64,000 nucleotides of DNA from Gemmatimonadaceae bacterium (GCA_035606695.1 DATNEW010000031.1:62001-126000), one strand, 5' to 3'. Positions 1-64,000 are shown, counted from the first letter of the stretch. A program made the numbers and translations. The notes: generated by a model not told the origin, from the letters alone.

Positions 1-1
1 C

Positions 2-514
2 GGCATCTATCCGTTCTATCTCGACGTGATGCCGCCCGCGGGATCGCACTCGTTCGACGTGCCGGCGGGCCACTCCGAGCACTACTGGGAAGGAAAGCCG
101 TCCGTCGAGGGACGCATTCTTGGCGTGAGCGGCCACCTGCACAAATACGGCACGCTGCTCAAGCTCGAGGATCGCACGACGGGCGATCTGATGTGGCAAG
201 TGAAGCCCGAGACGGATTCGACGGGCGACATCTCCGCGATTCCGATCGCGAGCTTCCTGTCGCACCTGGGACTCAAGATCTATCCCGATCACGTGTATCG
301 GTTGACCGCGGTGTACGACAATCCAACGGGCGCCACGATCGTCGACGACGGCATGGGCGCACTCGGCGGCGTGTTCGTTCCGTCGCGCGGCACGGCGTGG
401 CCCGGCATCGATCGCGAGAGCGCCGATTACAAAACGGACTACCGGCTAACTTATCGGCTCGACGGCATGCAGATGCACGGCATGATGAACCATCAACCTC
501 CGGAACATCCGTGA
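2..514 (+). CDS. hypothetical exported-type protein, C-terminal part
   Basis: The reading frame is open from base 2 and the true start lies before the window, so only the last ~170 residues are visible. The fragment is beta-rich. It contains a His-containing HLHKYG motif around residue 43 and ends in a Met/His-rich tail (MQMHGMMNH). His/Met clusters of this kind occur in copper-handling proteins, and HLHKYG is loosely reminiscent of copper type II monooxygenase-like folds, but this is only a guess. The stop codon overlaps a possible GTG start of the next gene (GTGA), so the two are probably co-transcribed. The family is not recognised. Confidence 0.6.
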   Translation, partial: GIYPFYLDVMPPAGSHSFDVPAGHSEHYWEGKPSVEGRILGVSGHLHKYGTLLKLEDRTTGDLMWQVKPETDSTGDISAIPIASFLSHLGLKIYPDHVYRLTAVYDNPTGATIVDDGMGALGGVFVPSRGTAWPGIDRESADYKTDYRLTYRLDGMQMHGMMNHQPPEHP

Positions 515-519
515 CGCCC

Positions 520-1377
520 ATGCGCAGTGTGTTCGTGCTGCTGTTGTCCGCCGCCACGCTCGGCGCGCAGGAGATTCCGCGCGCGATCTCCACCGATCCC
601 GTGCACGACAAGCAGCATCCCGCGCGCATGGAGGTGTTGCACGTTCCGTCGGGCGGTGTGGAGATCAACGGCGTCGCGTATCTCGCGGCGGGCGCCGGCG
701 CGCATCCCACGCTCGTCCTCGCGCACGGACTGCCGGGCAACGAGAAAAATCTCGACCTCGCGCAGGCGGTGCGGCGTGCCGGATGGAACGCGATCACGTT
801 CAACTATCGCGGCTCGTGGGGAAGTCCCGGCTCGTTTCGGTTCGCGCAGACGTTCGAGGACATGAACGCGGTGCTCGCCTTCGTTCGCGATCCGGCGAAC
901 GCGCGAAAGCTCGGCATCGATACGAGGCGGCTGGTGATCGCGGGCCACAGCATGGGTGGGATGGTCACCGTGCACACCGCGGCGCACGACCGCGGCTTGA
1001 AAGGCGCGATACTCATTTCCGCCGCCGACATGGGCCGGGCCGATCAGCAGCCTCGCGACTCCGTGATCAAGCACATGGAAGGGGACATGGAGACGCTGGC
1101 CGGCACGACGCCAACGCAGATGGCCGATGAGATGCGCGCGAACGGGGCCTCGTGGCGATTCGCGCGAGCGGCGAATGGCCTGGCGCATGTGCCGCTGCTG
1201 GTCCTGACGTCGGATGATGGACTGGCCCCGGCGAACGACTCGCTCGTCGCGGCGGTGCGCGCCGCGGGCAATAAACGGGTGACGACGCTGCATGTCGCGA
1301 CCGACCATTCGTGGTCGGATCGGCGCATTGCGCTCGAGGCCGCCGTGGTTCGCTGGCTGGACGCGCTGCCGCACTGA
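520..1377 (+). CDS. secreted alpha/beta hydrolase
   Basis: Protein of 285 aa with a short signal peptide (residues 1-16, ending LGAQ). It has the alpha/beta-hydrolase core: oxyanion-hole HGLPG (70-73), nucleophile elbow GHSMGG with Ser144, acid candidate Asp232 or Asp233 in SDDG, and His263 in TDHSW. These are all the parts of a serine hydrolase/dienelactone-hydrolase-like enzyme; the substrate cannot be read. ATG 520 is chosen because it places the signal peptide at the very N-terminus. An in-frame GTG at 511 overlaps the previous stop and would add three residues. A long antisense frame over the same DNA is a shadow of the GC-rich coding strand. Confidence 0.85.
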   Translation: MRSVFVLLLSAATLGAQEIPRAISTDPVHDKQHPARMEVLHVPSGGVEINGVAYLAAGAGAHPTLVLAHGLPGNEKNLDLAQAVRRAGWNAITFNYRGSWGSPGSFRFAQTFEDMNAVLAFVRDPANARKLGIDTRRLVIAGHSMGGMVTVHTAAHDRGLKGAILISAADMGRADQQPRDSVIKHMEGDMETLAGTTPTQMADEMRANGASWRFARAANGLAHVPLLVLTSDDGLAPANDSLVAAVRAAGNKRVTTLHVATDHSWSDRRIALEAAVVRWLDALPH

Positions 1378-1715
1378 GCGGCGTTCGGGCGTTCACCTCG
1401 CCAAAAAAAGTCAATAGTCGCGCTCGGTTCCTAATTCCGGGATGGCTCGTCTAGAACTGGGAGACGGGCGTTTCCGGCGTCTTCAGTGGCGGCGAAACAG
1501 GGCTTTGCAGTATGGCAGCACTATGACGCCATTATTTCGCAGAACAAAGAAGCGAGACCAGCCGTAAAATATTGTCATATAAGGGTTTACCTCGTGTCTT
1601 CGATCGATTAGATTCACTGATCCAAGACAACGAATGGATCATTCGACGGGGGAGCCAGTATACCCTCGTAAGACATCGCGCGCTCTCATCGCTGCGCCTG
1701 CGCCAGGAGGCCCAA
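1378..1715. other. intergenic region without recognised gene
   Basis: A gap of 338 bp between the hydrolase and the L,D-transpeptidase. It is less GC-rich than its neighbours, notably around 1535-1600, so it probably holds the promoter of the downstream gene. No credible coding frame, RNA gene or strong hairpin was seen. The reading frame of the downstream gene extends upstream to 1572, but that part has no conserved-looking protein. Confidence 0.5.
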
Positions 1716-2519
1716 ATGGCACGACGCAAACTGTTTTCGAATCTGCTCATCGGTAGCACCGCCGTGCTCTTCGGCGGCGCCAAGCTCATCCCTGGTGCCG
1801 ACCACTCGGGCCCGGTGCTCACGGCCGCGACGGCCATCGTTACGGGTAAGCCCGCGACGACCTCGGCCGCGCCCGCTTCGCCGGCGAGCTCGCTCGCGAT
1901 GGAGACGGAGACCGCGCTGAACCTGCTGTCGCCGCTCGTGCCCAAGCTCAGCAGTCCGTCGGCGCTCCAGGATGCGTTCAAGGCCTACTTCGCCTACCGC
2001 ACCGAACACCCGGACGAGATCAAGAAGCCCTACCTCTACTTCGTCGACTACGGTCTCGCCAGCACCGAAGCGCGCGGCTACGTCTTCGATATGGATTCTC
2101 TCAAGATCGTCGACGGCCCGTTCACGGTCGCGCACGGCCGCGGCTCGTCGACGTCGCGGTACGGCGTGCCGACGCGGTTCGGCAACGGGTCAGGCAGCGC
2201 CGAGACGTCGCTCGGCTTGTACGTGACGAAGGCGCTCTATCCGTTCACCGGTCACACGGGCGGCAGCACCTACAGCTCGATCGGTCTGCGACTGATGGGT
2301 GTCTCGAAAGGCTTCAACGATCTTGCCTTTGCTCGCGGTGTCGTGGCGCACGGTGCGCCGTATGTGACGGCCAGCAAGGCCGGCCGCAGCGAAGGTTGTC
2401 CGGCGATGGAACCGGCGCGCGCGCAGCGTCTGCTGCCCAAGCTGGCCGATGGGGCGATGGTGTTCTTGTTCGCGCCGAACACCAACTGGATGGCGAATGA
2501 TCCGTGGGTGAACGCGTAG
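1716..2519 (+). CDS. murein L,D-transpeptidase catalytic domain family protein
   Basis: Protein of 267 aa with an N-terminal hydrophobic segment (residues 8-25), so it is exported or membrane-anchored. The C-terminal two thirds show the L,D-transpeptidase catalytic-domain family pattern: a conserved HGA around His212 and SEGCPA with the catalytic Cys228, the nucleophile that attacks the tetrapeptide stem of peptidoglycan. The likely role is cross-linking or remodelling of peptidoglycan in the periplasm. ATG 1716 is chosen over the upstream in-frame start at 1572 because it has an excellent ribosome site (AGGAGG, 6 nt upstream) and places the signal segment at the N-terminus. A strong terminator follows. 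Confidence 0.88.
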   Translation: MARRKLFSNLLIGSTAVLFGGAKLIPGADHSGPVLTAATAIVTGKPATTSAAPASPASSLAMETETALNLLSPLVPKLSSPSALQDAFKAYFAYRTEHPDEIKKPYLYFVDYGLASTEARGYVFDMDSLKIVDGPFTVAHGRGSSTSRYGVPTRFGNGSGSAETSLGLYVTKALYPFTGHTGGSTYSSIGLRLMGVSKGFNDLAFARGVVAHGAPYVTASKAGRSEGCPAMEPARAQRLLPKLADGAMVFLFAPNTNWMANDPWVNA

Positions 2520-2558
2520 CGCTGGGCGATGGGCGCTCGGACGTAGAGAGACGTGGTG

Positions 2559-2604
2559 AAGAAAGAAGAAGGGGAGCCTCGCAAGGCTCCCCTTCTTCTT
2601 TCTT
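2559..2604. terminator. bidirectional rho-independent terminator
   Basis: A perfect 20-bp stem (2559-2578 with 2585-2604) around a 6-nt loop TCGCAA. The GC-rich inner stem is flanked by A-rich and T-rich outer arms, so it can act in both directions. It lies between the convergent L,D-transpeptidase (+) and zinc-finger (-) genes. Confidence 0.9.
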
Positions 2605-2652
2605 CCGCCTTCCGCCGTCCACGCAAGGGTCTACGACGATCCGCGCGAGAGG

Positions 2653-2832
2653 CTACGACCTCTCCTCTTCATCCGGGTGGCGCGCCCGCTCGGTCCCCAT
2701 CGGCTCCGCCGGCGCGCTCGGACTCGCCTCGAGCTTCGGGCGATGATTTTTTTCGTCGTGGCGCGCCAGATCTTCCTGCGAATCGAAATGCGCGCCGCAG
2801 ACGACACAGTCGTATTCGTGTGTATGGTCCAT
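2653..2832 (-). CDS. small C2H2-type zinc-finger protein
   Basis: A 59-residue gene read right to left from ATG 2832 to TAG 2653. Residues 9-30 spell a textbook C2H2 finger: Cys9-x2-Cys12-x12-His25-x4-His30, with the usual Phe16 and Leu22 at hydrophobic-core positions. The rest is a charged, Pro-rich tail. GGAG lies 8 nt before the ATG. A strong bidirectional terminator lies downstream at 2559-2604. Small single-finger C2H2 proteins are known in bacteria but rarely characterised; DNA, RNA or protein binding are all possible. The intact zinc ligands and good ribosome site argue that it is real. Confidence 0.8.
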   Translation of the reverse strand: MDHTHEYDCVVCGAHFDSQEDLARHDEKNHRPKLEASPSAPAEPMGTERARHPDEEERS

Positions 2833-2901
2833 TGGTGTTCTCCGCTGAGGAATACCGCGGAAGGGCGCATGGGGCGTGCCGCGTGCCGTTGAGAGCGGCG
2901 G

Positions 2902-3462
2902 CTACGGAACCCAGGTCGTGAACGCCGAGGCCGGCTGACGGGGTTTTTCGGGCGGTGTCTCGGCGGGCTCGCCCACGTTGACGATCGCCACGATGCGCTC
3001 GTTCCCGCGCACACCGACGGCGGCGCGGGCGGCAGGATCGTCCATGATGGCGCCCGTCTTGATGTGCGTTCCCAACCCGCGCTCCACCGCCGCGAGCGCC
3101 AGGTTCTGAATCGCCATCATCGCGGCGGCATAGTCCTCTTCGGCGATCTCGGGATTTTCGTTGCGCGCGACCGCGACGGCGATCATCGCCGGCAGCGTGC
3201 GATGATCGGCCGCCGTCGTTTCGCGCGTCTTCTGCGCGAGCGCGGCATCCTCGATCTTCTTCGCCTTGCGCGCGCCGAGTGCGTCGCCGTAGGCCTGGCG
3301 GGCGTCGGGGCCGAGGACGTAGAAGCGCCATGGCTGTGTGAGGCGGTGATTGGGCGCGAGCGACGCCGCGTCGAGCAGCGACGCGATGTCCTCGCGCGTC
3401 AGCTCGCGATTGGTGAAGCGCTTGATCGAGCGTCGAGCGCGAATGGCTTCCGCGATATGCAT
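2902..3462 (-). CDS. nitroreductase family protein
   Basis: Protein of 186 aa of the FMN-dependent nitroreductase superfamily. The N-terminal motif AIRARRSIKRF (residues 5-15) is the FMN-phosphate binding signature. APNHRLTQPWRF follows, and the C-terminal GLGTH segment matches the family's cofactor loop. It probably reduces nitro-aromatics or quinones, or acts as a dehydrogenase, with NAD(P)H. The start at 3462 gives the canonical N-terminus; an upstream in-frame start at 3525 would add 21 non-conserved residues. Neither has a strong ribosome site. It is divergent from the copper amine oxidase gene (85-bp gap). Confidence 0.85.
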   Translation of the reverse strand: MHIAEAIRARRSIKRFTNRELTREDIASLLDAASLAPNHRLTQPWRFYVLGPDARQAYGDALGARKAKKIEDAALAQKTRETTAADHRTLPAMIAVAVARNENPEIAEEDYAAAMMAIQNLALAAVERGLGTHIKTGAIMDDPAARAAVGVRGNERIVAIVNVGEPAETPPEKPRQPASAFTTWVP

Positions 3463-3547
3463 GCGTGCAAAGTTAGCGTGCGTGACAACAACCCAAGCAT
3501 TTGCGAAGGACTTGCGGGCGGGCAACGCGGATTGTAATTAGACTATT

Positions 3548-5572
3548 ATGAATCGCTTTCCCCGTCCTCTCCGGAGTCGCGGCTCCGGGAGGTGGTCGTG
3601 GGCGGCGCGAACGACGAACGGGCGACGCGGCCGGTTGTCCCAGGTCGCCGCATTGACCGTGCTCTGGATTCTTGGCGCGTGTCGCCGCTCCGAGGCGCGG
3701 CATGGCGCACGAGCCGGCGCCGGCATGCCCGCGGACTCTGTGGCGACTTACCCGCTGGACCCGCTAAGCGGGCCGGAAATCGCGGCTGCGGCCCGCGCCG
3801 TTGAGCGTTCTGGAAAGTTGCCGCGCGGAACGTATCGGTTCGCGGAAATCGTTCTCGACGAGCCGCCGAAGGATAGCGTTCGGCGTTTTCGGCCGGGCGC
3901 GACCATGACGCGCGCGGCGCGCCTTGCGGTCGTCGATCTCGCGAACGGCCAGACCTACGATGCAACGGCCGACGTCGCGCGCGCGACGCTCACGCGCTGG
4001 CAGCCGGTCACGTCAGGCGCGGCGCCGCTCGTTGGAGCGGAGTACGACAGCGTGCGTGCCGCGCTGCTTTCCGATGACCGGTGGCGACGCGCCTTGGAGC
4101 GCCGTGGGATCACGGAACCGGACTCGGTTCATCTCTCCGTGATCGTGGCCGGCGATGCGTCGCCGGATAATGCGCGTCGAGTCCGAGTGTTGGCCTTTCT
4201 GGAACGGTCGGGTATTGCGTACCTCCATCCGGTCGAAGGCCTGGTGGCCGTCGTCAATGTCACGACGCGGCGCGTGGAACGTGTCATCGACATCGGCAGT
4301 GCTCCGGTGTCGGCGGCCGCGTTCGATTCCACGATGGACGCAGCGAAGGCGACCGGACTTCGAACGCTCGAGGTGCGGCAGCCCGATGGGCCGAGTTTCA
4401 GGATCGACGGCCACGCCGTCGGTTGGGCGGGTTGGCATTTTCGTTTCGCGCCTCACCCGCGAGATGGCCTTGTGTTGTACGAAGTGTCGCGCGACGTCGC
4501 GGGCGCGAACCGGCGAATACTCAGCCGGGCCTCGCTATCCGAGATGCTCGTGCCGTACGGCTCGCCCGACAGCGCCTGGTATTGGCGAGCCGCATTCGAT
4601 CTGGGCGAGTACATGCTCGGCAATACGATCCATTCGCTGGCTCGCGGAATCGACGTGCCGGCGAACGCGAGCCTGTTTCCGGCGACGCTCGCGACCGACG
4701 AGGGTGAGGCCATCGTCACGCCGAATGCCGTGGCGATCTACGAGCGCGACGGCGGCTTGCTGCGGCGGCACGGCCAGTTTGCATCGCGGGCGCGCGAGCT
4801 CGTCGTTCGATCGGTATTCACGGTCGGCAACTACGACTACGGTTTGGACTGGATCTTCAACCAGGACGGCAGCCTCCGCGTGGAGGTGGAGTTGACCGGC
4901 GTGATGTTCGCGCAGGCGACGTCCGCCACCGACGAGCATGCGTGGGAGCAATCGCCGGCGCATCGCTTCGGGCATCTCGTGGCGCCGGGGCTCGCGGCGG
5001 TGCATCATCAGCATTTTTTTAACTTCCGGCTGGACTTTGACGTCGACGGCGAGCAGAACGACGTCGTCGAGGTGAACACCGAGCCCGTGCCCCGCGGCGC
5101 GCAGAACCCGCACGGGAATGCATTCGCGACGACCGAATCGTTGCTGACCGGGCCGCGATCGCGCCGCGATGTCGACGCCAATGCCAGTCGCTGGTGGAAA
5201 GTGATCAATCCGAATCGCCTGAACGCGCTCGGACAACCGGTCGGCTACGCGCTGGTTCCGGGCGAGACCGCGCCGAGTTATCTCGCCCCGGACAATCCGG
5301 CACGGCGGCGTGGGGCCTTCGTCGATCACCAGCTGTGGATCACGACGTACGCGCCGGATCAACTGAATGCCGCGGGCCGCTACCCTCGCAACAATCCAGG
5401 CCCCGACGGTGTCGAGGCCTGGACGAACGGCGGCAGCACGTTGACGAACGCCGACGTGGTCGTGTGGTATACGCTCGGCGTCACGCACGTTCCACGGCCC
5501 GAAGACTGGCCGGTCATGCCGGTCGTGCGCGCGTCGTTCGTTCTCAAGCCCATCGGATTCGACGTACGCTGA
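3548..5572 (+). CDS. copper amine oxidase, lipoprotein
   Basis: Protein of 674 aa, close to the usual 650-720 for copper/topaquinone amine oxidases, which oxidise primary amines to aldehyde, ammonia and H2O2. Visible key residues: catalytic-base Asp351 in AFDLGEY; Tyr429 in GNYDYG, the topaquinone precursor; copper His487 and His489 in HHQHFF; and the third copper His in THVPRPEDWPVMP near the C-terminus. The N-terminus has a long basic region, a hydrophobic core and a lipobox (LGAC, Cys46), so the mature enzyme is probably a lipoprotein. It is convergent with the thiol-redox island. All residues needed for activity are present. Confidence 0.92.
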   Translation: MNRFPRPLRSRGSGRWSWAARTTNGRRGRLSQVAALTVLWILGACRRSEARHGARAGAGMPADSVATYPLDPLSGPEIAAAARAVERSGKLPRGTYRFAEIVLDEPPKDSVRRFRPGATMTRAARLAVVDLANGQTYDATADVARATLTRWQPVTSGAAPLVGAEYDSVRAALLSDDRWRRALERRGITEPDSVHLSVIVAGDASPDNARRVRVLAFLERSGIAYLHPVEGLVAVVNVTTRRVERVIDIGSAPVSAAAFDSTMDAAKATGLRTLEVRQPDGPSFRIDGHAVGWAGWHFRFAPHPRDGLVLYEVSRDVAGANRRILSRASLSEMLVPYGSPDSAWYWRAAFDLGEYMLGNTIHSLARGIDVPANASLFPATLATDEGEAIVTPNAVAIYERDGGLLRRHGQFASRARELVVRSVFTVGNYDYGLDWIFNQDGSLRVEVELTGVMFAQATSATDEHAWEQSPAHRFGHLVAPGLAAVHHQHFFNFRLDFDVDGEQNDVVEVNTEPVPRGAQNPHGNAFATTESLLTGPRSRRDVDANASRWWKVINPNRLNALGQPVGYALVPGETAPSYLAPDNPARRRGAFVDHQLWITTYAPDQLNAAGRYPRNNPGPDGVEAWTNGGSTLTNADVVVWYTLGVTHVPRPEDWPVMPVVRASFVLKPIGFDVR

Positions 5573-5609
5573 CTGATCGAGCGCGCGGACGATGAGCCGT
5601 GCGTTCGGC

Positions 5610-6188
5610 CTATGGTCCTGAAGCGGCCGTCGTTCCTGGGTGCGGAGCCACCGGTGCACGACGCGGACAGCTCGTGGCGTGTGCCAGCGAGTCGAGCGAC
5701 GCGCCCGGAGCCGCGACGGACTTCACCACGCCGCCCGTCCCCATGACGACGAGCGTCGGCACGCTCGGCACGTGCAGCGCGTGCACGACGTCCATGCGAT
5801 CGTTCTCGACGGCGAACAACGGCGCCGAGAGCTTGTGCGAGTCCGCGAATTCACGCGACGACGCCCAGTCCGCGAACGACACGACGATGCCGTTCCACGA
5901 GCCCGAGTCGCCGAATGCAGTCGCCCACCGCGACGCTTCGTGTTCGCAGGTTGGACACGTCGGCATCATGAACACGACGAAGGTGCACGCGGGCACGCGC
6001 GCGAAGTCGAGCGAGACGGGGATTCCCTTGTCGACGACCGCGATGCGGCCGTAGTGCGCGCCCGGCGTGACGACGGACGGCGGCTTCGGGTTGCGCCGAT
6101 ACAGCATGCCGAGTTGCGTCAGCGCCAGCGCGGCAAGTAACACGGTGGCTGCGCGCAATCCCAGTCTGTCGCGAATCCTGTTGGGCAT
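5610..6188 (-). CDS. membrane-anchored thioredoxin-like protein (TlpA/MauD type)
   Basis: Protein of 192 aa with one N-terminal transmembrane segment (residues 13-29) and a thioredoxin-like periplasmic domain whose active site is Cys78-Pro-Thr-Cys81. The PSVPT segment (about residue 142) is the cis-Pro loop. It resembles TlpA/MauD-like thiol-disulfide proteins. It is last in a minus-strand group with the Cys-rich peptide (131 bp upstream) and the PDZ lipoprotein. This arrangement suggests that its substrates are the cysteines of those exported neighbours. The C-terminal ~25 residues are Pro/Ala-rich and may be disordered. Confidence 0.8.
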   Translation of the reverse strand: MPNRIRDRLGLRAATVLLAALALTQLGMLYRRNPKPPSVVTPGAHYGRIAVVDKGIPVSLDFARVPACTFVVFMMPTCPTCEHEASRWATAFGDSGSWNGIVVSFADWASSREFADSHKLSAPLFAVENDRMDVVHALHVPSVPTLVVMGTGGVVKSVAAPGASLDSLAHATSCPRRAPVAPHPGTTAASGP

Positions 6189-6318
6189 GATCTCGTAGCC
6201 TCTGTGAATGAGCGAGGGACGACCGATGCTCCGACCTCGAACCGCCAGGCCGGGCGGCCGTGCATGGGTCGTCCCTCACGTGTGAGCTCGAGTGAGCCCG
6301 TGATGTGCCTTCGATGTG

Positions 6319-6519
6319 TTACTTGATGACGCAGCCGTTACACTGCGACGCGTCCACGCTGCAACAACAGTTGTTCGTGCCGTCCGTGCATGCGCACGCG
6401 CACGCGCGATTGAGAGAAATCTCACCGGCCATCGCCGGGCTCGCGAAGTGGGCGAGACCCAACATGACGTTCACCGCAACCGCGGCGACCAAGAGTCGAA
6501 TTGAGCGACGACGATCCAT
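6319..6519 (-). CDS. secreted cysteine-rich peptide
   Basis: A 66-residue gene with a very good ribosome site (GGAGGAGTT directly upstream of ATG 6519). Residues 1-31 form a Sec signal peptide ending ASPAMA. The mature part of ~35 residues holds eight cysteines (ACACAC, CCC, CNGC patterns). I do not recognise the family. The architecture, with leader or signal and Cys-dense core next to thioredoxin-like and DsbA-like genes, recalls the small Cys-rich peptides found with MauE/TlpA-type genes, but no MauE is visible here. It may be a disulfide-rich structural or metal-binding peptide; a modified (RiPP-like) product is also conceivable but unproven. Confidence 0.75.
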   Translation of the reverse strand: MDRRRSIRLLVAAVAVNVMLGLAHFASPAMAGEISLNRACACACTDGTNNCCCSVDASQCNGCVIK

Positions 6520-6575
6520 AACTCCTCCAAAGTGAAATGGCCGAACTGTGGCCTGGCGGTAGGATGACGCTGCCG

Positions 6576-7106
6576 TCACGTACGGCGGCAGCCGTTGCAG
6601 TAGGCTCTGGTGGCGACGGCGCATCCCGTCTCGCCCAGGGTGCGCCCCGAGGCGTTGAGTCGAAACGCGGCGCAATGGCGCCGCCCTTCCGGTGGGCGTG
6701 TGACCGTATCGCGGATTTCCTGGCGCAACGGCAGAAGCAGCTCGGTGACGATCGAGTCGCGGCTGATCTGCATTGTCACGTTGCGCGGAAACGCCGACCG
6801 CAGCGCCGAGTCGACGGCGGCGCTCGTGTTTACTCGCGTGCGATTCAGGCCGATGATCCTGTCGTGGGCGTGTAGGCCCAGCCGATCGGCCAGCGAGCCC
6901 GCTTGAACGGCAATGATCTGCGGGCCGTCACTCACGTTATCGATCGTCCAGCCGATGGTCGTCGCCCAGTTCGGCGGTTGCTCGCGCGTACAGCCGGCGA
7001 TCGCGGCGGCGGCGAGTGCGCTGAGGAGCGCCGCCGCCGTCCGTCCCGCACGACAACCACGACAACCACGACAACATCGACCAGCGATGAGAATCATCGT
7101 GTGCAT
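6576..7106 (-). CDS. PDZ-domain lipoprotein with Cys-containing tail
   Basis: Protein of 176 aa. An N-terminal signal ends in a lipobox (AIAG-Cys39). Residues ~60-125 read as a PDZ domain (GSLADRLGLHAHDRIIGLN, as in HtrA/RseP-type PDZ modules that bind C-terminal peptides). The last 30 residues hold four cysteines and end AYCNGCRRT, sharing the CNGC tetrapeptide with the end of the Cys-rich peptide encoded 57 bp downstream. It is probably first in the minus-strand group with that peptide and the thioredoxin-like gene. The start codon is uncertain: 7106 and 7097 are both possible. No protease domain is present. Confidence 0.7.
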   Translation of the reverse strand: MHTMILIAGRCCRGCRGCRAGRTAAALLSALAAAAIAGCTREQPPNWATTIGWTIDNVSDGPQIIAVQAGSLADRLGLHAHDRIIGLNRTRVNTSAAVDSALRSAFPRNVTMQISRDSIVTELLLPLRQEIRDTVTRPPEGRRHCAAFRLNASGRTLGETGCAVATRAYCNGCRRT

Positions 7107-7411
7107 CTCGCGTCATCCCCGAGTGAGTCGCCCAAGCGAACCTAGAAAGGGGATGTGCTGCAACAAGCGGCGAGCTGACGGGGTTGTCAGCAACGCCGCT
7201 TCGGCCAGTCACCGATCGCGCGGACCTGACGAGAATATCAGATTGCGAATTTAAATATGCGCATGCTCTGGTCGTCGGTCGCGCGCGTGCTTACGATACG
7301 AGCCGTCGGCGCGATGCATCGCGACGCATGGGAGCGCATCGGGCGCGCGGCACGCGGCGCGCACACGAAACCTTCGACACACCATCGCCCGCGCGGGTGA
7401 TTGGAGGCGAC
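7107..7411. promoter_or_regulatory. divergent intergenic region of the thiol-redox island
   Basis: A 305-bp gap between the minus-strand PDZ gene and the plus-strand DsbA-like gene. A less GC-rich patch around 7235-7262 (TATCAGATTGCGAATTTAAA) is the best candidate for promoter elements. No coding frame is convincing: the downstream reading frame extends back to 7184 but lacks family-like sequence before 7412. Confidence 0.4.
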
Positions 7412-8128
7412 ATGTCACGGGAGTGGATGCAACGGCAGCTCGATCGCGCAATCATGGTAGCGCTCGTCGCGTGCCTCGTGCTCGGCGGCGGACTCGCGCT
7501 GCAATCGTATCGGCGCCGCAGTGCGGTACCGCCGGCGACACCGCCGACGCTCGTCGCCAATTGGCGTCAGCTCGCCGAGGTCGGCAACGTCATGGGTCCT
7601 GCCACGGCGCCCGTAACGATTCTCGAGCTCTCCGACTTTCAGTGCCCCTTCTGCTCGCAGGCCGCGGCGTCGATTGCGCGGCTGCGCCGCCACTATGGCG
7701 CCCAAATCAAGGTCGTGTTTCGACATTACCCGTTGACGGGGCTACATCCTTTTGCCTACGCCGCCGCCGTCGCGTCGGAATGCGCGGCCGAACAGGGCCG
7801 CTTCGAGCCGTTTCACGATGCCGTATTCGGAAATCAGGATTCGATCGGCAAATGGTCCTGGTCGACCGTCGCGCGCCGCGCGGGAGTCGCCGACACGACG
7901 GCATTCGAAGCCTGCCGCGGTGATGCCACGAGCGCGGCGCAGGCGCGCGTCGAGCGCGACGTCGCGACCGGCCACGCGTTAGGCATGACCGGCACGCCGA
8001 CCGTCATTGTTCAAGGTCTCAAATTTCCCGGTGCACCGAGCTATGCCGTGCTCGACAGCTTGACGAAGCTCGTGCTCGCCGGCCACGCGTTGACGGCACC
8101 GGAGCCGCGTGCGGTGGCGTCGCGCTGA
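7412..8128 (+). CDS. DsbA-family thiol-disulfide oxidoreductase
   Basis: Protein of 238 aa with a transmembrane anchor (residues 13-30) and a DsbA/thioredoxin_4 domain. It has Cys78-Pro-Phe-Cys81 in SDFQCPFCS, the helical insert with PLTGLHPFA, and a cis-proline loop TGTPTV near residue 195. It catalyses thiol oxidation or exchange in the periplasm. ATG 7412 is preceded by GGAGG at 6 nt, which decides the start. It is divergently placed to the PDZ/Cys-rich peptide/thioredoxin-like group, so two thiol proteins flank two exported Cys-containing proteins. Confidence 0.88.
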   Translation: MSREWMQRQLDRAIMVALVACLVLGGGLALQSYRRRSAVPPATPPTLVANWRQLAEVGNVMGPATAPVTILELSDFQCPFCSQAAASIARLRRHYGAQIKVVFRHYPLTGLHPFAYAAAVASECAAEQGRFEPFHDAVFGNQDSIGKWSWSTVARRAGVADTTAFEACRGDATSAAQARVERDVATGHALGMTGTPTVIVQGLKFPGAPSYAVLDSLTKLVLAGHALTAPEPRAVASR

Positions 8129-8169
8129 CTGAGGGCAACGCGGACCCGCGCACGCGAGCCCGCGCGCGC

Positions 8170-8964
8170 TCACTGCCCGGCGTCGACCGAGCCTTCGTCG
8201 CCATAGCGCGCGAGACTCGCGAGCGACGGCAACGACAGGCGATAGCCCGCGTTGCGTACGGTCTGGAGATGATGGTCGAGGCCGATGCGCGCGAGCTTCT
8301 TTCGGAGCTGCGCGATTCGCGCTTCCAGCGCGTTTTCCGACAAGGGTGTTTGATCGGCCGGTCCGCTCATCGTCGCCAGGAGATCCCGGCGTGACACCAC
8401 CGCGCCGCGCGCGCGCGCGAGAAGCGCGACGATGCTGAACTCGCGCGGCGTGAGGGGAATACTCTGGTTCTGAAAGAGAATGCGCATGCCCGGAACATCG
8501 AGCAGCCACTGTGGCGCCAGCACCAACGGACGAAACTGCTCGCGCAAGCCGGTGCGACGCAGCAGCGTTCGCACGCGCATGACGAGCTCTTCGGACACGC
8601 ACGCCGCGCGCACCACGTCGTCGGCGATCTCGGCCAACGGGTTCGCGCTTTCGCGAGGCGAGCCGTTCGGCAGCTCGTCGACGACGGCGAGGATGCTTGT
8701 CGCGGGCGCGCGTCGCCGCAGGTCGCGCACGGCGTGGGCCATGGCGCCGTCGACCGGCGCGCCGATGACGACCACGCGCGTCGACGGCAAGCGCTCGCTG
8801 GCGAGCACCTCGGCGATGCTTGGCGCGGCCCAGACGACGACCGAGGCCGCGCTGAGGCTCCGGCACATCGACGCTCGTCGCGCCGAGGTGGGATCGGTGA
8901 CGCACACCGGCCCGGATGCGGCGGCGGTGTCGAACGGTGGCGCGTTGCTGCGGCTGATGGGCAC
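8170..8964 (-). CDS. winged-helix regulator with degenerate receiver domain
   Basis: Protein of 264 aa. Residues ~165-255 form an OmpR/PhoB-type winged helix (LTPREFSIVALLARARGAVV, then the recognition-helix segment and the VRNAGYRL wing). The N-terminal half is receiver-like in length, but the usual phospho-acceptor Asp after the third strand is not evident, so it is probably a phosphorylation-independent pseudo-receiver. The start is GTG 8964, supported by GAGGA 7 nt upstream. It is convergent with the DsbA-like gene (41-bp gap) and divergent from the FtsX-like permease gene. No partner kinase lies nearby. Confidence 0.75.
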   Translation of the reverse strand: MPISRSNAPPFDTAAASGPVCVTDPTSARRASMCRSLSAASVVVWAAPSIAEVLASERLPSTRVVVIGAPVDGAMAHAVRDLRRRAPATSILAVVDELPNGSPRESANPLAEIADDVVRAACVSEELVMRVRTLLRRTGLREQFRPLVLAPQWLLDVPGMRILFQNQSIPLTPREFSIVALLARARGAVVSRRDLLATMSGPADQTPLSENALEARIAQLRKKLARIGLDHHLQTVRNAGYRLSLPSLASLARYGDEGSVDAGQ

Positions 8965-9030
8965 GACGCGTCCTCGCGGGCGCTAACGACGATTGACTCG
9001 GGCGCCCCATCGCGCAGCTGTCGAACGTTC

Positions 9031-9121
9031 ACAGTATTTACACTGGTTCACGGAAAGTAAAGTACCAATTTATTTATGAGAAAATTTTCATGTTATTAGT
9101 GGAGTAAAATGATGCATTTTC
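9031..9121. promoter_or_regulatory. AT-rich divergent promoter region
   Basis: A sharply AT-rich stretch between the winged-helix regulator (-) and the permease (+), in a region otherwise about 65% GC. It contains a perfect 10-bp palindrome GAAAATTTTC at 9080-9089. It probably contains promoters and possibly a binding site of the neighbouring regulator; neither is proven. Confidence 0.5.
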
Positions 9122-9251
9122 GTAGCGCTCTTGCGCCCCGTTGCGGCGAACCGGCATATTCGATGCGGCGGCCGTCCGGCGATGGAGGCGCGCGAAGCAG
9201 ACGCGGAATTTGTCGCATGAGCGGTCTCTCGTGACCGCGAGGTCGAGCGAT

Positions 9252-11735
9252 ATGTCCGTTCGCGAGATGATTCGATCCGTCGCCCTCGACGTTCGGCACG
9301 CGATGCGCGGCTACCGCTCCGCACCCACGTTCGTGTCCGGTGTCGTGCTCACGCTCGCCCTGGGCGTGGGCGTCAACGTGGCGATGTTCAGTATCGCCGA
9401 CCGTCTGATGCTGCGGCCTCCGGCGCACGTTCGCGATCCCGCGACACTCCGCCGACTGTATTTCACGGTGAACTCGCCCACGGGGCCGTTGACCACGCCC
9501 GCGGCGTCGTATCCGGTGTACACCGCGCTGCATGCCGAGAACACGCCATTTCCCGCACTCGCGGCGTACTACATCAGCCGGACGGCTATCGGCCGCGGGA
9601 CCGCGGCACGCGCCGCCGTCGTTTCCAGCGTGACCGCCTCGCTATTTCCGATGCTGGGCGCGCCCGCCGCGCGCGGACGCTATTTCGACGAACGCGAAGA
9701 TGCACCGCCGACAGGCGCCGCGGTTGCCGTGATTTCGTTTACGACGTGGCAGCAGGACTTCGGCGGCGATCCCGGCGTCATCGGCAAACGTGCGACCATC
9801 GGCGGCCGTGATTACGAGATCGTCGGCGTCGCGCCCGCTGGATTCACCGGTCCTGATTTGCGTCCCATCGACGCATGGATCCCGCTGAGCGTTGGCGGCG
9901 CCGGCGTGCTCGGGCCCGGATGGTATCGGAACTCGGGCGTCGACTGGCTACAGATAATAGTACGCCTGTCGCCCCGCCTTCCCGCGTCGGACGCCGAGGC
10001 ATTCGCGACGCGAACGGTCGCCGCGGTCAAAGCGGTGGCGGGCAAATCGGCCAACGACTCGCGTCCGGTCGCACGACCTCCAGTCGCTTCGTTCGGCCCG
10101 ATCGTTCGCGCGATTGGTCCGACGCGTCCGAAAGAGACCGGAGTCGTCGTGTGGTTGGCGGTCATGTCGGGCATCGTGCTGCTCATCGCGTGCGCGAACG
10201 TCGCCAATCTTCTGCTCGTCCGCACACTGCAGCGACGGCGTGAAATCGCGATTCGTTTGGCGATGGGCGTGACAGCTGCACGGTTGGCGATGATGCTGTG
10301 GATCGACGGGTTGTTGCTCGCGCTCATTGGTGGCGGCATCGGAGTCGTTGCGGGACGGTTGAGCGCGGCAACGATCGGGCGCCTACTTCTGCCGGACGTC
10401 GACTGGAACTGGATGCCCTTCGACGCCCGGTTCGCGTCGACCGCCGCGCTGCTGCTCGTCGCGGTCGGATCGGCGATTTCCATTACGCCGGTGCTGCAGA
10501 GCCGGTCACCGCGCGTGCTCGGCGCGCTGCGCTCGGGCGCGTCGACGCCCGGCGGCGACAACACGCGTCTCCGCATCTGGCTCGTCGCGGCGCAGGCTGC
10601 GCTGTGCACGTTCATGCTGGTGGGTGCTGGGCTCTTCATCCGCAGCCTTCGTCAGGCGCAACAGATCGACGCCGGATTCGACGCGAATCGCACGATCGTG
10701 GTGACCGCGCGTCTGCGCGACGCCGGGTATGCGGGAGCTGACGCCAGCCAGTTCTTCCTGCGCGCGCGCGACGCCGTGCACGCGGTTCCCGGCGTGGAGG
10801 ACGTCGCAAGGGCGATCGCCGCGCCTTTCGTGCTGACGTCCCAGATTCCGCCGCGAATCGCGCCGCCCTATTCGCTGCCGGCCGGCGACGACGCGCCGTA
10901 CCTCAACGCCGTGGACGCGGACTATCTGAACACGATGGGCATTCGCGTCATCCGCGGCCGAGGCATCGACGCGGTGGACGTCGCGGAGAATCGTCAGATT
11001 GCGCTGGTGAACGAGCGAATGGCGGCACATGTCTGGCCCGGCGAGGACGCCATCGGCAAGTGCATTCGGTTCGGCAGCGACACCACGCCGTGCATCACGA
11101 TCGTCGGCATCGTCGGCGATGTTCACCAATCTCAATTGCTCGAGGAGTCGTCGCTTCAGTACTATGTGCCGCTTGGCCCGCGCTTCGACAATCAGCCCGG
11201 GCGCGTGCTGCTCGTGCGCGCGCGGCAGCGGCCGGATGCGATTCTGCATTCGGTTCGCGCGGCCATCCTCGCGCTCGCGCCGAATCTGCCGTACGTGGAC
11301 GTTCGGCCGTATCGAACGATTTTGGAGCCTGAAGTACGGTCGTGGCGATTGGGGGCGATCCTGTTCACGCTGTTCGGCGCGCTCGCGGCGCTCGTCGCGG
11401 CCGTCGGGCTGTACAGCGTGATGTCATACGCAACGGCACAGCGCCGGCCCGAGCTTGCGCTGCGCATGGCGCTCGGCGCTCGGGGATTGGACGTCACGCG
11501 AGTCATCGTTCGCGGCAGCATCGTTCCATGCATCAGCGGCGTGCTGGCCGGGTTGGCGTTCGCGTATCTATCGAGCCAGCGGGTGCAGCCGTTGCTCTTT
11601 CGGACGTCGGCGACGGACGTGCGGATTTTCGGAGTCGTCGCGGCGTTGCTGGCCGCGGTCGGAATTCTCGCGATCGTTGGCCCGGCGGTACACGCGGCGC
11701 GGACGGACCCGATCCTGGCGCTCCGCGAGCCGTGA
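9252..11735 (+). CDS. ABC transporter permease, FtsX/MacB-like (ADOP type)
   Basis: Protein of about 827 aa with the double MacB-PCD/FtsX architecture typical of ADOP permeases: an N-terminal TM helix (~24-45), a periplasmic MacB-like domain, a three-TM FtsX block (~300-420, with ANVANLLLVR), a fourth TM near 460, a second periplasmic domain and a final three-TM FtsX block (SVMSYATAQRRPELALRMALG). ADOP permeases lack their own ATPase; the partner is unknown. The N-terminal permease-prefix domain seen in the second ADOP of this window (49189-51822) is missing here, and there is no adjacent padR. The frame extends upstream to 9141; ATG 9252 fits the family N-terminus better. Confidence 0.85.
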   Translation: MSVREMIRSVALDVRHAMRGYRSAPTFVSGVVLTLALGVGVNVAMFSIADRLMLRPPAHVRDPATLRRLYFTVNSPTGPLTTPAASYPVYTALHAENTPFPALAAYYISRTAIGRGTAARAAVVSSVTASLFPMLGAPAARGRYFDEREDAPPTGAAVAVISFTTWQQDFGGDPGVIGKRATIGGRDYEIVGVAPAGFTGPDLRPIDAWIPLSVGGAGVLGPGWYRNSGVDWLQIIVRLSPRLPASDAEAFATRTVAAVKAVAGKSANDSRPVARPPVASFGPIVRAIGPTRPKETGVVVWLAVMSGIVLLIACANVANLLLVRTLQRRREIAIRLAMGVTAARLAMMLWIDGLLLALIGGGIGVVAGRLSAATIGRLLLPDVDWNWMPFDARFASTAALLLVAVGSAISITPVLQSRSPRVLGALRSGASTPGGDNTRLRIWLVAAQAALCTFMLVGAGLFIRSLRQAQQIDAGFDANRTIVVTARLRDAGYAGADASQFFLRARDAVHAVPGVEDVARAIAAPFVLTSQIPPRIAPPYSLPAGDDAPYLNAVDADYLNTMGIRVIRGRGIDAVDVAENRQIALVNERMAAHVWPGEDAIGKCIRFGSDTTPCITIVGIVGDVHQSQLLEESSLQYYVPLGPRFDNQPGRVLLVRARQRPDAILHSVRAAILALAPNLPYVDVRPYRTILEPEVRSWRLGAILFTLFGALAALVAAVGLYSVMSYATAQRRPELALRMALGARGLDVTRVIVRGSIVPCISGVLAGLAFAYLSSQRVQPLLFRTSATDVRIFGVVAALLAAVGILAIVGPAVHAARTDPILALREP

Positions 11736-11743
11736 GCCGGCGC

Positions 11744-11762
11744 GCCCGTTCAATGAACGGGC
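11744..11762. terminator. hairpin between convergent genes
   Basis: Inverted repeat GCCCGTTCA/TGAACGGGC (9-bp arms) between the end of the permease (+) and the end of the NTF2-like gene (-). It is a likely bidirectional terminator, although the T-tract is short. Confidence 0.6.
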
Positions 11763-11783
11763 GATTTGACGCACCGCGGGACG

Positions 11784-12257
11784 TCAGCTGCCGTTGGTGT
11801 GCGTGCAGCCGTCGGTGCGGCGCGAGTCGGCGAGCTGCGTGATCTTCCACGTGACGCCGACCTTGAGCAGCATGAACGCGTCGACGCCGCAGTGGCTGAA
11901 GGTGTTGTTGAGATGGAACGTGTAATACGCCCACACCTGCGCCACGTTGCCGTCGATGCGCACCTCGGGCTCGTAGATGCGCTCGTTCCACACATCACCC
12001 GCCTTGGCGCCGACGATCGAGGCGCCGAAGCGCGCGGGCGGCAGGAGCGCGACCGCCACGGTGCCTCCCACGTTCCGCACCCCGGACAGCCGACCCGCTG
12101 AATCAAACGCCTGGCTGAGGAGCGACGTGTCGCGCGTACGCATGGCGTCGAACACCATCTGCACCGTGGCGAGCACGGCCTCGCGGTCGGAGCGTTGGCC
12201 GCGCGCGGTGGCCGGTGCGAGCGTGAGCGCCGCACAGGCGATATAACGCAGACGCAT
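11784..12257 (-). CDS. exported NTF2/SnoaL-like protein
   Basis: Protein of 157 aa with a signal peptide (residues 1-20, ending ARGQ). It carries a cone-shaped NTF2/DUF4440-like domain: an N-terminal helix with VQMVFDAMRTRD, a central strand EVRIDGNVAQVWAYYTF and a final strand LLKVGVTWKITQLADSR. Such domains often bind small molecules or act as isomerase-like modules; here the role is unknown. ATG 12257 is preferred to ATG 12263 because GAGGAA lies at the correct distance from the former. It is last in the minus-strand group. Confidence 0.75.
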   Translation of the reverse strand: MRLRYIACAALTLAPATARGQRSDREAVLATVQMVFDAMRTRDTSLLSQAFDSAGRLSGVRNVGGTVAVALLPPARFGASIVGAKAGDVWNERIYEPEVRIDGNVAQVWAYYTFHLNNTFSHCGVDAFMLLKVGVTWKITQLADSRRTDGCTHTNGS

Positions 12258-12281
12258 GCGCATTTCCTCTTTAAAGTGTTG

Positions 12282-12806
12282 TTACAAGCTGCCCCATGCC
12301 GTGAAGCGCGGCGGCTTGGGGAACGGCGGCCCGGCCTCGATGACGATGTCGGTGTGTGCATTGAGCTTGATCGCCTTGGGATCGCCCGCGTAGGGCTTGC
12401 CGTTGACCCACACTCGCAGCCGCTGGCCCTTGCCCGCGTGCGCCGTGGCGGCCGTGGTGCGGCTCAGCGGCTGTCCCCACACCTTGAAGAAGTCGTTGAG
12501 CGTGAAGCTGCGGTCCTTCGGCGCCTCGATGTGAATGATGCCGTCGGGTGTGTGCGTGTGCAGCCAGTAGATGCAGCGCTGCCCTTCGGGCTGGCCGACA
12601 TTCGGCGGAATGTGCACTTCCTTGCCGCGGTCGAGAATGAGCAAATGCTGATGGATGTGAATGCGCTGGCCCTCCTGCGCATCGCACGAGATGCCGCCGA
12701 TGGTCTGGCCATGGGCGCCGGCGATGGGGGACTGCGCGCGCAGCGCGAGCGTCGGGACGAGACACGCGATCACCAGTCCACACGCACGCATTCTCACACG
12801 TAACAT
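12282..12806 (-). CDS. exported conserved protein with His clusters
   Basis: Protein of 174 aa with a signal peptide (about 1-25). It is rich in histidine pairs: RIHIHQH near residue 48, EVHIPPN, YWLHTHTPDG and IIHIEAP. A segment FTLNDFFKVWGQPLS follows. I recognise this pattern as a conserved but uncharacterised exported family; the regularly spaced HxH motifs suggest metal binding. ATG 12806 has AGAGGA 7 nt upstream. It lies 12 bp from the one-TM gene upstream, so the two are very likely translated from one mRNA. Confidence 0.7.
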   Translation of the reverse strand: MLRVRMRACGLVIACLVPTLALRAQSPIAGAHGQTIGGISCDAQEGQRIHIHQHLLILDRGKEVHIPPNVGQPEGQRCIYWLHTHTPDGIIHIEAPKDRSFTLNDFFKVWGQPLSRTTAATAHAGKGQRLRVWVNGKPYAGDPKAIKLNAHTDIVIEAGPPFPKPPRFTAWGSL

Positions 12807-12817
12807 CGAGAGTCCTC

Positions 12818-13222
12818 TCACGGAGTGGTGGTTCCTGACGGCACCGCGCGCACGCTCGTGACGAAATATTCCGTTTCGCCAAAGCACGACGTCGGTACGC
12901 CTTTGTGCTGCTCGTAGTGAAGCACGACATGCTCGCCCTGGAGCGTGTTCACCGCCGCGGCGACCGAGTCCGAGCGCACGCTGAACACGAACTTTTCAGG
13001 CATGGCGCCGGGCATGGCGGTGAGCAGCAGCTCGCCCTCCCAGGTCTTACAGAGCCATCCTTTGCGCGAAAGCTTCTGGAGATACCCCGCGCGATCGCCG
13101 GACGAATAGGAGTAGCTCAGCGCGATCGTGACCCAGAGGAGGATCGCGATGACCGGGACCGCGATCACGAGTGTGATCGCGGTGGCCAGTTTGTGGTTGC
13201 GAATGAACGCGGGCGCGGGCAT
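12818..13222 (-). CDS. small protein with one transmembrane helix
   Basis: Protein of 134 aa. A short basic N-terminus is followed by a strong TM segment (residues 13-34) and an extracytoplasmic domain with two cysteines (GWLCKTWEGELLL and PTSCFGETEYF) that could form a disulfide. No family is recognised with confidence. It is immediately upstream of the exported His-rich gene (12-bp gap), indicating a functional pair. It is separated from the alcohol dehydrogenase gene by a hairpin terminator. Confidence 0.65.
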   Translation of the reverse strand: MPAPAFIRNHKLATAITLVIAVPVIAILLWVTIALSYSYSSGDRAGYLQKLSRKGWLCKTWEGELLLTAMPGAMPEKFVFSVRSDSVAAAVNTLQGEHVVLHYEQHKGVPTSCFGETEYFVTSVRAVPSGTTTP

Positions 13223-13237
13223 GCGAAGGAACCAAAG

Positions 13238-13268
13238 CCGAGCCCCGCGCCTGGGCAAGGGGGCTCGG
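13238..13268 (-). terminator. hairpin terminator after the alcohol dehydrogenase gene
   Basis: 9-bp inverted repeat (CCGAGCCCC at 13238-13246, GGGGCTCGG at 13260-13268) just beyond the stop of the alcohol dehydrogenase gene and before the one-TM protein gene. Confidence 0.65.
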
Positions 13269-13279
13269 AAAGGCTTCGC

Positions 13280-14455
13280 CTACGACGCCTTCAACACCAC
13301 CTTTTCGCAGTTCTCCTGCTTGTCGTTGAAGATCTTGTATCCATGCGCCGCCTGTTCCAGCGGCAGGTGATGGGTGATCACGAACGTCGGATCGAGATCG
13401 CCGTTCTGAATGTGCGCCAGCAGCGGCTCGAGATAGCGGTGCACGTGACACTGTCCGCTCTTGATCGTGAGCGACCGATTCATGACGGCGTTCATCGGGA
13501 ACTTGTCGATCAACCCTGTGTACACGCCGATCACCGACACCGTGCCGCCGTTCGCGCAGGCGAGAATCGCCTCGCGGAGCGCGATCGGCCGATCGGTCTG
13601 CATGCGCATCATCTGCTTCATGCGATCGTGCATGTAGAACGCGCCATGGCTGTGGCCCTCGACGCCGACGGCGTCGATACAGTGATCGGGACCCCGGCCG
13701 GCGGTGAGATCCTTCAGCACGTCCTGCACGCTGTCCACTTCCTCGTAGTTGATCGTGACGGCCCCGGCTTTCTCGCGCGCCATCTGCAACCGGTACGGAA
13801 ACCGATCGATCGCGATCACACGCTCGGCGCCGAGCAGATAGGCGCTGGCGATCGCGAACTGGCCGACCGGGCCGCAGCCCCACACGGCCACGGTGTCGCC
13901 GGGCTGAATGCCGCACATCTCGGCGCCCATGTAGCCCGTCGGCAGAATGTCGCTGAGAAACAACACCTGATCGTCGGTGAGTCCTTCGGGCACCTTGAGC
14001 GGGCCGACGTCGGCGAACGGCACGCGCACGTACTCGGCCTGTCCGCCGGCGAAGCCGCCGGTCAGATGCGAGTACCCGAAGATCCCCGACGGCGAGGAGC
14101 CCATCAGCTTTTCGGCCTGGTACGCGTTCGGATTAGAGTTCTCACAAATCGAGGTGAGGCCGCGGCGGCAGTTCGAGCACGCGCCGCACGCGATCGGGAA
14201 GGGCACCACCACGCGATCGCCGACCTGCACCTTCTTCACCGTGCGGCCGACTTCCACCACCTCGCCCATGAATTCGTGCCCCATGATGTCGCCGGGCTCC
14301 ATCGCGGGGAGGAAGTTGTTGTAGAGGTGCAGATCGGAGCCGCAGATCGCGGTCGAGCTGACGCGGACGATGCAGTCGTTCTGGTTGAGAATCCGCGGGT
14401 CCGGAACGTCGCGGACCTCCATCCTTCGCGGGCCCATCCAGCAGGTTGCCTTCAT
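13280..14455 (-). CDS. zinc-dependent alcohol dehydrogenase (formaldehyde dehydrogenase-like)
   Basis: Protein of 391 aa, medium-chain dehydrogenase. Catalytic-zinc motif ICGSDLH with Cys38 and GHE at ~60-62; structural-zinc cysteines in [15 protein letters not shown] (~92-106); Rossmann motif VWGCGPVG (~190). Loop lengths and the DAVG-EGH segment fit the group of zinc alcohol dehydrogenases related to glutathione-independent formaldehyde dehydrogenase. The likely reaction is NAD-dependent oxidation of a small alcohol or formaldehyde-type substrate. AGGAGA lies 8 nt before ATG 14455 and overlaps the stop of the SRPBCC gene, so the two genes form an operon. Confidence 0.9.
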
Positions 14456-14467
14456 TGTTAGAATCTC

Positions 14468-15496
14468 CTAATTGGGTTGCGCCGAGTGCGGACCTTTCGC
14501 TCTGGTCGCGTCGGACACGACCACGTCGCCGATTTCCATCAACTGCTTGAACTGGCGCAGCGAGTCTTCCGTCTGCTGGCCCGGCTCCTCGCGGAACATC
14601 ATCGCCAGCTTCGACCCGATCTTGCCGAACGGCGGCTTGTATTCGAGATCGACTCGGATCTCGGTGCCGTAATCCTTCGGCGCGGCGCGGAACCGTACGG
14701 TGCCCGCGTTGTAGACGTCCGATCCCTCGAGCGACGCCCAGGCGATCAGCTCGTTCTCGCGCTCGTCCGTGATCTCGGCGTCCCACTCGACTGATTTTCC
14801 CGCCGGTGCCTTGGCGACCCAATGCGAGCGCCCGTTCCCCATGTCGGTCACCGACTCGAGATGCCGCATGAACCGCGGGAAATTCTCGAAGTCGCGCCAG
14901 AATGCATAGACAGCCTCCACCGGAGCGCCCACGGTGATGGCTTTGCGAGTGTGGACGATGCCGTGATCGGCCGCCTGATGCACCGGGGTGTCCGGCTGTT
15001 TCGACAGCGTCTTCGCCGCCATGACGTCGAGGGCCGTAACCGCGAGGACGTTCGCCGTCGCGAACAGCGTGCGCCCGCGATCATTGTCGGAGTTCGCGAG
15101 CGCGCCGCCCAGGAGCGCGAGGTCGAGCACATCGCCGGCGACACGCGACCACATCGGTTTCTCGGGCTGCTGATTCGACAGTACGGCTACGCCGTGCGAG
15201 ATCTCTCGCAATCCCAACAAGCGCATCAGCATGCGATGCTGATCGTCGTCCTTCACGCCGACGACGTTCGACATCGCGCCGGGCATCGCGACTTGCGCGA
15301 GTCCGAGCCCAATGCTGAAGAGCCCGAGAAAATTCGCGAGACTCTCGCCGCCTGTTCCTTTGTCGGCGTCGGCGAGACGTTGATACGGTTGAATGGTGGA
15401 TTTGCGCGGCCGGATCGACGGCGCGAGCGCGCTTTGTCCGCTACCGTCTCTTTCTTCCGCGGATGTGGTCGTGCGTCCTTCGAATGGCGGGGCCAT
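14468..15496 (-). CDS. membrane-domain/SRPBCC fusion protein (polyketide-cyclase-like)
   Basis: Protein of 342 aa. Residues ~50-165 hold about four hydrophobic helices (FLGLFSIGLGLAQVAMPGAM and following). Residues ~178-320 are an SRPBCC/START-like domain (ITVGAPVEAVYAFWRDFENFPRFM, WDAEITDERENELIAW), a lipid- or hydrophobic-ligand-binding fold often annotated as cyclase/dehydrase. The C-terminal ~20 residues are polar. AGAGGAG precedes ATG 15496. Only 12 bp separate it from the alcohol dehydrogenase gene downstream, so it may bind or present a hydrophobic compound or act in membrane stress. Confidence 0.82.
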   Translation of the reverse strand: MAPPFEGRTTTSAEERDGSGQSALAPSIRPRKSTIQPYQRLADADKGTGGESLANFLGLFSIGLGLAQVAMPGAMSNVVGVKDDDQHRMLMRLLGLREISHGVAVLSNQQPEKPMWSRVAGDVLDLALLGGALANSDNDRGRTLFATANVLAVTALDVMAAKTLSKQPDTPVHQAADHGIVHTRKAITVGAPVEAVYAFWRDFENFPRFMRHLESVTDMGNGRSHWVAKAPAGKSVEWDAEITDERENELIAWASLEGSDVYNAGTVRFRAAPKDYGTEIRVDLEYKPPFGKIGSKLAMMFREEPGQQTEDSLRQFKQLMEIGDVVVSDATRAKGPHSAQPN

Positions 15497-15586
15497 GCAG
15501 CTCTCCTCTGTCGCGTACGGAAATGCGAATCAGAATCAGGAGAGCCACGTGAAGCAGATGATGTGCCGAGTCCCGCGATCGATACG

Positions 15587-16129
15587 CTACCGTCTGCGAA
15601 TTGCTCTGAACGTGCCGCCGCGATACGCGTACGGATCGTTTCCGAAATCCACCGTTCCCGTGATGCTGTCGGGCGCCCACGTACGTCCGCTGACGTACAT
15701 GCGATTGTAGAAGTCGGCGGACATCGCGAGAGTGACAACGCCGGTGGAGTCTGTCACGCCGGTGGGAGCGCCGTTCGAATACGTGTCGGTCACGAACGCG
15801 AGGGTATCGAATCGCGCCGTCGCCGAAAATCGGGCGGGGTTGGCCAGCGCCGTGGCGTTGCTGATGACGAGCGTGCCGCGTTGAGTCAACGGCACGGAAT
15901 CCTTGACCGCGGTGCAATACGGACCCTGCACCGATGGGTTGGGACACGGCGCTCTGCCCAGCAGCGGCCCGAGCTCGAGAACGACGTCGTACGTCCCCTC
16001 GATCGGATTCGTCGGTTGAGCTTGGACAACGGGGGACGAATCCGGCGTTGCGGGTTGGAGCACGCTTCGTTCGCCGCCGCACGCGCAAATCACGGCAACG
16101 GTCAGGATGAACCATCGCATACTTCTCAT
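15587..16129 (-). CDS. hypothetical lipoprotein
   Basis: Protein of 180 aa. The signal peptide ends in a lipobox-like VICAC, with Cys15 or Cys17 as the candidate lipid-modified residue. The mature part is beta-rich with one possible disulfide (CPNPSVQGPYC). No known family. The start may be ATG 16129 or ATG 16120. It lies 48 bp downstream of the epimerase gene, separated by a weak hairpin at 16149-16170. Confidence 0.6.
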   Translation of the reverse strand: MRSMRWFILTVAVICACGGERSVLQPATPDSSPVVQAQPTNPIEGTYDVVLELGPLLGRAPCPNPSVQGPYCTAVKDSVPLTQRGTLVISNATALANPARFSATARFDTLAFVTDTYSNGAPTGVTDSTGVVTLAMSADFYNRMYVSGRTWAPDSITGTVDFGNDPYAYRGGTFRAIRRR

Positions 16130-16148
16130 ACACCAAACGATAGCTCGC

Positions 16149-16170
16149 GTCCCACGCCGGAGCGCGGGAC
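16149..16170 (-). terminator. probable hairpin terminator after the epimerase gene
   Basis: Inverted repeat GTCCCACGC/GCGCGGGAC with one mismatch, just downstream of the epimerase stop on the minus strand. Confidence 0.45.
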
Positions 16171-16177
16171 GAATCTC

Positions 16178-17335
16178 CTATGCGCCCGCTCGCTTTGCTT
16201 TCCAGGCGGCGAGCACTTCGGCTTCCTTCTGCATTGAGAGCCCGTTGATCTCACCGTTCAAGGTCGCGAGCTGCTCTTTCTCGGGCCGCGTCCTGTGCCA
16301 GTCGAGCGTGTCTTTCGCCGTCACCGCGAGCGGACGGAACGTGAGACCATGCGCGATTGCTTTCGATGCATCACGGCGTTGGTACCCGGCCGTACGGCCG
16401 TACGGCGGCTGCCACACGGTCATGTTGCGCCAGGGCCGCACGCCTTGCTCCTGCAGAAATTCCCACGGCACCCACGTGAACTGCGCGCCGGCGGTGGTGA
16501 TCGCTTTCACACCGTACAACATCTCTGCAATGGTGAGCGGCTTGTCGGGTCCGATCGCGTTGTAGGTGCCGAGGAGCTTCGTTTCCGCCACGCGCACCGT
16601 CCATTCGGCGAGATCGCGCGAGTCGATGAACTGACAGGGGTCGTCGGGCTTGTCGGGCGCGAGCACCTCGCCGCCCTTGTCGATGCGCGCTGGCCAGTAC
16701 GTGAATCGATCGGTCCGGTCGAGCGGGCCGACGATGAGACACGGGCGAATGACCGTCCAGCGATCGGGATACAGCGTCTTCACTTCCTGCTCGGCGCGCG
16801 TTTTCAATGCGCCGTAGTAGCGCGTCGCATCCTGCGGGACGACCGTGTACGGATCGAGGCCGGCGGGCATCGGTGTGGTCGGACTCTCTTCGTTCAGTCC
16901 GATGATGCTCTGGTCCGAATAAACCGACGTCGTCGAGATGAAGATGTACTGGCCGACGTTGCCGGCGAGATACTTCCCGGCGTTGCGCACCCATGCGGGC
17001 AGCGTCGTCGGATTGTCGAGCACGACGTCGAACTTCTTGCCCTGAAGCGCAGACGTGTCGTTGTTCAAATCGCCCACGAGCTCTTCGGCGACTTTGCCCT
17101 TGAAGAAACCCGGGCGCGTCTGATTGCGATTGAACAGCGTGACGCGGTGGCCGCGCGCGATGGCGTAGTCGACTTGCTCCGGTCCCGTAAAACCGGTGCC
17201 GCCGAGGATGAGAATGTTGAGCGGCGCGGCCGCCTTCTCGACTCGGCGTGGCTCGGTGCCGAGACGGATTTTCGCCAGCGGTGCGGAGAGTCCGAGCGCG
17301 GCGGTCGACTTGATGAACGAGCGGCGGGAGGGCAT
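16178..17335 (-). CDS. Tat-exported NAD-dependent epimerase/reductase-like protein
   Basis: Protein of 385 aa. The N-terminus SRRSFIKSTAALG is a twin-arginine export signal. The mature protein has a Rossmann fold starting ILILGGTGFTGP (~46-57), characteristic of extended short-chain dehydrogenase/epimerases, and the YYGALKTRAEQEV segment contains a Tyr-x-x-x-Lys-like catalytic pair (Tyr and Lys in YGALK). It may be a sugar-nucleotide or steroid-type reductase working outside the cytoplasm, which is unusual for an NAD-dependent fold but fits Tat export of a folded cofactor protein. ATG 17335 is chosen because it puts RR near the N-terminus. Confidence 0.82.
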   Translation of the reverse strand: MPSRRSFIKSTAALGLSAPLAKIRLGTEPRRVEKAAAPLNILILGGTGFTGPEQVDYAIARGHRVTLFNRNQTRPGFFKGKVAEELVGDLNNDTSALQGKKFDVVLDNPTTLPAWVRNAGKYLAGNVGQYIFISTTSVYSDQSIIGLNEESPTTPMPAGLDPYTVVPQDATRYYGALKTRAEQEVKTLYPDRWTVIRPCLIVGPLDRTDRFTYWPARIDKGGEVLAPDKPDDPCQFIDSRDLAEWTVRVAETKLLGTYNAIGPDKPLTIAEMLYGVKAITTAGAQFTWVPWEFLQEQGVRPWRNMTVWQPPYGRTAGYQRRDASKAIAHGLTFRPLAVTAKDTLDWHRTRPEKEQLATLNGEINGLSMQKEAEVLAAWKAKRAGA

Positions 17336-17375
17336 GCGCGTGAAGCTGCGCCGCCGCGCGTTCGACGTCAATGCA

Positions 17376-17441
17376 AGGGAAGGGAGACGATGGAAGCGGT
17401 GCGGGCCTCGCAGGCTTCCGCTTATCGCATCGCCCTTCCCT
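17376..17441 (-). terminator. branched hairpin after the glycosyltransferase gene
   Basis: Outer arms AGGGAAGGG (17376-17384) and CCCTTCCCT (17433-17441) enclose an inner GGAAGC/GCTTCC hairpin, directly after the stop of the glycosyltransferase. It is a probable terminator or RNA-stabilising structure. Confidence 0.5.
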
Positions 17442-17444
17442 CAG

Positions 17445-18761
17445 CTATCCCGCGAGCAGCCACCCGGGCTTGAGCTCCGACGACAGGCGCACCGCGCCCT
17501 GTCGCACCGCTTGCGCGGCCACGCGCTCGAGCAGCACCGCGGCGACGCGCTGCCACGAGTAATCTTTCGCGGTCTGTCGCGCCGCGCGCCGCATGCGTGC
17601 CGCGCGCGACGGCGCGGAGTTGAACTCTTCCCAACGGCCGACGATTTCGTCGGGCGCGAGCGTCTCGAGCACGACGGCGTTGCGGCCGTCGACCGCGTAG
17701 TCCTCGCCCGTGCCGCCCGTGTAGATCATGCCGCCCGCGGCCATCGCCTCGAGGCCCACGAGGCCGAATGGTTCGTACACGGAATTCGCGAGCACCGCGT
17801 CGGATGCGGCGAAGAGTTTGCGCGCCAGCGCGGTGTTCACACCGAACCGCAGATTGATCACTTCGACGCGACGCTCCGGAGTTGCCTCGAGCTCGGACAT
17901 CAGCTCGCGCTCGTCGGCCACTTCGGCGACACGGAGGCCGCGCGCCGCCGCTTCCTCGACGATTCCCGCCGCGCCGGACGATGGTCCGCCGCTCCGCGCG
18001 ACGAGCAACGGATGACGTCCGCGTTCGCGCAGTTCGCTCACCGCACCCAGCGCTTGCGACCAGCCCTTCTCGCGCTCCCATCGCGCCATCTTGAAGAAGA
18101 GTGTCACCTCGGGGTCTTGATCGACGAGGTGACGCACCGAGTTCGCGTCCCGGCGCGATACGGGCTCGAGCAACTCCTGTGGAATGCCGTTCGGAATCAC
18201 GATCGCGTCCGCGCCGTACGAACGAATGATGCTGCGCATGTACCGGCTGATCGTCGCGATCGTCGCGCGCATGGCGAGCCTCGGCCAGTCGATCGTCTGA
18301 AAGCCGTACGAGTTGTTGGCGGTCCAGAAGATCACGACGCGATCGCGGAGTCCTTCGGCGGCCAGCAGATCGGAGAATGCACAGACGCATTCGGCCGTCT
18401 GCCATTCCTCGAAGAGCACGACCGGCATCTTGTTCGCGGCGATCGCCGGCTTGACCACGTGATCGAGGAGATACTGGGGCAGCGACTGCGTGAGGTCGCG
18501 CACCTTCGCGTCCTCGCCGTCGTAGACGCCGCCGGGGCAGTTGATGCTGATCCACTGCGCCCATCGGTGAAGCGTGAGATAGCCGTTCATCACGCGTTCC
18601 TCGCCCGGCCGGTGAGGATCGCCGATGAAAAAGAGATGCGTCTCGTATCTCAGCTCAGCCAGAGTGCGAGCGAGTCCGGAAACGCGGACGCCGAGGCCCC
18701 CGGCTTGCGAGTAGGGGTCGGTGCCTTCAAATGAGACGAGCGAAAAAATTGAGTCGCGCAT
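17445..18761 (-). CDS. glycosyltransferase, GT4-like
   Basis: Protein of 438 aa with the GT-B layout of family 4 glycosyltransferases. The N-terminal half has an acceptor loop QAGGLGVRVSGLARTLAEL (~19-37), similar to the glycogen-synthase-like KxGGL loop with Gln in place of Lys. The C-terminal half has the donor-site motif SVYEPFGLVGLEAMAAGG (~337-354), where the EPFGL glutamate region binds the nucleotide sugar. The substrate is unknown; candidates are exopolysaccharide, glycogen-like polymer or glycolipid. It is soluble and cytoplasmic, with no signal peptide. Confidence 0.85.
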   Translation of the reverse strand: MRDSIFSLVSFEGTDPYSQAGGLGVRVSGLARTLAELRYETHLFFIGDPHRPGEERVMNGYLTLHRWAQWISINCPGGVYDGEDAKVRDLTQSLPQYLLDHVVKPAIAANKMPVVLFEEWQTAECVCAFSDLLAAEGLRDRVVIFWTANNSYGFQTIDWPRLAMRATIATISRYMRSIIRSYGADAIVIPNGIPQELLEPVSRRDANSVRHLVDQDPEVTLFFKMARWEREKGWSQALGAVSELRERGRHPLLVARSGGPSSGAAGIVEEAAARGLRVAEVADERELMSELEATPERRVEVINLRFGVNTALARKLFAASDAVLANSVYEPFGLVGLEAMAAGGMIYTGGTGEDYAVDGRNAVVLETLAPDEIVGRWEEFNSAPSRAARMRRAARQTAKDYSWQRVAAVLLERVAAQAVRQGAVRLSSELKPGWLLAG

Positions 18762-18818
18762 GGCGCTAATGCCGACCGCGAGAGTCGTACCATGAACGGT
18801 GTCGTACCGTTCAGCGCG

Positions 18819-19283
18819 TCAACTCGGGCGTAACAGCCAGGTTACGGTCGCGCGTGCGACGACATCGCCCGAGGCATCGCGGATTTCGGTGTGAACGTCG
18901 AACGAAGTGTCCGCGGTCACGATGGGGACAGTACAGCGACATTCGGCGATGAGCGGTCCGCGCGCCTTTTTCAGGTATTCGATCGAAAGCCCCCGGACGA
19001 TTCCGCGCACCGACGCGGGCAGCGCCATCATCATTGCGGTCCCGCTCGTTACCTCGGCGAAGTTCACCAGAGCGACCGCATGGATCGAGTTGAGATGGTT
19101 GCGCACCTTCCGCCGGTCGCGCAGCGACCAACGCGCGTAGCCGGGCGCTAATTCTTCTATACGCGCGCCGACGGTCCCGGTGTACGGTGCAATTCGTCCG
19201 ATGAGCACGCTGAACAGCCGCTTGCCGCCAGGCAGCCGGCTGAGGCGGTTCCACCAGGTTGAGACCGCTCGAGTTGGGTTCAT
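18819..19283 (-). CDS. DUF4442 / PaaI-like hotdog thioesterase-type protein
   Basis: Protein of 154 aa of hotdog-fold type. It has the segment [17 protein letters not shown] (~61-77), where the conserved Asn-x-x-x-x-His and following helix resemble PaaI/DUF4442 thioesterases, then [12 protein letters not shown]. The predicted function is hydrolysis of an acyl-CoA thioester. ATG 19283 has AGGA 5 nt upstream. It lies between the glycosyltransferase gene (57 bp downstream) and a 10-bp tandem repeat upstream. Confidence 0.78.
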
Positions 19284-19296
19284 GGTTCCTGTCTTG

Positions 19297-19386
19297 TCAA
19301 TTCGCGTCGACTCGCGTCAATTCGCGTCGACTCGCGTCAACTCGCGTCAACTCGCGTTGACTCGCGTCGACTCGCGTCAACTCGCG
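19297..19386. repeat. 10-bp tandem repeat, nine units
   Basis: Nine head-to-tail copies of a 10-bp unit with consensus TCRAYTCGCG and only transition-type variation. It starts 14 bp upstream of the DUF4442 start codon and runs into the end of the FAD dehydrogenase gene, supplying that gene's stop codon (19377-19379). Confidence 0.9.
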
Positions 19387-21254
19387 GCCCACTCGCCGAG
19401 CCGTTTCCCCTGCGCCATCGCGCCCGTCGCGCTCTGATGGCCATTGAGCTCCGAGTGGCCGATCGCGATCTGCCCGTATCCCGCTGAAACGATTTCGCGC
19501 GGCGATGGTTTGCCCTCGACACCGTAGTACCAACCCGGCGGCTGCACCAGACGTGCATGCCCCCAGCGATTGAGAATGAGCGCGGCGACGTCGCGCTTGG
19601 CGTCGAACCCGGCGTCGCCGAATTGGCGCGTGAGTTGACCGAGAATGGCGCGCTCGTAGTCCGCGTACGACTTCGCGAGCAGCGCGTTCCGGCCGATCGA
19701 GCCCTGCTCGGCGGCCGTCTTCCCCGGCGTGTAGAGGCCCGAGTAGAACGTCAGGACGTTCGGCTTGTCGGGATCGACCGGCGGATCGTAGCCCGGCGTC
19801 GTCATTTGCAGGCGAATGTTCGCGACGAAGCCCACGCCGCTCTCGTCGAACCAGCGTGCCGCGGTAATGCCCATGCGGTGCATGAAGCGCCAGTTCCGAA
19901 GCCCCACGTTCACGATGAGCGCCGGTGCATATATAAATTGTAAATATGATTCTTTAATAACCGGCGGCAGGTCGGCCAATACGTACTTGTTCACCCATCC
20001 GCCCGTCGCCATCGCGACGCGGTTGGCGCGCACCGTATAGAGCTTCCCGTTCCGCGCGTACGTGACGCGAACGCCGCCGCCGGCGTGCTGCACCCGCGCC
20101 ACCGTCGTTCCGACACGAATGCGAGTGGGCTGATCCTTGGCGTCGAGCGCCGTCCAATTCACGCGGCCGCCGAGCACGCCCTCGAACGAGAAGTCGCCCG
20201 AAATCGCGTTCGGAATGAGCTTCTTCACGAGATGCCGCGCGTACGTGACGTTGCCGCCTGGAAACGACAGCCCGGGCCCGCTGTTGCGACCGCGCGCTCG
20301 GCTCACACCCGGCATGCCGATCTGCTGCGCGGCGTGCGCGCTCACCGCGTCGGGACTCGCGCCACTGATCAAGCCGATGACCGGCTCGATCATCTTCGTC
20401 ACCTCGCGCGGATAACCCAACTCCTTCTCGACGTAGTCGCGATACGTCATCGTATCGAGATGCCGCGCGAACTGATCCGGCGTCATGCCCTTCATGTCGG
20501 GATTGGTCGTGCGCCATCGCAGCAGATCGCGCTTCACCGCGTCGGATACCGCCAGCTCGGCGAGATCGTTCTGCCACATGTTGCGCAGCCAAGTCGGCTT
20601 GGATGTGGCGCCGAGCGACGAATGGCGATCGAAGTAGTAGCCGATGTCGGTGCCGAACTCGCCGACGCCTTCCATCGGCTGATAGTTGTCCTGCGCCATG
20701 CGCAGTGTCATCGCGCCATCGCGCGGTTGCGACCAGGTGAATTCGCGCGGCATGTGCAGGTCGTCCCACACATCGCTCTGCCAACCGCTTCCCTGGCGCG
20801 GCACGCCAAAATCGTTCGAGCCTTGCGGCGCGATGACGCGGACGCCGTCGATCACGACTTCGTTCTGCTTTGCTTCGCCGCCGAAGATCGGATGATTCTC
20901 GAGCACGAGGCAACGTTTGGAGCCCGCCGTGTGCTGCGCGAAGAAGTACGCCGCGGTGAGTCCGGTGATGCCGCCGCCGACGATGACGAGATCGTACGTC
21001 TCGCCGGTGTCAGTGGCGTGGCCCGCGCGACCGTACACGCCGTCGCGAATCTTGTGCGCCGCATCCATCACCGGCTTCGTGTTGCCGTTCGAGCTCGCGT
21101 AATCACCGATACCACCCGGTCCAGTCCATCCGTCGGCGAGGCCTTCGGCGGGCGGTGTCGCGCCGAGCGGCGCGGGTGCGCGCAGCAGCGCGGCGCCGAC
21201 ACCGAGTAGCGCGGCGTTCAGAAAATCCTTGCGAGTGATGTCGTGGTCGGTCAC
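19377..21254 (-). CDS. FAD-dependent oxidoreductase, spermidine-dehydrogenase-like
   Basis: Protein of 625 aa with a Tat-like N-terminus (TRKDFLNAALLGVGAALL). A dinucleotide-binding motif VIVGGGITGLTAAYF (~89-103) is followed by a flavin-type second motif around residues 117-127 (LENHPIFGGEA), and there is a long substrate domain. The closest family I recognise is the NAD(P)-binding spermidine dehydrogenase-like flavoprotein group. It may oxidise polyamines or related amines in the periplasm. The start is GTG 21254. The stop lies in a 10-bp tandem repeat. A strongly AT-rich patch at 19927-19960 encodes residues ESYLQFIY with rare codons. Confidence 0.8.
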   Translation of the reverse strand: MTDHDITRKDFLNAALLGVGAALLRAPAPLGATPPAEGLADGWTGPGGIGDYASSNGNTKPVMDAAHKIRDGVYGRAGHATDTGETYDLVIVGGGITGLTAAYFFAQHTAGSKRCLVLENHPIFGGEAKQNEVVIDGVRVIAPQGSNDFGVPRQGSGWQSDVWDDLHMPREFTWSQPRDGAMTLRMAQDNYQPMEGVGEFGTDIGYYFDRHSSLGATSKPTWLRNMWQNDLAELAVSDAVKRDLLRWRTTNPDMKGMTPDQFARHLDTMTYRDYVEKELGYPREVTKMIEPVIGLISGASPDAVSAHAAQQIGMPGVSRARGRNSGPGLSFPGGNVTYARHLVKKLIPNAISGDFSFEGVLGGRVNWTALDAKDQPTRIRVGTTVARVQHAGGGVRVTYARNGKLYTVRANRVAMATGGWVNKYVLADLPPVIKESYLQFIYAPALIVNVGLRNWRFMHRMGITAARWFDESGVGFVANIRLQMTTPGYDPPVDPDKPNVLTFYSGLYTPGKTAAEQGSIGRNALLAKSYADYERAILGQLTRQFGDAGFDAKRDVAALILNRWGHARLVQPPGWYYGVEGKPSPREIVSAGYGQIAIGHSELNGHQSATGAMAQGKRLGEWAAS

Positions 21255-21379
21255 GGAATGCGTGTCTGTGTATGGGGAGACATTTGTTTATTGAACGTGC
21301 GTTTCGCGTCCCTTAATACCGCCGATCGGACCTCACAGGAATTGCTTGGGTTCGGCGGTACCGGGCCGATACTTTACCC

Positions 21380-21769
21380 ATGACTCTTTCGGAAGCTGCG
21401 CCGATGATGGTGCAACGCGTCACCTTTGAACCCCGTGGCGAGTACACGATCTGTGTCCTCGACTTCTCCGGATTTCGAGACACGGAGATCGCCATCGCCG
21501 CGATCAATGAAGCCAAGCGGTTGATCGCCGAGCATCCGCCATTTTCCGTGCGCGTGCTCACCGACGTGAGCGGCTCGCACATGTCGCTGCCGCTGATCAA
21601 CGCCATGCAGGAGATGGTGCGTGCAAACGCGCCGCACGTGACCAAGAGCGCAATCTACGGCTTGAGCTTGCCGCACCGGGTGGCACTGCGCCAGATCCGC
21701 CGGCTCACGGGCCGCGACATTCGCGAGTTCACGTCGCGCGACGAGGCGATGGAGTATCTGCGGTCATAG
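21380..21769 (+). CDS. STAS/SpoIIAA-like single-domain protein
   Basis: Protein of 129 aa. Its alternating strand-helix pattern (YTICVLDFSGFRD, IAAINEAKRLIAEHPPFSVRVLTDVSG, then REFTSRDEAMEYL) is that of small STAS/SpoIIAA-like proteins seen in environmental bacteria. It is cytoplasmic. The role is unknown; such domains can act in phospho-switches or bind lipids. It is divergent from the FAD dehydrogenase and convergent with the pyrophosphatase (14-bp gap). Confidence 0.6.
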   Translation: MTLSEAAPMMVQRVTFEPRGEYTICVLDFSGFRDTEIAIAAINEAKRLIAEHPPFSVRVLTDVSGSHMSLPLINAMQEMVRANAPHVTKSAIYGLSLPHRVALRQIRRLTGRDIREFTSRDEAMEYLRS

Positions 21770-21783
21770 CGTAACCGCTCGGC

Positions 21784-22299
21784 TCACGTCGCCTGCTTCA
21801 CCAGCTCCGCCGCGCCCGCCGCCGCCGTGCGGCCAAGCACCTTGAAGCGTTTGCCCTTCAGGTGATTGTACGACACCCAGAAGTGCTCGACCTGCTCGAG
21901 CAGTATCGCCGGTAAGTCGTCGATCTCGCCTACGTCGCGATACGTCTCCGACTTGCACGCCACGCCAAGCAGCCGGTCGTTGCGCACGACTTCGCCGTCT
22001 CGCTCGCGCTGTTCCGCTTCGATCGCGCCGATCAAGCGAAACGGAATCACCGCGCCGACGAACGCAGGCTCGTCCATCAACAGGAGGACGTCGATCGGAT
22101 CGCCGTCGTCGCCCTTGGTTCCCGGAATGAAACCGAAGTCGAACGGATAGCTCGCGCCCGCGGGCAGCACGCTGTCATGGATGAACAGGGCGTGCGTTGC
22201 GTCGAACTTGAACTTGTTGCGCGTGCCGCGCACGGCTTCGATCACGCCGAGATAGGCGTCGCGTTTCCGGTCGAATGGCTCGAGGCGCGTGTACGGCAT
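21784..22299 (-). CDS. ppa: inorganic pyrophosphatase
   Basis: Protein of 171 aa, family I soluble pyrophosphatase, which hydrolyses PPi to two phosphates with Mg2+. It shows the active-site signature DGDPIDVLLL (~67-76), the KFKFD segment with the conserved Lys (~29-33), YPFDFGFIPG (~51-60) and a C-terminal HFWVSYNHLKGK (~139-150) with conserved Tyr and Lys. Length is typical of bacterial enzymes. Divergent from the exported hydrolase gene. Confidence 0.93.
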   Translation of the reverse strand: MPYTRLEPFDRKRDAYLGVIEAVRGTRNKFKFDATHALFIHDSVLPAGASYPFDFGFIPGTKGDDGDPIDVLLLMDEPAFVGAVIPFRLIGAIEAEQRERDGEVVRNDRLLGVACKSETYRDVGEIDDLPAILLEQVEHFWVSYNHLKGKRFKVLGRTAAAGAAELVKQAT

Positions 22300-22380
22300 G
22301 CGTCGGTCGGCGTGAGGGTGAGGTGTCGGGATATCGCGGCGCGTTTTGACTTTCCGGCGTCTCTCCGCATGTTATCTGCC

Positions 22381-23316
22381 ATGCGCTCAACCCTCCTCGC
22401 CGCACTTCTGTCCGCGCTCGTGCTGGCTCTCTGCGCCGCACCGTTGCACGCGCAAACCATTGACGACTCGATTCCGCCCGGCGCGAACTTCGACAAGGCG
22501 CAATTCCGCCTGTGGCTTCCGCATGATGCCGGCGCGTTACGCGCGGTGCTGGTGCTCGTGCCTGGATCGAACGGCGACGGCCGCGCAATGGCCGAAGATA
22601 CCGTGTGGCAGCACTTCGCCGCGGCGAACAAGCTGGCGATCGTGGCGTGCCGGTTCACGGACAAGCCACACGACCAGAACTTCATCGAGGAGTACGTCGA
22701 CGTTCGCCGGGGCAGCGGACAGGCGCTGCTCGACATGCTGTCGCGCTATGCGCTGCGCACGAATCACGCGGAGATCAACACGGCGCCGCTGTTGATGTGG
22801 GGCATGTCGGCGGGCGGGCAGTTCGATTACGAGATGACGGCGTGGAAGCCGGAACGAATCGCGGCGTTCGTCGCGAACAAGGGCGGCATCTACTACAGCG
22901 CGCTGACGCCGCGAGCCGCTCGGCAGGTGCCGGGCATCCTGTTCATCGGCGGAAAGGATCTCGAGCAGCGCATTCAGACGATCACCGGATTGTTCGCGGT
23001 GAATCGGCGCGGCGGTGCGCTGTGGGCGCTCGCTGAAGAGCCGGGCGTCGCGCACGTGGTTGGACGCTCGCGCGATGTGTCGATGGTGTTCTTCGAGGAT
23101 GTTCTCGCGGCGCGGCTCGCCGCGGACGGAACACTCAAGCCGCTCAATGAGAAGAGCGGCTGGTGGGGAGATCCACATACGCAGGCGATCGGCGCATTCG
23201 GGGCCTTGGGGGCCGAGTCGATGAAGCTGCCGAACTATCCGATGGCGTGGCTTCCGACCGAGCGCGTGGCGCGCGCCTGGCGCGCCATGCTTACCGAATC
23301 GCCTTTCGAGCCCTGA
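22381..23316 (+). CDS. exported alpha/beta-hydrolase-like protein
   Basis: Protein of 311 aa with a signal peptide (1-23, ending LHAQ). It has a GMSAGG nucleophile elbow (Ser near residue 142), a PGSNGDGR oxyanion-loop region and a downstream IGGKD acid region; a possible His lies in GDPHTQAI. It resembles polyhydroxybutyrate depolymerase/feruloyl-esterase-type exported hydrolases. ATG 22381 is the second of two close in-frame starts (22369 is the other). Its 3' end overlaps the convergent response-regulator gene by 26 bp. Confidence 0.75.
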   Translation: MRSTLLAALLSALVLALCAAPLHAQTIDDSIPPGANFDKAQFRLWLPHDAGALRAVLVLVPGSNGDGRAMAEDTVWQHFAAANKLAIVACRFTDKPHDQNFIEEYVDVRRGSGQALLDMLSRYALRTNHAEINTAPLLMWGMSAGGQFDYEMTAWKPERIAAFVANKGGIYYSALTPRAARQVPGILFIGGKDLEQRIQTITGLFAVNRRGGALWALAEEPGVAHVVGRSRDVSMVFFEDVLAARLAADGTLKPLNEKSGWWGDPHTQAIGAFGALGAESMKLPNYPMAWLPTERVARAWRAMLTESPFEP

Positions 23317-23713
23317 CCGGCGTTTCGCGCCGCTTCAGCTTCCAGCCGGCGGTGCGCAGCGAGACGGTGCGAATGCGCTCGGCGAGATCGAAGGGACGCA
23401 CGGGCTTGAGCACGTAGTCCGAGATCTTCATCTCGATGAGTCGCGCGACGTCCTCGCGGTCGCTGACGGACGTCAAACAGATGATCGGAATGGCGGCGTG
23501 CGCCGGGAGAGCGCGCAGGGCCTCGATCAACTGAAAGCCGTCCATGTCCGGCATTTTCAGATCGGTGATCAGGAGATCGGGATCCTGAACCTTGATCAAC
23601 TCGAGGGCTTCACGCCCGTCTTCGGCGGCAATCGCGTCGTTCGACCCGTGTTCGATGACTCGCTGAACAAAGGCGCGCACGATTTCGTCGTCGTCTGCAA
23701 TGATGATCCTCAT
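23291..23713 (-). CDS. single-domain response regulator (CheY-like)
   Basis: Protein of 140 aa, a receiver domain only. It has the acidic pocket DDDE (7-10), phospho-acceptor Asp in LLITDLKMPDMDG (~51), switch Thr in CLTSVSD (~80) and Lys in VLKPV (~102). A basic C-terminal tail (WKLKRRETPVRARKAIR) follows. No output domain, so it passes signals by protein contact. No kinase is adjacent; a soluble orphan histidine kinase lies at 54167-55786 in this window, but any link is speculative. Divergent from the MFS transporter gene. Confidence 0.88.
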   Translation of the reverse strand: MRIIIADDDEIVRAFVQRVIEHGSNDAIAAEDGREALELIKVQDPDLLITDLKMPDMDGFQLIEALRALPAHAAIPIICLTSVSDREDVARLIEMKISDYVLKPVRPFDLAERIRTVSLRTAGWKLKRRETPVRARKAIR

Positions 23714-23797
23714 TGCTCTGAGTTTCGGCCGCGCTCGCCTGCCGCTTGAGCGGGTTTTCGGCGAGTCTCGCGCGCGAAAACGAATGGGGACAGTATT

Positions 23798-25186
23798 GTG
23801 CGCATGACATCCACAACCGGACGGGCCGCCGCGCCGCCGAGCGCCGCCGCCGTTACTGGCACCACTGCTGAAAGCACTGCAGCCGAGTCGGAGCGTCGTA
23901 TTTGGGGAGTCATTGCCGCGTCCAGCGCGGGCACCGTGATCGAGTGGTACGACTTCTATATCTTCGGGAGCCTGTCGGCGATTCTCTCGGGCGTTTTCTA
24001 TCCCGAGTCGAATTCGACCATCTCGCTGCTGAAATGGCTGGCGACATTCGCCGCCGGATTCGCCGTGCGCCCATTTGGCGCGCTGGTGTTCGGACGCATC
24101 GGCGATCTCGTGGGCCGGAAGTACGCGTTCATGCTGACACTGGTGATCATGGGCGGATCGACGGCAGTCATCGGTTTATTGCCGGGATACGGTACACTTG
24201 GGATTTTCGCCCCGGCGCTGCTCGTCACATTGCGGTTGCTTCAAGGACTCGCGCTGGGCGGCGAGTATGGCGGCGCCGCGGTGTACGTCGCCGAGCATGC
24301 GCCGGATCACAAGCGCGGCTTCTATACGTCGTTCATTCAGACGACGGCCACACTCGGCCTCTTCGTGTCGCTGCTCGTGATTCTGGCGACGCAGCATTCG
24401 ATGAGTGCCGAGTCGTTCAAGCAATGGGGCTGGCGGATTCCGTTCCTGCTGTCGGCGGTGCTGGTGGTCGTGTCGTACTACATCCGCTCGCGCATGGCGG
24501 AGTCGCCGCTCTTCGCGAAATTGAAGGCCGAGGGAAAAACGTCGACCGCGCCGATCGCGGATAGTTACGGAAGCGCCGATCGATGGAAGGTGTTCTTCGT
24601 CGTGTTGTTCGGCGCGACGGCGGGCCAGGCGGTGGTGTGGTATACCGGCCAGTTCTATGCGCTGATCTTTTTGCAGAACATTCTCAAGGTGCCGCTGGAT
24701 ACGGCGTACAAGATCGTCGCGCTCGGGCTCCTCATCGGGACGCCGTTCTTCGTCGTGTTCGGCGCGCTGTCCGATCGCATTGGGCGCAAGCGGATCATCA
24801 TGACGGGATGCTTCCTCGCGGCGCTGACCTACATCCCGATCTACAAGACGATGTCGGCGTATGCGAACCCGGTGAACTTCGGCATGCTCACGGCGCTGAT
24901 CTTCGTGCAGGTGTTGTACGTGACGATGGTGTACGGGCCGATTGCCGCGTTCCTCGTCGAGAGCTTCCCGGCGCGCATTCGGTATACGTCGCTGTCGCTG
25001 CCGTATCACTTCGGGAATGGCTGGTTCGGCGGCTTCACGCCGTTGATCGCGACGTCACTCGTGGCGGCGACGGGCAATCGATACGCGGGGCTCTATTTCC
25101 CGATCGCGGTAGCGGGGCTGACGTTCATCGTTGGGGGATTGTTGTTGCGGGAGACGAAGGATCAGAGTATTTGGGCTGAGGTCTAG
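23798..25186 (+). CDS. MFS transporter, metabolite:H+ symporter type
   Basis: Protein of 462 aa with 12 predicted TM helices. The N-terminal helix motif GTVIEWYDFYIFG (~44-56) and loop motifs GRIGDLVGRKY and GALSDRIGRKR are the signature of the MHS family (ProP/KgtP/ShiA-like), which imports organic acids, betaine or shikimate with protons. The substrate cannot be deduced. GTG 23798 has GGGGA 7 nt upstream; ATG 23804 is the alternative. A 13-bp tandem repeat follows the stop directly. Confidence 0.88.
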   Translation: MRMTSTTGRAAAPPSAAAVTGTTAESTAAESERRIWGVIAASSAGTVIEWYDFYIFGSLSAILSGVFYPESNSTISLLKWLATFAAGFAVRPFGALVFGRIGDLVGRKYAFMLTLVIMGGSTAVIGLLPGYGTLGIFAPALLVTLRLLQGLALGGEYGGAAVYVAEHAPDHKRGFYTSFIQTTATLGLFVSLLVILATQHSMSAESFKQWGWRIPFLLSAVLVVVSYYIRSRMAESPLFAKLKAEGKTSTAPIADSYGSADRWKVFFVVLFGATAGQAVVWYTGQFYALIFLQNILKVPLDTAYKIVALGLLIGTPFFVVFGALSDRIGRKRIIMTGCFLAALTYIPIYKTMSAYANPVNFGMLTALIFVQVLYVTMVYGPIAAFLVESFPARIRYTSLSLPYHFGNGWFGGFTPLIATSLVAATGNRYAGLYFPIAVAGLTFIVGGLLLRETKDQSIWAEV

Positions 25187-25191
25187 AAAAG

Positions 25192-25256
25192 GCGAATGGA
25201 AAGAGCGAGTGGAAAGAGCGATTGGAAGAAGCGAATGGAAAGAGCGAATGGAAAGA
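25192..25256. repeat. 13-bp tandem repeat carrying ribosome site and start codons
   Basis: Five units of consensus GCGAATGGAAAGA begin 5 bp after the MFS stop and run into the acylase gene. Each unit pairs a GGAAAGA (Shine-Dalgarno-like) with the next unit's ATG/GTG/TTG. Two inverted copies of TCCATTCGCC follow at 25270-25279 and 25283-25292, again 13 bp apart, so the region can fold back on itself. Confidence 0.9.
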
Positions 25257-27391
25257 GCGAGGCGCGGTTTCCATTCGCCGATTCCATTCGCCGTTTGGCT
25301 CTGTGCACTCTCATCTTCACGGCGACCTGTATTCCCGCCGTTACGCCGAACGAGCTCGACCCGCGCGAGCTCGCGCGCGACGTCGTCGTCACGCGCACCG
25401 CGCACGGCGTACCCCACATCCTCGCGCACGACTTCGCGTCGGCCGGATACGCCATCGCGTACGTGCAGTGCGAGGACTACGGCGCGCAGGTCGTCAACAG
25501 TCTGCTCCGCGCGCGCGGAGAGATGGGGAAGTACTTCGGACGCGACAGCATGCGCTCCGATTTCGCCGGGCACCTGGCGTACCAGCGCGCGCAGGAGGTC
25601 TACGGTGACGTCGACGACGACGCGCGCGACGTGTATGAAGGATTCGCCGCCGGAGTCAATCGCTACATCGAGCTGCATCGCGGCGAATTTCCGCCAGGAT
25701 TCCGGCCCAACTTCACGGGCTACGACGTCCTCGCGAAAGACGTCGAGGTCCCGCCGACGAATCAGGCTTCGCGCTTCGCGCCGCCGACTGGTGTCGCGCC
25801 GCACGCCGATCCCAACGACGGATCCAACGCCTGGGCGTTCGCGCCGAGCCGAGTGACGTCCGGGCACGCGGTGTTGCTGCGCAACCCGCACCTCGCGTGG
25901 ACCGCGGGCTACTACGAAGCACACATCATCATTCCGGGATTGCTGAACTTCTACGGCGACCTGCGCATCGGCGGCCCATTCACCGTCGTCGGCGGATTCA
26001 ACCCGTACCTCGGCTGGGCTACCACCAACAACGATCCGATCCTCTGGCAGCTGTACTCGCTGGAGACCGACGCCGCCGATTCCATGCGGTACGTGCTCGA
26101 CGGCAAGACACACGCGCTGTCGAAACAGACCGTCGTCGCCGAGTTCAAGACGGCGACTGGCATGGGCAAGGACAGCGTCGTTCTGTACCGCACATCGCTC
26201 GGTCCGGTCGTCAAACGCACGAGAACCACGCTGTACGTGATGAAGGCCGCGAACGACATGGAGTATCGCGGCGGCGAACAGTTCCTGCGCATGATGCGCT
26301 CGGGAACGCTCGACGAATGGAAAGCCGCGATGCGCATGCGCGCGCGGATCAACTCGAGCTTCACGTATGCCGACGTCGACGGCAACATCTACTATGTCTG
26401 GAACGCGTCGCTCCCGTCGTTGCCGCATCCGCCCACCGGCGACTCGATGCCGATTCCGGTCCGCGAGACCACCGACGCATGGACGCATCTCGTGCCGTAC
26501 GACTCGCTGCCGCAGTTCCTCAACCCGCCTTGGGGCTACATACACAACGAGAACGACGCGCCGTATTACACGAACATGTTCCAGCCGCTCGATCCGCGCG
26601 GGTATCCGCCGTATTTCCCGCCGCCGCATCTGGGACTGCGGAGCCAGCTCGCGATCTCGCTCATTCACAACAATCGAAAGATGAGCCTCGAGGAGATCAT
26701 CACGCTCAAACACTCCTATCGAATGCTGTTGGCGGAGCGGATTGGGGATGAGCTCATCGCGGCGGTGCGTGCGTCGCATCCCACCGGTGAGGTGGCGCGC
26801 GGGCTCGAAGTGCTCGAGCAGTGGGATCGCACGGCGGCGCCCGACTCGCGCGGCGGCGTGTTGTTCGACACGTGGTGGCGCCGGTATGACGTTCGCGGCG
26901 ACAGCTCGTTCGCCGTCCTCTGGGATCCGGCGCAGCCGCTGACCACGCCGCGCGGCTTGCGCAATCCGGCCCGAGCCGCCGTGGTATTCGGTCGCGCCGT
27001 GACCGACGTGATCCAGCGCTACGGATCGGTGGACGTCGCGTGGGGCGACGTGCATCGCGTGCGACGCGGCGACGTCGACGTGCCGGTGGGCGGCTGTGCC
27101 AGCGACGAAGGCTGCTTTCGCGTGTTGACCTACGCACCGGCGGCGGACGGAAAGCTCGTCGCGACGGGATCGGATGGATGGATTCTCGCCGTGGAGTTCG
27201 CGGACGAGCCGCGCGCGTTCTCCATCCTCGCCTACGGCGAAAGCCCGCATCCCTACTCGCCGTGGTATTCCGATCAGGCGGCGATGTTCGCGCGGGGGGA
27301 GCTCAAGCCGGTCTTGTGGAACCTGGACGACATTCGGCGGGACGGCGGCCGCACCTATCGGCCGGGCAGTGACGCGAAGTACGAGCCGTAG
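25235..27391 (+). CDS. exported penicillin acylase family enzyme (Ntn hydrolase)
   Basis: Protein of about 718 aa. A signal-like hydrophobic segment lies at residues ~19-33. The alpha-chain has TRTAHGVPHILAHD (~49-62). The autocatalytic cleavage site is before Ser197 in DGSNAWAF, where Ser becomes the N-terminal nucleophile, and an oxyanion-region GFNPYLGWATTNND follows. Family members cleave acyl-homoserine lactones, beta-lactam side chains or aculeacin-like amides, so quorum quenching or amide scavenging in the periplasm is possible. The start is uncertain: in-frame ATGs lie in repeat units 1 (25196) and 4 (25235) of the 13-bp array. Confidence 0.85.
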   Translation: MERANGKSEARFPFADSIRRLALCTLIFTATCIPAVTPNELDPRELARDVVVTRTAHGVPHILAHDFASAGYAIAYVQCEDYGAQVVNSLLRARGEMGKYFGRDSMRSDFAGHLAYQRAQEVYGDVDDDARDVYEGFAAGVNRYIELHRGEFPPGFRPNFTGYDVLAKDVEVPPTNQASRFAPPTGVAPHADPNDGSNAWAFAPSRVTSGHAVLLRNPHLAWTAGYYEAHIIIPGLLNFYGDLRIGGPFTVVGGFNPYLGWATTNNDPILWQLYSLETDAADSMRYVLDGKTHALSKQTVVAEFKTATGMGKDSVVLYRTSLGPVVKRTRTTLYVMKAANDMEYRGGEQFLRMMRSGTLDEWKAAMRMRARINSSFTYADVDGNIYYVWNASLPSLPHPPTGDSMPIPVRETTDAWTHLVPYDSLPQFLNPPWGYIHNENDAPYYTNMFQPLDPRGYPPYFPPPHLGLRSQLAISLIHNNRKMSLEEIITLKHSYRMLLAERIGDELIAAVRASHPTGEVARGLEVLEQWDRTAAPDSRGGVLFDTWWRRYDVRGDSSFAVLWDPAQPLTTPRGLRNPARAAVVFGRAVTDVIQRYGSVDVAWGDVHRVRRGDVDVPVGGCASDEGCFRVLTYAPAADGKLVATGSDGWILAVEFADEPRAFSILAYGESPHPYSPWYSDQAAMFARGELKPVLWNLDDIRRDGGRTYRPGSDAKYEP

Positions 27392-27483
27392 CCGTCGGTA
27401 ACCTTCAATCCGTCGGGCAATGCCATCTTGCGCGGACGTTTCCCGGGCGCATGATAGAGGCACACCGAGGCCTTGGAGGCCGC

Positions 27484-28758
27484 ATGTCGACGCCGGATGC
27501 ACGCAGCACCGCTTCGCCCAGTTCGCTGACTCCAACGAGTGCACTCACCGGCCCGCTTGCCGACGAAGCCGCGCTCAAGCGCGCCTTCGATGCCGAATTC
27601 GCGCAATGCCTGGCGAGCGCGAAAACGCAACTTGGCGAAGCCGCCGCGCACGCGCCGCGCGTCGTGGAGACGGCGTTCCTCAACGCCTGGGGCCAGCGCG
27701 CCACGTTGGGCAATGAGGATCATTTAAAGAGTATTCTCTCAGATGAGATCCGTCATGGCGCCGCGCGCGCGCTGAGCCGGCGCCATTCCGGCGGCCGCTT
27801 CGGCGCGGTCGGCGGCGCCGCCGCGAAAGCGCACGACCTCGCGGCCGACCGCGAGACGCCCGAATACGTCTGGGGACAGATCGACAGGGCGCTGCACGGG
27901 ACCGGCGAAACGGCCGAGGCGCATCGCGCGGCCGCGGACGCCGGTCGGCACGAGGCCGCGGCGCACATGAAGCAGATGTCGAAGCGACCGGGCTGGGTGA
28001 TTCCGCTCGCGATCGGCGTGGTGGCGCTCGTCGCGTCCGTTGCCGGCGTGATGTACGTCGACCGGCTCGGCGAAGACGACGCGGCCCTCGCCATCGTCGC
28101 GAACTCGCAGACGCAGCCAGTCACCTCGCCGGCCGGACAGTTCGGGTCGACCACGTTGCGCGACGGCACCAAGATGCGCATGGGTCCGAACACGAGCTAC
28201 TGGGAGCCGGACGAGTTCGGCTCCAAGAGCCGTGTCATCAGGATCGAAGGCACCGCGGCGTTCGAGGTCGCGCCCGGGCAGAAGCTGCCGTTCCGCGTCG
28301 TGGCGCACCGATATCACTTCATCGCCACGGGAACCAAGTTCGTCATCTCGACATTCTCAGCGGACAGCACGCCCTCGATTCTCGTGCAGGAAGGGAGTGT
28401 CACGGTCAAGACGCCAAAGGCCCAGGCCGTCGTGACCGCGGGCCAGGCAATGCACGCCGACGCGACCGGCATTCATCCCGTGACCGATGACGCGCGTGCG
28501 GAGTCTTTTGGCTGGGTCGACGGCCGGGTGACCGTGCGAAACAAGCAGCTTCGCGAGGTCGTAGAGGCGCTGACCCGATGGTTCAACTACGACGTGAAAG
28601 TGCCCGACCTGTCGTTGCTCGATCGTATGGCATCCATAGATGTCCCGATCGACTCCAGCGGTTTGGCGATCACGCAGGTCGAAAAGAGCGCCAACGTCAA
28701 GTTCGCGTACGAGGGAGAGTCGAAGATCTTCCGCGACGCGGCGTCAAAGAAGAAGTAA
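27484..28758 (+). CDS. FecR-domain protein with sigma-like N-terminal domain
   Basis: Protein of 424 aa. GGAGG precedes ATG 27484. Residues ~30-105 include VVETAFLNAWGQR (60-72) and a segment ending ARALSRR, which resembles region 2 of ECF sigma factors, though degenerate. A TM helix spans ~171-191. Residues ~225-330 form a FecR domain (GTAAFEVAPGQKLPFRV, GTKFVIST, VQEGSVTVKT), and the C-terminus resembles the secretin/TonB short N-terminal domain (VVEALTRWFNYDVKV). FecR proteins relay envelope signals to ECF sigma factors; no separate sigma gene is adjacent. Confidence 0.8.
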   Translation: MSTPDARSTASPSSLTPTSALTGPLADEAALKRAFDAEFAQCLASAKTQLGEAAAHAPRVVETAFLNAWGQRATLGNEDHLKSILSDEIRHGAARALSRRHSGGRFGAVGGAAAKAHDLAADRETPEYVWGQIDRALHGTGETAEAHRAAADAGRHEAAAHMKQMSKRPGWVIPLAIGVVALVASVAGVMYVDRLGEDDAALAIVANSQTQPVTSPAGQFGSTTLRDGTKMRMGPNTSYWEPDEFGSKSRVIRIEGTAAFEVAPGQKLPFRVVAHRYHFIATGTKFVISTFSADSTPSILVQEGSVTVKTPKAQAVVTAGQAMHADATGIHPVTDDARAESFGWVDGRVTVRNKQLREVVEALTRWFNYDVKVPDLSLLDRMASIDVPIDSSGLAITQVEKSANVKFAYEGESKIFRDAASKKK

Positions 28759-28780
28759 TTCCCACCTCATTGGAGTTTCC

Positions 28781-29278
28781 ATGCGTCGTCTTGCCGTGTT
28801 GTTGTTCGCCGCCGTTGCGTCCGTCGCGTCTACTTCCGCGCCGCTGCACGCTCAGACCGCCCACCCGGATTTCACGGGAACGTGGAACCTGGACATGACC
28901 AAGCTCGAGCCGCAGGCCGCCGCGATGATCAGCAAGGCATCGCTGGCGATCACGCAGGATGCCAAGACGCTCAAGCAGGTGCAGTCGATGACGACCACAA
29001 TGACCGGCCCGCAGGAAATCACGGTCACGTACAACCTCGACGGCAGTGACTCGAAGAACACCGTCAGCCAGATGGGCCAGTCGCTCGAAATGACGTCGAA
29101 CGCCAACTGGGACGGTTCGACGCTCGTCATCAAGACGAAGGCCGAGATGCAGGGCCAGGCGATCGAACGCACGGATCGCTACTCGCTCGACGCGGCGGGC
29201 AAGGTGCTCACCATCGACACCAGCGCCAGCATGATGGGTCAGTCGATGCAGACCAAGCAGACGTTCAACAAGGCGTGA
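28781..29278 (+). CDS. small exported hypothetical protein
   Basis: Protein of 165 aa with a signal peptide (1-24, ending LHAQ). The mature part begins HPDFTGTWNLD, which is typical of lipocalin/beta-barrel-like exported proteins that bind small molecules. It is followed by several antiparallel strands rich in Thr and Met. TGGAG lies 6 nt before the ATG. It is 22 bp after the FecR gene and is followed by a terminator, so it ends that transcription unit. Confidence 0.75.
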   Translation: MRRLAVLLFAAVASVASTSAPLHAQTAHPDFTGTWNLDMTKLEPQAAAMISKASLAITQDAKTLKQVQSMTTTMTGPQEITVTYNLDGSDSKNTVSQMGQSLEMTSNANWDGSTLVIKTKAEMQGQAIERTDRYSLDAAGKVLTIDTSASMMGQSMQTKQTFNKA

Positions 29279-29305
29279 TCGTCCAAGGTCCGGCGTGAAA
29301 ACTCA

Positions 29306-29335
29306 GAACGGCGCTGCAGCGATGCAGCGCCGTTC
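29306..29335 (+). terminator. rho-independent terminator
   Basis: Perfect 13-bp stem (29306-29318 with 29323-29335), 4-nt loop GCGA, followed by TTCTTTTC. It lies after the small exported protein and before the convergent response regulator. Confidence 0.9.
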
Positions 29336-29351
29336 TTCTTTTCAGGCCCGT

Positions 29352-29744
29352 TCAGGTCTCGGTCTGCCGCGCCGTGTGACGACGAATGGCTTCGTTCACC
29401 GCGCTGTACAGCGACTCGGCGTGGAACGGCTTTTTGATGAACGGCACGTCCTGGCGGCCGATGATGCTGCGTTCGAGATCGCTCACGTCGCCGGAGACGA
29501 GGGCGACGGGCATCGCTGGATAATGTTCGCGAATCTGATACGACAGATCGATGCCGCCCATCTCCGGCATGGTGACGTCGGAGAGCACGATGTCGATCTC
29601 GCTCGCTTCGCGCGCCAGGCGGTCCAGGGCTTCGACGCCGTTCTTCGCCGTGCGCACTTCGAAGCCGCCCGCCTCGAGCATGCGGGTGATCGTCTGCCGG
29701 GTCGTTTCGTGGTCGTCGACCACTAGTACTGTCTTTACGGACAT
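29352..29744 (-). CDS. single-domain response regulator (CheY-like)
   Basis: Protein of 130 aa. Receiver domain with VLVVDDHE acidic pocket (Asp10, Asp11), phospho-acceptor Asp in VLSDVTMPEMGG (~55), Ser in LVSGD and Lys in FIKKPF (~105). No output domain. This is the second orphan receiver protein in the window. The start at ATG 29744 gives the classical N-terminus; the frame extends further upstream without receiver-like sequence. Divergent from the M28 peptidase gene (53-bp gap). Confidence 0.85.
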   Translation of the reverse strand: MSVKTVLVVDDHETTRQTITRMLEAGGFEVRTAKNGVEALDRLAREASEIDIVLSDVTMPEMGGIDLSYQIREHYPAMPVALVSGDVSDLERSIIGRQDVPFIKKPFHAESLYSAVNEAIRRHTARQTET

Positions 29745-29797
29745 GCTTGTAGAATGGTGCATCGTCCGACAAGCGCAAGGACCAACATGCGACCAAC

Positions 29798-31990
29798 ATG
29801 CTACGACGTCTCGCCACGGCAGTCGGACTGATCGCGCTGGTCGCGCTGTCGATCCTCCGCGTTTCCCGCCCGCCGTCGCCTGTCCCGGCGACCGCATCGG
29901 ACACGGTCTTCTCCGCCGAGCGTGCGATGCGCCACGTGGAGCAGATCGCGGTGCGGCCGCATCCAATCGGCTCGGCGGACCACGATCGTGTGCGCGACTA
30001 CGTGATGGCGCAACTGAACGCCATGGGCCTGCGCCCCAGGCTGCAGGTCACGACGGCCATCGGCACGCGCTATCAGGAGGCGGGCCGCGTCCAGAACATC
30101 CTGGCGTACATCCCCGGCAGCTCGTCGACGGGCAAGGCCCTGCTGCTCATGGCGCATTACGACGGCGTCGAGGCCGGCCCCGCCGCGAGCGACGACGGCG
30201 CCGGCACGGCCGCTCTGCTCGAGGCGATTCGAGCCATTCGCGCGCGGAAGGCGCCGCTGGAGCACGACATCATCGCGCTCTTCACCGACGGCGAGGAAGC
30301 CGGCCTGCTCGGCGCCGCGGCCTTCGTGCGCGAGCATCCGTGGGCGAAGGACGTCGCGTTCGCGCTCAATTTCGAAGCGCGTGGAACGACGGGCCGTTCG
30401 TTCATGTTCGAGACGGGGCCGGGGAATCTCGACGCCGTTCGCCAACTGCGCGCGGCGCGCGACGTCACCGCGGGCTCCGTGTTCACGAAGATTTATCGAG
30501 TGCTGCCCAACGACACGGATCTGTCGGAGCTCGCGCTGCTCGGCGTTCCGGCGCTCAACTTCGCGTTCGCGGACGGCGTCCAACGATACCACACGACGCG
30601 GGACGACGTCGCGCATCTCAATCCCGGCAGCTTGCAGCATCACGGCCAGCAGATGCTGCGCGTCGCGACGCGTATCGCGAATGAAGACCTGCCGCGGCCC
30701 AAAACCGGCGATGCGGTGTTCTTCGATCTGCCGGGACTCGGGCTGATCGTGTATCCACAGTGGTTCGCGATTCCGCTCGCGATCGTCGCGCTGGTACTCA
30801 CCGTGGTCCTGGTGCGGCCGATCTGGCGCGATTCGCTGATCGGCGCCGTCGCCATGATGATTGCGCTCGCCGTGAGCGTCACGATCTCGCGATTCGTGAA
30901 CCTTGGCGGCGCGGCCCGGTGGAGCGGGATCTACGCCGCGGCGCTCGCGCTGCTGATGGTATCGATCAATCTCGCCGCGTATCACGTCATCCGCGCACGG
31001 CGCGGCGGCGCGTACGGCGGCGTACTGCTCGTATGGTTGGCGGTGTCGCTGTTGGCGTCGATTGTGGCGCCGGGCGTGAGCTACCTCTTCACGTGGCCGC
31101 TCCTGTTCGCGCTGATCGCGGCGCGGTCGAAGCATCCGGTGGCGGAATGGATCGCGGCGGCGATGACCCTTTTCATGCTCGCCGGATTCGCATACGCGAC
31201 GGCCGTCATCATGCTTGGCTTGAGCGTCCCGGGCTCGATCGCACTCGGCGTGCTGACCGCGCTGATGACGTGGCTCGTCTCGCCGTTGCTCGATCGCGCG
31301 TCGCCGTCATGGAAGGTGGATGCGAGCATCGCGGCGGCGGCGGTGGTCGTTGCCGCGATCGGATTGGCGACGGTTCGCCCGAGTGCCGATCATCCGATTG
31401 GGACGTCGCTGCTCTATGTCGAGAACGCGGCGACGCACGAAGCGTGGCTCGGTAGCCTGGGTCGAGCGGCGGACGACTGGACGCGGTCCGTGATCGGGGC
31501 GGATGCTAAGGTTGCGCGTCGCGCGCCGGCGTGGACGCGGGGGATCAGCGAGTTTGGCGGCGTGCTGACCGGAAAACCGGTGACGGCGGTTGGCTTGAGC
31601 GCGCCGACGCTCACGTACATTCGCGACACCGTGATCGACAACGCGCGTCGCGTCGTGTTCCGACTGAACGTGCCGCCGGGAACGACCGGCGCGATCGTGC
31701 GCGCCTGGGGTGCAGCAGTGGGCCGCGTGGCGATCGACGCGCGCGTGGTGGATACGACGCGCTTTCGGTATCACCCCCCGACGTGGCAATTCCAATTCTG
31801 GAATGTGCCGGACAGCGGCGCGGTCTTTTCGCTGGCGATTCCGCCCGGCAAATCCATTGACGTCGATGTATCCGCGCGGCGGATGGGATTGCCGCCGATT
31901 CCCGGGGTCACGATTCCGCCGCGACCGCCGCGGGTGGTGCCGGCGCAGACCGGGGACGCGAGCATCGTCTACGTGAGCGCGCGGTTTTAG
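29798..31990 (+). CDS. M28 family metallopeptidase with C-terminal membrane domain
   Basis: Protein of 730 aa. An N-terminal TM helix (7-22) is followed by an M28 aminopeptidase-type domain with zinc ligands and catalysts visible: His120 in AHYDG, Asp132 in SDDGAG, Glu166/Glu167 in DGEEAG and His265 in RYHTTRDD. Residues ~315-520 contain about eight TM helices, and ~530-730 form an extracytoplasmic beta-rich domain. The layout resembles the ER metallopeptidase-1-like architecture found in some bacteria. It probably trims N-terminal residues from peptides at the outer face of the inner membrane. Confidence 0.87.
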   Translation: MLRRLATAVGLIALVALSILRVSRPPSPVPATASDTVFSAERAMRHVEQIAVRPHPIGSADHDRVRDYVMAQLNAMGLRPRLQVTTAIGTRYQEAGRVQNILAYIPGSSSTGKALLLMAHYDGVEAGPAASDDGAGTAALLEAIRAIRARKAPLEHDIIALFTDGEEAGLLGAAAFVREHPWAKDVAFALNFEARGTTGRSFMFETGPGNLDAVRQLRAARDVTAGSVFTKIYRVLPNDTDLSELALLGVPALNFAFADGVQRYHTTRDDVAHLNPGSLQHHGQQMLRVATRIANEDLPRPKTGDAVFFDLPGLGLIVYPQWFAIPLAIVALVLTVVLVRPIWRDSLIGAVAMMIALAVSVTISRFVNLGGAARWSGIYAAALALLMVSINLAAYHVIRARRGGAYGGVLLVWLAVSLLASIVAPGVSYLFTWPLLFALIAARSKHPVAEWIAAAMTLFMLAGFAYATAVIMLGLSVPGSIALGVLTALMTWLVSPLLDRASPSWKVDASIAAAAVVVAAIGLATVRPSADHPIGTSLLYVENAATHEAWLGSLGRAADDWTRSVIGADAKVARRAPAWTRGISEFGGVLTGKPVTAVGLSAPTLTYIRDTVIDNARRVVFRLNVPPGTTGAIVRAWGAAVGRVAIDARVVDTTRFRYHPPTWQFQFWNVPDSGAVFSLAIPPGKSIDVDVSARRMGLPPIPGVTIPPRPPRVVPAQTGDASIVYVSARF

Positions 31991-32318
31991 CGGGGTGATG
32001 GGCGTCACGCCAGAAGCGAAGCCCCGTTGTCATCGCGAGGAGCGAAGCCCGTTGTCATCCCGAGGAGCGAGCCCGTTGTCATCCCGAGGAGCGAAGCGAC
32101 GAGGGATCTAGCCTCTTGGCAGAGGGCTCTCTATCGGGAAGAAAGATCCCTCGCTAGCGCTCGGGATGACGAACTCCGGCGCTCGGGATGACGAACGCCG
32201 CCTTGCGAGTGCCCGTCAACGCGGGCCATACTCTCCCGCGTAGATCACGCGATGACTCAGAGTAATTCAGCCGGATTTCGATCGATCATTTGAGCACCTC
32301 GCCCTGAGGATTGAGCCC
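31991..32318. repeat. intergenic region with hairpin-forming dispersed repeat (copy A)
   Basis: Between 32022 and 32196 there are three near-identical ~25-bp direct repeats built on GTTGTCATCCCGAGGAGCGA, followed by GACGAGGGATCT. Further on, the reverse complement (AGATCCCTCGC, CTCGGGATGAC twice) closes a long imperfect hairpin. The same sequence family recurs at 36003, 40657, 42567 and 48963. No coding frame. The remaining ~120 bp before the twin-VOC gene probably hold its promoter. Confidence 0.85.
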
Positions 32319-33461
32319 ATGGATGAACCGCTGACGGAGCTGTTCGACGAATTCGACCGAGGCGTGCTCTCGCGTCGCCAACTGTTGCAGGCGCTCGGAC
32401 TGGCCGCGGTCGGCTCCGCGGTGCCGATGTCGTTGTTCAGCCAGGGCCGCTGCGGCGGTCAGGCGGGAGCAGCGGGGTGCGACACCATACCAGCCAAGGC
32501 GCCGTTCGATTCAACGGGATGGAGAACCGTCTCGCTGGATCACTTCACGATGGCGGCGGCGGACTACAAGAAAGAGGTGGCGTACTACGCGGCGCTCATG
32601 AACTGGAAGGTGCTCAGCGACGACGGCACGAAGGCCGTTCTCGGCATGGGTGACGTGGGCAAGGTCGTGATTCGCGGCGGCTACCAGGCGCCGCCTCCGC
32701 CGCCGCGTCCTGCGCCGGCGGCCGGTGACAGCGCGGCGGGTCGCGGTCGCGGCGGCAGGGGCGGCGGCGGACAGCGCGCGCCGCGCAACGCGGTGTGGGA
32801 TTCGTTCTGCTGGGGCATCGAGCCGTGGAACACCGGCAAAGTCGAAGAGGAGCTCAAGAAGCGCGGGCTCAACCCGGTGCGTGGCAACGACGGCCCGGGC
32901 TCGTCCGAGTATTTCATGATCACGGATCCCGGCGGCTTCACGCTCAAGATTTCCGACGCGGCCAAGGTGCACGGCGGCTCGGGCATCAAGCTCTCCGAGC
33001 CGGCGCCATTCGAGAACACGAACTGGAAAACCGTGTGGCTCGACCACATCTCGTTCCAGTGCCCCAACTACAAGGAAAGCGCCGCGTTCTATCAAGCGCT
33101 GCTCGGCTGGAAGCCGACGGGCGACGAAGGCAGCCAGAACGAGACCGAGATCGGCGATCTGGGCAACATCATCATTCGCGGCGGCGGCGGCGCGCGCGGC
33201 GCCGCGGCGGGTCGTCCGCCCGGTCAAGGCAACGCGACCAAGGCATCGATCGACCACATCGCCTTCGGCATCACGCCGTGGGACACGGATGCCGTGGCGG
33301 CCGAACTGACGAAGCGCGGCTTGAGCGCGCGGCCGGATACGGGCGGCAAGGGCGACATTCACGACGAGAAGGCGTTGTATAAGAGTTATCATACCACGAC
33401 GCCCAATGGTTTCGACCTGCAGATCAGCAACGCGAACAAGGCGAATCGAACGGTGCGGTAA
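32319..33461 (+). CDS. Tat-exported protein with two VOC (glyoxalase-like) domains
   Basis: Protein of 380 aa with a Tat signal (SRRQLLQALGLAAVG, ~18-32). Two vicinal-oxygen-chelate modules follow: the first starts VSLDHFTMAAADY (~70) and the second VWLDHISFQCPNY (~242). They are joined and interrupted by Pro/Gly/Arg-rich low-complexity linkers (PPPPPRPAP, GRGRGGRGGGG). VOC proteins are metal-dependent lyases, dioxygenases or resistance binders; the function here is unknown. TGAGGA lies 8 nt before ATG 32319. The start follows repeat copy A. Confidence 0.83.
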   Translation: MDEPLTELFDEFDRGVLSRRQLLQALGLAAVGSAVPMSLFSQGRCGGQAGAAGCDTIPAKAPFDSTGWRTVSLDHFTMAAADYKKEVAYYAALMNWKVLSDDGTKAVLGMGDVGKVVIRGGYQAPPPPPRPAPAAGDSAAGRGRGGRGGGGQRAPRNAVWDSFCWGIEPWNTGKVEEELKKRGLNPVRGNDGPGSSEYFMITDPGGFTLKISDAAKVHGGSGIKLSEPAPFENTNWKTVWLDHISFQCPNYKESAAFYQALLGWKPTGDEGSQNETEIGDLGNIIIRGGGGARGAAAGRPPGQGNATKASIDHIAFGITPWDTDAVAAELTKRGLSARPDTGGKGDIHDEKALYKSYHTTTPNGFDLQISNANKANRTVR

Positions 33462-33480
33462 ACGGAAGGCGTTGAGTATT

Positions 33481-33515
33481 ACGACGACGGGTCGCGCGGA
33501 GCGGCCCGTCGTCGT
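33481..33515 (+). terminator. hairpin terminator
   Basis: Inverted repeat ACGACGACGGG (33481-33491) and CCCGTCGTCGT (33505-33515), 20 bp after the twin-VOC gene. The stem is followed by only two T residues. Confidence 0.7.
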
Positions 33516-33606
33516 TTCGGATACACCGTTGGCGACAAGACACCCTGAAATCCTTGCTCAATTCGAACATCGGAGGTTGGCGGACGGCCCGGCGATTCGA
33601 CATAGT

Positions 33607-35985
33607 ATGTCTGCCATGTCCCCCTCGTTCCCCCTCGCGCTGGCACTCGTGTCGGCGTTCGCGGCGCCCTCGCCGCGGCGGCCTTCGCCCGACGCGACGT
33701 TCGTCGGACGCGCGAATGAGCTGCACGTTCGCATTCCACGCGTATCGGCGGATTCCGCCAACGTTGTCATCGACGGGGATTTGAGCGAACCGGTGTGGCA
33801 GCGCGCCGCCCTGCTCACCGGATTCTCGCAGTTCGCGCCGCAGGACGGGGTGCCCGCGTCCGATTCGACGCACGTGCTGCTGTGGTATTCGCCGACGGCC
33901 CTCTACGTCGGCATTCGCGCGTTCGAGGCGCACGGTCCGCCGCACGCCTCGCTCGCCGATCGCGACAAGATCTCGGCCGACGACAACGTGCAGCTGCTCA
34001 TCGGCACGTTTCACGACCAGCGGCAGGCGTACGTGTTCGCGGTGAATCCGCTGGGCATTCAGATGGACGGCACGATCGTCGAGACGACCGTGTCGGGCGG
34101 CGGATGGACACCGACGCTCTCCGGCCGCACGGCCCCCGATCTGAGCCAGGATTTCGTGTTCGCGTCCAAAGGACGCGTGACGGAGTACGGCTACGAGGTC
34201 GAGCTGCGGATTCCGTTTAAAAGTCTCAAATACCAATCCTCTGATGTCCAGAGTTGGGACTTCAACGTCGTGCGCGAGGTCCAGCATTCCGGCTTCGAGG
34301 ACTCCTGGGCGCCGGCCAAACGCTCGAGCTCCTCGTTCCTCGGCCAGAGTGGGAGCCTGGATGAATTGAGCGGGTTCGATCGCGGGCTGGTGCTCGACGT
34401 CAATCCGTTCGTGACGCGGAAGTCCACGGGGGCGCCGTCGCCGGCGGGCTGGAGGTACGAGAGCACGCGACCGCAGCTCGGGACGAACGTTCGGTGGGGA
34501 ATCACGAACAATCTCACGCTCAACGGAACCGTTCGGCCCGACTTCGCCGAGGTGGAATCCGACGCGGGGCAGTTCGTGATCGATCCACGCCAGGCGCTGT
34601 TCTTCCCCGAGAAGCGGCCGTTCTTCCTGGATGGGCTCGAGCAGTTCAGCGTGCCGAACAACCTGATCTACACCAGGCGGATCGCCAAGCCGGAGCTGGC
34701 GACGAAGATCACCGGCAAGATGGCCGGCACCAACATTGGATTCCTGAGCGCGAACGACGATCCGAGCCTGTCGTTCAACGGCCGCTATCAGACGACGTAC
34801 AACATCCTCCGTGCGCAGCGCGACGTCGGCGATCAGTCGCGGATCGGCATGGCGTACACCGACCGCGCGGTCGGCGGCGATTACAATCGCGTCGCCGACG
34901 TCGACGGCCGGCTTCTGTTCGCGCAGGTGTGGAACGGCTCGTTCCAATACGCGGAGTCGTTCGACAAGACGCACGACGTCGCGGTCAATGCGCCGCTGTG
35001 GTCGGGAACGTTGGCGCGCAATGGAAAGCGGCTGGGGCTGCGCTACAGCCTGAGCGGCATCAGCGACAAGTTCATCACGACGAGCGGATTCATTTCGCGA
35101 AACGGAATCGTTCACGGCGCGGCCGATCAGCGCGGCACGTGGTTCAACGAGCGCGGGAAGCTGTTCGAGACGTTGACGGGCGACATCCTGTACGACGACA
35201 CCTGGCAGTACACGCACTTCACGCGTCACGGCGATGCGCAGGATAAGAAGTTCCACCTCTCGGGCAGCGCCGGCCTGCGCGGCGGATGGACCACGGGCCT
35301 GGGCGTCTACTGGGAGACGTTCGGCTACGATACGCAGCTCTACCGCAGCTATCAGATCGAGCGGACGGTTGGCGCCACGGTCGACACGGTGCCGTTCGTC
35401 GGCGTCGGACGCATTCCCAATCGCGATTATGTCTTCACGCTCGCGACGCCGCAGTGGTCGCGCTTCAACGCCACCATGCTGTATGTCGGCGGGCAGGACG
35501 AGAACTTCTTCGAGTGGGCGCAGGCGAACATCGATTATTTGTCGACGGCGCTGACATTCCGGCCGACGGATCGCATTCGTCTCACCGGGAACTTCGACTA
35601 TCAGGATTACTGGCGGCGGAGCGACGGCAGCTTGGCGGGGCGCAACATGATTCCGCGGCTCAAGGCCGAGTATCAGTTGACGCGCTCGATGTTCTTGCGA
35701 TTGGTCGGCGAGTACGATCTGTCCGAGCATTCCGACCTGCGCGACGAGACGCGCACGTTCTTTCCGCTGATCATCAATGGGCAGAAGGCGATCGCGATGC
35801 GAAGCGGTACGGTGCGCGGAGATTACCTGTTCTCATATCAGCCGAATCCCGGCACGGTGTTCTTCGTCGGGTACGGTTCGCGGGCGGACGGTCCGCCCGA
35901 TCCGAATGAGCGCTTCACGTTTCAGCCGCTGATTCGATCCTCGGATTATTTCTTCGTCAAGTATTCGTATTTGTTCAGGTTCTGA
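33607..35985 (+). CDS. DUF5916-domain outer-membrane protein with CBM9-like N-terminus
   Basis: Protein of 792 aa with a short signal peptide. Residues ~45-215 look like a carbohydrate-binding family 9-like module (VIDGDLSEPVWQRAALLTGF, then VLLWYSPTALYVGIRAFE). The remainder is a DUF5916-type beta-barrel (FFPEKRPFFLDGLEQF is the characteristic signature) ending in an aromatic Phe (SYLFRF), the typical C-terminal signal of outer-membrane barrels. The role is unknown; it may be a porin-like transporter for glycans or an enzyme. ATG 33607 chosen because upstream in-frame sequence lacks signal-peptide character. An AT-rich rare-codon patch lies at 34211-34252. Confidence 0.8.
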   Translation: MSAMSPSFPLALALVSAFAAPSPRRPSPDATFVGRANELHVRIPRVSADSANVVIDGDLSEPVWQRAALLTGFSQFAPQDGVPASDSTHVLLWYSPTALYVGIRAFEAHGPPHASLADRDKISADDNVQLLIGTFHDQRQAYVFAVNPLGIQMDGTIVETTVSGGGWTPTLSGRTAPDLSQDFVFASKGRVTEYGYEVELRIPFKSLKYQSSDVQSWDFNVVREVQHSGFEDSWAPAKRSSSSFLGQSGSLDELSGFDRGLVLDVNPFVTRKSTGAPSPAGWRYESTRPQLGTNVRWGITNNLTLNGTVRPDFAEVESDAGQFVIDPRQALFFPEKRPFFLDGLEQFSVPNNLIYTRRIAKPELATKITGKMAGTNIGFLSANDDPSLSFNGRYQTTYNILRAQRDVGDQSRIGMAYTDRAVGGDYNRVADVDGRLLFAQVWNGSFQYAESFDKTHDVAVNAPLWSGTLARNGKRLGLRYSLSGISDKFITTSGFISRNGIVHGAADQRGTWFNERGKLFETLTGDILYDDTWQYTHFTRHGDAQDKKFHLSGSAGLRGGWTTGLGVYWETFGYDTQLYRSYQIERTVGATVDTVPFVGVGRIPNRDYVFTLATPQWSRFNATMLYVGGQDENFFEWAQANIDYLSTALTFRPTDRIRLTGNFDYQDYWRRSDGSLAGRNMIPRLKAEYQLTRSMFLRLVGEYDLSEHSDLRDETRTFFPLIINGQKAIAMRSGTVRGDYLFSYQPNPGTVFFVGYGSRADGPPDPNERFTFQPLIRSSDYFFVKYSYLFRF

Positions 35986-36002
35986 CGCAAAGCCGCCGCG
36001 CA

Positions 36003-36165
36003 TGTCATCCTGAGCGGAGGCGCGCGGCGCCGAAGTCGAAGGACCCCCTTCTCAGCGGAGGACTGCATGCGGCTCCTCCGTCGGGGCGGAGGTCCCTCGA
36101 CTCGCTCGCTGCGCTCGCTCGCCGCGCTCGCTCGCCGCGCTCACTCGCTCGCGATGACAGGCGGC
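36003..36165. repeat. intergenic hairpin-forming dispersed repeat (copy B)
   Basis: Begins GTCATCCTGAGCGGAGG, runs through GTCGAAGGACCCC and GGTCCCTCGACTC, and ends in repeated CTCGCTCGCCGCG units and GCGATGACA. It is therefore an imperfect palindrome of the same family as copy A. It lies between the convergent DUF5916 and Ig-like lipoprotein genes. Confidence 0.8.
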
Positions 36166-36168
36166 GTG

Positions 36169-36585
36169 TTAGTGCACCGCCGCCACGATGTTGACCGCGG
36201 CCGCGCCTTGCACCGCCGGAGTGGCATTCGGCGACGCGATGAGGGTCGTTGTACCCGGGTTGCGCGCGCGCAGCCACACCGCGCTATCACCGCGCACTGC
36301 GATGGTCGCAATGGAACTGTCACTCAATCGCCACGTGAACGCATTGGACGCGGACGTGGTACCACACACCGGGACGACCGCGACGAACACCGCGGTGTCT
36401 CCAACCGTGAGTGTGATTGAAGGCGGGCTTACGGTGATCGATTGAAGAGAGCAATCCACGCTCGTGTCGGCGCCGCCTCTCAGACCCGGAAGCGTCGCGT
36501 CCGCCGAGCAGCCGGCCGCAATCGCGCCGATGGCACCGGTCGCCGCAACCAACGCACAAAGCCGAACCGTCGTCGAACGTCGCAT
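36169..36585 (-). CDS. lipoprotein with bacterial Ig-like (BIG2) domain
   Basis: Protein of 138 aa. The lipobox IAAGC (Cys26) follows an N-terminal hydrophobic stretch. Residues ~47-138 form one Ig-like domain of BIG2 type (ITVSPPSITLTVGDTAVFVA, then WRLSDSSIATI and PGTTTLIAS). Such domains are structural or adhesive at the cell surface. ATG 36585 is favoured for its signal peptide. Confidence 0.75.
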   Translation of the reverse strand: MRRSTTVRLCALVAATGAIGAIAAGCSADATLPGLRGGADTSVDCSLQSITVSPPSITLTVGDTAVFVAVVPVCGTTSASNAFTWRLSDSSIATIAVRGDSAVWLRARNPGTTTLIASPNATPAVQGAAAVNIVAAVH

Positions 36586-36707
36586 GCTATTGTACCGCCG
36601 TGATGGCAGCCGCGCCCCTGAAGACGCTGTCCGCCCCACACGTTGCAATCGCCGTACTCGTGCCGGACGACAGTGCGGCGGGCCGAATCATGATTTCAAC
36701 ATAACCG

Positions 36708-37060
36708 ATGTCTACGATGACGATCTACGACACTATCGGAACCGGCTACACCGCGCGCCGTCGGGCCGACCCACGCTTCGCCGCACTCATCCGTACGGCC
36801 ATCGGCGACACTGGAGCGACTGGCGTCGCGGGCTGGCCGAGTGCCGGCGTGTGGTGCGGTCCCGCGTGGTGGGGATGACGTGGGATCGCGATCATGCCGG
36901 CTTCTGGTCGATGGAAGACTATTTTCCGGGGATGCTTGCTCGAGATTTACCGCGCTTTCCGCCGCTCGCCGACGTCGCCGCCGAATTCGACCACGCGGAA
37001 ATTCAGAGAATTCTCATAGCCGCCGATTGCGCCGGCTACCGCCTGCTTCTCGGTCACGTC
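36708..37060 (+). pseudogene. class I SAM-dependent methyltransferase remnant with internal deletion
   Basis: Two pieces of one methyltransferase family lie in different frames. From 36708, frame 3 reads YDTIGTGYTARRRADPRFAA, the usual N-terminus, and runs to IGD at 36809. From 36809, frame 2 reads HWSDWRRGLAECRRVVRSRV, then VGMTWDRDH, EDYFPGM and RFPPLADVAA, the normal central and C-terminal blocks. The SAM-binding core that should lie between (roughly 65 codons) is missing. Frame 2 degrades beyond IAADCAGY and ends in the 12-bp repeat. It cannot make a functional enzyme. The block assignments rest on my recollection of the family. Confidence 0.72.
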
Positions 37061-37108
37061 GCGCATGGCAGAGCGCATGGCAGAGCGCATGGCAGAGCGC
37101 ATGGCTGA
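37061..37108. repeat. 12-bp tandem repeat providing four in-frame start codons
   Basis: Four units of GCGCATGGCAGA (last unit GCGCATGGCTGA). They join the methyltransferase pseudogene to the intact methyltransferase gene and encode MAER four times at its N-terminus. The last unit also provides the stop for the pseudogene frame. Confidence 0.92.
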
Positions 37109-37772
37109 GCGCCTCACGACAACCGCCGGCGACTTTGACCTCGAAGAGTGCAGCCTGCGCGTCGGCGGACGCGAGTGGAGCATTCTGCATACGGCGGCGC
37201 TCATGAGCTGGGTGGAAGAGCAGATCTTCCTCGGTACGAATCACGATCGTATACCCTACGGCGCCGCGCTCTGGCCGTCGGCGATCGCACTCGCGCACGA
37301 GTTGGCATCGCGGGGCAATGCGTTGCGCGGCAAGACGGTGCTGGAGCTCGGAGCCGGCACTGGATTACCGGGCATCGTCGCGTCGACGTTCGGCGCGCGC
37401 GTGACGCAGACCGACAACCACGACGTCGCGATGCACCTCTGCCGCCGCAACGGCGAGCGGAATGGCGCGCGCGGCATCGAGTATCGCACCGCTGATTGGT
37501 CGACGTGGGACGACGTGCAGCGCTACGACCTCATCATCGGCGCCGACATTCTCTACTCGGACACAATGCACGATCGTCTGCACCGGCTATTCAACGGCAA
37601 CCTTGCGGCAGGCGGCCGCATTCTCGTCTCCGATCCCTTTCGCAAGTTCAGCCTTGGATTGCTCGAGACGCTCGAGTCGCAGCACTGGCGCGTCGGGATG
37701 ACGAAGTGGATCGTCGGCGAGGGCGAAGACGCGCAGCCGATCGGCGTCTTCGAGCTTGTACCGCCAGCTTGA
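37065..37772 (+). CDS. class I SAM-dependent methyltransferase (METTL/Nnt1-like)
   Basis: Protein of up to 235 aa. SAM motif I is VLELGAGTGLPG (~93-104), followed by the acidic Asp in TQTDNHD and the post-motif YDLIIGADILYSD (~153-165). This pattern matches the lysine/nicotinamide-methyltransferase-like group (COG3897 type). Four possible starts (37065, 37077, 37089, 37101) lie in a 12-bp repeat, and no strong ribosome site exists. It is followed by the ParB-like gene with a 31-bp gap. The target (protein or small molecule) is unknown. Confidence 0.82.
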   Translation: MAERMAERMAERMAERLTTTAGDFDLEECSLRVGGREWSILHTAALMSWVEEQIFLGTNHDRIPYGAALWPSAIALAHELASRGNALRGKTVLELGAGTGLPGIVASTFGARVTQTDNHDVAMHLCRRNGERNGARGIEYRTADWSTWDDVQRYDLIIGADILYSDTMHDRLHRLFNGNLAAGGRILVSDPFRKFSLGLLETLESQHWRVGMTKWIVGEGEDAQPIGVFELVPPA

Positions 37773-37803
37773 CCGCCGTCCTCGACGCCTGCATCTATCC
37801 GCC

Positions 37804-38769
37804 ATGGCCACCGCAAAAAAACGCGCGAAGAAGAAGCGCGCCGTCGCGCCGGCCGCCTCGCGCGGTCTCGATGCGCGCCGGCTTGCCTCCGCTGCGGCAC
37901 CCACGTCCGTCGAAACACTCGGCCGCACGATCGAAGACGACGGCGGCGCTACGCTCGCGACGTATCGCGATCCGCTGGGCGGACACTGGCAGATCCTTGC
38001 CGCGCTGCCCATCGACGCCGTCGAGCCTACGCCGTTTCAGCGCGACCTGTCCGAAGCGCACGTCGGCCGCGTCGCGAACGCGATCGACAAACTCGATCGC
38101 TATCTCGATCCCGTGATCGCGGTGCCGGCGGGCGGCGGCAAATACTGGTCGCCGAACGGCTATCATCGCCTTGGCGCGATGAAAGAGCTTGGCGCCAAGT
38201 CGATCGTCGCGCTCGTGGTGCCGGAGCCTGAAGTCGCGCATCGCATTCTGCTGCTCAATACCGAGAAAGCGCACAACCTCCGCGAGCGCGCGCTCGAAGT
38301 GGCGCGCCTCGCCGAGGCGTTGTCGGTGCTCGACGACCGTCCGGAGCGCGAGTTCTCGGTGGAGTTCGAGGAAGCGGCGCTCGTGACGCTCGGGCTCTGC
38401 TATCAGCAGAACGGCCGATTCTCTGGCGGCGCGTATCACCCGGTCCTCAAACGCTGCGACAAGTTTCTCGGGAGCAAGCTGCCGAACGCGCTTCTGACGC
38501 GGCGCGAGCGTGCCGAGAAGCTGTTGGAGCTCAACGAGCTGGTGAACGAAGCCGTGAAGGCGATGAAGGCCAAAGGCCTGGAGAGTCCGTATCTCAAGGC
38601 GTTCGTCGTGGCGCGCATCAACCCGCTGCGATTCATGCGGAAGCCCACCGCCGACTTCGACGACACGATCGACAAGATGCTGGGCAGTGCGCGGCGATTC
38701 GACCCCGGCAAGATCAAGGCGGATCAGGTCGCGCGCTCCGGCGGCCCGCCATCGACGGGTGAAGAGTGA
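37804..38769 (+). CDS. ParB/sulfiredoxin-like nuclease-fold domain protein
   Basis: Protein of 321 aa with a very basic start (MATAKKRAKKKR). Residues ~65-150 read as a ParB N-terminal domain: LPIDAVEPTPFQRDLSEAHV, then SPNGYHRLGAMKELGAKSI, where the GYHRL takes the place of the ParB GERR(W) box that binds nucleotide. No classical ParB helix-turn-helix is obvious downstream and no parA is nearby, so this is a chromosomal-partition relative with another role. It is flanked by methyltransferase and PLP-enzyme genes in one operon; the stop overlaps the next start (GTGA). Confidence 0.8.
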   Translation: MATAKKRAKKKRAVAPAASRGLDARRLASAAAPTSVETLGRTIEDDGGATLATYRDPLGGHWQILAALPIDAVEPTPFQRDLSEAHVGRVANAIDKLDRYLDPVIAVPAGGGKYWSPNGYHRLGAMKELGAKSIVALVVPEPEVAHRILLLNTEKAHNLRERALEVARLAEALSVLDDRPEREFSVEFEEAALVTLGLCYQQNGRFSGGAYHPVLKRCDKFLGSKLPNALLTRRERAEKLLELNELVNEAVKAMKAKGLESPYLKAFVVARINPLRFMRKPTADFDDTIDKMLGSARRFDPGKIKADQVARSGGPPSTGEE

Positions 38770-39707
38770 CCGCCCCGCTCGACGCGTCGTTTCACCGGCT
38801 GCTCCATGCTCCAACGCCGGCGCACGCGATGGAGCACCTGCGCGATGTCCTGGGCGGCGGCCCACGCCTCGTCGTCAAGCGCGACGACACGATCCCGTTC
38901 GGGTTCGGCGGCAATAAAATCAGAAAACTTCAATTCGAGATCGCTAAAGCCATCAACGCGGGCGCGGATACGATCGTCACGCTCGGCGGCGTGCAGTCGA
39001 ATCACGCCCGCGCGACGGCCGCGACCGCCGCACAGCTTGGCCTTCGATGCGTGCTGATCATCAACGGCGAGCCGCCCGAGCGGCCGACCGCCAACGCGCT
39101 GCTCGACCGGCTGCTGGGCGCCGAGATCGAGTACATCCCGTCGCGCGCGGAGCGGGCCGAGTCGTGCGAGCGCGTGATGCAGCGCCTGCGGCGCGAGGGG
39201 AGAAATCCGTATCTCATTCCGCTCGGCGCGTCCACGTCGTACGGCGCGCTCGGATTCGTGCACGCGGTGCGCGAGTTGAAGGAGCAGGGCATCGAGCCCG
39301 ATGTCATCGTACACGCGACGTCCTCGGGCGGTACTCAGGCCGGGTTGATCGCGGGCGTGGCGCTCGCCGGACTGACGTCGCGCGTAATCGGCGTGAGCGC
39401 GGACGATCCGTCGGAGGCGATTCAGCGGACCGTGCGTGAGATCGTGCGTGGCATCGAAGGCATGGAATCATTCGACGGCGCGATCGAGGTCGACGACCGC
39501 CGGGTCGGCGCCGGGTACGGCGCGCCGACCGACGAGTCGCGCGAGGCGCAGGAGCTTGCGGCGCGGCGCGAGGGATTCTTCGTCGATCACACGTACACCG
39601 CCAAGGCGCTCGGCGCGTTGATCGCCTACGTGCGCGAGGAACGCTTCCGTCCGGACGAAACCGTCCTCTTCTGGCACACCGGCGGACAGGTCGGCGTTTT
39701 TGCCTGA
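38766..39707 (+). CDS. PLP-dependent D-cysteine desulfhydrase / ACC-deaminase-like enzyme
   Basis: Protein of 313 aa of fold type II PLP enzymes. The cofactor Lys51 lies in GGNKIRKLQF and the substrate-carboxylate loop in GGVQSNHAR (~74-82). A glycine-rich phosphate loop SSGGTQAGL lies at ~187. This motif set is shared by D-cysteine desulfhydrase and 1-aminocyclopropane-1-carboxylate deaminase, which cannot be told apart here. It starts at GTG 38766, overlapping the ParB-like stop by 4 bp, so translation is coupled. An AT-rich codon patch (38911-38952) encodes the Lys motif. Confidence 0.87.
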   Translation: MTAPLDASFHRLLHAPTPAHAMEHLRDVLGGGPRLVVKRDDTIPFGFGGNKIRKLQFEIAKAINAGADTIVTLGGVQSNHARATAATAAQLGLRCVLIINGEPPERPTANALLDRLLGAEIEYIPSRAERAESCERVMQRLRREGRNPYLIPLGASTSYGALGFVHAVRELKEQGIEPDVIVHATSSGGTQAGLIAGVALAGLTSRVIGVSADDPSEAIQRTVREIVRGIEGMESFDGAIEVDDRRVGAGYGAPTDESREAQELAARREGFFVDHTYTAKALGALIAYVREERFRPDETVLFWHTGGQVGVFA

Positions 39708-39737
39708 GCGAAACACCGCGCGGCGCGAGCGGGTAGT

Positions 39738-40652
39738 ATGAGAATGATGCGGTTTCTCCTGGCGATACTCCTTCTCGTCGCGGCCCAAGCGGCGCCGGCG
39801 CAGTCCGATCGTGGGCGGCCGCTCGTGCTGCTCGTTCACGGTCGCGGGATGATCGACCGCGATACGGCGCTGACGAGGAAGTTGTGGATGGACGGCCTGC
39901 GCACCGGCGCATCGACGCTGACCAAGGCGCCGCTGCTCGAGGAAAGCGACGTGCGCGTCGTGTGGTATGCCGATGTGCTCGATCCGTCGTCGGATGCCGG
40001 CTGTGACTATCCCGCGAACGATCCGCGCGCGCTCCGTGCGGGCCGAAGCGACGAAGGGCTCAAGACCGTCGCGTCCGTCGCCGGCGGGTTGTTTGGCGCG
40101 CTGTCCAAGTTGGTCGACGACAAGGAGACGGCGGCGCAGATGCGCGACCTGGCGGGCGACGCCGCGTTCCTGAGCGATGCGCGCAAACGGTGCGCGTCCG
40201 AGGATCGGCTGTCGAGCGCGATCCTGCGTGCTCGGAGCGAAGGGCGACCGGTGATCGTCGTCGCGCACAGCCTCGGGTCGCTCGTCGCGTATGACTACTT
40301 TTCCGCGGCGCGCGACACCGGAACCGTCCGGACGCTGCTCACGCTTGGATCGCCGCTCGGCTCGCCGGATCTGCGGCATCTGTTGATCGGCGGCGACGAC
40401 AGCGATTCCCTGGCGCGGCCGGTCAGCGTCGCGGATTGGATCAACATCCGCAACGACGGCGATCCGTTCGCGACATCGGTGACGGCCGCGAATCACGACA
40501 TCGCGTCGAAGCCGCCGGCCGATGAGCCGGATCCACACGAGCTGGTCGGCTATCTTCGCGAGCCCGAGACGGCTCGGCAGGTGGTTGCGGCGTGGTGCGG
40601 TGCGTTTGCGAAGGCCGTCCAAGCACCGAAGGGCTGCGCTGAACTCAAGTAG
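39738..40652 (+). CDS. exported lipase-like alpha/beta hydrolase
   Basis: Protein of 304 aa with a signal peptide (1-22, ending APAQ). It has LLVHGRGM (oxyanion region, ~31-38) and VVAHSLGSLVAYDY with nucleophile Ser (~177), the GxSxG variant AHSLGS. Possible catalytic Asp lies in NDGDPF and His in DPHELVG. It resembles PGAP1/lipase-type hydrolases acting on esters outside the cytoplasm. The C-terminal region has a Cys pair that may be bridged. Confidence 0.72.
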   Translation: MRMMRFLLAILLLVAAQAAPAQSDRGRPLVLLVHGRGMIDRDTALTRKLWMDGLRTGASTLTKAPLLEESDVRVVWYADVLDPSSDAGCDYPANDPRALRAGRSDEGLKTVASVAGGLFGALSKLVDDKETAAQMRDLAGDAAFLSDARKRCASEDRLSSAILRARSEGRPVIVVAHSLGSLVAYDYFSAARDTGTVRTLLTLGSPLGSPDLRHLLIGGDDSDSLARPVSVADWINIRNDGDPFATSVTAANHDIASKPPADEPDPHELVGYLREPETARQVVAAWCGAFAKAVQAPKGCAELK

Positions 40653-40656
40653 GCCG

Positions 40657-40749
40657 TCATTCCGAGCCGCAGGCGAGGAATCTTGTATCCCGATCGAGGA
40701 ACGTCTCTCGACAACTCGCATAAGATTCCTCGCTTCGCTCGGAATGACA
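40657..40749. repeat. intergenic hairpin-forming dispersed repeat (copy C)
   Basis: GTCATTCCGAGCCGCAGGCGAGGAATCT at the left and AGATTCCTCGCTTCGCTCGGAATGAC at the right form a long imperfect palindrome, with a ~40-bp centre. Same family as copies A, B, D and E. Confidence 0.88.
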
Positions 40750-40795
40750 CAGCGGCGCTGATCGCACGGCGCGAGGATTGCCAATCAGCGGGCGC

Positions 40796-41350
40796 ATGTG
40801 GAAGAGAACGGGATCATTCGCGGTTGCCGCCATCGTCATGGCCAGTGCCGCACAGGCTCAGTCGCGCGTCGGGTCCGATTCGGCCACGCGGCTGACGCGC
40901 TTCGGGCGCGACATGGTGTACGGCACGGCTGAAGGCCTGGCCTTTGCCGGCATCGATCAACTGAGCGACAGTCCGGCGCAGTGGGGCAAGGGCTGGAGCG
41001 GCTACGGGAAGCGCGCCGCGTCGAACGTCGGCGAGTTCGTGATTCAGGAAGGGGTGACGGAAGGTCTTGCCGCGGCGATGAATCGGCCGCTCGACTACGC
41101 GCACTGCGAGTGCCACGGCACGGGCGCGCGTATCGGCTGGGCAATCTCCCAGGGCTTCAGCGACGTGCTACCGAACAAGAAGCGGATGGTGGCGGTCCCG
41201 CGCATCGTCGGTGCGTTCGCGGGCAGCTTCGCGCAGGCGAGCTGGCGTCCGGACACCGGCCCCGACAAGGTGCGCGTCGCGCTCGTGAACGGCGCGACGT
41301 CGATGGTCATCGGGGTCGGCATCAATCTGTGGCACGAGTTCGTGCGCTGA
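40796..41350 (+). CDS. exported hypothetical protein
   Basis: Protein of 184 aa with a signal peptide (~1-23, ending AQAQ). The mature part has glycine-rich amphipathic segments (GTAEGLAFAGIDQL, GFSDVLPNKKRM) and one Cys pair HCECHG (~104-107). No family recognised. ATG 40796 chosen for the signal peptide; there is no good ribosome site. Convergent with the uncharacterised lipoprotein, 21 bp apart. Confidence 0.6.
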   Translation: MWKRTGSFAVAAIVMASAAQAQSRVGSDSATRLTRFGRDMVYGTAEGLAFAGIDQLSDSPAQWGKGWSGYGKRAASNVGEFVIQEGVTEGLAAAMNRPLDYAHCECHGTGARIGWAISQGFSDVLPNKKRMVAVPRIVGAFAGSFAQASWRPDTGPDKVRVALVNGATSMVIGVGINLWHEFVR

Positions 41351-41371
41351 CGCCGCCGCGGAGTTTACAGT

Positions 41372-42523
41372 TTACTGATACTGGATGTAGATCGGCCGCG
41401 GTCTCAACGCCAGCACTTCGATGGGCGACAGGAGCTTGTCGCCCTTCTTCACGTCATTGTGAAAAAAGAGCTTGAATCCCGTGTATTCGACGGGATCCGA
41501 CGCCTCGCACTTGGCGTACGTGTCGAACTTGAGCCACGGCTGGCCCCAGCCGTCCATGTTGATGACGACCTGCACGCGCGGGTCGAGCTTGATCTTATCA
41601 GAGTTCTGTAACATGTTGGTCGTGAAGCGGTGCACGATCAGCACCTTGGGCGGCAGGTGGTACTTCGTCACCAGCGCGCCGAGCTGGTCGATGACGTAAT
41701 TGATGTCCTTGGCGTCCATCGCGCCGATCTTCGATCCCGGAATACGTCCTTCGCGGTTGTAGTGCATGTAGAACTCGGGATCGACGCCCAGATGCACGTC
41801 GGGCCGCTGGAGAAACGGCAGGATCACCGGCAACTCGGAGTCGATGGTGCTCTTGCCCGCCTGAATGTCGAGAATGGTGATGTAGCCGCGCGCGTGCGCG
41901 AAACCGTAGATCTTTTCGATGAGGTCCGGATCCGAGCGCTGGCGATACATGCCGTCCTTGCCCGGCGCGCCCTGCGCAACGGAAACGATCAGGTGCAATG
42001 CGGGCTGGACGGGCGTGGATGGATCGGCCGCTTGCCACCACTTCACGACCGTGTCGAGCTTGGCGAGCATCTGATCGTACGGGATCTCGCCGAGGATGCC
42101 CATCTTCTTCGAGAGCGGGTTGCCGTAGAACGCGACGATGCGCTTGGCGGGCAAGATCGATCCCGCGAGCAGCGGCGGTGTCTTGACCGGCCAGCCGGGA
42201 TTCTTGAGGCCGGTGCGAATCGAGGCGACGAGCGAGATGCTGTCGGCCTTCGTGCGAAGCTTGGGCTGCGTGGCGAGCTGGATCATGATCGCCGAGTCCG
42301 GCATGGCCTTCTTGTTCTTGGCGTGCGCGGTGTCGGAGGTGCTCGCAGCGGCGGTGTCCGTTCGGAGACTGTCGCGCGCCGTGTCGCGAGTAGCAAGCTT
42401 CACGTCGCCGGCGGCGGAGTCTTTCGCGACTGGTCGGCTTTCCGACGCGGCGCTTCGAGAATCGCCGCAGGCGGCGACGAGCAGGCTCAGCGACAGAGAA
42501 AGGATTGGGTAGGCACGGCTCAT
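41372..42523 (-). CDS. conserved lipoprotein of unknown function
   Basis: Protein of 383 aa. The lipobox LVAAC (Cys19) is followed by a ~70-residue Ser/Ala/Asp-rich spacer. The globular part starts IVAFYGNPLSKKMGILGE (~135), continues QPALHLIVSVAQGAPGKDGMYR, HLGVDPEF and LPPKVLIVHRF and ends LRPRPIYIQYQ. I recognise this as a conserved uncharacterised family found in actinobacteria and others. The strand-loop pattern with DPEF and VHRF at strand ends suggests a TIM-barrel, possibly glycosidase-like. ATG 42523 decides the signal peptide. Confidence 0.72.
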   Translation of the reverse strand: MSRAYPILSLSLSLLVAACGDSRSAASESRPVAKDSAAGDVKLATRDTARDSLRTDTAAASTSDTAHAKNKKAMPDSAIMIQLATQPKLRTKADSISLVASIRTGLKNPGWPVKTPPLLAGSILPAKRIVAFYGNPLSKKMGILGEIPYDQMLAKLDTVVKWWQAADPSTPVQPALHLIVSVAQGAPGKDGMYRQRSDPDLIEKIYGFAHARGYITILDIQAGKSTIDSELPVILPFLQRPDVHLGVDPEFYMHYNREGRIPGSKIGAMDAKDINYVIDQLGALVTKYHLPPKVLIVHRFTTNMLQNSDKIKLDPRVQVVINMDGWGQPWLKFDTYAKCEASDPVEYTGFKLFFHNDVKKGDKLLSPIEVLALRPRPIYIQYQ

Positions 42524-42566
42524 GTGCCTATTGCAATGCAACGCCCGCACCGTGGTGGGGGCGTTG

Positions 42567-42661
42567 CATCCTGAGCGTAGCGAAGGATCTCATCCGGATG
42601 GATGATCCCGCTGCCCGGACGTGGATGAGATCCTTTCGCGCTTGCGGCGCTCAGGATAACA
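42567..42661. repeat. intergenic hairpin-forming dispersed repeat (copy D)
   Basis: GCATCCTGAGCGTAGCGAAGGATCTCATCC at the left and GGATGAGATCCTTTCGCGCTTGCGGCGCTCAGGAT at the right form a ~30-bp imperfect stem. It is located between two minus-strand genes, in a position where it could act as a terminator for the propeller-like protein gene. Confidence 0.88.
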
Positions 42662-42668
42662 GCTCCAC

Positions 42669-43973
42669 CTAGCGATGCGTCCGCTCGATCCACGTCCCCG
42701 ACGCGTCGTGCGCCGCCATGTACACCACGCCGCTCTTACCGAAGCCGACGATCTGGCGGCCGGCGGGAATCTGAATGCGATCGACCAGCTCCCCGCGACT
42801 GTTGATGACGTCGTAGATCGCGCCCGCCGCGCCGCCGCGAACGGCCGTCGTGCGTACCCACACGTTGCCGTCCTCGTCCCCGCGCACGGCGGAGGCGGTG
42901 AAGGCTGGCCGGTAATCCGGCAGGTCGGACGCGTTGACGTATTCGGTTGTGCCGCCGCCCGCAGCGCCCGCGACCTTCGCGCCCGCCGGAGCGCCGCCAC
43001 CGCCAGTGCTGAAGTTCATGACGACGCGCTGCTGCGTGGCGCCGCCGACGGCCCCAGCCAATGTATTCGCCGCCGTGTTGCCGTCCTTCGGTGCGGCGGC
43101 TGCCTGCGCCTCGGCCGCTTTTCGCGCCGAATCGATCACGGCGATCTTGTCATCGTCGCTCAGGCGCTGCCAGTCGAAGGGAATCTTGGTGCCGGCGCTC
43201 ACCGTGCCGTCGGCGTGCACGAAATCGACGTGATAGTCGTGACCGCGGACGATCGCGATCGAGCCGTCGGCGAGCACGGCCCAGTCGTCGATCACCGGCA
43301 ACGGGTCGATCACCTGCGACATGGACCCGATTCCGCTCTCCGTGCGCGTGATGTTCAGTTTGACTTTCGCGATCTTGAAATAGGCGGCCGTGTCCAGCTT
43401 TCGCGTCGCGAGGTCGACGCGAACGATCGCCGAGCTGTCGGGGAAGTCCGGCATGAAGGGCAGACCGCTGCCGGTGTTTCCGCCTCGCGGGGCGCTCATG
43501 CGCATGATGTTCATGCCGCCGCGATACACCAGGCGTCCTTTTCCGTCGAGCGCGAGCACGCCGCTTCCCGCGATGGCGCCCGCGTCCTGCGACCGCGGCA
43601 CCGACGCGACGCGCGCGATCGTGCCGGCGGGGTCGATGACGAACATCGACAGGCCGGCGGGATCGACGAAGAGGGTCGAGTCGCCGGTGTAGGCGATGAG
43701 CCCGCCGGCGCGCGTGCCGTAGGAGCTCGCGGTGCCGCTCACGGAGTCGGCGATCACCGTCGGCGACCTGAGGGTCGGGTCGAGCAGCGTGAGCTGCCGA
43801 CGCGCGACGTCGTTCACGAGCACGCGCCCGCCGGGAAGCGCGCGCACCGCGGCGGCGACGCCGAACAGCGGCGCGGACGACGCGTCGGGCGCCGCGATCA
43901 GGCGAACGGCCGGGGCCTGCGCGCCGACGGGTGCGGCGGCCAGCGCCAGTGTTAATAGTTTTCTCATATTCAT
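42669..43973 (-). CDS. exported beta-propeller-like protein
   Basis: Protein of 434 aa with a signal peptide (1-19, ending VGAQ). Repeated short strands of the type GGRVLVNDVARRQL, GSGVLALDGKGRLVY, ADGSIAIVRGHDYHVDF and GNVWVRT resemble the six-bladed (NHL/TolB-like) propellers of exported proteins. A ~50-residue Ala/Gly-rich linker (~290-345) interrupts the last blades. The gene starts 25 bp after the TonB-receptor stop, so the two are likely one transcript and may handle the same ligand. Confidence 0.7.
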   Translation of the reverse strand: MNMRKLLTLALAAAPVGAQAPAVRLIAAPDASSAPLFGVAAAVRALPGGRVLVNDVARRQLTLLDPTLRSPTVIADSVSGTASSYGTRAGGLIAYTGDSTLFVDPAGLSMFVIDPAGTIARVASVPRSQDAGAIAGSGVLALDGKGRLVYRGGMNIMRMSAPRGGNTGSGLPFMPDFPDSSAIVRVDLATRKLDTAAYFKIAKVKLNITRTESGIGSMSQVIDPLPVIDDWAVLADGSIAIVRGHDYHVDFVHADGTVSAGTKIPFDWQRLSDDDKIAVIDSARKAAEAQAAAAPKDGNTAANTLAGAVGGATQQRVVMNFSTGGGGAPAGAKVAGAAGGGTTEYVNASDLPDYRPAFTASAVRGDEDGNVWVRTTAVRGGAAGAIYDVINSRGELVDRIQIPAGRQIVGFGKSGVVYMAAHDASGTWIERTHR

Positions 43974-43998
43974 CGTCCAATTAAAGTATAGGTATCGG

Positions 43999-46900
43999 CT
44001 ACGGATTGCCGGTCTTCATCATGATCACGGTCGGGCCGCCGCCGCCACCGCCCATCGCGGCCATCGGGCCGCCGCCCATCATCATCGAGGCCAGGCTCGT
44101 CCCCTGCGTGCCGGAACGCACCGACGCCAGGTATCGCGTGTCCAGATACTGCGTCACGTTGTACGGCAGCCGGCGCAGCTGCGTCCGCGTCAGCAAGCCG
44201 TGAATCGCCGGCGCCAGCTTGATCAGGGCGTCCACCGTCGTCTCGCGCGCGAGACGATACCGATAGTACGCCTCGTCGCGGTTGTACCGGTCCGGCAGCT
44301 CGGCCAGATACTTCGTGACCGGCGTCCAGATGGAATCGAGCTTGATGGTATAGGTGCGATTGAGCACCGCGATGCTGTCAGCCTGCGTCGCGCTCAGCTC
44401 GAGCGTGTCGGCGTTCCGAAGAATCTGCGCCATCGGATTGAGGATGCTGCCGCCGCCGTACAGCACGCGCAGCATCTGCTCGGGGATCTTGGCGCCACCG
44501 ACACTGCGGCCGCGGTCGAGCGCCAGCGTCAGGTCCTGACGCTCGCGCGCCGGCCCGACGTCCAACCGCATGAGTGCCGTCAGCGTGACGGGGGCGCGAA
44601 TCACACTCTGTGACAACGCGGTCGCGCCGAACCGCTGGTTCACCTCGTACTTGAACTGATTCGTTGCCGGATCGAAGCCCCGCACCGACAAGAGCTGGCT
44701 GTTCGGCACGAACACCTGTCCCCAGCCGTGCAGATGGTCGTCGCCATGCAGGAGCGCGTCGGCGGCGCCGAGTGGATTAGAGATCTGGAATGTGAGGTTG
44801 GCGCGCTGCGGCAGGCGCAGCTTGAGCGGCAAGAGCGAGAAGCTCAAGTTGGCGGTCTGTGTCCACGGACCCTGGCAGCTGTTGCGCTCCGCAATGCGTC
44901 CGATCTGACGGGCCAGGCAGTCGCGTGCCGATCCTGAGCCCGACGCGAGCAGCGAGCGCATGCCCGAGGCAAGCGCGGTGTCGGCCGTGTGCGAGGGATC
45001 GAAAATGAACGCCCGATCGTTCGAGTAGCCGTCGCCGTTGATGTCGCCCAGCACGATCGGCGTGTATGGCGTACCGGAACGAATGGTGCCGTACCAGCCA
45101 AGCTGAATCATGTTGAACGCGTTGTACGTCAGCGAATAGACGATCTGATGGCGCGAATCGAACGACGAACGGCCCCACGCAACGTCCAGCGGATCGCCCG
45201 ACGTGCTCGAGAAGCCGCGATACTGCTCGCGCGCATTCATATAGACGTACGACAGGCTCCACGAGTAGTTGGAACTGAAGTTGAACGGGCGAAGACCCAC
45301 GCTCAGCTGCTTCGTTTCCGACTTCATGTCCGAGCGAAGTTGACCGACGTGCGAGAAGACCGGCGATACGCGCGCTTCGCCCGCGCCAATCGCGCCCGTC
45401 TGCGCGACGATGCTCGACGCACGCGCGTACACCGGCCGGCCGCCTTCGTTCGCAAGCGCGAACTGCGACGACGGATTGAAGTTCAGATCATACGTACTCG
45501 GTTGATTCATATTGAGCGAGTACGTGAAGTCCACCATCGTCGCGAACCGGTTGTCGAGCGACATCCCGGTCCACTGCAGATTGGACCGCAGCGCGCGCGG
45601 CGCGGCGTAGTTGCGATCGAACAGCGTGACGTTCGGCGCCGTGCTCGAGAGCACGGTACCGGTGGTGCCGTCGGCGCACCGCGTGGGAACGGCCGCTTCG
45701 CTCGCGGCGTACGCGGCCCAGTCGGGCGTCGGTGCCGCTTGCCCGACGCACACGAGCTGCTGCGCGCCGGTCGGCAGGCCGGTGTTGTCGAGCGCCGTGC
45801 CCAGCGTTTGCGTGTTCGGCAGACCCTGAATGATGCCGATGCCGCCGCGCACGTTGGCGCGCGGGCCGCGAATGGCGCCCTGGAATGCGGCGATCTGCGG
45901 CGCCTCGCCGTACGCGTACGAGAAGCCGAAGCGCGGGCTCAAGTAGATCTTGTTCGGCACGTGATCGTTGCGCGCGCCAAACACTTGCTCGACCGTCTGG
46001 TTGAGCGTCGGATCGCTCGTGAAGCGTGTGCCGTCCGCGCGCAAGCCGTACTGCAGTTGCAGATTGTCGCCCGGACGATACGAGTCGCCGAGTGCGACGC
46101 TCGCGATGTTGAGCCCTGTCGTTCGCGCCGACTGCGAGAGCTGGCGCGTGAACGACGACGGCCGGTCCGCATCGAGATCGGCGAGCGACAAAAACGAGAA
46201 TGTGCCGAGTTGATTGCTCGTCAGGTTTTGCGAGTATCGATCGGCGCGAAGCTCCGTTGTGAGCTTGAGGCTGTGCTTGTTGTTCTCACTGAACCAGCCG
46301 AGCTGGTTCCGCAGCTGCCCGCTCTTCGTGCCGAACGACAGGTTCATGCCGGGATTGCCGCCGAACGACACCGTCTGCACGCTCTGCGGCGCGTCGGCGA
46401 ACGTCGAGTTCACGCGGACCGTGCCGTTCGGGAGATCGACGAAGGGATTCCCGTTGAGGCCCATCTGGCTGTATCCGAACGACGTCTCGCTGAGCAGGAA
46501 TCCGAAATAGCCGGAGTGCTTGCCGGAGATCATGCCGAAGTAATTGCTGCGCTCACCGCTGTGCGACGGCAACTCCATCGGCGAAATGCCCGAGGGATCC
46601 TGGCGCGACCACGAGCCATTGACCATCAGGTTGAACGCCTGGCCGGTCGTGGACGACGGCGGCGTGAAGTCGAAAGTGCCAAGGAGCTGTGCCTGATCAC
46701 CGAGCCGCTCGCCCGGAATGCCGCCGACCGTGCTCGGAATGTGCGAGCGGTTCAGAATGCCCAGGAGCCGCGAGACCGAATCGTTCGCGATGCCGGCCGC
46801 CCGCAAGCCGAGCGGACCGGTGTTGAGCAAACTCTGAATACCCTGCGTGCGGCGTCCGGCCTGATACGACACCGAATAGAACGACTTGTCGGGCTGGAAG

Positions 46901-47745
46901 GGACCCGAGAACAATCCGCCCACCGACACGTTCTGATAGCGCTGCCCGAGCGCCTGCGCCGCGGGGTCGGTCCACTGCATGCTCGGCGAATCGAAGTTCA
47001 CGCTCGACGCGCGAATGACGTAGTTGTTGCCGGATCGAGTGCGGACGCTGAGCTGGCCGCCGCTGAATCCACCGCGTGAAACGTCGTACGGCGTGGTGAT
47101 CACCGAGGTGATGACGTTCGCGTCGCGCGGCAGGCTCGATCCGCCGAAGTTCATGCCGTTGAGCGTGGTCGAATTCTGGTCCGCGCCGACGCCAAGCACC
47201 GAGAAGCCGTTCGGAGCGCCGTCGGCGCCGGGGATCATCTGCACTCCCGGCATCGACGCGGCCAGCGCGGCGAGATCGCCCATCTGGTCGGCGGAGACGG
47301 CGTTCGAGTTGATCACGCGCTCGCTGCCGCCGATGTCGGGCAAGCCGTTGTCTCGTCCGACCCGTTGGCGCTGCGCGTTGACCTTCACCGCATCGAGCTC
47401 GGTGGCGACACGCTGCAGGCGCGCATCGGCGACGAGAATCTCCTGATCGTTCGTGCGCTTCACCTCGAAGCGTTTGCTCGCGAAGCCCAGCGCGCCGATC
47501 GTCACCATGTAGTCGCCTTCATCGCCCGGGAAGGTGACGGTGAAGCGGCCGTTCTTGTCCGTGCGCGCGTTGCGCGACACGTTCCCGCTCAAGCTGGTGA
47601 CGGTGACGTTCGCCCGCTCGACAGGCAGGCTATCGGGGCCAATGATTCGGCCGCGCACAACGTCGGTTTGAGCCGAAAGCACACGCGCGGGCAGCAGGGA
47701 GCCGCAGGCCAGCGCCAGCAGAAATAGCAGGCGGCGAGGAGTCAT
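43999..47745 (-). CDS. TonB-dependent receptor with carboxypeptidase-regulatory-like N-terminus
   Basis: Protein of 1248 aa. Signal peptide 1-26; carboxypeptidase-regulatory-like beta-sandwich ~30-115 (VRGRIIGPDSLPVERANVTV); plug domain ~135-245 (PGVQMIPGADGAPNGFSVLG); then a large outer-membrane beta-barrel. The expected final aromatic barrel strand is not at the C-terminus: the last ~30 residues form a Gly/Met-rich tail (MMMGGGPMAAMGGGGGG) following a ~200-residue helical region. It is the OAR/SusC-like type of receptor that imports large nutrients. It is followed by the exported propeller-like gene. No strong ribosome site was seen. Confidence 0.85.
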   Translation of the reverse strand: MTPRRLLFLLALACGSLLPARVLSAQTDVVRGRIIGPDSLPVERANVTVTSLSGNVSRNARTDKNGRFTVTFPGDEGDYMVTIGALGFASKRFEVKRTNDQEILVADARLQRVATELDAVKVNAQRQRVGRDNGLPDIGGSERVINSNAVSADQMGDLAALAASMPGVQMIPGADGAPNGFSVLGVGADQNSTTLNGMNFGGSSLPRDANVITSVITTPYDVSRGGFSGGQLSVRTRSGNNYVIRASSVNFDSPSMQWTDPAAQALGQRYQNVSVGGLFSGPFQPDKSFYSVSYQAGRRTQGIQSLLNTGPLGLRAAGIANDSVSRLLGILNRSHIPSTVGGIPGERLGDQAQLLGTFDFTPPSSTTGQAFNLMVNGSWSRQDPSGISPMELPSHSGERSNYFGMISGKHSGYFGFLLSETSFGYSQMGLNGNPFVDLPNGTVRVNSTFADAPQSVQTVSFGGNPGMNLSFGTKSGQLRNQLGWFSENNKHSLKLTTELRADRYSQNLTSNQLGTFSFLSLADLDADRPSSFTRQLSQSARTTGLNIASVALGDSYRPGDNLQLQYGLRADGTRFTSDPTLNQTVEQVFGARNDHVPNKIYLSPRFGFSYAYGEAPQIAAFQGAIRGPRANVRGGIGIIQGLPNTQTLGTALDNTGLPTGAQQLVCVGQAAPTPDWAAYAASEAAVPTRCADGTTGTVLSSTAPNVTLFDRNYAAPRALRSNLQWTGMSLDNRFATMVDFTYSLNMNQPSTYDLNFNPSSQFALANEGGRPVYARASSIVAQTGAIGAGEARVSPVFSHVGQLRSDMKSETKQLSVGLRPFNFSSNYSWSLSYVYMNAREQYRGFSSTSGDPLDVAWGRSSFDSRHQIVYSLTYNAFNMIQLGWYGTIRSGTPYTPIVLGDINGDGYSNDRAFIFDPSHTADTALASGMRSLLASGSGSARDCLARQIGRIAERNSCQGPWTQTANLSFSLLPLKLRLPQRANLTFQISNPLGAADALLHGDDHLHGWGQVFVPNSQLLSVRGFDPATNQFKYEVNQRFGATALSQSVIRAPVTLTALMRLDVGPARERQDLTLALDRGRSVGGAKIPEQMLRVLYGGGSILNPMAQILRNADTLELSATQADSIAVLNRTYTIKLDSIWTPVTKYLAELPDRYNRDEAYYRYRLARETTVDALIKLAPAIHGLLTRTQLRRLPYNVTQYLDTRYLASVRSGTQGTSLASMMMGGGPMAAMGGGGGGPTVIMMKTGNP

Positions 47746-47849
47746 CGGTGGTGGGGTGGGCGTAAGGACTGCGACCGCTTGGACTGGCGAGTTAGTACCG
47801 GCGAGTCGCCGAACGGTTTACCCGGTCTAGAATCTCGATTTGGGGGGCT

Positions 47850-48941
47850 TCAGGATGACACCAGCGGCTGCTCGATCTCTTCGACGCCGCGCAGCTTTCG
47901 CTCGATGGCCCGCGTGCGCACGGAAGCCTTGTCGACCGCGCTCGACGCCTCCTGCAACTTGTTGCGGATCTTCTCCAATGCGTCGGCGTAGCGGCGGAAT
48001 TCCGTCTTCGCTTCGCCGAGCACGGTCCAGACTTCGCTCGATCGCTGTTCGATGGCGAGGGTGCGAAAACCCATCTGCAGACTGTTGAGGAGCGCGGCGA
48101 GCGTCGTCGGCCCGGAGACCATCACGCGATACTCGCGCTGCAGCACGTCGGGCAGACCAGGGCGGCGAATGATTTCGGCGTACAACCCTTCCGTCGGCAG
48201 GAACATGATGCCGAAGTCCGTGGTGCCCGGCGGTGCCACGTACTTCTCGGCGATATCGCGCGCGCATTGACGCACACGCAGCTCGAGTGCGCGCGAGGCT
48301 TGATCGACCGCGGCAGCGTCGCCCGCTTCGGCGGCCTCGATGAGACGCGCGTAGTCCTCCTGCGGAAACTTGGCGTCGATCGGCAGCCAGACCTGATCGT
48401 TCGCACCTTGTTCGGCGGAGCGGCCGGGAAGGCGAATCGCGAACTCGACGCGCTCCGCACCTTCGCCTTTGGTACACACGTTCTGCGCGTACTGGGCCGG
48501 GGTGAGAATTTGCTCGAGCAAGTTGCCGAGCTGCACTTCGCCCCACGTGCCGCGCGTTTTGACGTTGGTTAGAACTTTCTTGAGATCGCCGACGCCCGCG
48601 GCGAGCGACTGCATTTCGCCAAGACCCTTGTGGACGAGCTCCAACCGCTCGCTGACGATGTTGAAGCTTTCGCCTAGCCGGCGCTCGAGCGTGCCTTGCA
48701 GTTGTTCGTCGACCGTGGAGCGAATGGATGCGAGCTGCACGCGCAGCTCTTCACGCTGGCGCGCGAAGTCGTCGCGCAGGGAGCGCTCGAGGCGTTCGCT
48801 CGACCGCTCGGCGGCGTCGAGGCGTGACAGCAGCGGCGACAGGTCGACGGCGGGCTTGCGGGAAAGGAGGAGCAGTTGGGCGGCGAGCGATGCGGCCGCC
48901 AACGCGGCAACGACAATGAGGAGGACGACCATAGCGGGCAT
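47850..48941 (-). CDS. rmuC: DNA recombination protein RmuC
   Basis: Protein of 363 aa. An N-terminal TM helix (~4-26) is followed by a coiled coil (~40-120, LERSLRDDFARQREEL and following) and the RmuC nuclease-like core: TRGTWGEVQLGNLLEQIL (~129-146), PIDAKFPQEDY (~185-195), FGIMFLPTEGLYAEI (~242-256). RmuC limits inversion at short inverted repeats in E. coli and is thought to be a nuclease. Interestingly it lies among many inverted repeats here. Same strand as the TonB receptor, 104 bp upstream. Confidence 0.92.
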   Translation of the reverse strand: MPAMVVLLIVVAALAAASLAAQLLLLSRKPAVDLSPLLSRLDAAERSSERLERSLRDDFARQREELRVQLASIRSTVDEQLQGTLERRLGESFNIVSERLELVHKGLGEMQSLAAGVGDLKKVLTNVKTRGTWGEVQLGNLLEQILTPAQYAQNVCTKGEGAERVEFAIRLPGRSAEQGANDQVWLPIDAKFPQEDYARLIEAAEAGDAAAVDQASRALELRVRQCARDIAEKYVAPPGTTDFGIMFLPTEGLYAEIIRRPGLPDVLQREYRVMVSGPTTLAALLNSLQMGFRTLAIEQRSSEVWTVLGEAKTEFRRYADALEKIRNKLQEASSAVDKASVRTRAIERKLRGVEEIEQPLVSS

Positions 48942-48962
48942 AATACGCTACAAAACGAAGCA

Positions 48963-49180
48963 TTGTCATCCCGAGCGAGCGTGAGCGAGAGTGTGTCATC
49001 CCGAGCGAGCGTGAGCGAGTCGAGGGACCCCCGTACGCCGAGGAGAGATATGGCTCCTCCGTCGGGACGGGGGTCCCTCGACTACGGCGCTGCGCGCCTT
49101 CGCTCGGGATGACAGGCGCGATCAACACGCCTCCGCTCGGGATGACAGGCGCGATCAACGCGCCTGCGGTCGGGATGACC
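48963..49180. repeat. intergenic hairpin-forming dispersed repeat (copy E)
   Basis: The largest copy. GTCATCCCGAGCGAGCGTGAGCGAG is duplicated at the left, followed by GTCGAGGGACCCCCGTACG; GGGGGTCCCTCGACTACGG and CGCTCGGGATGACAGGCGCGATCAA (three times with variation) lie at the right. Arms pair over ~20 bp. It is located between RmuC (-) and the PadR-linked ADOP permease (-) genes, both minus. No coding content. Confidence 0.88.
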
Positions 49181-49188
49181 AGGTGCGA

Positions 49189-51822
49189 TCAATCCCCTCG
49201 CATGGCGATGACGGGATCGACGCGCATGGCACGCCGCATCGGCACCGCGCACGCCGCGAGCGAGATTCCGAGCAGCAGCAAGCCCGTCACGAGGTATGCG
49301 GCCGCGTCGGTGCCGCGAATTTCGTAGAGCTGCCCCTGGATCAACCGCGTGGCCCAGACCGACGCCGTCAGCCCGATCGCGAGCCCGGCCACCGACAGAA
49401 CGAGCGCGCGCGTTCCGATTGCGCGCGCGACGAGGCGCGGTGTGGCGCCGAGCGCAATGCGAATGCCGATCTCGCGCGTACGCTGCGTCACGATGTATGA
49501 GATGACGCCGTAGAGGCCGACGGCGGACAACACCACCGCGAGCGACGCGAACGCCGCCAGCAGCGTCATGGTGAAGCGTTGAATCGAGATCGAGCGTGCG
49601 AGATCGCTCTCGACCGTTTGCACCGGAGGCGGCGCCATCCGCGAGTCGAACGATGTGACGAGACGCCGAAGCGACGGCACGGGATCGACGCCGTCTTTCG
49701 TCCGCACGCTCACGACGACGCGCGTGTTCATGTGCTTCGGATCGATGGGTCGATAGACGAACGGGCTCGAAAGATCAGCGGCGAGGCCGTTCGTCGGAAC
49801 GTCGTCCGCGACGCCGACGACGGTCATCCAATCGGCGGGCTGCTTGTCGTTGGCACTGGTGAAGCGGAAGCGACGGCCGACCGCCGATTGGCCCGGCCAG
49901 TACTTCGACGCGAAGCCGCGATTGACGATGACTTCGTGCTGTTCGATTGGCGACGCACCGAACGTTGAACCGGTGAGACGAATTCCAAGAGTCTGAAAAT
50001 ACGACGCCACGACGAAGTTCAACGGCTGCACGACCTCACCCGCGCCGGACGCCGCAACCCCGTCTTCGGTGCGAACTTCAGCGAGGAACACACCGCCGAG
50101 ATGAGGCGGCGTCCCGCTGCTGACCGTCACGGCCGTGACGCCGGGAAGCGCGGCCGCACTCTGCATGACGCGCTGAACGAAGTTGTACCGATCGCTGCTC
50201 GCGCTATAGTGGTCGTGCGGCAACGTCAGTGTCATCGCGTAGAGGTTGCGTGCGTCGAAGTGTGGATCGATTTGCTCGAGCTTCGTGACGCTGCGGACGA
50301 GCAGCGCCGCGCCCACGAGCAACACCGCCGACACCGCCATCTCACTCACCACGAGCAGGGAGCGAAGCGTCTGCGTGCGCGCGGCCGCGGTCCCGGACGC
50401 CGACGCGCGCAGCGCGTCATGGCTCGCGCGGCGAATGGCATGCAGCGCGGCGGCGCATCCGAACGCCATGCCTGCCAGCGCCGACATCGCGATGGCGGCC
50501 CACAACGCACGGGCATCGAGTTGCGCGTAGGACAACTCGCTCAGAGAATCAGGGCGCGCGACGGCCAGCGCGCGGACGCCGGCGTAGGCGATCGCGACAC
50601 CGCCAAGGCATCCCGCCGCCGCAAGCACCGTGCTCTCCGTAAGCAGCTGACGCGCGAGTCGCCAGCGTCCGGCGCCGAGGGCGGCGCGAATGGCGAGCTC
50701 GCGTTCGCGCGTGGCCCCGCGCGCCAGCAGCAGGTGGGCGACGTTGGCGCACGCGACGAGCAGCAGAAGCGCAACGGCGCCGGCAAGCAGCAACAATGCG
50801 GTACGCGTGGTGGACAGATCGCCGGGGTGAACGAGCCGGATGACGAACTTCGGACCGAAATCGCCGCTCAGGTGCTCCTGGTCATCGATGGCATTCAGCT
50901 CCTTTTCGGCGGCCGCCACCGACACGCCGCGCTTGAGCCGTGCGATGGTGAAGCTGAAGGGATTGACGCTGTCTTTGACGAGTGGCAGCCACGCGTCGGT
51001 TGTCGGTGCGTCGAGGGCCGGCAGGCGCAGGTTCGCCGGCGCGATGCCGATGATCGTGTACGGTTTGTCGTCGAGCGTCAGCGTCTGGCCGATCACATTC
51101 GCCGATCCGCCGAAGCGTTCGCGCCACATCGGTTCGCCGATCACCGCCACGCGACGGTTGTTGGAAAACATCTCGTCGGGCGCGAACATACGCCCCGCGA
51201 TGATGTGCACGCCCGCGAACTCGGCGAAGCTGGGACGAACGAGCCCGGCGTTCACCGTTGCGGCCTCGCCGCGGCCGGTGAGCGTCATCGGCTTCGTGCC
51301 GTATCGCTCGATCGACTCGAGCGAGCGCGCCCGCATCGTCCACGCGGCGAACATCGCGTCGCTCGGCGTCACCATGATCCCCGATGCGGCATCGCGCCAA
51401 ATGCTCACCACGCGATTGGCGTTGCGATACGACAGGGGGTTGAGAATGACGCCGTCGACGGCGCTGAATACCGCCGTACTCGCGCCGATGCCAAGCGACA
51501 TCGTGAGAAGCGCGACTACGGTCCACGCTTTTTGCTTGGCGAGCGTGCGGAGCGCATACCGAACATCCTGCGCGAGCGCGTCGAGAATCTGCGTACGAGT
51601 CACGCGGCGTTGTCTCCGATGGCCGATAGTGAGGCAGGCTTCGCGTGCCGAGCCGAGGTTTCCGAGCCGGTTCAGCGCGGTTTCGCGCGCGTCGTGCTCG
51701 CTCATGCCGCGCGCCATGTAGTCGCGAACGCGCATCTCGAAGTGGAACGCCAATTCGTCGTCGACATCCGCGTCGACGCGCGCGCCCCAGAAGCGCGCGT
51801 AGCGTCGCCAACTGCGATTCAT
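49189..51822 (-). CDS. ADOP-family permease with N-terminal prefix domain
   Basis: Protein of 877 aa. The N-terminal ~75 residues (ARVDADVDDELAFHFEMRVR, MSEHDARETALNRLGN) are the ADOP permease prefix domain. TM ~105-125, a MacB-like periplasmic domain, a three-TM FtsX block (ANVAHLLLARGATRERELAI, ~370-480), a second periplasmic domain and a final FtsX block (GVISYIVTQRTREIGIRIAL) follow. It has no ATPase domain. The start codon overlaps the PadR stop (ATGA), so the two are translationally coupled. This padR-ADOP pair is the classical genomic arrangement in Acidobacteriota and Gemmatimonadota; export of a toxic compound or peptide is the usual guess. Confidence 0.9.
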   Translation of the reverse strand: MNRSWRRYARFWGARVDADVDDELAFHFEMRVRDYMARGMSEHDARETALNRLGNLGSAREACLTIGHRRQRRVTRTQILDALAQDVRYALRTLAKQKAWTVVALLTMSLGIGASTAVFSAVDGVILNPLSYRNANRVVSIWRDAASGIMVTPSDAMFAAWTMRARSLESIERYGTKPMTLTGRGEAATVNAGLVRPSFAEFAGVHIIAGRMFAPDEMFSNNRRVAVIGEPMWRERFGGSANVIGQTLTLDDKPYTIIGIAPANLRLPALDAPTTDAWLPLVKDSVNPFSFTIARLKRGVSVAAAEKELNAIDDQEHLSGDFGPKFVIRLVHPGDLSTTRTALLLLAGAVALLLLVACANVAHLLLARGATRERELAIRAALGAGRWRLARQLLTESTVLAAAGCLGGVAIAYAGVRALAVARPDSLSELSYAQLDARALWAAIAMSALAGMAFGCAAALHAIRRASHDALRASASGTAAARTQTLRSLLVVSEMAVSAVLLVGAALLVRSVTKLEQIDPHFDARNLYAMTLTLPHDHYSASSDRYNFVQRVMQSAAALPGVTAVTVSSGTPPHLGGVFLAEVRTEDGVAASGAGEVVQPLNFVVASYFQTLGIRLTGSTFGASPIEQHEVIVNRGFASKYWPGQSAVGRRFRFTSANDKQPADWMTVVGVADDVPTNGLAADLSSPFVYRPIDPKHMNTRVVVSVRTKDGVDPVPSLRRLVTSFDSRMAPPPVQTVESDLARSISIQRFTMTLLAAFASLAVVLSAVGLYGVISYIVTQRTREIGIRIALGATPRLVARAIGTRALVLSVAGLAIGLTASVWATRLIQGQLYEIRGTDAAAYLVTGLLLLGISLAACAVPMRRAMRVDPVIAMRGD

Positions 51823-52154
51823 ACGGTTCCCGGCGCAGTTTCGAGGACTTTGGTGACCGCGCCGGCGAAACGTGCCCAATAGGCGTGGGACTCCTTCAAC
51901 TGCTTTTTCCCGGCGGCGGTCAAGCGATAGAACTTCGCCTTGCGATTGAGCTCGGAGAGGCCCCACTCGGCGGCGATCAGCCCGCGTTCCTCGAGGCGAT
52001 GTAGCGCGGGGTAGAGCGATCCTTCTTCGACCGACAGGGTGTCGTCGGTGCACTGCTCGATCCAGCGCGCGATGCCGTAGCCGTGCGTGGGCGCCCAGGA
52101 GAGCGTCTTGAGGATCATGAGATCGAGCGTGCCTTTGAGGAAGTCGGTGGTCAT
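51819..52154 (-). CDS. PadR family transcriptional regulator
   Basis: Protein of 111 aa. It has the PadR winged-helix signature: FLKGTLDLMILKTLSWAPTHGYGIARWI (in parts, residues 5-32), EGSLYPALHRLEERGLI (~45-61) and the C-terminal helix. PadR proteins usually repress their own operon and are released by a small effector. A perfect palindrome upstream (52197-52217) is the likely operator. Overlap of stop and next start couples it to the ADOP permease. The leader between operator and start contains the GGGCGATGGGCG repeat. Confidence 0.93.
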   Translation of the reverse strand: MTTDFLKGTLDLMILKTLSWAPTHGYGIARWIEQCTDDTLSVEEGSLYPALHRLEERGLIAAEWGLSELNRKAKFYRLTAAGKKQLKESHAYWARFAGAVTKVLETAPGTV

Positions 52155-52196
52155 GCGCTGGGCGCTGGGCGATGGGCGATGGGGGTTACCAAGGAG

Positions 52197-52217
52197 TCCT
52201 AGGTATCGTACCTAGGA
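52197..52217. promoter_or_regulatory. palindromic operator upstream of padR
   Basis: Perfect 9-bp inverted repeat TCCTAGGTA-TCG-TACCTAGGA, located 43 bp upstream of the PadR start. Position, symmetry and AT content of the half sites (TAGGTA/TACCTA) fit a PadR dimer site for autoregulation. Confidence 0.8.
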
Positions 52218-52298
52218 GTTCTGGGGGACGCAAGAAGTAAAGAACGACCGGATTGGGCCGAGTCTGACGACGTCTGTCACAGACCCGGTCAGATCTTC

Positions 52299-54152
52299 TC
52301 AGATCTGGTCGTTCTTCTCACAGTACGCCGTCAACGCCTGCGCCGCGTACGGATCGAGCTGCGTCAGATAATCCAGCGACTGCTTCGCCGCCTCCGCGAA
52401 CGCATCCTGGCCCGCCTGCAGTCCACTGCGCGCCACCGGCACCATGTCGACGCCAAGCCGCGCCAGGCGACAGCTCTCCGTCTTGTCCTTGACCTTCGGC
52501 GCTTCCGTGAGCGCCGCCTGCGCGACACCGAGCGCCGCCGCGCCGACGAGAAACTTGGATTGTACCGACGAGCGCACCGTATCCGCGAACGTGAGGAATC
52601 GGTACGCGAGCGCGAAGTCCGCCGACGCCTTCGTGCCGCTCGCCGCGCGATAGAGCGAGTTGCCCTTCGCGAGCGCGAACTGCCCGACGAGCGTCGTGTC
52701 CTCACCCGCCACCATCGCACGATGCAACGCGGCCAACGCACTGTCCGGCCGCCCGAGCTCGAGCTCGAGCTGCGCCACCATCAGCTGCCCCTGCGCCATC
52801 GTCGAGTCGAGCGCCACCGCCTGCTTGGTGGCGTCGAGCGATTCCTGAATCTTGCCGCGCGCGCGGAGCTCCTTGGCGTTGAGCGCCAGCAGATCCGCGC
52901 TGCGCGGAAACAGCGCGAGTCCGCGCGGCACCACCGAATCCGCTTCGGCCTTGATGTACTGCGTGTACAACGAGTACATGCGCGCATCCTTCGGAAACGC
53001 GGCCACACCGTGCGCCAGCGTCTCGATCGCCTTAAACGGTTTGCCCGCGGCACGATACGCGGTGCCCAGGTGCAGATAGAACGTCGAGTCGCCAAGCGCG
53101 CTCACGTCGCGCGCGAGCAGTACTTCGCCCGCGTCGAGCGCATGCGGCCAGCTCTTGTTCTCGTACGCCATGCGCCACTTCTGCTGCACGAGCTGCAGGT
53201 TGTCGGGATGCGCATCCGCCGCCGCCGTGATGAACGGCTCGCCGCGGCGCGAGTTTCCACCGTCGAACAACGCGTACGACACGCGAAGGACGAGATCGAG
53301 ATTCGCGGTATCGGTTCGTGCCAGGCGAAGCCACATCGTTGCCGCGTCGTCGCGACGACGCAGCGAGTCGAGCGCGATCGCCGCCGATTCAATTCCGTAA
53401 AAGTTCGTTGAATCGAGCGCGAGCACCTCGCGCGCGACCGACAGCACTTCCGTCGGCGGCCCGGTTTGCCGCAGCGCCCAGAGCAGGCACGTGCGCGCGA
53501 GCGTCGAGCGCGGATACACCGACACACCCTCACGCGCCGCGGCGATCGCGCGATTGCCGCTGCCGTCGCGCAATGCATTCTCGCAGCGGCGCTGCGCGAG
53601 AACCTGCGACTGCGCCGCGCCGATCTCGCGCGCGAACAACGCCGCGGCCGAGTCCAGCCTCGGCGCCGACACTTCGGCCAGCGGCTGGCGCAGCTTGTCG
53701 TCGCGCATGAGCACGAGCTCGCCCGACAATCGAACAGTGCCCGCGGCGTTGCGTACCACGCCGAGGACATATTCGTCGGCACGCATGTACTTGCCCATCG
53801 GCCGAATGTCGCGTTGCTCGTCGAACGTGCTGTCGGCGTTGTAGCCGGCGCGATCGAAGTGATCGTTGATGTCGCTGCCGTCGATCACTTCGACGTCGCG
53901 CCGGTTGACGAAGCGGCCGACACGCGCGCGGACGGCGTCCGCGGCGCGATGGCCCTGTCGCCAGTCCGTCCCGCGCGCGGGACCGAAGTTGATGATCAGA
54001 AGGCCCTGGCGCGTGAACTCGGGCGCTTCTTCTTTCGTGCCGCGCTGCGCGCTCGCGTCGCCAGACAGCGACGCGAGCGCGGCCAGTGCCGCGGTGAACA
54101 TCAGAATTTGCGAAACGACGGCTGTACCGCCTGTACGCATCGTCGCGATCAA
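52299..54152 (-). CDS. exported TPR-repeat protein
   Basis: Protein of 617 aa with a signal peptide (~12-35, ending ASAQ). An N-terminal domain of ~130 residues (GLLIINFGPARGTDWRQG) is followed by ~14 helix-pair repeats of TPR type (LGTAYRAAGKPFKAIETLAHGV, in parts; LALNAKELRARGKIQESLDATKQA). Two Cys lie near the C-terminus. TPR arrays are scaffolds for protein complexes; no partner is indicated. It runs in the same direction as the histidine kinase upstream (14-bp gap), so co-transcription is likely. Confidence 0.8.
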   Translation of the reverse strand: MIATMRTGGTAVVSQILMFTAALAALASLSGDASAQRGTKEEAPEFTRQGLLIINFGPARGTDWRQGHRAADAVRARVGRFVNRRDVEVIDGSDINDHFDRAGYNADSTFDEQRDIRPMGKYMRADEYVLGVVRNAAGTVRLSGELVLMRDDKLRQPLAEVSAPRLDSAAALFAREIGAAQSQVLAQRRCENALRDGSGNRAIAAAREGVSVYPRSTLARTCLLWALRQTGPPTEVLSVAREVLALDSTNFYGIESAAIALDSLRRRDDAATMWLRLARTDTANLDLVLRVSYALFDGGNSRRGEPFITAAADAHPDNLQLVQQKWRMAYENKSWPHALDAGEVLLARDVSALGDSTFYLHLGTAYRAAGKPFKAIETLAHGVAAFPKDARMYSLYTQYIKAEADSVVPRGLALFPRSADLLALNAKELRARGKIQESLDATKQAVALDSTMAQGQLMVAQLELELGRPDSALAALHRAMVAGEDTTLVGQFALAKGNSLYRAASGTKASADFALAYRFLTFADTVRSSVQSKFLVGAAALGVAQAALTEAPKVKDKTESCRLARLGVDMVPVARSGLQAGQDAFAEAAKQSLDYLTQLDPYAAQALTAYCEKNDQI

Positions 54153-54166
54153 GGGTGGGGGGAGCC

Positions 54167-55786
54167 CTATGTTATCGCGCGGACGCGAGGTATCGCCAGA
54201 GTAAACGTCGAGCCGGCGCCCGGCGTGCTCGCCACGGTGATATCCCCGCCCATCTTGCGCGCCAGGTCTCGGCTGATCGCCAGGCCGAGTCCGGTGCCGG
54301 CGGTCGGACGCGCCAGCGCGCGATGCACCTGCACGAAGGGCTCGAAGATCGCGTCCAGCTTGTCGCTCGGAATGCCCACGCCCGTATCACGCACGGCAAT
54401 GCGCACCGTGCTGCCGTCGCACGCGGCGCCCACGCTGATGTCGCCGCCGGGCTCCGTGAACTTGCCCGCATTTGTGAGGAGGTTGAGCAGAATCTGCTGA
54501 ACCTTCTCGCGATCGGCGCGCATGCTCAACGTTCGGTCGATCGGTTCGAGACGAAAGGCCAGCTGCCGCTGCCCGAGCTGTGGTGCGACGAGGGGCTCGA
54601 TGCCCGACAACACCTCGTGCACCAACATGTCCTCGATCTCGAGATCGACGCCGCCCGCCTCGAGCCTCGCGAAGTTGAGAATGTCGTTGATGATGCCGAG
54701 CAGGTGCGTCTGATTGCGCGCGATGCGCCGCAGATCCTCCTCCTGCGTGGGCGTGAGCGGCCCGCGCAACCCCATCGCCATCAGATCGGTGTAGCCGCCA
54801 ATCGCATTCAGCGGCGTCCGGAGCTCGTGGCTCATCGCCGCGAGAAAATCGCTCTTCGCGCGATTCGCCTGCTCGGCCGCGATGCGCGCACCCGCCGCTT
54901 CCTGATAGAGCCGCGCTCGCTCGAGCGCCTGTGCACACTGCGCGGCGAACGTCTCGATGAAATCTCGATCGTCTTGCGTGAATTCCGGCAGGTCGTTGAA
55001 ACCAAGCGTGATGCCGCCGAGCGTGCGGCCGTCGTTGATGAGTGGAATGGACGCCCACGCTTGTGGTGTCACGCGGTGCTGTGCTTCGCGCATGTGCGGG
55101 TAGCGGTCGACCGCGTCGCCCAATCTGTCGATATAGATCGGTTGGCCGGCGCGCACGGCCTCGGAGATCATGGTCGTTGAATCCATCGACACCACATGAC
55201 CCATCGGCAGCACGTCGTCTCGGATACCGTCGAACGCCGTCGCGTGCAGCGTATTCGTCTCGGTGTCGAGCACGTAGACGATGCCGGCCGCCGCGCGCAG
55301 CGCCGAGAGTCCGTGCGTCAACGCGACGTGCGCGACGCCGTCCGTCGTGAGCGTTTTGCCAAGCTGCAGCGTGACATCCTGGAGACGGCGAGCGCGCTCG
55401 AGCGCATGCCGCGCCGCCTCGCGTGCACGCCACTCATCGGTGACGTTGGTGGCGACGACCAGAATGCCGCCGTCTTCGGTCGGATACGCCCGTCCGCGCA
55501 GACGCACGTCCGGCCCGTAGGACTCTTCCCACTCGGTGGAAATGCGTTCGTCGAGTGCACGCTTCGACTCGACAAATCCCGTAGTGCCTTCGAGCTGCGG
55601 CATCGCATCGAGCACATGCTTGCCGACGGCCGCATCCGGATCCATGCCCGCCGCCTTCATCGCCGACCGATTCGCCGCGTTGTGGAAGACGATCCGGAAG
55701 TCGCGATCGAAGACGACGAAGACGTCGCTGACGACATCGAGCGCGCGCTCGACGGCAATGGGGCTCGATGACTTCGCATTCTCCAC
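54167..55786 (-). CDS. soluble PAS-GAF sensor histidine kinase
   Basis: Protein of 539 aa without a TM helix. PAS domain ~12-120 (VFVVFDRDFRIVFHNAANRS), GAF domain ~145-292 (AGIVYVLDTETNTLHATAF), HisKA with His320 in AAMSHELRTPLNAIGGY, and HATPase with N box (LLNLLTNAGKF), G1 (DTGVGIP) and G2 (TGLGLAI). It phosphorylates a response regulator after sensing a cytoplasmic cue; no cofactor site is clear in PAS. The start is GTG 55786. No cognate regulator is adjacent. The TPR gene follows 14 bp downstream. Confidence 0.92.
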   Translation of the reverse strand: MENAKSSSPIAVERALDVVSDVFVVFDRDFRIVFHNAANRSAMKAAGMDPDAAVGKHVLDAMPQLEGTTGFVESKRALDERISTEWEESYGPDVRLRGRAYPTEDGGILVVATNVTDEWRAREAARHALERARRLQDVTLQLGKTLTTDGVAHVALTHGLSALRAAAGIVYVLDTETNTLHATAFDGIRDDVLPMGHVVSMDSTTMISEAVRAGQPIYIDRLGDAVDRYPHMREAQHRVTPQAWASIPLINDGRTLGGITLGFNDLPEFTQDDRDFIETFAAQCAQALERARLYQEAAGARIAAEQANRAKSDFLAAMSHELRTPLNAIGGYTDLMAMGLRGPLTPTQEEDLRRIARNQTHLLGIINDILNFARLEAGGVDLEIEDMLVHEVLSGIEPLVAPQLGQRQLAFRLEPIDRTLSMRADREKVQQILLNLLTNAGKFTEPGGDISVGAACDGSTVRIAVRDTGVGIPSDKLDAIFEPFVQVHRALARPTAGTGLGLAISRDLARKMGGDITVASTPGAGSTFTLAIPRVRAIT

Positions 55787-55820
55787 GTCGCAAACCTACC
55801 GCGCGAACCGCGGCGGCGCA

Positions 55821-55860
55821 CTACGCCGCACCGCGCCGCACCGCGCCGCACCGCGCCGCG
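55821..55860. repeat. 10-bp tandem repeat, about four units
   Basis: Units of CCGCGCCGCA (the first and last unit each differ slightly) lie between the histidine-kinase start and the OYE-like gene's stop. GC-only simple repeat. Confidence 0.8.
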
Positions 55861-55869
55861 TTACGATAT

Positions 55870-58046
<2,177 letters not shown>

Positions 58047-58147
58047 GCTGCCGAGCCTTGATCGCGGACGCGGGAAGACGGCCGGCGCGAAACGCGCCGG
58101 TCTGAGCCTTGCGAGTTGGGGTTCACTCACCCCAGCATTCGCCCTCG

Positions 58148-58468
58148 ATGCCGCATCGCACGTACACCGATCCGCAGGGCCGGCTGTGGGACGTCTGGTC
58201 GGTTCAACCGGAATACGCCGAACGACGACGGACGCCCGTCCACGGGACGACGCTGCCGCCCGCGCAGGAGCGCCGTGAAAAGAAGGGCTTTCGCGTGCCG
58301 CTGGGGCGAGCGTGGGCGGGCGGGTGGCTCGTGTTCGAGACGAAGGGCGAGAAGCGCCGGCTGGCTCCGTTTCCCCCGAATTGGACGGAGCTCACCGACG
58401 CCGAGCTCGACGAGCTGCGCGGGAGCGCGACGATCACGCAGCGCCCCACGCGACGGCTCATCGAATAG
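58148..58468 (+). CDS. small conserved hypothetical protein
   Basis: Protein of 106 aa. It starts MPHRTYTDPQGRLWDVWSV, a compact fold with a C-terminal acidic helix (LTDAELDELRGSA). It contains no known catalytic motif. Similar short proteins with DPQGRLWDVW occur in related environmental bacteria, as far as I recall, without known function. Convergent with msrB (24-bp gap). Confidence 0.6.
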   Translation: MPHRTYTDPQGRLWDVWSVQPEYAERRRTPVHGTTLPPAQERREKKGFRVPLGRAWAGGWLVFETKGEKRRLAPFPPNWTELTDAELDELRGSATITQRPTRRLIE

Positions 58469-58492
58469 CGGGGGCAGCGAACGACGAAACGC

Positions 58493-59095
58493 TCAGCTCG
58501 CCTTGACGAAGCGCAGTGCGACGGAGTCGATGCAATAGCGAAGGCCGGTCGGCTTCGGTCCATCGCTGAACAGATCGCCCAGGTGCGCGTCGCATCGCCG
58601 GCACGTGACCTCGCTTTCGCGATCCCCCGGGCTCGGCTCGCCGTGGTGAAGATTCTCCTCGGCGATCGGTTGCCAGAAGCTTGGCCATCCGGTGCCGGAA
58701 TCGAATTTGACTGCCGAGTCAAATAGTGGCGTGTCGCAGCAGATGCAGCGGAAGATGCCGCGATCGTGAAGATTCCAGTACGCGCCGGTGAATGGATATT
58801 CGGTTCCGCGCTGCCGTGTGATGTGGTAGGACTGCGCGGACAGTTGCTTGCGCCATTCAGCGTCGGATTTCACGACTTTCGGCACGCGCGCGGTGCCCAG
58901 TCGCTTTCCGTCGTTCGAGAACTCGACGATGGTCACGTCGTCGAAATGCGGCCGCCCGAGCGCAACGTGCTTGAACCCGGCGAGTCCGCCGACCGCGGCG
59001 ATCAGAAAGCTTCTGCGCGGGATCAGCGCGTTGCGGACGACGCCGGTGTCACTGGCCGATGGCTGGGCCGACTCGTATGCTTCATCTCGCTGCAT
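58493..59095 (-). CDS. msrB: Tat-exported peptide-methionine (R)-S-oxide reductase
   Basis: Protein of 200 aa. GGAGG precedes ATG 59095. A Tat signal (IPRRSFLIAAVGG, ~25-37) is followed by an MsrB domain: zinc ligands Cys117 and Cys120 (FRCICC) and Cys165/Cys168 (TCRRC), GTGWPSFW (~134-141), and catalytic Cys188 in LRYCIDSVAL. The usual Asn after RYCI is Asp190 here. It reduces methionine-R-sulfoxide in periplasmic proteins; the enzyme needs thiol reductant, so the thioredoxin-like proteins of the cell envelope are natural partners. Divergent from the M14 gene (46-bp gap). Confidence 0.92.
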   Translation of the reverse strand: MQRDEAYESAQPSASDTGVVRNALIPRRSFLIAAVGGLAGFKHVALGRPHFDDVTIVEFSNDGKRLGTARVPKVVKSDAEWRKQLSAQSYHITRQRGTEYPFTGAYWNLHDRGIFRCICCDTPLFDSAVKFDSGTGWPSFWQPIAEENLHHGEPSPGDRESEVTCRRCDAHLGDLFSDGPKPTGLRYCIDSVALRFVKAS

Positions 59096-59141
59096 TGTAC
59101 CTCCCTCCTCACGTGCACGACCACTCGACGGAGCACCGTTG

Positions 59142-62100
59142 ATGATTTTCCATTCCTGGCGGCTGCGTTCTGCTTCGCGCCGCGTTTTGCGTCCCGCGGT
59201 CACATCCATCACATGTATCGCCGCGTTGGCGATGACGTTCCCGCGGTCGCTTCATGCGCAGGCCGCGGTCAACGAAACGCGCGATCCGCATCAGACGCAG
59301 TACGACGACTTCGCCAAACTCTACACACAGTGGACTGGCGGTGCGCAGTATGGCAGCCCGCTGGTCGATCACTTGCCGAAGGTCTCGGGCATTCCATCGC
59401 CGAAGGACGTTCTGGGCTACTACATCGGCGCACCCGCCAAGCTGACGTACTACGCCGACATCCTCAAGTATTATCGCGCCCTGGCCAAGGCCGCGCCGGA
59501 TCGTGTGAAGGTCGAGCACATCGGGACGTCGGACGAGGGCCGCGAGCTCGTCGTGATCTGGGTGTCGTCGCCGGAGAACATCCGCAATCTGCAACGCAAC
59601 CGCGACAATCTGGCGAAGCTTGCCGATCCGCGCGGGCGTTCGGATGCCGAGATTCGCCAGCTCATCGCGACGACGAAGCCGAACTATCACTTCATGGGCG
59701 GCTTGCACTCGGGCGAGACCGGACCGTCGGAGATGTTGATGGAGCTGGCGTATCGATTGGTGACCGAGACGTCGCCGCTCGTGAGTCAGATTCGCAACAA
59801 CGTGATCGTGTCGATCACGCCGGCGGCGGATCCGGATGGACGGGATCGCAACGTCGATTGGTTCTATCATGGGCTCGACATGCAGGCCGCGACGAGCGAT
59901 GGGCGTGGTGCGCTGGGCGATGGACGTGCCGCTGGTGATTCGGCGGCCAATGGTGGTGCGGCTGGGCCGCCCAACCCCCTGCGCCCACCGCCCAACCCAG
60001 CGGGGCAGCTCCCCTACTGGGGCAAGTACGTGTATCACGACAACAATCGCGACATCAACCTCTCACAGGTGTCGATGCGCGCGATCACGGATTGGTACTA
60101 CACGGCGCATCCGCCGATCATGCACGATCTGCACGAAGCGCAGCCGTTGATGTACACGTATTCGGGCGGGCCGCCTCAGAACCCGAATCTCGATCCGTTG
60201 TTGTTCGCCGAGCTGCCGTGGTTCTCGAATTGGGAGCTGGCGCAGATGACGAAGTGGGGTATGCCGGGCGTGTACACGCACGCGTTCATGGATGGGTATT
60301 CGCCGGGCTATCTGGGCTCGGTCGCGTACAATCACAACGGCATGATGCGGATGTACGAGACGCAGTCGGGGCGGGAGCCGAGCGTTGGGCGTGGTGCGGT
60401 GGGCGCTGGGCGGGATTCCTCGGCGGATTCGACGGCTCGGCGCGGAGCGAATGCGGCTGGCGCGAATGCGGCTGGTGCGAATGCGGCTGGCGCGAATGCG
60501 GCTGGCGCGAATGCGGCTGGTGCGAACGCTGCCGGCGGCGGACGTGGTGGTCGTGGCGGCGGTGGTCGGGGTGGCCGTGGGGGGCGCGGTGGTGCAGCCG
60601 GGGACTCAGCGCAGTCGCCCAACGCCCAGCGCCCAACGCCCAACGCGGGAGCGCCCAACACCCAACGCGGAGGCACCGGAGCGTTCAGCGCCTGCAACGG
60701 CGCCCGCTCGAGCGTGCCGACGGGCTGCGGTGGCGCACAGCCGCGCGAGTGGTATCGCGGCCTGCCGATTCCGCCGAACGCGATCCAGAACTTCACGCGG
60801 CGCGACAACACGAACTACATGGAGACCGGCGTGCTGTCGGCGCTCCAGCTCACGTCGATGTTTCCACAATTGATATTAGAAAACTTCTATATCAAGACGC
60901 GAAACTCGCTGGAGCACGGCTCGACCGAAGCGCCGTTCGGCTACGTGATCCCCGTGCAGCGCGACATGACGAAGGTCGCGACGCTCGTGAACGTGCTGCG
61001 CGCGCAGGGCATCGAGATCGGAACGCTCGACAAGGACGCGTCGGTGGGGAGCGACAAATTCCCCGCGGGCTCGTACGTCATCAAGCTCAACCAGCCGTAC
61101 GGCCGACTCGCGAAAAACCTGCTCGAGCGCCAGGACTACCCTGATCCCGCCATCCAGACCTACGACGACAGCGGCTGGTCGATGGGCTACGCGTTCAACG
61201 TCGACGTGAAGGAAGTAAAGGACAAGGCGATTCTGGACGCGCCGTCGACGCTCGTGAAGACGGCGGTGGTCCACGGCACCGTAAGAGGCAGCGGCACCGC
61301 CGGACTCGCCGTGGCACACTACGGCTCGAACAACATGATCGCGTTCCGCTACAAGCTGCGGAACGTGCCGATGAAGATCGCCGAGCAGTCGTTCACGGCC
61401 GAAGGCGTGAATTTCCCCGCGGGTTCGTTCATCGTGACGGGCTCGCCGGCGGATCTGCAGGCCGCGCGCGCGCAGGTCGAGCAGTTGGGGCTCACCGCCG
61501 CCGCACTCTCGTCGCTCCCGACGGTGGCGTCCCATGATGGTGACGCGCCGCGCATCGCGATCTACTCCCAGTGGAACGGCACGCAGGAGCTGGGCTGGTA
61601 TCGCCACGCGTTCGATCAGTTCGGCATTCCCTACGATCTGATCTTCAAGGAGCGCGTCGAACAGGGCGACCTGCGCAAGGATTACGACGTCATCATCATG
61701 GCGGCGCAGAACATCAATCGCACCGCGGTGATGGCCGCGAAGGCCGCGAAGCCGCAGCCCTATGAGAAAAGTGACAAGTACAAATTCCTCGGCATGTACG
61801 GCTCGACGCCGGACATGAGTGGAGGATTTGGCCAGGCGGGCGCCGACACGTTCGGCAAGTTCCTGGAGCAGGGCGGCACGCTGATCACCGCCCTGCAATC
61901 GTCGCGCTTCCCGATCGAATTCGGCTTCGCGCACACGGTGGATTCGGAGAATCCCACCGGCGTCGCGGCGCAGAAGCCGCTCATCCAGGCGGAGATCGTC
62001 AAGGCCAACAGCCCCGTCTTCTACGGTTACGAGAACAAGATCTTCCCGATCAAGTTCCCACAGGGATCCCAGGTGTTCCGCGTCGGGATCGCCGATCAGG

Positions 62101-62366
62101 CGAACGTGATCGGCGAGTACGTGGGCGGCGACGCGTCGGTGCTGAGCGGTTCGATCACGGGCGCCGACAATCTCCGCAATCGCGCGTTCGCGGTGGACAT
62201 TCCGCAGGCGTACAACGGGGGCGGGCGGGTGATCATGTTCGCGAACAATCCGGTGTATCGCTGGCAGAACCACGGAGAGTTCAACATGATCTTCAACTCG
62301 ATCATGAACTGGAATGATGAGCCAAGGGCTGTCGCGCCCGCCGCGGCGACGAGCAGTGGACGGTAG
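59142..62366 (+). CDS. exported M14 zinc carboxypeptidase-like protein with repeat insertions
   Basis: Protein of 1074 aa. Signal peptide about 1-40 (ending LHAQ). M14 domain: zinc ligands His189 and Glu192 in GGLHSGETG and His331 in DLHEAQ. Between them is a ~35-residue Gly/Pro/Ala-rich insertion (~248-285), and a second, longer low-complexity block follows (~412-520) with six ANAAG repeats and Gly/Arg-rich sequence. The C-terminal ~480 residues contain a Rossmann-like module of the class I glutamine amidotransferase-like kind (VIIMAAQNIN, GGTLITAL). The combination suggests an exported peptide hydrolase; the catalytic Glu cannot be placed with certainty. Confidence 0.82.
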   Translation: MIFHSWRLRSASRRVLRPAVTSITCIAALAMTFPRSLHAQAAVNETRDPHQTQYDDFAKLYTQWTGGAQYGSPLVDHLPKVSGIPSPKDVLGYYIGAPAKLTYYADILKYYRALAKAAPDRVKVEHIGTSDEGRELVVIWVSSPENIRNLQRNRDNLAKLADPRGRSDAEIRQLIATTKPNYHFMGGLHSGETGPSEMLMELAYRLVTETSPLVSQIRNNVIVSITPAADPDGRDRNVDWFYHGLDMQAATSDGRGALGDGRAAGDSAANGGAAGPPNPLRPPPNPAGQLPYWGKYVYHDNNRDINLSQVSMRAITDWYYTAHPPIMHDLHEAQPLMYTYSGGPPQNPNLDPLLFAELPWFSNWELAQMTKWGMPGVYTHAFMDGYSPGYLGSVAYNHNGMMRMYETQSGREPSVGRGAVGAGRDSSADSTARRGANAAGANAAGANAAGANAAGANAAGANAAGGGRGGRGGGGRGGRGGRGGAAGDSAQSPNAQRPTPNAGAPNTQRGGTGAFSACNGARSSVPTGCGGAQPREWYRGLPIPPNAIQNFTRRDNTNYMETGVLSALQLTSMFPQLILENFYIKTRNSLEHGSTEAPFGYVIPVQRDMTKVATLVNVLRAQGIEIGTLDKDASVGSDKFPAGSYVIKLNQPYGRLAKNLLERQDYPDPAIQTYDDSGWSMGYAFNVDVKEVKDKAILDAPSTLVKTAVVHGTVRGSGTAGLAVAHYGSNNMIAFRYKLRNVPMKIAEQSFTAEGVNFPAGSFIVTGSPADLQAARAQVEQLGLTAAALSSLPTVASHDGDAPRIAIYSQWNGTQELGWYRHAFDQFGIPYDLIFKERVEQGDLRKDYDVIIMAAQNINRTAVMAAKAAKPQPYEKSDKYKFLGMYGSTPDMSGGFGQAGADTFGKFLEQGGTLITALQSSRFPIEFGFAHTVDSENPTGVAAQKPLIQAEIVKANSPVFYGYENKIFPIKFPQGSQVFRVGIADQANVIGEYVGGDASVLSGSITGADNLRNRAFAVDIPQAYNGGGRVIMFANNPVYRWQNHGEFNMIFNSIMNWNDEPRAVAPAAATSSGR
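60447..60536 (+). repeat. 15-bp coding tandem repeat (ANAAG), six units
   Basis: Six units of GCGAATGCGGCTGGC/T inside the M14 gene, in frame, coding for repeated ANAAG. The last unit is diverged. Indels of whole units keep the reading frame, so length variation between strains is likely. Confidence 0.9.
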
Positions 62367-62376
62367 GACAAAAGCG

Positions 62377-62581
62377 ACCACGGACGGACGGCGGACAACG
62401 GCGGAACGGCACGGAGACGGCGTAAACTGCAATTGACTGCAGTTTCATGGCCTTTTTAGAAAACCCTCAGGACGCTTCGAGCCACAAAGCGTCCTGAGGG
62501 TTTTCTAAAAAAGGCGTTCAACGTCAAACGTTCAACGCCGTCTCCGTGCCGATCCGTGTACGTCCGAAGTTGGTCCGTGGT
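62377..62581. terminator. nested palindrome containing a 27-bp bidirectional terminator
   Basis: The core stem, 62451-62477 paired with 62487-62514 (27 bp, one bulged A), carries T-rich and A-rich outer ends and ends transcription from both sides. Around it, outer arms also pair: 62408-62423 with 62535-62550 (16 bp) and 62377-62385 with 62573-62581 (9 bp). A smaller palindrome AAACTGCA/TGCAGTTT lies at 62424-62445. It lies between convergent genes. Confidence 0.92.
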
Positions 62582-62612
62582 GTTTTTCTTGCGCCAGTAC
62601 GCTGCGTACCGT

Positions 62613-63071
62613 CTACTCGAGATGCTTCCAAACGCTTGCCGTCAAACAAAGACCCACGGCACTCGTCACGATCGATGCCGTGCTGAGCCCGTGGCCCACC
62701 GACGCGAGCGTCGCCGTAAACCCGAGCATCGCTGTAAATCCTCCGGCGCGCCGACGCTGCCGTAACAACCGCGCGGTGTACAAGCTCGCCCACGAGGTCA
62801 GCCCAAGCATCGCGTAGCCCTCCCAGATGCGCAGCTCCCGCCAGTGGTCGACGAGCGTCATGAGCATCGCGATCGACGAGAACCCGAGACCCGCGAGCAT
62901 CAGCCAGCCGATGACCGAGAAGTACCCGGCGACGAGCCGAATGCGTCCGCCGCCGGGCAACTGGTCGCGGAGCGCGGCCTCTTCCTGCGCGAGCTCCATC
63001 TCGTAGCGCGCGTCGTAATAGACCGGCTCCGCCGGTTCCGGCGGCGTAACGAGCGTGAAGCGTGATCGCAC
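62613..63071 (-). CDS. small integral membrane protein
   Basis: Protein of 152 aa with three to four hydrophobic helices in residues ~45-150 (VAGYFSVIGWLMLAGLGFSS, AMLGLTSWASLYTARLLRQR, TAMLGFTATLASVGHGLSTA). The N-terminal 40 residues are acidic and cytoplasmic. No recognised family. The start is GTG 63071 with GGAGA 9 nt upstream. It follows creatininase in the same direction (18-bp gap), so co-transcription is likely. Confidence 0.65.
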   Translation of the reverse strand: MRSRFTLVTPPEPAEPVYYDARYEMELAQEEAALRDQLPGGGRIRLVAGYFSVIGWLMLAGLGFSSIAMLMTLVDHWRELRIWEGYAMLGLTSWASLYTARLLRQRRRAGGFTAMLGFTATLASVGHGLSTASIVTSAVGLCLTASVWKHLE

Positions 63072-63089
63072 GGCCAGGTCTCCGAAGGA

Positions 63090-63956
63090 CTACTTGTTGG
63101 TTTCCGTGCCGGCCAGGAACGCGTTGATCTGCCGCACGGCGTAATCGACCTTGATGTCGAACGCCTTCTTGCCGAGCTCCTTGGTCGAGCGCCGCGCGTC
63201 GCCCGAGATGCCGTTGTTGATGCGCGGCACCTTTGGATCGCGCTGCGCGCCGCGCCCGAGCGTGTCGCCGAGCGCGGTAGGAATGAGATCGGCGCGGACG
63301 TAGACGTTGGCGGAATCGAGATACCACATCTCTGATGTATCGGGGATGCCGGCGTGCGAGCTCACCGGATATCCGTTCGCCTTGAGCCAGGCGTCGAAGT
63401 CGCCCTGCGCCTTGGCGTACACCTCATCGCAGAAAAAGACGCGCACGCCCTGCGGCGCGTACTTGGCGTCGAGCTTTTTCGCGACCTCGCCGTACACGTT
63501 CGTGCCGCCGCCGTGATCCTGCATGAGGATGACGTTCTTGAAGCCGGTGGCGATCGCCTGCTCGGTCAGGCGTTCGAGTACCGCGCCGAGAATCTCGGGC
63601 GTGAGGCCGATGGTGCCGGGCAGCGTCGCGCTCGCGTTGTTCGGCGTGTACGGCAGGACGGGCAGCGCGATCGCATTCCCGAGTTTGATGGCGATCGCCT
63701 TGACCGTCGCCTGCGCCATCATGGTATGGCCGCCGTTGGTATTCTGCGGACCGCGCTGTTCGGTGCCGCCCGTATAGATGAGGGCCGTGGTCTTGCCTTC
63801 GGCCATCGCTTGTTTGACTTCGGGCCAGGTCATCTTGTCGAATTCGACGAGCGGCCCCTTGGGTGGGTTCCTGGACAGCTGGGCGCCGGACGCGGCGAGC
63901 GGGAACATGAGCGCGGCGGCAGGTACCGCCACGGCGGCGATGCGAAGACGGGACAT
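63090..63956 (-). CDS. exported creatininase family protein
   Basis: Protein of 288 aa with a signal peptide (~1-25, ending ASGA). The creatininase-type core shows GGTEQRGPQ (~63-71, family pattern GSxEQHGPH), NGGHTMM with a metal-ligand His, and MQDHGGGTN (~146-154). Metal sites are mostly conserved, but the EQHGPH His is Arg here and the following His is Gln, so activity may differ. Family members are amidohydrolases (creatininase) or are involved in peptide-cofactor maturation (MftE-like). The gene begins 44 bp before the window end. Confidence 0.8.
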   Translation of the reverse strand: MSRLRIAAVAVPAAALMFPLAASGAQLSRNPPKGPLVEFDKMTWPEVKQAMAEGKTTALIYTGGTEQRGPQNTNGGHTMMAQATVKAIAIKLGNAIALPVLPYTPNNASATLPGTIGLTPEILGAVLERLTEQAIATGFKNVILMQDHGGGTNVYGEVAKKLDAKYAPQGVRVFFCDEVYAKAQGDFDAWLKANGYPVSSHAGIPDTSEMWYLDSANVYVRADLIPTALGDTLGRGAQRDPKVPRINNGISGDARRSTKELGKKAFDIKVDYAVRQINAFLAGTETNK

Positions 63957-64000
63957 GGGCTCGAAGGGTCGGGAGAATGGGGGCGTGGTCGGCGGAATTG

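Follow-up and report, generated by a model that had tools for sequence, protein, structure and literature searches.

We regard it as fairly likely that the locus at positions 5,610 to 8,964 of a 64,000-nucleotide stretch of Gemmatimonadaceae DNA (hereafter the window) belongs to a class of cassettes in Gemmatimonadota whose products are exported, disulfide-rich peptides and the private thiol-redox proteins that help to make them. The genes are real, their linkage is strong, the peptides nearly always have an even number of cysteines, the window peptide has a homologous leader and its relatives are under purifying selection; a dedicated disulfide-peptide factory is the most economical reading of these observations. 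The five open reading frames named in a preliminary description of this DNA were all found in place and on the expected strands, including that of a 66-residue peptide with eight cysteines, which is flanked by genes for a PDZ lipoprotein and a TlpA-like protein, with a DsbA-like gene divergent from them. The features of the locus are as follows:

3548..5572, plus strand: copper amine oxidase (Pfam E=6e-129), convergent
5610..6188, minus strand: TlpA-like thioredoxin-fold protein, membrane-anchored at its N-terminus, CPTC active site, cis-Pro position conserved
6214..6277, minus strand: 16-bp inverted repeat forming a strong predicted RNA stem-loop (z=-3.95) between the peptide and TlpA genes
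6319..6519, minus strand: exported Cys-rich peptide, 66 aa, 8 Cys, GGAGG ribosome site, leader shared with the TlpA-linked peptides
6576..7106, minus strand: PDZ lipoprotein, lipobox ..IAGC, 4-Cys C-terminal tail ending YCNGCRRT, start codon uncertain
7107..7411, no strand assigned: divergent intergenic region between the PDZ and DsbA genes, which presumably contains promoters (none matching a consensus)
7412..8128, plus strand: DsbA-like thiol oxidoreductase, CPFC site (Thioredoxin_4 E=1e-19), divergent from the PDZ-peptide-TlpA run
8170..8964, minus strand: winged-helix regulator (Trans_reg_C E=8e-16), without a recognisable receiver domain

No sigma-70-like promoter was found at the locus. 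The copper amine oxidase looks unrelated to the cassette, in agreement with the preliminary description, and both this gene and the winged-helix regulator are probably bystanders.

The window peptide (MDRRRSIRLLVAAVAVNVMLGLAHFASPAMA^GEISLNRACACACTDGTNNCCCSVDASQCNGCVIK, where ^ is the cleavage point) carries a leader of the Sec type with an AMA cleavage site and eight cysteines in about 35 mature residues, with CC and CxC motifs in its core, and is preceded by TTTGGAGGAGTT, which contains the GGAGG ribosome site. Peptides were called throughout by a rule that asks for a hydrophobic leader, a ribosome binding site and at least four cysteines in the tail of a product of at most 110 aa; the totals reported here hinge on this rule, which needs cysteines and a leader, and controls were scored by the identical rule. 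The window peptide is its only match in the 64 kb, and the background in related loci is three matches per 372 kb, which argues that the peptide is not a chance ORF. A spurious reading frame beside unrelated thiol genes, as the failure of direct homology searches and the weak family scores might suggest, is thus highly improbable; the controlled linkage statistics, the parity test, the leader homology, the ribosome site and the dN/dS values of relatives, all described below, also speak against it.

No homologue of the window peptide was found elsewhere in its own genome, and a direct search returned no confident match in 295 genomes of the class and none in genome_contigs; no orthologue was found. 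The weak matches of the 295-genome search led to loci where a thioredoxin-fold gene adjoins a different exported, Cys-rich peptide, and some of these matches proved real by context. For 43 peptides, the Pfam, NCBIfam, PADLOC and PDB sequences gave matches at chance level only. The suggestion that the peptide belongs to no known family holds for Pfam and NCBIfam, but its leader is common to the TlpA-linked family and its context relatives are abundant. It had also been proposed that a dedicated system would be contradicted if relatives lacked the peptide gene while keeping its neighbours. This situation does not arise, because in relatives the neighbours vanish together with the peptide. In none of 117 further genomes of the family, which include five of the same genus, does the PDZ or the TlpA gene have a real orthologue, and judged by sequence the PDZ, peptide and TlpA genes seem unique to this Gemmatimonadaceae species. 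Single-sequence structure predictions reached pLDDT values of 40 and 35 and were not used.

Relatives of the window DsbA were gathered from the class and their surroundings were fetched. An exported Cys-rich peptide is encoded within 1.5 kb of 32 of the 44 members of the cassette clade, usually just upstream and on the same strand, compared to 2/86 DsbA relatives in public genomes that are mostly from other phyla (Fisher P=3.5e-18; one of the two positives is from Gemmatimonadaceae) and 0/14 housekeeping DsbAs of the same genus (Fisher P=1e-6). At held-out loci, fetched afterwards, a peptide was present in 7 of 11 cases, all seven with an even number of cysteines. Counting against the main reading, no peptide was detected for twelve of these 44 DsbAs, and the DsbA gene of the window is divergent and lies outside the peptide operon. 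Phylogenetic analysis placed the cassette DsbAs on one branch (SH-aLRT 92) of 49 rows, all from Gemmatimonadota and including the window DsbA, outside the housekeeping DsbAs and those of other phyla. The CPxC site, the TP cis-Pro and an extra cysteine pair (C124/C168) are invariant in their alignment, which has the window sequence first. The cassette DsbAs share the fold and the CPxC chemistry of DsbA, BdbD, ScsC and Rcas_1661, but differ from these in forming a clade of their own, within Gemmatimonadota, that is linked to peptide genes. Cassette-type DsbAs were found in 62 of the 295 class genomes and 31 of 121 genera, at one to six per genome, with a few of the matches belonging to larger proteins that may not be cassettes. 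The window genome itself harbors three further loci with a DsbA and a peptide (L082, L083 and L084). Another genome of its genus contains DNA identical to that of a named Gemmatimonadaceae MAG, which places the window in Gemmatimonadaceae, phylum Gemmatimonadota.

A second line of evidence comes from the relatives of the TlpA-like protein. Six TlpA queries, that of the window among them, yielded 29 loci, and at 22 of these an exported Cys-rich peptide is encoded nearby, a proportion that is not fully independent since some of the loci supplied the query alignment. Most of these peptides belong to one eight-cysteine family of pattern CC..CC..CC..C..C, with the core CC-x(5-14)-CC-xx-CC-x(3-7)-C-x(2-7)-C. 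The window leader scored 19.8 bits on the HMM of the leaders of this family, has the invariant Asn in its hydrophobic stretch, and outscored 49 other peptides, 129 other signal sequences and 2000 shuffles. Together with the linkage to TlpA relatives, this match means that the peptide and its TlpA neighbour independently indicate the same family. The spacing of the window core (CxCxC-x6-CCC-x6-C-xx-C) differs from that of the family, although the two can be loosely aligned (38th of 999 against shuffled cores), and for this reason the window peptide is filed as a relative and not as a member. Many TlpA relatives carry CxxS instead of CxxC sites, a point that we count against the main reading, and TlpA-type partners thus need not be redox enzymes.

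The partners of the peptide genes vary between loci. Recurrent operons are peptide-DsbA-NHL propeller, in which the DsbA and propeller genes have 4-bp start/stop overlaps, and peptide-DsbA-PDZ-OMP with an Oar-like outer-membrane protein (OMP) and short gaps; a third recurrent arrangement is TlpA-(propeller)-peptide. The identity of the propellers rests on NHL structures and that of the OMPs on the domains CarboxypepD_reg and OMP_b-brl_4. Partners were counted at less than 2 kb from a DsbA gene versus farther away, giving 8:0 for PDZ, 10:1 for OMP and 15:3 for propellers. Among the called genes, the PDZ lipoprotein of the window is the sole outside protein that the HMM of this operonic PDZ group recognises (E=3.5e-7). 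Oar-like proteins are found near 11 other cassettes, none of them beside the window copy. The window locus combines pieces of several of these arrangements: with PDZ, peptide and TlpA in one run and DsbA divergent, it is a mixture. The five-gene order anticipated across genomes is accordingly not conserved, as partners are reshuffled between loci, and the winged-helix regulator, which had been included in the set, was rejected as a cassette component since its family is not enriched at other cassettes. An ADOP permease was likewise discarded (two near, two far, not enriched). The leader, TlpA, DsbA and PDZ each have relatives adjoining other exported peptides with even cysteine numbers, which supports a dedicated system. 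Of the proposed system for a disulfide-rich or modified peptide, the disulfide part is well supported; for any further modification there is no support, as the neighbours show no radical-SAM motif.

The propellers bring to mind a different role. Methylamine and quinohemoprotein amine dehydrogenases combine a propeller with a disulfide-laden small subunit and a MauD-like maturase, and the peptide could similarly serve as a Cys-rich small subunit to a beta-propeller large subunit in an envelope enzyme or receptor complex. NHL-type propellers are operonic with DsbA or peptide genes at about a third of the loci, a quinone-type amine oxidase gene adjoins the window cassette, and the window TlpA weakly resembles MauD; as in MauA/MauD maturation, a small Cys-rich exported protein is accompanied by a thioredoxin-fold protein. 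We nevertheless consider this role unlikely. The window cassette has no propeller nearby and many other cassettes lack one, the propellers are NHL-like and not MauB-like, no mau gene set was seen, and the hypervariable peptide cores are unlike a catalytic subunit. The protein labelled "TlpA/MauD-like" has a CPTC site and an N-terminal anchor, but the match to AhpC-TSA is marginal (E=0.007) and the MauD score (TIGR02661) is far under the cut-off, at 18.1 against 188.6 bits.

Mature sequences form 39 independent, mutually unrelated clusters, and in 37 of these the cysteine number is even (P=1.4e-9); for other residues, even and odd counts are close to 50:50. This parity is indirect evidence that would fit complete disulfide pairing. 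Alternatively, the peptides might serve as sacrificial thiols or metal binders in sensing or buffering redox or metal stress and be recycled by the thioredoxin-fold proteins, an idea prompted by the cysteine density, the CC and CxC motifs of the window core, the adjoining TlpA-like reductant and the possibility that CxxS partners form mixed disulfides. It seems improbable, as even parity and linkage to an oxidising DsbA favour stable disulfides, and hypervariable spacing speaks against a fixed metal site.

Peptide cores are hypervariable, while leaders are conserved and cysteines constrained, a combination that suggests an outward role (antagonism or recognition) over housekeeping. Among four orthologous 68-aa peptides related to the window peptide dN/dS is 0.1-0.28, and about 0.05-0.14 in the mature part, showing that purifying selection acts on relatives of the window peptide. 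A narrower form of the main reading sees in the peptides weapons akin to bacteriocins or toxins, or else signals for kin recognition, each folded by an oxidase of its own. This is a realistic possibility that we would put somewhat short of even: the peptides are small, exported, disulfide-rich and hypervariable, several unrelated copies occur per genome, tandem variants are present in one locus (L085), and accessory thiol oxidoreductases such as PedC assist disulfide bacteriocins (PMC4919988); against it, no recurrent immunity-like family was found among the cassette neighbours and no dedicated peptidase-ABC exporter was seen at the loci.

Pediocin PA-1 with PedC and thermophilin 13 are disulfide bacteriocins with an accessory thiol oxidoreductase (PMC4919988, PMC10059821). 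Like these, the cassettes encode a small secreted disulfide peptide beside its own thiol oxidoreductase, but they differ in their Sec-type leader, the lack of a visible peptidase-ABC exporter, the Gram-negative envelope, the PDZ, propeller and outer-membrane partners, and far more cysteines and variability. The NVEALA peptides of Bacteroidota (PF14055) are, like the cassette peptides, short and exported; identity with them was rejected, as the profile matches nothing in the genus and none of the 43 peptides. Proteins of the Oar type have CarboxypepD_reg and OMP_b-brl_4 domains. The same domains occur in the OMPs that are operonic with peptide-DsbA-PDZ elsewhere, for which a secretion role is putative, and Oar/PopC is a TonB-dependent secretion system in Myxococcus xanthus (PMC6434023); the window copy differs in having no adjoining Oar-like protein. 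Gemmatimonadota ranthipeptides are Cys-rich ribosomal peptides that require radical SAM enzymes (PMC11651109). They share the phylum, the cysteine richness and the ribosomal origin with the cassette peptides, which differ in having no radical SAM enzyme nearby. A radical-SAM RiPP (ranthipeptide/SCIFF) was rejected: CxxxCxxC occurs in 1/108 neighbour proteins at related loci, in a protein that by eye is not radical-SAM-like, and no radical SAM Pfam match was found among the window neighbours. Because the leader, exporter and partners of the known analogues are different, we assign the cassettes to none of these families.

Judging from sequence and gene linkage, a working scheme can be proposed for the cassettes as exported-peptide factories. 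The leader would direct the peptide to the periplasm by Sec export, where the DsbA-like protein, given its linkage and the even cysteine number, may oxidise the cysteines to a full set of disulfides. Several housekeeping DsbAs have a gene for a VKOR-like protein alongside (identified by eye), and presumably the housekeeping VKOR-like system of the genome re-oxidises the cassette DsbA. The membrane-anchored TlpA-like CPTC protein might reduce or reshuffle wrong bonds, and the PDZ lipoprotein might hold on to the peptide, perhaps through its C-terminus, or hand it over to the outer membrane. Display or release at the surface, elsewhere possibly via the operonic Oar-like OMP, is speculative, as are the outer-membrane route in general and the biological target of the peptides. 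A more ambitious version, a phylum-wide Gemmatimonadota secretion-folding system for hypervariable disulfide-rich peptides that keep conserved leaders, each with a private DsbA/TlpA-type foldase, a PDZ or propeller carrier, Oar-like TonB-dependent export and a function in antagonism or recognition, is put forward tentatively and may well not hold.

Such a secreted-peptide system has apparently not been described before; no account of such cassettes was found in a literature search that covered few subscription journals. If the main reading is true, a one-off orphan becomes part of a large class of disulfide-rich peptides in bacteria, overlooked by homology searches on account of the rapid divergence of their cores. 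Gemmatimonadota are an abundant, little-cultured phylum, and a simple rule, namely an exported ORF with an even number of cysteines that adjoins a cassette-clade DsbA or TlpA, would permit mining them for peptides. The cassettes would also allow two ideas to be put to the test: disulfide formation by dedicated instead of general means and, possibly, export that depends on TonB.

Finally, the stem-loop between the peptide and TlpA genes had no match in Rfam. Elsewhere, strong stems were found 3' of 12/45 peptide genes and 11/120 other genes (P=0.01); the difference in mean stem z between peptide and other genes was not significant (P=0.13). The window stem-loop is possibly an attenuator or an mRNA stabiliser.

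Many of the TlpA-like partners of the 8-Cys peptides (loci L230-L258) carry a single-cysteine CxxS motif in place of CxxC, and the cis-Pro region is kept in these proteins, which may act as chaperones or mixed-disulfide traps rather than as oxidoreductases. The PDZ lipoprotein of the window (6576-7106, minus strand) has a C-terminal 4-Cys tail, the last residues of which (YCNGCRRT) are similar to the end of the window peptide (QCNGCVIK); such a tail is missing from the operonic PDZ proteins of other loci.

In the same-genus genome G249, one cassette was found to have a split DsbA gene:

L228/L229, contig C7, 123066-124987: IS3-type insertion within the cassette DsbA

Two transposase ORFs separate the halves of this DsbA, and the adjoining exported peptide has seven cysteines, odd numbers being limited to just two cases in the parity count. 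Together, the split gene and the odd cysteine count are suggestive of a decaying cassette, in this single example.

In several genomes of genus g59, the TlpA-propeller-peptide run is trailed by regulatory genes, to which a regulatory link is possible:

L043, 8493-9576, and L051, 9072-9686: anti-sigma-like and ECF sigma genes

A Chloroflexi MAG (L147, 5547-5819) encodes a 90-aa exported peptide with eight cysteines immediately after a DsbA-like gene; therefore, similar DsbA-peptide pairs may occur beyond Gemmatimonadota. Finally, what looks like a bacteriocin cassette having its own TlpA was identified in genome G298:

L045, 330-1530: two hydrophobic proteins, small and rich in Gly, that carry Cys pairs, plus a TlpA-like CPHC protein

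Genes resembling transporters lie at this locus as well, together with what may be the end of a C39-type peptidase.
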